In this document: positions 1 to 15,360 of the stretch, piece after piece | How positions within the stretch are numbered: position 1 is the first letter of the stretch | Layout: each line of letters starts with the position of its first letter | Source of the DNA: Magnetovibrio sp. | Lineage (GTDB): Bacteria > Pseudomonadota > Alphaproteobacteria > Rhodospirillales > Magnetovibrionaceae | DNA: 15,360 nt | Direction of reading: 5' to 3' | NCBI GenBank assembly: GCA_016763255.1 | Contig: JAESUA010000148.1 | Span: forward strand, 1 to 15,360 | Translations under genes and position numbers: made by a program | The notes under the pieces: model-generated | Database searches by the model: none | The model's input: the letters and a program-made list of their open reading frames with translations, nothing else | Told to the model about the DNA's origin: nothing

Positions 1-789
1 GACAAACTGGGCCAGCCGATGGTCAATTTAGGCCTGCAGCGCGATTGGGGTGACGTCAATTTGTTTGTCATGCCGTATTTTCGTGAACGTACCTTTGCCG
101 GAAGTGACGGACGGTTGCGCGGCGCGACCCCGGTCGACACCGATCAAACGGTTTATGAATCCGGCCGTGAACAATGGCACCCGGACGTAGCGGTGCGCTA
201 CGCCACCGTGATCGGTGATTGGGATTTGGGCTTGGCCCATTTTCGCGGCACCAGCCGTGAACCGCGTTTTGTCAAAGGATCAGATTCCGGCGGCGATGAG
301 GTGTTTGTTGCGCACTATGACCTCATTGATCAGACCAGCATCGATGCCCAGGTGACCATCGACGAATGGCTGTTGAAAATGGAAGGCTTTTACCGCTCCG
401 GCCATGGCGACGGATTTGGGGCAATGTCTTTGGGATTTGAGTATACGTTTTTCGGTGTGGTCAACGACGCCGGGGATTTGGGCTTGTTGGCCGAATACCA
501 CAACGAGGATCGCGGCGCGGGTGCCCCGGCAACGCAGATGGATGACGACATATTTTTGGGTGCACGCATAACCTTGAACGACGTCGAAGACACCAGCTTT
601 TTGGCGGGTCTGATTGTTGATCGCAACACCCAGGCAACCTCGTTCAGCGTCGAAGCCTCGCGTCGCCTCACCGATAGCCTGAGTGTGGAAATCGAAGGCC
701 GTTCAAGCGCCGGTTTGACCACCGCCGATCCGTCATACGGCGCGCGCCAGGATCATCATATTCAAATTCGGTTGTCGTATTATATGTAG
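1..789 (+). CDS. Outer-membrane beta-barrel protein, C-terminal part (5' truncated)
   Basis: The reading frame is open from the first base, so the gene begins before the window. The first ATG, at base 19, is unlikely to be the true start. The 262 visible residues alternate polar and hydrophobic positions in short segments separated by acidic, Gly-rich turns, as in transmembrane beta-strands. Examples are WDLGLAHFRG, LGLLAEYHN, FLGARITLND and SFSVEASRRL. The last segment, HIQIRLSYYM, resembles the C-terminal beta-signal recognised by the barrel assembly machinery, although the protein ends in Met after two Tyr rather than in Phe. I recognise it only as the kind of conserved hypothetical barrel found in Rhodospirillales and cannot assign a substrate. 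It meets the minus-strand dehydrogenase gene tail to tail with no base between the two stop codons. Confidence 0.7.
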   Translation, partial: DKLGQPMVNLGLQRDWGDVNLFVMPYFRERTFAGSDGRLRGATPVDTDQTVYESGREQWHPDVAVRYATVIGDWDLGLAHFRGTSREPRFVKGSDSGGDEVFVAHYDLIDQTSIDAQVTIDEWLLKMEGFYRSGHGDGFGAMSLGFEYTFFGVVNDAGDLGLLAEYHNEDRGAGAPATQMDDDIFLGARITLNDVEDTSFLAGLIVDRNTQATSFSVEASRRLTDSLSVEIEGRSSAGLTTADPSYGARQDHHIQIRLSYYM

Positions 790-1722
790 TCAGTAACCCT
801 GATTCAGATCCACCAAATTGTCCGGGGTATTGCCGTCCTCAAAATCGCGCAAGGCTTCGGCGATGACTTCACTCGAAGACATGGGCGTGGTCAGGCTGGC
901 GATGTGCGGGGTGATGAAGACGTTGTCCATGGTCCAGTATAGGTGGTCGTTGGACAGCGGTTCTTCATTGAAGACGTCGAGGGCTGCGGCGTTGAGCTGA
1001 CCATCGTTCAGCGCCGCGATCAGATCGTCGTCGATGATGGTGGGGCCACGCCCGGCATTGATAAAATACGCGCCTGACGGCAGATGAGAAAGGCTGGCCT
1101 TGTTGATGATGCCCCGGGTGGCCTTGGTCAGCGGCAACAGGTTCACCAAGATATCGCACTGGCTTAAAAATGCTTCAAGCTGATCATCACCGGCAAATGA
1201 ATTCAGGCCCGGCAGTTCTTTGGCCGTGCGGCTCCAGCCGCTGATATTTTCAAAGCCCAACATCAATAACGCATGTGCGACGTTCTGTCCCAACTCACCC
1301 AGACCAAGAATACCAACGCGGCGTTTTTTGGTGTTGGCGTTGGCATGTTGAGCCCAGTTGCGCTCGCGCTGTTGGCGGGCATAAACGTGCATGTCACGAT
1401 GGAAATGCAAAACCCAATGCACCACGTATTCGACCATGCCGGAACTGAGCAACGGATCGACCAAGCGCACCAAGGGCACAGCCTTTGGCAGGCTAACATC
1501 TTGCAACAAGGCATCAACCCCGGCGCCGAGATTGAAGATGCCTTTGAGGTTGGCGAATGTGGCCAGCAGGCCCGGTTCGGGCTTCCACACCAGGGCGTAA
1601 TTAATAGTGTCTTTATCGACCTCATCTTCACCCCACACAAACAAATCGGCTTCGGGCAAATGGCGGCGCAGGGCTTTGCGCCATGGGGTGGCGTCATCGG
1701 GGCTGATAAAGACCAAATTCAT
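790..1722 (-). CDS. ghrA: Glyoxylate/hydroxypyruvate reductase A-like D-2-hydroxyacid dehydrogenase
   Basis: 310 residues, the usual length for GhrA-type enzymes of the D-isomer-specific 2-hydroxyacid dehydrogenase family, which reduce glyoxylate or hydroxypyruvate with NAD(P)H in the cytoplasm. The Rossmann motif GLGELG lies at about residues 140-145. The catalytic triad of the family is visible: Arg225 in INAGRGPTIID, Glu253/254 in FNEEPL and His273 in ITPHIAS. The short N-terminal half with NLGAGVDALL fits the GhrA branch rather than SerA or PdxB. The ATG start overlaps the TGA stop of yejF (ATGA), so translation is probably coupled and this is the last gene of the yej operon. The substrate is inferred from family resemblance; another small 2-ketoacid is possible. 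Confidence 0.88.
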   Translation of the reverse strand: MNLVFISPDDATPWRKALRRHLPEADLFVWGEDEVDKDTINYALVWKPEPGLLATFANLKGIFNLGAGVDALLQDVSLPKAVPLVRLVDPLLSSGMVEYVVHWVLHFHRDMHVYARQQRERNWAQHANANTKKRRVGILGLGELGQNVAHALLMLGFENISGWSRTAKELPGLNSFAGDDQLEAFLSQCDILVNLLPLTKATRGIINKASLSHLPSGAYFINAGRGPTIIDDDLIAALNDGQLNAAALDVFNEEPLSNDHLYWTMDNVFITPHIASLTTPMSSSEVIAEALRDFEDGNTPDNLVDLNQGY

Positions 1723-3344
1723 ATGCCCACAACTCCACTTTCGTCGGCCTCGATGTTGAACGCCGCCCTCATCAGTGCTTGGGTATAGGGCTGGCGCGGA
1801 TTGTCAAAAATCATGTCCGCCGGGCCTTGTTCGACGACCCGGCCTTTTTGCATCACCATCACGTCATGGGCCAGGGCGCGTACGACTTTCAAATCATGGC
1901 TGATGAACAGGTAGGTGAGGTCGTGTTTCTTTTGCAGATCGCGCAACAGCTCGACAATTTGTGCCTGCACCGAAACATCCAGCGCGCTGGTCGGCTCATC
2001 CAAGATGATCAGTTGAGGTGTAAGCACCAGGGCGCGGGCGATGGAAATGCGCTGGCGTTGGCCACCGGAAAATTCGTGGGGATAGCGGTCCATCATGTCG
2101 GCATCTAAGCCGACTTCGGCCAATACGTCGCTGACCCGTTCACGGCGCTCTCCATCTGTGTTGGCGAGGCCGTGGACCTCCAAACCTTCACCGATGATTT
2201 GCGCCACCGACATGCGTGGGCTTAAAGAGCCAAATGGATCTTGGAAAACGATCTGCATTTCTTTGCGCAATGGCCGCACGGCGGAAGCCTTGAGACCTTC
2301 GATCGAACGCTGCTTAAAGGTGATCGATCCGGTCGAACGTTCGAGGCGCAACAGGGCGCGCGCCAGGGTCGATTTTCCCGATCCGCTTTCACCGACAATG
2401 CCCAGGGTGTGGCCTTTTTTCACCACCAGATCGACCCCGTCGACGGCTTTAACGTGATCAACGGTGCGCCGGATGAAACCTTTCTTAATGGGGAACCAGA
2501 CCTTCAATTCTTTTGCACTCATGATCGCCGGGGCGTCAGGCGTGCCCGGCTCGGGCCGGCCTTTGGGTTCGGAGGCCAGCAGGCGTTGGGTATAGTGGTG
2601 CTGCGGATTGGCGAAGATTTCCTGGGTCTCACCTTCTTCGACCAGCAGCCCGCCTTGCATCACATAGGCGCGATCAGCGATGCGCCGCACGATGCCCAGA
2701 TCGTGGGTGATGAACAAAATGCCCAAGCCCATTTTTTCTTGTAAGTCGGCGAGCAGTTTCAACAATTGCGCCTGGATGGTGACGTCCACCGCGGTGGTCG
2801 GTTCATCGGCGATCAAAAGGTCGGGTTCATTGGCCAGGGCCATGGCGATCATCACGCGCTGCTGCTGGCCGCCGGAAAATTCATGGGGCAAGTTTTTCAG
2901 CCGTGAGATCTGTCCTTCCAGGCCCACCAGATGCATCAGTTCTTCGACCCGTTGCCGCACGTCGGATTTGCTGACGGCGTGATGGATGGTGATGATTTCG
3001 GCGATTTGTTGACCGATGCAGTGCAGCGGGTTGAGGCTGTTGAGCGGTTCTTGAAAAACCATCGAAATATCTTGACCGCGCAAAGAGCGCATCACCGTTT
3101 CGGGCGCGCCCATCAATTCTTCGCCCTTAAATTTGACCGATCCCGATGGGTGTTTGGCCAATGGATAGGGCAGCAGTTGCATGATCGAAAGGGCGCTCAC
3201 CGATTTGCCCGAACCACTTTCGCCGACCAACGCTACGGTTTCGCCCTTGTCGACATAAAATGATACCCCGCGCACCGCTTTGACGGCGCGTTCGCCTTCG
3301 CCGAAGGTGACTGAGAGGTCTTTAACATCAAGTAGGCGGCTCAT
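1719..3344 (-). CDS. yejF: Peptide ABC transporter, fused double ATP-binding subunit YejF
   Basis: 541 residues holding two complete ABC ATPase domains in tandem, as in YejF (E. coli about 529 residues), which powers uptake of oligopeptides and microcin C. Domain 1 has Walker A GESGSGKS at 41-48, Q-loop Gln98, signature SGGQQQR at 157-163, Walker B LLIADE at 176-181 and switch His214. Domain 2 has Walker A GESGSGKS at 318-325, Q-loop Gln368, signature SGGQRQR at 426-432, Walker B LIILDE at 445-450 and His483. Both sites look competent. A linker of about 60 residues with the OppD/DppD-type ending ([11 protein letters not shown]) separates them. The ATG overlaps the TGA of yejE by four bases and the stop overlaps the ghrA start in the same way. 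Cytoplasmic, bound to YejB and YejE. Confidence 0.95.
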
Positions 3345-4408
3345 GAGCGAAACACCTTGCGCGGATCAAACGCATCGCGCACCGCTTCGCCGATGAATAC
3401 CAGCAAGGTCAGCATAATCGAAATCACCAAAAACGAAGTCAGCCCCAGCCATGGAGCGTGCAGGTTGGCTTTGCCCTGGTTGAGCATTTCACCCAGTGAC
3501 GCAGAACCCGGCGGCAATCCAAAACCGAGGAAATCCAAACCGGTTAACACGGTGATGGAGCCGGACATGATGAACGGTAAAAAAGTGATGGTCGCCACCG
3601 TGGCATTGGGCAGAATGTGGCGAAACATGATCTTGGCGTTGGACACGCCCAGGGCCCGGGCGGCGCGCACATAATCAAAATTTCTAGTTTTCAAAAATTC
3701 TGCGCGTACAACACCGACCAAGGCGGTCCAACTGAACAACAACATCAAACCTAACAACCACCAAAAATTGGGTTCGATGATCGAGGCCATGATGATCAAC
3801 AAAAACAGCATCGGCAACCCGGCCCAAATTTCGATGGCGCGCTGAAACAACAAATCGGTGAGGCCGCCGAAATATCCCTGCACCGCGCCCGCTGCGACGC
3901 CGATGATGGAACTGACGATGGTTAGTATCAAACCAAACAAAACCGAGATGCGAAAGCCGTAGATCAAGCGTGCCACCACGTCGCGGCCTTGATCGTCGGT
4001 GCCGAGATAATTGAGCGTATCGGGCGGGCTGGGTGCCGGTTGGGAGAGAGCGTAGTTTAAGGTGTCGTAGGAAAAACGCACCGGCGGCCAGATGATCCAG
4101 CCTTTCTCTTCGATCATTTCTTGGACTTCAGGATCGGCGTATTCGGTCGGCGTTTCCAAAAATCCACCGAAGGTGGTTTCTGGGTAATCGACAAAAATCG
4201 GGCTGTACAGCTGGCCCTCATAGCTCATCAAGATGGGCCGGTCGTTGGCGATGCCTTCTGCAAACATGCTGGTGACAAACAGAAATAGAAAAATCCACAA
4301 GGACCAATAGCCGCGTCGATTGGCTTTGAAATTGTCGATGCGCCGACGGTTGATGGGCGAGATTGACAGGCCGCAAAATTGTTCTGTTGAAGAAGAAGCC
4401 ATGCTCAA
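3341..4408 (-). CDS. yejE: Peptide ABC transporter permease YejE
   Basis: 355 residues, an inner-membrane permease of the DppC/OppC type. The N-terminal cytoplasmic segment carries the YejE-typical RRGYWSLWIF entry into the first membrane helix (about 35-50), followed by a periplasmic domain of roughly 85 residues. The DppC-family signature LGTDDQGRDV (135-144) precedes the five-helix core. The EAA loop that docks on the ATPase is visible in FDYVRAARALGVS and the following IMFRHILPNA (about 244-269). The ending GEAVRDAFDPR matches E. coli YejE closely from memory. It pairs with YejB to form the pore. The start ATG overlaps the yejB stop (ATGA) and the stop overlaps the yejF start, implying one transcript and coupled translation. 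A second ATG two codons downstream is a less likely start. Confidence 0.95.
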   Translation of the reverse strand: MSMASSSTEQFCGLSISPINRRRIDNFKANRRGYWSLWIFLFLFVTSMFAEGIANDRPILMSYEGQLYSPIFVDYPETTFGGFLETPTEYADPEVQEMIEEKGWIIWPPVRFSYDTLNYALSQPAPSPPDTLNYLGTDDQGRDVVARLIYGFRISVLFGLILTIVSSIIGVAAGAVQGYFGGLTDLLFQRAIEIWAGLPMLFLLIIMASIIEPNFWWLLGLMLLFSWTALVGVVRAEFLKTRNFDYVRAARALGVSNAKIMFRHILPNATVATITFLPFIMSGSITVLTGLDFLGFGLPPGSASLGEMLNQGKANLHAPWLGLTSFLVISIMLTLLVFIGEAVRDAFDPRKVFRS

Positions 4409-5520
4409 TGCTCCACCTTCTCAAAATCGATCCGTGGATCGATGATGTGATACATCACATCGCCGATGATGCCCATGATCAGACCCAACAGGGTGAAGAA
4501 AAACATCGATGCAAACATCACCGGATAGTCGCGTTTGATGACCGCCTCAAAGCCCAGCAGACCTAGGCCATCGATGGAAAAAATCACCTCGATCAATAAT
4601 GATCCGGTGAACAAGATACCGATGAAAGCGCTGGGGAAACCGGCGACCACAATCAACATGGCGTTGCGAAATACATGTTTGTACATCACCCGGCGTTCAC
4701 TTAAGCCCTTGGCCCGCGCGGTCATGACGTATTGTTTGTTGATTTCTTCGAGATACGAATTTTTGGTCAGCATGGCGAGACTGGCGAAACCGCCGATCAC
4801 CAACGCCCCCACCGGCAACACCATGTGCCATAAATAATCGGTCAGCTTGCCCCAGCTCGTTAGATCGGCCCAATTGTCTGAGGTCAGGCCGCGCAATGGG
4901 AACCAATCAAGATAACGCCCGCCGGCAAATACGATGATCAAGATGATGGCGAATAAAAAGCTTGGGATGGCATTGCCGACAATCACCACCGACGAGGTCA
5001 CAATGTCAAAACGTGAACCATCTTTAAGCGCCTTCATAATGCCCAAGGGGATGGAGATGATGTAGACCAAGATGGTGGTCCACAGGCCCAGTGAAATCGA
5101 CACCGGCATCTTGTCGAGCACCAGATCGATCACCGCGCGGTCGCGAAAATAACTGTCGCCGAAATCGAACACCATATAGTTTTTCATCATCATCCAAAAA
5201 CGTTCATGGGCGGGCTTGTCAAAACCGTACATTTTTTCGATTTGGGCGATGAATTCCGGGTCCAGTCCTTGGGCGCCACGGTATTTGCTTTGCTGGCCAT
5301 TGCCCGTTTGCAATGCAGTCTTGCCGCCACCGACAGCCGTCTCACCTTGGCCGGACCCTGCGATGCGCGCCGTGGCGCTGACGTCGAGACCTTGAACCTT
5401 GGCGATCATCTGCTCGACCGGTCCACCGGGGGCGGCCTGGATGATGGCAAAGTTGATCACCATGATCCCGAACAATGTCGGGACGATCAACAAAAGGCGA
5501 CGAAAGATGTATGCAAGCAT
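4405..5520 (-). CDS. yejB: Peptide ABC transporter permease YejB
   Basis: 371 residues, an inner-membrane permease of the DppB/OppB type. It opens with the family helix MLAYIFRRLLLIVPTLFGI and the APGGP motif (about 30-34). The YejB-specific periplasmic insertion lies at about 44-90, rich in Gly and Gln and ending in YRGAQGLDPE, which matches E. coli YejB from memory and separates it from plain DppB. The EAA loop reads YVMTARAKGLSERR followed by YKHVFRNA (about 264-287). It ends in DPRIDFE, as in the E. coli protein. The gene starts 8 bases after the yejA stop without a clear Shine-Dalgarno sequence, so re-initiation after yejA is likely. That matters because yejA contains a premature stop. 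Confidence 0.95.
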   Translation of the reverse strand: MLAYIFRRLLLIVPTLFGIMVINFAIIQAAPGGPVEQMIAKVQGLDVSATARIAGSGQGETAVGGGKTALQTGNGQQSKYRGAQGLDPEFIAQIEKMYGFDKPAHERFWMMMKNYMVFDFGDSYFRDRAVIDLVLDKMPVSISLGLWTTILVYIISIPLGIMKALKDGSRFDIVTSSVVIVGNAIPSFLFAIILIIVFAGGRYLDWFPLRGLTSDNWADLTSWGKLTDYLWHMVLPVGALVIGGFASLAMLTKNSYLEEINKQYVMTARAKGLSERRVMYKHVFRNAMLIVVAGFPSAFIGILFTGSLLIEVIFSIDGLGLLGFEAVIKRDYPVMFASMFFFTLLGLIMGIIGDVMYHIIDPRIDFEKVEH

Positions 5521-5528
5521 GGTGGGCG

Positions 5529-7370
5529 TTAATTTCCGTTTCGGGCCGCGTCTAGTTTTGCGGCCTTGGTTTCGTCATACCACCAGGTGCCGATCTGGCT
5601 GCCTTGCATCGGCACGATGGCTGGACGCGAAAATTTGTTCCAATAAACCAGGCGGTCGTAGGGAATGTGCCAGTGGGCAATGACGTAATGGCCCTGCACC
5701 AGGACGCGATCCAAGGCGCGTACCCGGGTGATCAGGTCTTCGCGGGTGGGCGCTGCGATCACTTGGGCGATCAGCTCATCGACCACCGCATCCTTGATGC
5801 CGATGACGTTGCGGCTGCCCGGGGTATCGGCGGCGTCGCTGCCCCAAAACCCCTGCTGCTCGTTGCCCGGCGACATGGACTGGCCCCAGCTTGATACGAT
5901 CATGTCAAAATCGAAACTGCGCATGCGCTCGATATATTGGGCGGCGTCGATGGTGCGCACCTTCATTTTAATGCCCAGGCGTTCCAAGGATTTGCCAAAC
6001 GGCAACACCACGCGTTCAAACGTTGGCTGGACTAGGATGATTTCAAAATTAAGCTTTTGGCCGGTGGTTTTGTTGACGCGGTCTTTGCCTTCGATCACCC
6101 AACCGGCTTCTTTGAGCAGCCGATCGGCAATTTTGAGATTGCTGCGAATGCGGCCGTCGCCTTTGGTGGCGGGGGGATTGTATGGGGCTGTGAACACATC
6201 GTCCGGAACGCGTCCGCGATAGGGCTCAAGGATTTTCAATTCAGCCGCATCGGGCAGCCCGGTGGCGGCCAATTCGGAGTTGTCGAAAAAGCTGCGTGAA
6301 CGGGTGTATTGACCATAAAACAGATTTTTGTTGGTCCACTCAAAATCAAACGCATAACTTAGGGCTTCGCGCACCCGATGGTCTTTGAAGATGTCACGGC
6401 GGGTGTTGAAGACGAAAGCCTGCATGCCTTGGGGGCGTTCGTGAGCGAGGGTTTCTTTGACCAATTGACCGTCTTTGACGGCGTCGATGTCATAGGCTGT
6501 GGCCCAGGTCTTGGAGATGTTTTCGAGACGAAAATCGACCGCCCCGCCTTTTTAGGCTTCGACCTGAATTTGGCCATCACGAAAATATTCATAGCGCATT
6601 TTGCCAAAATTATTATGCCCAACGTTGGCCGGCAGATCACGGCCCCAATAGTCTGCGATGCGCTCATAGGTGATCGAGCGCCCAGTCTCAAACTTGCCGA
6701 TTTTATAGGGCCCCGATCCCAGCGGTGGTTCCAAGGTGGTCTTGGAAAAATCGCGGCTTTGCCAGTAATGCTTGGGCAAAATGGCCAACTGCCCGAGAAT
6801 GAGGGGCAATTCACGATTTTCAGTGGTGGAAAATGTGAATTTCACGGATCGTTCGGATAGTACTTCAACCTTGGCCACGTCGGCGTAATAGAATTTATAC
6901 TGTGGTGCGCCTTTGTCGATCAGGGTTTCATAGGTCCATTTGACATCCGCGGCGGTGATCGGCATTCCGTCGTGCCATTTGGCTTCGGCTCGCAGGTTGA
7001 AGATCACCCAGGAGCGGTCTTCGGGCACCTCGATGCTTTGCGCCAGCACGCCGTATTGGGTAAACGCTTCGTCGGCAGACGAGGTCGTCAAGGTGTCGTA
7101 GATGTTGCCGATGCCATCGACCGTTTCGCCCTTGGAAATGAAGCCGTTGAAACTGTCGAAACTGCCAAAACTGGCAAAGCGGATGGTCCCGCCCTTGGGT
7201 GCATCCGGATTGACGTACTCAAAATATTTGAAATCCGCACCGTATTTGGGGCTTCCGTGCATGGCGATGGCGTGGGTTGGCTGCACCTCTTGCGCCATGG
7301 TGTTGAGGGGCACAAGTGCCGCGTACAGCACCGCAGAGACAGCGAACAAAGCAGATTTCAGGTTGGCCAT
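5529..7370 (-). pseudogene. yejA: Periplasmic peptide-binding protein YejA, interrupted by one in-frame TAA
   Basis: Read through, the frame spans 613 codons, the normal length for YejA (E. coli about 604). It is a family 5 extracellular solute-binding protein that delivers peptides to YejBEF. The signal peptide covers about residues 1-26 (MANLKSALFA... cut after TMA). The binding-protein core includes PDAPKGGTIRF, VIFNLRAEAKWHDG and LGSGPYKIG. Codon 273 (bases 6552-6554) is TAA, between QIQVEA and KGGAVDFRLEN. Homologues usually carry an aromatic here (EAFK). The frame is unchanged on both sides and the 340 codons after it look normal, including ERPQGMQAFVFNTRRDIF and VREALSYAFD. No indel is involved. 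This is a recent nonsense mutation, a base-call or assembly error, or a readthrough site. A GGGGAG ribosome binding site lies 5 bases before the ATG. Confidence 0.88.
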
Positions 7371-7375
7371 GGAAG

Positions 7376-7381
7376 CTCCCC
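7376..7381 (-). promoter_or_regulatory. Shine-Dalgarno sequence of yejA
   Basis: GGGGAG on the minus strand, 5 bases before the yejA ATG. It is one of the clearest ribosome binding sites in the window and confirms the start at 7370. The 93-base gap upstream (7371-7463) separates yejA from the diguanylate cyclase stop and may carry the operon's own promoter, but I see no convincing -35/-10 pair in it. Confidence 0.65.
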
Positions 7382-7463
7382 GTAGTGTGTTTTTTGATCA
7401 TGGACCGAAGGTCTCTTTGAATGTGCCCTCTGATTGTGGCCGGATCAAGGAGTTGTTCGGGGA

Positions 7464-8750
7464 TTAATCTGCTTTGCCTTTGAGGTCCTTATAGAATTTG
7501 AAGTTATTGCGGCCTTCATCCTTGACCGCGTACATGGCTTCATCGGCGGTCCGCGCCAGATCGTCCATGGTCTCGCCGTCATCGGGAAAAATCGAAATGC
7601 CGATGGAGGCCCCAACGTTGGCAATCTTGCCACACGGTACCAAAATGTCTTGCGCGACCTTGGCGAGGACCTTTTGAGCCACCACCGCGGCGCTGTCGGC
7701 ATGATCGAGGTTTTCCAGGATGGCGACGAACTCATCGCCGCCAAAGCGCGCCACGGTATCCGATTTGCGCACACAACTGAGCATGCGCTCGGCCACGGTT
7801 TTGAGCACCACATCGCCCGCATCGTGGCCCAATTGGTCGTTGATGGGCTTAAATTTATCCAAATCGACGAACATCAATGCCAAGGGCTTGCCGGATCTGC
7901 GGGCGCGATGAATCGCGCGCTCGACGCGTTCGATATATAAATTGCGATTGGGCAGGTCGGTCAATGAGTCGTGGTGGGCAAGGTGCTGGATTTTGTCCAA
8001 GGCTTTCTTGCGTTCGGTGATGTCGCGGATCACCCCGGTGAACAGGCGTTGGGTGCCTTCCATCATCTCGGTGACCGTCAATTCGATGGGAAACACCGCG
8101 CCGTTGGCATGCTGGCCTTCAAATTCTTTGGAGTTGTTGACCAGGTCTGATTGGCCGGTTTTAACATAGCGATCCAGATAGCTGTCATGGTGGTCGGCGT
8201 ATTGGGAGGGCATCAGCATCTTGATGTTATGCCCCAACACTAGATTTTTGGGGTAGCCAAACATGCGTTCGCCGGCGGCGTTGATGGACTGCACGTTGCC
8301 CTTTTGATCAATCGTGAGAATGGCGTCACGCACCGTGCCCAAAACGTTGCCCAAGCGCTGTTCGCGCTTGCGCGCGTCTTGGGAGGCGCGAATGTAGTTT
8401 GAAATGTCGCGGCACTCGACCATGTAAATTTCGCCGTCGCCGCTTTGCGTCAAGGCGCGCACGCGCATCAAAACGTCGATGGGCATGGCGTTGATGGGCC
8501 GCAGTTTGAGCGGCACACCGGCCTCTTCTTCGGCGAACGCATCAATTCCCAGCGCGATCAGCTCGGCATAGTCGGCATGGATGAATTCAGCCAATTCATG
8601 GCCCAGCAATGCGGTTTCATCTGGTGCGCACAACATCTCCACCCCGGCGGGGTTGATGTATTTTAGGCGACCGTCTTCAAGCACGCACACCAAATTGGAG
8701 ATGGCGCGCAACAACTCGGAATCGAAAATATTCCGTACTTTTTGATCCAC
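7464..8750 (-). CDS. PAS-PAS-GGDEF diguanylate cyclase (possible haem-PAS sensor)
   Basis: 428 residues with no membrane helix, so probably cytosolic. PAS domain 1 covers about residues 10-122 and PAS domain 2 about 130-248, followed by a GGDEF domain at about 255-422. The active-site motif ARFGGDEFVAI is intact (GGDEF at 337-341). The inhibitory I-site RxxD (RKSD, 328-331) sits five residues before it, so active c-di-GMP synthesis with product inhibition is expected. There is no EAL domain. PAS 2 resembles the FixL oxygen-sensing PAS: GYPKNLVLGHNIKMLMP, HHDSYLDRY and LFTGVIRDITERK. His188 falls where FixL has its haem-ligand histidine. The start is GTG, chosen because a GGGGGAG ribosome binding site stands 6 bases before it and the frame begins there. 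It lies 26 bases after hisN and is probably co-transcribed with it. Confidence 0.92.
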   Translation of the reverse strand: MDQKVRNIFDSELLRAISNLVCVLEDGRLKYINPAGVEMLCAPDETALLGHELAEFIHADYAELIALGIDAFAEEEAGVPLKLRPINAMPIDVLMRVRALTQSGDGEIYMVECRDISNYIRASQDARKREQRLGNVLGTVRDAILTIDQKGNVQSINAAGERMFGYPKNLVLGHNIKMLMPSQYADHHDSYLDRYVKTGQSDLVNNSKEFEGQHANGAVFPIELTVTEMMEGTQRLFTGVIRDITERKKALDKIQHLAHHDSLTDLPNRNLYIERVERAIHRARRSGKPLALMFVDLDKFKPINDQLGHDAGDVVLKTVAERMLSCVRKSDTVARFGGDEFVAILENLDHADSAAVVAQKVLAKVAQDILVPCGKIANVGASIGISIFPDDGETMDDLARTADEAMYAVKDEGRNNFKFYKDLKGKAD

Positions 8751-8756
8751 TGTTGT

Positions 8757-8763
8757 CTCCCCC
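8757..8763 (-). promoter_or_regulatory. Shine-Dalgarno sequence fixing the GTG start of the diguanylate cyclase
   Basis: On the minus strand the run GGGGGAG ends 6 bases before the GTG at 8750. It sits in the 26-base gap after the hisN stop and is the reason for choosing GTG over an internal start. Confidence 0.65.
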
Positions 8764-8776
8764 CCGGGAGTTGCAT

Positions 8777-9550
8777 TTAACTTTTCAGCTGGTTAAGGGC
8801 CGCCGCGTGCAGTGTTTTGTCTCCCGCCGCGAGCACGCGGCCATCGGTTTTCATAGTAATCGGGGCACCATTCCAGTCGGTGATGATGCCACCCGCGCCC
8901 TCAACAACAGGGACCAGGGCCGCAAAATCATAGGTGCCGAGGCTGGCCTCGCAAATTAAATCGACATAACCCGACGACAACAATCCATAGGCGTAACAAT
9001 CCCCGCCATAAACGGTGCGCCGGGCCGCGTTGGAAAGATTGTTGAAGGCCGTCTCATTCTGGCCTTCGAACATTTCCGGTGTGGTGGCGTAAAGCCAAGC
9101 CTGATCGACTCTGGCGCAGCTGCGGGTTTGCACCACTTCTCCGTTGTGGGTGGTGGGCCGACCTTTGGCACCGATCCAGCGCTCATCCACCGCCGGGGCA
9201 TCGATAATGCCGACAACGGGAACGCCGTTGTGGCACAGCGCCACTAAGGTTCCGAACAACGGTTTGCCGGTGACGAAAGAATTTGTCCCGTCGATGGGGT
9301 CCAGAACCCACACAAATTCGGCATCGACGTTTTCGTTACCGAATTCTTCGCCCAAAATGCCGTGATCGGGAAACGCTTCGTTGATCCGGGCGCGCATCAC
9401 CTTTTCGGCGGTGCGGTCGGCTTCGGTCACCGGCGAGGCGTCTGATTTGGCGTCGATGGCGATGCCGGTGCGAAAGCGGCTCATGATTTCGGGGCGAGTG
9501 ATGTCGACCAACTGGGTGGCCAAATCGATATATTTTTGCAAATCAGTCAT
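8777..9550 (-). CDS. hisN: Histidinol-phosphatase, inositol-monophosphatase family
   Basis: 257 residues. The enzyme removes phosphate from L-histidinol phosphate, the penultimate part of histidine synthesis, in the cytoplasm. Alphaproteobacteria use this Mg-dependent inositol-monophosphatase-type HisN instead of the HisB/PHP enzymes. Metal-site motifs are complete: GEEFG with Glu68/69, DPIDGT at 84-89, and YDFAALVPVVEGAGG with Asp208. The YGLLSSGYVDLICEA stretch is typical of HisN rather than SuhB or CysQ. The frame is open further upstream, but the ATG at 9550 was chosen. It begins the family-like MTDLQKYIDLA, and the upstream residues would lie inside the cytochrome gene. It starts 5 bases after the cytochrome stop, with no obvious ribosome binding site, so coupling is likely. 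Another IMPase-family substrate cannot be excluded. Confidence 0.87.
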   Translation of the reverse strand: MTDLQKYIDLATQLVDITRPEIMSRFRTGIAIDAKSDASPVTEADRTAEKVMRARINEAFPDHGILGEEFGNENVDAEFVWVLDPIDGTNSFVTGKPLFGTLVALCHNGVPVVGIIDAPAVDERWIGAKGRPTTHNGEVVQTRSCARVDQAWLYATTPEMFEGQNETAFNNLSNAARRTVYGGDCYAYGLLSSGYVDLICEASLGTYDFAALVPVVEGAGGIITDWNGAPITMKTDGRVLAAGDKTLHAAALNQLKS

Positions 9551-9555
9551 TAGGT

Positions 9556-10092
9556 TCAGTCCGTTCGTGTTTTGAGATAAGCCAGCACGTTGTCGCGGTC
9601 TTGTTGGCTTTTCAGCCCTGCGAACGTCATCTTGGTATCCGGCGCAAAGGTGCGCGGTCCGGCAATAAAGGACTTGATTTCGGCTTCGCTCCACACGCCA
9701 CCCAACCGTTTGAGGGATTTGGAATAGCGGTAGCGTTCAGCCGAGGCCTTGGTCTTGCCAACGATGCCCCACAAGTTGGGACCGGTGCGGTTTTTGCCAC
9801 CTTTATCAATGGTGTGACAGCTCATACACTTCTTACGGAAGATGTTTTTGCCCTTATCCACGTCGCCGGGGACGGTCGCGCTGGCGACGGTCTCGGCGGC
9901 TTTAGGGGCCGGAATTTGTGCGGGGGCTGCTTTTGCAACAGTTTCAGCCTGAGGTTCGGTTTGGGGTTGCGGCTGGATTATGACTGTGACTTCACGGGGT
10001 TCCGATTGGGGTTGGATCGCCAAATCCCCGATGATGTTGACAAGCACCAACACCGCAACGGTGAAAATGATGGCGCCAATTACCTTGATCAT
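9556..10092 (-). CDS. Membrane-anchored class I c-type cytochrome (CycM-like)
   Basis: 178 residues. One N-terminal membrane helix (about 3-23, uncleaved anchor) is followed by a Pro/Gln/Ala/Glu-rich linker (about 27-72) and a cytochrome c domain of about 100 residues in the periplasm. The haem attachment motif CMSCH is at 89-93 and the probable distal ligand Met155 lies in TKMTFAGL. GPNLWGIVG and YRYSKSLK are typical of the mitochondrial-like cytochrome c/c2 group. Such anchored cytochromes (CycM of Bradyrhizobium, c552 of Paracoccus) carry electrons from the bc1 complex to terminal oxidase. The ATG at 10092 is preferred; a TTG four codons upstream is also open. Divergent from kdsB, an arrangement common in alphaproteobacteria. 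hisN follows after 5 bases. Confidence 0.9.
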   Translation of the reverse strand: MIKVIGAIIFTVAVLVLVNIIGDLAIQPQSEPREVTVIIQPQPQTEPQAETVAKAAPAQIPAPKAAETVASATVPGDVDKGKNIFRKKCMSCHTIDKGGKNRTGPNLWGIVGKTKASAERYRYSKSLKRLGGVWSEAEIKSFIAGPRTFAPDTKMTFAGLKSQQDRDNVLAYLKTRTD

Positions 10093-10309
10093 GTGCAAAC
10101 CCAAAGTTTAAGTCAATTTCAGTTCCAGCCGTTGGCCGCCCCAATTTGGGCTTGCCCGCATACGGCATTGCGGACTGTACACGCAAGTCCACGCGCACCG
10201 CAATGGGCCACACTATGGCGCTGGGGTGTTCGTGCGTGGCGCAATGGCTTGTATGCAATGGCGCGATATGGTCTCGTGAGCTTCGAATCATATAAGCCGA
10301 GGCCGCCAC
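10093..10309. other. Divergent intergenic region with short repeats
   Basis: This 217-base gap separates the cytochrome gene (-) from kdsB (+) and must hold both promoters. The heptamer GCAATGG occurs three times on the + strand, at 10200, 10241 and 10255. An 8-base perfect inverted repeat, CATTGCGG (10166-10173) and CCGCAATG (10198-10205), encloses 24 bases that contain a second inverted pair, GGACT/AGTCC (10172-10176 and 10186-10190). A TATAAG at 10291-10296 could be a -10 box for kdsB but stands only 13 bases before the ATG and lacks a good -35. Whether these are operators is unknown. Confidence 0.45.
10299..10302 (+). promoter_or_regulatory. Shine-Dalgarno sequence of kdsB
   Basis: GAGG ends 7 bases before the ATG at 10310. 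It supports that start against internal ATG codons. Confidence 0.5.
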
Positions 10310-11056
10310 ATGCTGAAACTCCCCTGCAAGCCCATCGTCATCATCCCCGCGCGCATGGCATCGACCCGCTTGCCGGGCAAGCCGTTGGCCGATATCAATG
10401 GGCTGGCGATGATCGTGCAGGTGCTTAATCGTGCGGTCGAGGCCGATATCGGCCCGGTGGTGGTGGCGTGCACTGAAACCGAAATCAAAGATGTGGTCGA
10501 GGCCGCCGGGGGCCGCGCGGTGCTCACCGACCCGGATCATCCGTCGGGATCGGATCGTATTTTTGAGGCTTTGCAAAAGGTCGACCCAAACGCTGAATTT
10601 GACGCCATCGTCAATCTGCAAGGCGATCTGCCGGTGCTGGAAGCGGCGGTGGTGCATGCGGTGATCAAGCCGTTGGATGATGACGGCGTCGACATCGCCA
10701 CCTTGGTGGCCGAAATCAGTGATGAAGACGAAAAAACCAATCCCAACGTGGTCAAGGCGGTGGTCGGGTTCGAAGACGGCCAAGATGTCGGCCGGGCGTT
10801 GTATTTTTCCCGCGCCACCGTGCCCCACGGCGACGGGCCGTTATGGCATCACATCGGCATCTACGCCTATCGCCGCAAATCTTTGGAACGTTTTGTCAGT
10901 TTAAGCCCCGGGGTGCTGGAACAACGCGAGCGTCTGGAACAGTTGCGGGCCTTGGAAAACGGCATGCGCATCGATGCCGCACGCGTTGACACGGTTCCGT
11001 TCGGGGTCGATACTCACGCCGATTTAGAACGCGCCCGCAAGATTTTAAGGGCCTGA
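10310..11056 (+). CDS. kdsB: 3-deoxy-manno-octulosonate cytidylyltransferase (CMP-Kdo synthetase)
   Basis: 248 residues, the usual length for KdsB. The cytosolic enzyme activates Kdo with CTP to CMP-Kdo for transfer to lipid A, so the organism makes a Kdo-containing LPS. The nucleotide-binding start [16 protein letters not shown] (11-26) is canonical. Further family motifs are [12 protein letters not shown] (77-88), NLQGDLP (102-108, metal-binding Asp), [12 protein letters not shown] (163-174), HHIGIYAYR (180-188) and [11 protein letters not shown] (203-213), then [13 protein letters not shown] near the end. Nothing is missing. pheA starts 23 bases after the stop, so the two are probably one transcript. 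The order cytochrome / kdsB / pheA is familiar from alphaproteobacteria and supports the classification. Confidence 0.95.
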
Positions 11057-11079
11057 ACAAGACAAATGGACAGCATGCT

Positions 11080-11928
11080 ATGAGCGCACAAAACACCATC
11101 GCTTTTCAAAGTGAAGCTGGGGCCAATTCCGACATGGCGTGCCGCGCCGTGTACCCGGATATGAAGACGCTCGGCTGTTATACGTTTGAACACGCGTTTG
11201 CCGCCCTGCACGATGGCAAAGCCAGCTTGGCGATGATCCCCATCGACAATTCGGTCGCCGGACGGGTCGCCGACATTCACCATCTGTTGCCGGGCTCCAA
11301 CCTGCACATCATCGGTGAACATTTTCAGCGTATCGACCATCATCTGCTGGCCCTCAAAGGCACCAAGATCGAAGATTTGACCCACGTGCACAGCCATGTG
11401 CACGCGCTCAACCAGTGCCGCGGCATCATCCGTGATCTGGGCCTGGACCCGGTGGTGCACGCCGATACAGCCGGTGCGGCGCACATGATCAGCGAACAAA
11501 ATGATCCCAGCCAAGGCGCGATTGCGTCGCAATTGGCCGGTGAAATTTATGGCTTGGAAGATCTGCGCGCCAATATCGAGGACGCCGAACACAACACCAC
11601 GCGGTTTTTGATCATGGCCAAAGACCCGCTGGTGCCAACCGCCAACGACGCCAAAGTCATGACCAGTTTTGTGTTCCGCGTGCAATCCATTCCCGCCGCA
11701 CTTTACAAAGCCCTGGGCGGTTTCGCCACCAACGGCGTCAACATGACCAAGCTGGAAAGTTACATCATCGACGGCAGTTTTGAGGCCGCGCAGTTCTACG
11801 CCGAAGTCGAAGGCCACCCAGAAGACCAAGCCATGCAACTGGCGTTCAAAGAACTCGATTTTTTCACCCACGAAATCAAGGTTATGGGGACGTATCCAGC
11901 TGCAGCGTTTCGCGATGAGGTGGGTTAG
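11080..11928 (+). CDS. pheA: Prephenate dehydratase (monofunctional, with ACT domain)
   Basis: 282 residues. It converts prephenate to phenylpyruvate in phenylalanine synthesis, in the cytoplasm. The catalytic domain (about 5-180) shows IAFQSEAGANSD at the start, IPIDNSVAGRVADIHHLL (53-70) and the key Thr-Arg-Phe motif in HNTTRFLIM (TRF 174-176). The C-terminal ACT domain (about 193-272) includes SIPAALYKALGGFATNGVNM and TKLESY, where Phe feedback binding is expected. The usual ESRP motif is ESYI here, as in other alphaproteobacterial enzymes from memory. There is no chorismate mutase domain, unlike the enterobacterial P-protein. It follows kdsB closely. Its TAG overlaps the TAA of the convergent NTPase gene by a few bases. 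Confidence 0.94.
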   Translation: MSAQNTIAFQSEAGANSDMACRAVYPDMKTLGCYTFEHAFAALHDGKASLAMIPIDNSVAGRVADIHHLLPGSNLHIIGEHFQRIDHHLLALKGTKIEDLTHVHSHVHALNQCRGIIRDLGLDPVVHADTAGAAHMISEQNDPSQGAIASQLAGEIYGLEDLRANIEDAEHNTTRFLIMAKDPLVPTANDAKVMTSFVFRVQSIPAALYKALGGFATNGVNMTKLESYIIDGSFEAAQFYAEVEGHPEDQAMQLAFKELDFFTHEIKVMGTYPAAAFRDEVG

Positions 11929-14066
11929 GAGTCGGAGCTGTCCTCGTTCCGAGCTTGGTAATCTCGTGCGAGCAATTCCTGGGCCTTCGGAGCTGCTGTA
12001 AGTACTATCTGTGAATAAAAATGTGCAGGAAAACGTCTAGCAATATTAACAGCTTCATACAGAAGCAATTGAGCCTCTGTATGCCGACCATTAATGGCTA
12101 TATCTGAAATCATAAGAAGGGTAACTGCCGCTTTTGGAGCTTGAAATCCCTCTATATCGGGGTGCTTGTCGGCCAGTATACTGAGCTCATCAAAAAGTGT
12201 TTGAGCTAAATCCGGCTGACTTGTGTCATGTAAAGCACCAAATTCTCTCGGGGCGGCGAAGGCAGCATTAAGTTGAATTACCATGTGCCCGTCATTTTGA
12301 AAGGCATTGCAGAGAGCCAGGGTGTGCTCATGTAGCAAACCTCCTTCGCCTGCGTAGCTAAGGTGGTCTGACATTTGACCGATAGTGAATAAACTGGCAG
12401 CGATAACTTCAGGGGTATCCCCGGGGCTGTCTAGGGGCATGGACAGAGTTTTCATAGTTTTATGATTGGGGAAATCCCGTGCGCATCGCACAAGAAATTC
12501 GTTCATGCCTGTGGGGGCGCTATGCCACGCTATCCCGCGTATTAAGTTATGGCGTTCTCTTGATGGATGCTTTATGGCGAGATTTGTATTGTAATAGAGT
12601 ACTTCAAGTACAAACAGTTCTCCTAAAATGTCAGGCTCTAATGGGAAAAAGATTTTACCATCAATATGTCCAGTTATGGTCCCTTGGCGGTCAAAAGTTG
12701 TATTTTTGTTAAGAGCAGGAAATAGATTTGTATCCTTTAATACGCCCAAGGCTTCAATCGGGGTTCCTGCAGTCATAGTAGCGAGTGCTAGCAGGTTTTC
12801 GTCCTGCTCGGTGACGTCTTTGGGCCAGAAATTTTCCTGATCGCGCTGTAAAATTTCGCGCGCTAAGTCGGTGGTGCTCCATTCAAGAACGTTGTCGTTT
12901 GCGGTGAGGGCTTCGCCCAGGAACGCGGCGTAGAGGGCGCGGCTTTCTTTGTCGATGGTGCTCAGTTTTTCCAGGCATTCTTCCCGACGTGTTTCATCCA
13001 GGGTGGCGTTCATGCCTTGCATGATGGTCCACAGCTCATCCGGGCCGGGATCGGCTAATTCGATTGGCTTTTGCCTATGGCAGGTATCTTCGAGGCTGAT
13101 TTGATCCGTGCGGCCTGGGCCCCAAAATTGTTTGGCCCATTCATCGTCTGACTGCATGTCGCGTTCCAACAGCAAAAAACGCACCGGGAATTCGTAATTC
13201 TGGGCGTTGGCGGCGGCGTGGCGGATGGCTTGGCCGACCGCTTCGCCTCTGCGTGCGACATAATCGACCACGATCAGGGTCGGCTGGTCGGGCCGCCAGT
13301 CTTCCCAGTGGTCATATGTGGTGTTGGCGCTCAAAAACCCGGCGCGCCATGCGCCGCCCACCTGCAGGCAAAATTCCAGCGCCAAACGGCTTTTGCCCTG
13401 GCCGCCCGATCCGGTGATCAGGTGCCACGACACCATCGGTGCGGCATTGATAAAGGCGTCGAGCTGGGCGATTTCGTCGCGGCGGCCTTGGAACTCGACA
13501 TAACGGGTGCCGTAGACAAAACGCCGCTGTTTGCGCTTTTGCGTGATGATATCCAGGCGCAGCGGTGGCTGCGGGTTGAGCAGTTTTTCGATTCCCACCT
13601 TGATGTCATCAAGATCATGGAGAATCTCGGCATGCCGTTTGAGGTCGGATGAGAGAAAATCCAGGTGTTCGGCTTCGTTGCGGCGTAACGTGCCTTTACG
13701 GATGGCGGCTAGTTCTTGCTCGGCGCGTTGGGCCAGATCGGCTGTCGCCAAAACCTGTTCCAGGGCGCTCATGACATTGGCGTAACCGGGCGTCAATTTA
13801 AGGATTTTGGTTAAGCGTTGCTGGCTGACCTTACCAAGCCAAGCCATTGATTTTCCGCTAGCCTTTGCCACCAGCGGAGCCGCACGTTTAAGCACGAAGC
13901 GCACCAGCCGGGGGTTGAGCTCATCGAACTCTTCGCATATCTGGCGCACCAAAATGGCCTGAAATTCCGCGTCGTTGAGGAATTTCCCCAGGCCTTTTGC
14001 CACGCCATGCTGTGCGATGGCATCGATGGTTTGGTCTAGATCAATGGCTTTCGTGTTGTCGGGCAT
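11925..14066 (-). CDS. STAND-like P-loop NTPase of unknown function with AT-rich C-terminal half
   Basis: 713 residues. An all-helical N-terminal region (about 1-180) without a recognisable enzyme motif leads to FVYGTRYVEFQGRRDEIAQL, the lead-in typical of STAND/AAA-like NTPases. Walker A GSGGQGKS is at 219-226, Walker B LIVVDY at 264-269, and a sensor-like Arg in FPVRFLLLERD at 293-303. After an arm region (about 335-410) the C-terminal half is helical, possibly TPR-like near 610-700. ATG 14066 was chosen; the frame continues to a TTG seven codons upstream. Base composition is mosaic: a 60-base block at 13201 is 73 percent GC, blocks at 12001, 12541 and 12661 are 33, 35 and 40 percent, and the last block (11931-11990) is 60 percent. 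STAND proteins sense a ligand and oligomerise, and some defend against phages; the role here is unproven. Confidence 0.82.
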   Translation of the reverse strand: MPDNTKAIDLDQTIDAIAQHGVAKGLGKFLNDAEFQAILVRQICEEFDELNPRLVRFVLKRAAPLVAKASGKSMAWLGKVSQQRLTKILKLTPGYANVMSALEQVLATADLAQRAEQELAAIRKGTLRRNEAEHLDFLSSDLKRHAEILHDLDDIKVGIEKLLNPQPPLRLDIITQKRKQRRFVYGTRYVEFQGRRDEIAQLDAFINAAPMVSWHLITGSGGQGKSRLALEFCLQVGGAWRAGFLSANTTYDHWEDWRPDQPTLIVVDYVARRGEAVGQAIRHAAANAQNYEFPVRFLLLERDMQSDDEWAKQFWGPGRTDQISLEDTCHRQKPIELADPGPDELWTIMQGMNATLDETRREECLEKLSTIDKESRALYAAFLGEALTANDNVLEWSTTDLAREILQRDQENFWPKDVTEQDENLLALATMTAGTPIEALGVLKDTNLFPALNKNTTFDRQGTITGHIDGKIFFPLEPDILGELFVLEVLYYNTNLAIKHPSRERHNLIRGIAWHSAPTGMNEFLVRCARDFPNHKTMKTLSMPLDSPGDTPEVIAASLFTIGQMSDHLSYAGEGGLLHEHTLALCNAFQNDGHMVIQLNAAFAAPREFGALHDTSQPDLAQTLFDELSILADKHPDIEGFQAPKAAVTLLMISDIAINGRHTEAQLLLYEAVNIARRFPAHFYSQIVLTAAPKAQELLARDYQARNEDSSDS
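11995..12850. other. AT-rich block inside the NTPase gene
   Basis: Hand counts of 60-base blocks give 20/60 GC at 12001, 24/60 at 12061, 21/60 at 12541 and 24/60 at 12661. Blocks at 12781 and 12841 are near 32/60, the block at 12901 is 42/60, and 11931-11990 is 36/60. The reading frame is open throughout and corresponds to about residues 405-690. No flanking repeats, transposase or integrase was seen, so replacement by homologous recombination is more likely than an insertion element. Confidence 0.6.
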
Positions 14067-14151
14067 AGGGCGAGCGCCGCTTATCAATAAAAATGTATGG
14101 TGGCGTATTCGTCGGAACTGTCAAGGTTGTGGCCTTTGCCTCTTGCCAAAC

Positions 14152-14460
14152 ATGGGGCAAAAGCCTTATCTCCTAGATGAGACCGGGCCGAGTGGTGCCG
14201 GTTACACCGCATTTGAAAAGGAAACACGGACCGTGCTTAAGCGTGATGGTGATAAATTATCGTTTCAAGGTATGGATCCGTCCAAGGACCCGGCGAAGAT
14301 ATTACGCGTTACGGGCTTAAATACGCTGGATGATGCGACGTTGTTGGGCGCGCTGTTGGATATCAAAGCGCACATGCGTCAAGACGGTGTGATGGAAGAC
14401 ATGCACAGCAAAGGCCGCGAAGCGTTGCGCCTTTTGGCCGAACGCAAGGCCAAAGGCTAA
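14152..14460 (+). CDS. Small protein of unknown function (102 residues)
   Basis: Not recognised. It is a soluble, strongly charged protein (Lys, Asp, Glu, Arg rich) without signal peptide or membrane helix. Visible segments are a Gly/Pro-containing start (DETGPSGAGYTAFEKETRTV), a short basic stretch LKRDGDKLSF, and a C-terminal half that looks helical (DDATLLGALLDIKAHMRQDG and the run ALRLLAERKAKG). The ATG at 14152 was chosen; the same frame is open upstream into the start of the NTPase gene on the other strand, but that part is probably not coding. No clear ribosome binding site is seen. GC content matches the host background. It is divergent from the NTPase gene with 85 bases between the two starts, so the two may share a promoter region. 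Confidence 0.6.
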   Translation: MGQKPYLLDETGPSGAGYTAFEKETRTVLKRDGDKLSFQGMDPSKDPAKILRVTGLNTLDDATLLGALLDIKAHMRQDGVMEDMHSKGREALRLLAERKAKG

Positions 14461-14550
14461 GCCGCTTAGTCCCCCCCAGCCCCACAGCTCCTCCCCGGCA
14501 TACTTTGTGCAAAATTCTCATTTTTTTAAATAAAATCAGGGTTTTGGGAC

Positions 14551-14577
14551 TTGGATGAGGCGCGCCGTCCTGATACT
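14551..14577 (+). promoter_or_regulatory. Weak candidate promoter before the lipoprotein gene
   Basis: TTGGAT (14551-14556) and GATACT (14572-14577) are separated by 15 bases, shorter than ideal, about 55 bases before the lipoprotein ATG. The 172-base gap 14461-14632 also holds an AT-rich run at 14519-14536 and otherwise nothing recognisable. Confidence 0.25.
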
Positions 14578-14632
14578 GTGCGTGCTTAATCATGAACATG
14601 TGCGATTCTGTGTGCTCAAGTTGGCGAAATAG

Positions 14633-15172
14633 ATGATGTTGAAGACCGTACGCACCCTATCTGCCAAACGCATCACCGCGCTATCGGTGCTGGCTGTTGC
14701 CCTGGGCGTTTCGGGCTGCACCATGACCTCATCGGCACCGACCGCATTCATGCAAGATTGCCTGTCAGATCGTCTCGACATCGTTGAAAATGCCACCTGG
14801 GACGGTGTCCAGCCGCGCCGAATTCGCATCATCGATGGCAACTATCGTCCCATGGTGATGTATTTTGAAAAAGACCGCCCCTACATTCTCACGGTGGAAA
14901 ATGTCGATGCCAGTGCCCACGATCTTTGGGCACCGGGCCTGTTGAAGCAGGGCGTGGCGCTGCACAGCGTGCAAATCGGCGATAAGGCTCCGGCCAAGGG
15001 CTGCGTCAACGGTGTGCGCATCGCGCCACGCTCGCAAGTGACGCTGAAGTTTGTGCCGGTGTATGAAGGCCGTTACGAATTTTACGATGGTGGTTTCCCG
15101 CTGCTGGCGGGCAACATGGCGGATGGGGTTTTCCATGTGGTGGCCCCGCGCGCAGGCGTAGCCTCTAAATAG
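14633..15172 (+). CDS. Putative lipoprotein with a degenerate cupredoxin-like domain
   Basis: 179 residues. A signal peptide with a lipobox (ALGVSGC, lipid Cys29) indicates a lipoprotein exported to the cell envelope. The mature part has the rhythm of a cupredoxin beta-sandwich: RPYILTVENVDASAHDLWAP (82-101), SQVTLKFVPVYEGRYEFY (134-151), then DGGFPLLAGNMADGVFHVV (152-170). In copper-binding members the YEFY segment is followed by Cys, then His and Met. Here the Cys position is Asp152 and the expected His is absent, while Met162 and His96 remain. A blue-copper site is therefore unlikely. Two other cysteines (43 and 124) could form a disulfide. ATG 14633 and ATG 14636 are adjacent and either may be used. 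No strong ribosome binding site is seen. The fold assignment is from pattern only. Confidence 0.7.
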   Translation: MMLKTVRTLSAKRITALSVLAVALGVSGCTMTSSAPTAFMQDCLSDRLDIVENATWDGVQPRRIRIIDGNYRPMVMYFEKDRPYILTVENVDASAHDLWAPGLLKQGVALHSVQIGDKAPAKGCVNGVRIAPRSQVTLKFVPVYEGRYEFYDGGFPLLAGNMADGVFHVVAPRAGVASK

Positions 15173-15243
15173 GCCACCTTTCCTAAAAAATTACCTTTAA
15201 TTTCAGTGCATTAATCTTTTTATCAAGAAACTGACAATGGGCT

Positions 15244-15272
15244 TTGCAGGGCCCTCTTGGCCTTGATATACT
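15244..15272 (+). promoter_or_regulatory. Sigma-70-type promoter of the SRP RNA gene
   Basis: TTGCAG (15244-15249) and TATACT (15267-15272) are 17 bases apart, the ideal spacing. Transcription would begin near 15279, just before the RNA stem. The -10 is close to consensus and the -35 keeps TTG, fitting a strong housekeeping promoter. Confidence 0.65.
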
Positions 15273-15278
15273 GCGCCC

Positions 15279-15360
15279 GGGAGATCGGCGCGGGCGAAGT
15301 CCTCGCGAACCCGGTCAGGTCCGGAAGGAAGCAGCCGCAACGAGTTTTGCTTCGGGTCGC
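15279..15360 (+). ncRNA. ffs: Signal recognition particle 4.5S RNA, 3' end beyond the window
   Basis: The SRP RNA core AGGTCCGGAAGGAAGCAGC (15317-15335) is identical to the Ffh-binding domain IV of E. coli 4.5S RNA as I recall it, including the GGAA tetraloop and the asymmetric internal loop that binds the Ffh M domain. The stem continues outward: GCGGG.CGAAG with CTCG on the 5' side (about 15290-15307) pairs with CGAG and CTTCGGGTCGC on the 3' side (15341-15360). The RNA acts with Ffh and FtsY in co-translational targeting of membrane proteins. The 5' end is inferred from the promoter and is uncertain by several bases. The 3' end is cut off. In many alphaproteobacteria dnaX lies downstream, which the window cannot show. 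Confidence 0.93.

Follow-up and report, generated by a model that had tools for sequence, protein, structure and literature searches.

A probable STAND receptor gene next to pheA whose C-terminal sensor cassette may have been exchanged

The window, i.e., the whole stretch of 15,360 nucleotides of a Magnetovibrio sp. contig analysed here, contains a gene that probably (at roughly 70%) encodes a single-gene NLR/Apaf-1-like STAND receptor, which has been inserted next to pheA and carries an exchangeable cassette reaching from a conserved LLALATM motif to the stop codon (Table 1). A predicted STAND architecture, a composition break inside the gene, a seam at the motif, and replacement of the 3′ cassette in two other genera have been observed.

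The frame 11925–14066 (minus strand) is open throughout and starts with the ATG at 14066. The preliminary description had proposed a STAND-like NTPase, and this has been borne out by the open frame, the GSGGQGKS and LIVVDY motifs, and the helical N- and C-terminal parts, all of which have been found. Walker A and B lie in a P-loop core, as is characteristic for the STAND superfamily, and in ten aligned sequences G219, G221, G222, G224, K225, and S226 of the former as well as L264, V266, D268, and Y269 of the latter are invariant. The best Pfam match is nSTAND_NTPase5 (PF25199, residues 203–307, E 5e-6), which with 26.8 bits (27.6 bits by genome search) stays below the curated cut-off of 34 bits; nonetheless, PF25199.2 is listed in the precomputed annotation of the same product (P0001), and PF25199 also for the homologues P0002–P0005. 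The structure model of the full protein (pLDDT 86.4, pTM 0.83) displays the tripartite STAND layout of an N-terminal domain, an NTPase with a helical/winged-helix part, and sensor repeats. Residues 425–545 are presumably winged-helix-like, a name that follows from their position and from the analogy with STAND proteins. The helix pairs of the sensor span residues 552–708 with a block pLDDT of 91–98 for 551–700, and a sensor profile built from 44 aligned relatives matches TPR structures. Only two Foldseek rows have been obtained at E ≤0.001, namely 6mfv (STAND-TPR) and RPP1 (NLR), and Apaf-1 aligns with the model over residues 116–547. That the protein is a STAND receptor can be regarded as very likely. 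It resembles a kind of switch protein by which invaders are detected in animals, plants, and bacteria alike.

Table 1. Positions of the STAND gene, its predicted parts, and the native flanks in the window.
Feature	Position	Strand	Remark
STAND NTPase gene, 713 aa	11925..14066	minus	insert between pheA and conserved small gene
N-terminal helical domain, residues 1–180	13527..14066	minus	slot holding effectors in relatives
P-loop NTPase core and lid, residues 181–424	12795..13526	minus	codon use host-like
Walker A GSGGQGKS, residues 219–226	13389..13412	minus	from alignment
Walker B LIVVDY, residues 264–269	13260..13277	minus	from alignment
LLALATM junction motif (seam), residues 425–431	12774..12794	minus	GC3 change-point at codon 425
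AT-rich cassette, residues 425–713 and stop	11925..12794	minus	winged-helix-like region and repeat sensor
Winged-helix-like region, residues 425–545	12432..12794	minus	predicted helices; conserved PLEPDILGELFVLE
Helical-repeat (TPR-like) sensor, residues 546–713	11928..12431	minus	structure model and profile
pheA (prephenate dehydratase), native flank	11080..11928	plus	stop overlaps that of the STAND gene
Conserved small gene, opposite native flank	14233..14460	plus	start set by sister-locus comparison
Native flanking gene for empty-site test	14633..15172	plus	present in 10/10 genomes searched

At E 0.001, the STAND gene is absent from all five other genomes of the genus and from 12/12 further genomes of the family, and homologues occur in 27 of the 297 genomes of the order, the window's own included. 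The site has been read directly in the window-oriented sister loci L095, L096, and L097, in which the DNA has the same small-gene start soon after pheA; elsewhere, the distance between the flanking genes has been used. From pheA to the homologue of 14633–15172, this distance amounts to 503–626 bases in the five genus genomes vs 2,707 in the window, and to 180, 471, 621, and 1,279 bases in four other family genomes. The short spacing in the sisters, together with the small gene following soon after pheA, therefore indicates the insertion of a single gene in the window. Exact direct repeats of at least 7 bases between 11881–11960 and 14041–14260 have not been detected, nor has an integrase among the window genes scanned; a promoter and terminator scan has performed no better than shuffles, a plasmid search has yielded four records covering 17–22% of the query, and a phage search has given no match.

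Within the gene, GC3 amounts to 0.672 for codons 1–424 vs 0.393 from codon 425 on, and the best single change-point falls on codon 425 with a log-likelihood ratio (LLR) of 27.6. The maximum has been 6.2 among 300 codon shuffles and 11.9 among 99 control ORFs (≥400 codons) located in 20 randomly chosen 20-kb regions from 14 same-class genomes, so that 0/99 reach the score of the window gene. The amino-acid-corrected GC3 z is +0.5 for codons 1–424, −8.3 for 425–545, and −7.9 for 546–713, the reference being codon usage in 12 further window genes (14153–14461, read out of frame, left out); these 12 genes, themselves the reference, range from −1.5 to +2.3. The sharp fall in GC described earlier is hence real, but its extent from 70 percent to 33–40 percent had been overstated, as 300-bp windows drop from 0.53–0.65 to 0.41–0.50 and 60-codon windows from 0.53–0.63 to 0.37–0.52. 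A recovery at the 3′ end and a kept 3′ tail had been described as well, and neither has held: GC3 is 0.34 in codons 650–713 with the rise lying in the neighbouring pheA, and the foreign part extends to the stop, in the genome pair G443/G685 just past it.

An exchange of the sensing half, which the preliminary description had considered the likely cause, has gained support from a replacement at the DNA level at the same junction in these related genomes. In G443, which belongs to the same class and lies outside the order, the homologue has its break at the matching point of the alignment (codon 477 of 984), and the genus mate G685 has the gene at the same locus with both flanks on one contig. 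The DNA of the pair is 93.0% identical along 8.6 kb of downstream sequence and 90.6% identical along a 3.6-kb stretch that takes in the first half of the gene. In 150-bp steps, the identity runs at 86–95% upstream, 78–94% across the first half, 46–62% over the remaining gene, 73% at the far edge, and 91–98% downstream; the fall is gradual, with 88, 72, and 67% in 20-codon blocks before the motif and 52 and 40% after it. GC3 is 0.79 (G443) and 0.82 (G685) before LLALAT and 0.47 vs 0.78 after it. As a GC3 shift of 0.3 in one half, with the other about 88% identical, can hardly be produced by substitution, this half has been replaced, the replaced stretch reaching from about LLALATM to just past the stop and the G443 version being AT-rich. 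Directly upstream of the STAND gene and on its strand, an ORF of about 650 residues is found in both genomes (L168 11835–13811 and L169 11127–13055, both minus), which has no Pfam match in the L168 copy scanned and may be a partner or a mere neighbour. It is quite improbable that the break in the window arose from two strain alleles being joined in the metagenome bin: the window assembly consists of 425 contigs and is 67% complete, but the frame is open and homologous across the seam, both gene ends adjoin synteny common to the sister genomes, and the same seam occurs in G443, a genome with a listed completeness of 100% and a contamination of 1%.

In genus g33, a relative is present in 5 of 29 genomes, all five of which have the common downstream flank (78–90%). 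A second genus also speaks for an exchange of the sensing half, as G214 and G181 are 88.5% identical as far as codon 628 of G214 and again, at 90.2%, beginning 19 nt after the stop codon, with no match detected between; only the 3′ sensor part has been replaced here, and the seam lies further downstream, close to where the winged-helix-like region ends. G196 and G214 have both flanks in common, and within the gene they align only over a core of about 1 kb at 83%, with N-terminal blocks at 34–67% identity. A 1.47-kb match of G196 to G181 at 74% marks the N-terminal part of G196 as a diverged relative, and an N-terminal replacement in G196 is no more than possible. At this locus (L187, G196:C1:3609000-3620000), part of the sensor is found in another frame, and the STAND gene may be a decayed allele. 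As a counter-example, G047 and G063 are 82–100% identical per 40-residue block over the whole length, and in g98 (L194/L085) the drop from 87% to 67% is moderate. Eight genes have been profiled for a break, and it is clear only in the window gene and in L113. P0004 and P0005 are 97% identical in 421–480 and 37% in 541–600, and this apparent swap near residue 540 has not been used as proof, with P0005 lying on a 2.5-kb contig. At L175 (G067:C56, 1–823 and 2396–4429), two family members stand close by that are 77% alike over 211 pre-junction residues; local duplication could serve as a source of cassettes. At L030, L032, and L125, whose start sites are uncertain, GC3 breaks strongly ahead of the NTPase core, which hints that the N-terminal part may have been exchanged too.

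Across the family, 42 of 94 non-redundant genes have been tested from core start to stop (52 were left out, 33 for a core score under 80, 16 for a cut 3′ end, and 3 for shortness). An LLR above 12 is reached by 8/42 family genes vs 0/99 controls (p 3.7e-5; 7/41 with p 1.3e-4 once the window gene is removed) and an LLR above 8 by 16/42 vs 3/99 (p 1.7e-7). All 16 breaks lie at a window-equivalent position of at least 423 in a scan that is blind to the first 100 core codons. Since random genes served as controls, part of the excess may be a general property of genes that are transferred or carry repeats. An earlier control of neighbouring ORFs at all loci, which included many GC-rich actinobacteria and has been superseded by the 20 random regions, gave 45/185 above an LLR of 18 vs 12/100 family ORFs. 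At face value this argues against the family being special; we have judged the high scores to come from upstream-extended or antisense ORFs. That sensor cassettes are exchanged in this STAND family is nearly certain.

The history of the window gene itself has been approached through the full-length homologues P0002–P0005. The preliminary description had asked whether both halves follow one phylogeny, and for these proteins the half trees do differ, although the second is weak: residues 1–424 join the window protein with P0002 (99/98), and residues 425–713 place it weakly with P0003–P0005 (91/87), a grouping with P0002 not being rejected (p-AU 0.138). The half-gene trees are thus suggestive of an exchange in the window and not decisive. 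By identity bootstrap, the extra closeness of the window protein to P0002 is gone in 425–545 (difference 0.115, 95% interval 0.037–0.191) and retained in 546–713 (difference −0.001). Trees and bootstrap have together fallen short as proof, and we infer the window exchange from the composition and the common seam. An older mosaic, in which the second half of the donor gene was already AT-rich and the gene was inherited intact with no exchange in the window lineage, is a tentative alternative of lower probability. It agrees with the window sensor being nearest to P0002 by identity (0.41 vs 0.31), with the low GARP share of P0002 in 501–560 (0.42) and 641–713 (0.44), though 0.53 across 411–713, and with the absence of the gene from the sister genomes, by which it arrived as a unit. 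However, the first half equals the host in codon use while the second differs, which uniform amelioration cannot yield, and a mosaic of whatever age still requires an exchange somewhere. We therefore hold a cassette exchange in the ancestry of the window gene to be likely; the donor, if this happened, would have been a relative from the same subfamily.

The preliminary description had recognised no effector in the N-terminal 180 residues, and this still stands, as the seven predicted helices have no convincing fold match in the PDB. A profile of residues 1–180, built from the window protein and eight homologues, is present in 47/123 homologues at E 0.01, the window's own product among them. 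In nine of ten relatives, which were picked mostly for their annotation, the N-terminus is occupied by trypsin, Cap4, SIR2, DUF4062, SEFIR/TIR, esterase, or Mrr domains. Because none of these nine is among the 47, the position fits an output slot. The helical domain might instead be an adaptor, which fits the tenth relative, P0040, in which it sits behind about 200 further residues. In the part of the LypB report that covers its layout (PMC13236601), the N-terminal domain of this Caulobacter CARD-NLR binds a CARD-protease partner, and the order of an N-terminal domain up to 193, an AAA+ ATPase at about 193–392, and TPR-like repeats is alike. Against an adaptor, the spacing between Walker A and B is 43 in the window protein vs 105 in LypB by the residue numbers given in that part (PMC13236601), and a protease domain has been recognised neither beside the window gene nor among 10 genes near relatives. 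No CARD-trypsin-like protease neighbour has been found, and the 10 window genes scanned hold no protease domain.

A defence function appears rather probable from the patchy presence of the gene, the defence-type domains that relatives carry at the N-terminus, and the replacement of sensors. MalT is a STAND-type regulator, and a role as such a regulator or as a stress switch is the unlikely alternative. It would agree with a library dated 2023 in which no PADLOC family matches the window protein at E up to 1, and with the sampled neighbourhoods, which are not enriched for PADLOC families and are not defence islands; the three features named above oppose it, as does the lack of a DNA-binding domain among the four Pfam matches of the protein. 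The neighbourhoods of homologues had been proposed as a place to look for defence genes, and the outcome is negative: at E 1e-8, 77 neighbour genes (of 286 called in 22 loci) hit eight families, and 77 random genes (of 289) hit six. Among the 25 of 109 Pfam families listed for the neighbours, most look housekeeping-like. From Avs5/AVAST (SIR2-STAND EfAvs5, PDB 9jap), the window protein differs in having neither SIR2 nor a PADLOC model match.

At rest, the C-terminal helical repeats of this receptor, which would have entered the lineage as one gene adjoining pheA, may keep the NTPase closed. Once a ligand derived from an invader is bound, the NTPase would be released for nucleotide exchange and oligomerisation, upon which the N-terminal helical domain would act or recruit an effector. 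Recombination at two points, one within the conserved core and one shortly after the stop, would swap the cassette, as presumably happened in the window by the same route as in the other genera, and would thereby confer a new ligand specificity with switch and output retained. In type I restriction HsdS, target-recognition domains shuffle by recombination at conserved seams. The exchange of a specificity module at such seams is alike, whereas HsdS is a DNA-recognition subunit and the window protein an NTPase receptor. C-terminal sensors of DGR-diversified STAND proteins are described, in the part of that work concerned with them, to diversify by retroelement-targeted hypermutation (PMC10907252), unlike the whole-cassette replacement seen here. 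More speculatively, the locus could be fixed and the unit that begins at the seam (at LLALATM or where the winged-helix-like region ends) and runs to just past the stop could be traded as a whole, with the N-terminal part exchanged separately over longer times and the 180 residues forming an undescribed output domain; bacteria would then re-aim one receptor with no rebuilding needed. The modularity of STAND receptors is established, and it is less common to catch an exchange as a replacement between alleles, with the flanks intact and the seam mappable; in the open-licence PMC papers searched, we have found no report of allelic sensor-cassette replacement in this STAND family. If the seam is general, the sensor types of bacterial NLR-like receptors become countable from the alleles of one locus, and it can be measured whether such receptors keep pace with phages by point change or by module replacement. 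The window gene contributes a single-gene member with an unmatched N-terminal domain that is convenient to test.

Elsewhere in the window, a gene for a family-5 solute-binding protein of an ABC transporter (5529–7370, minus) is apparently split into two frames (6552–7370 and 5529–6464), by frameshift or assembly error, and only 5529–6464 has matched Pfam SBP_bac_5. At 15279–15360 (plus), a bacterial small SRP RNA (RF00169, 52.5 bits) is clipped by the window end.
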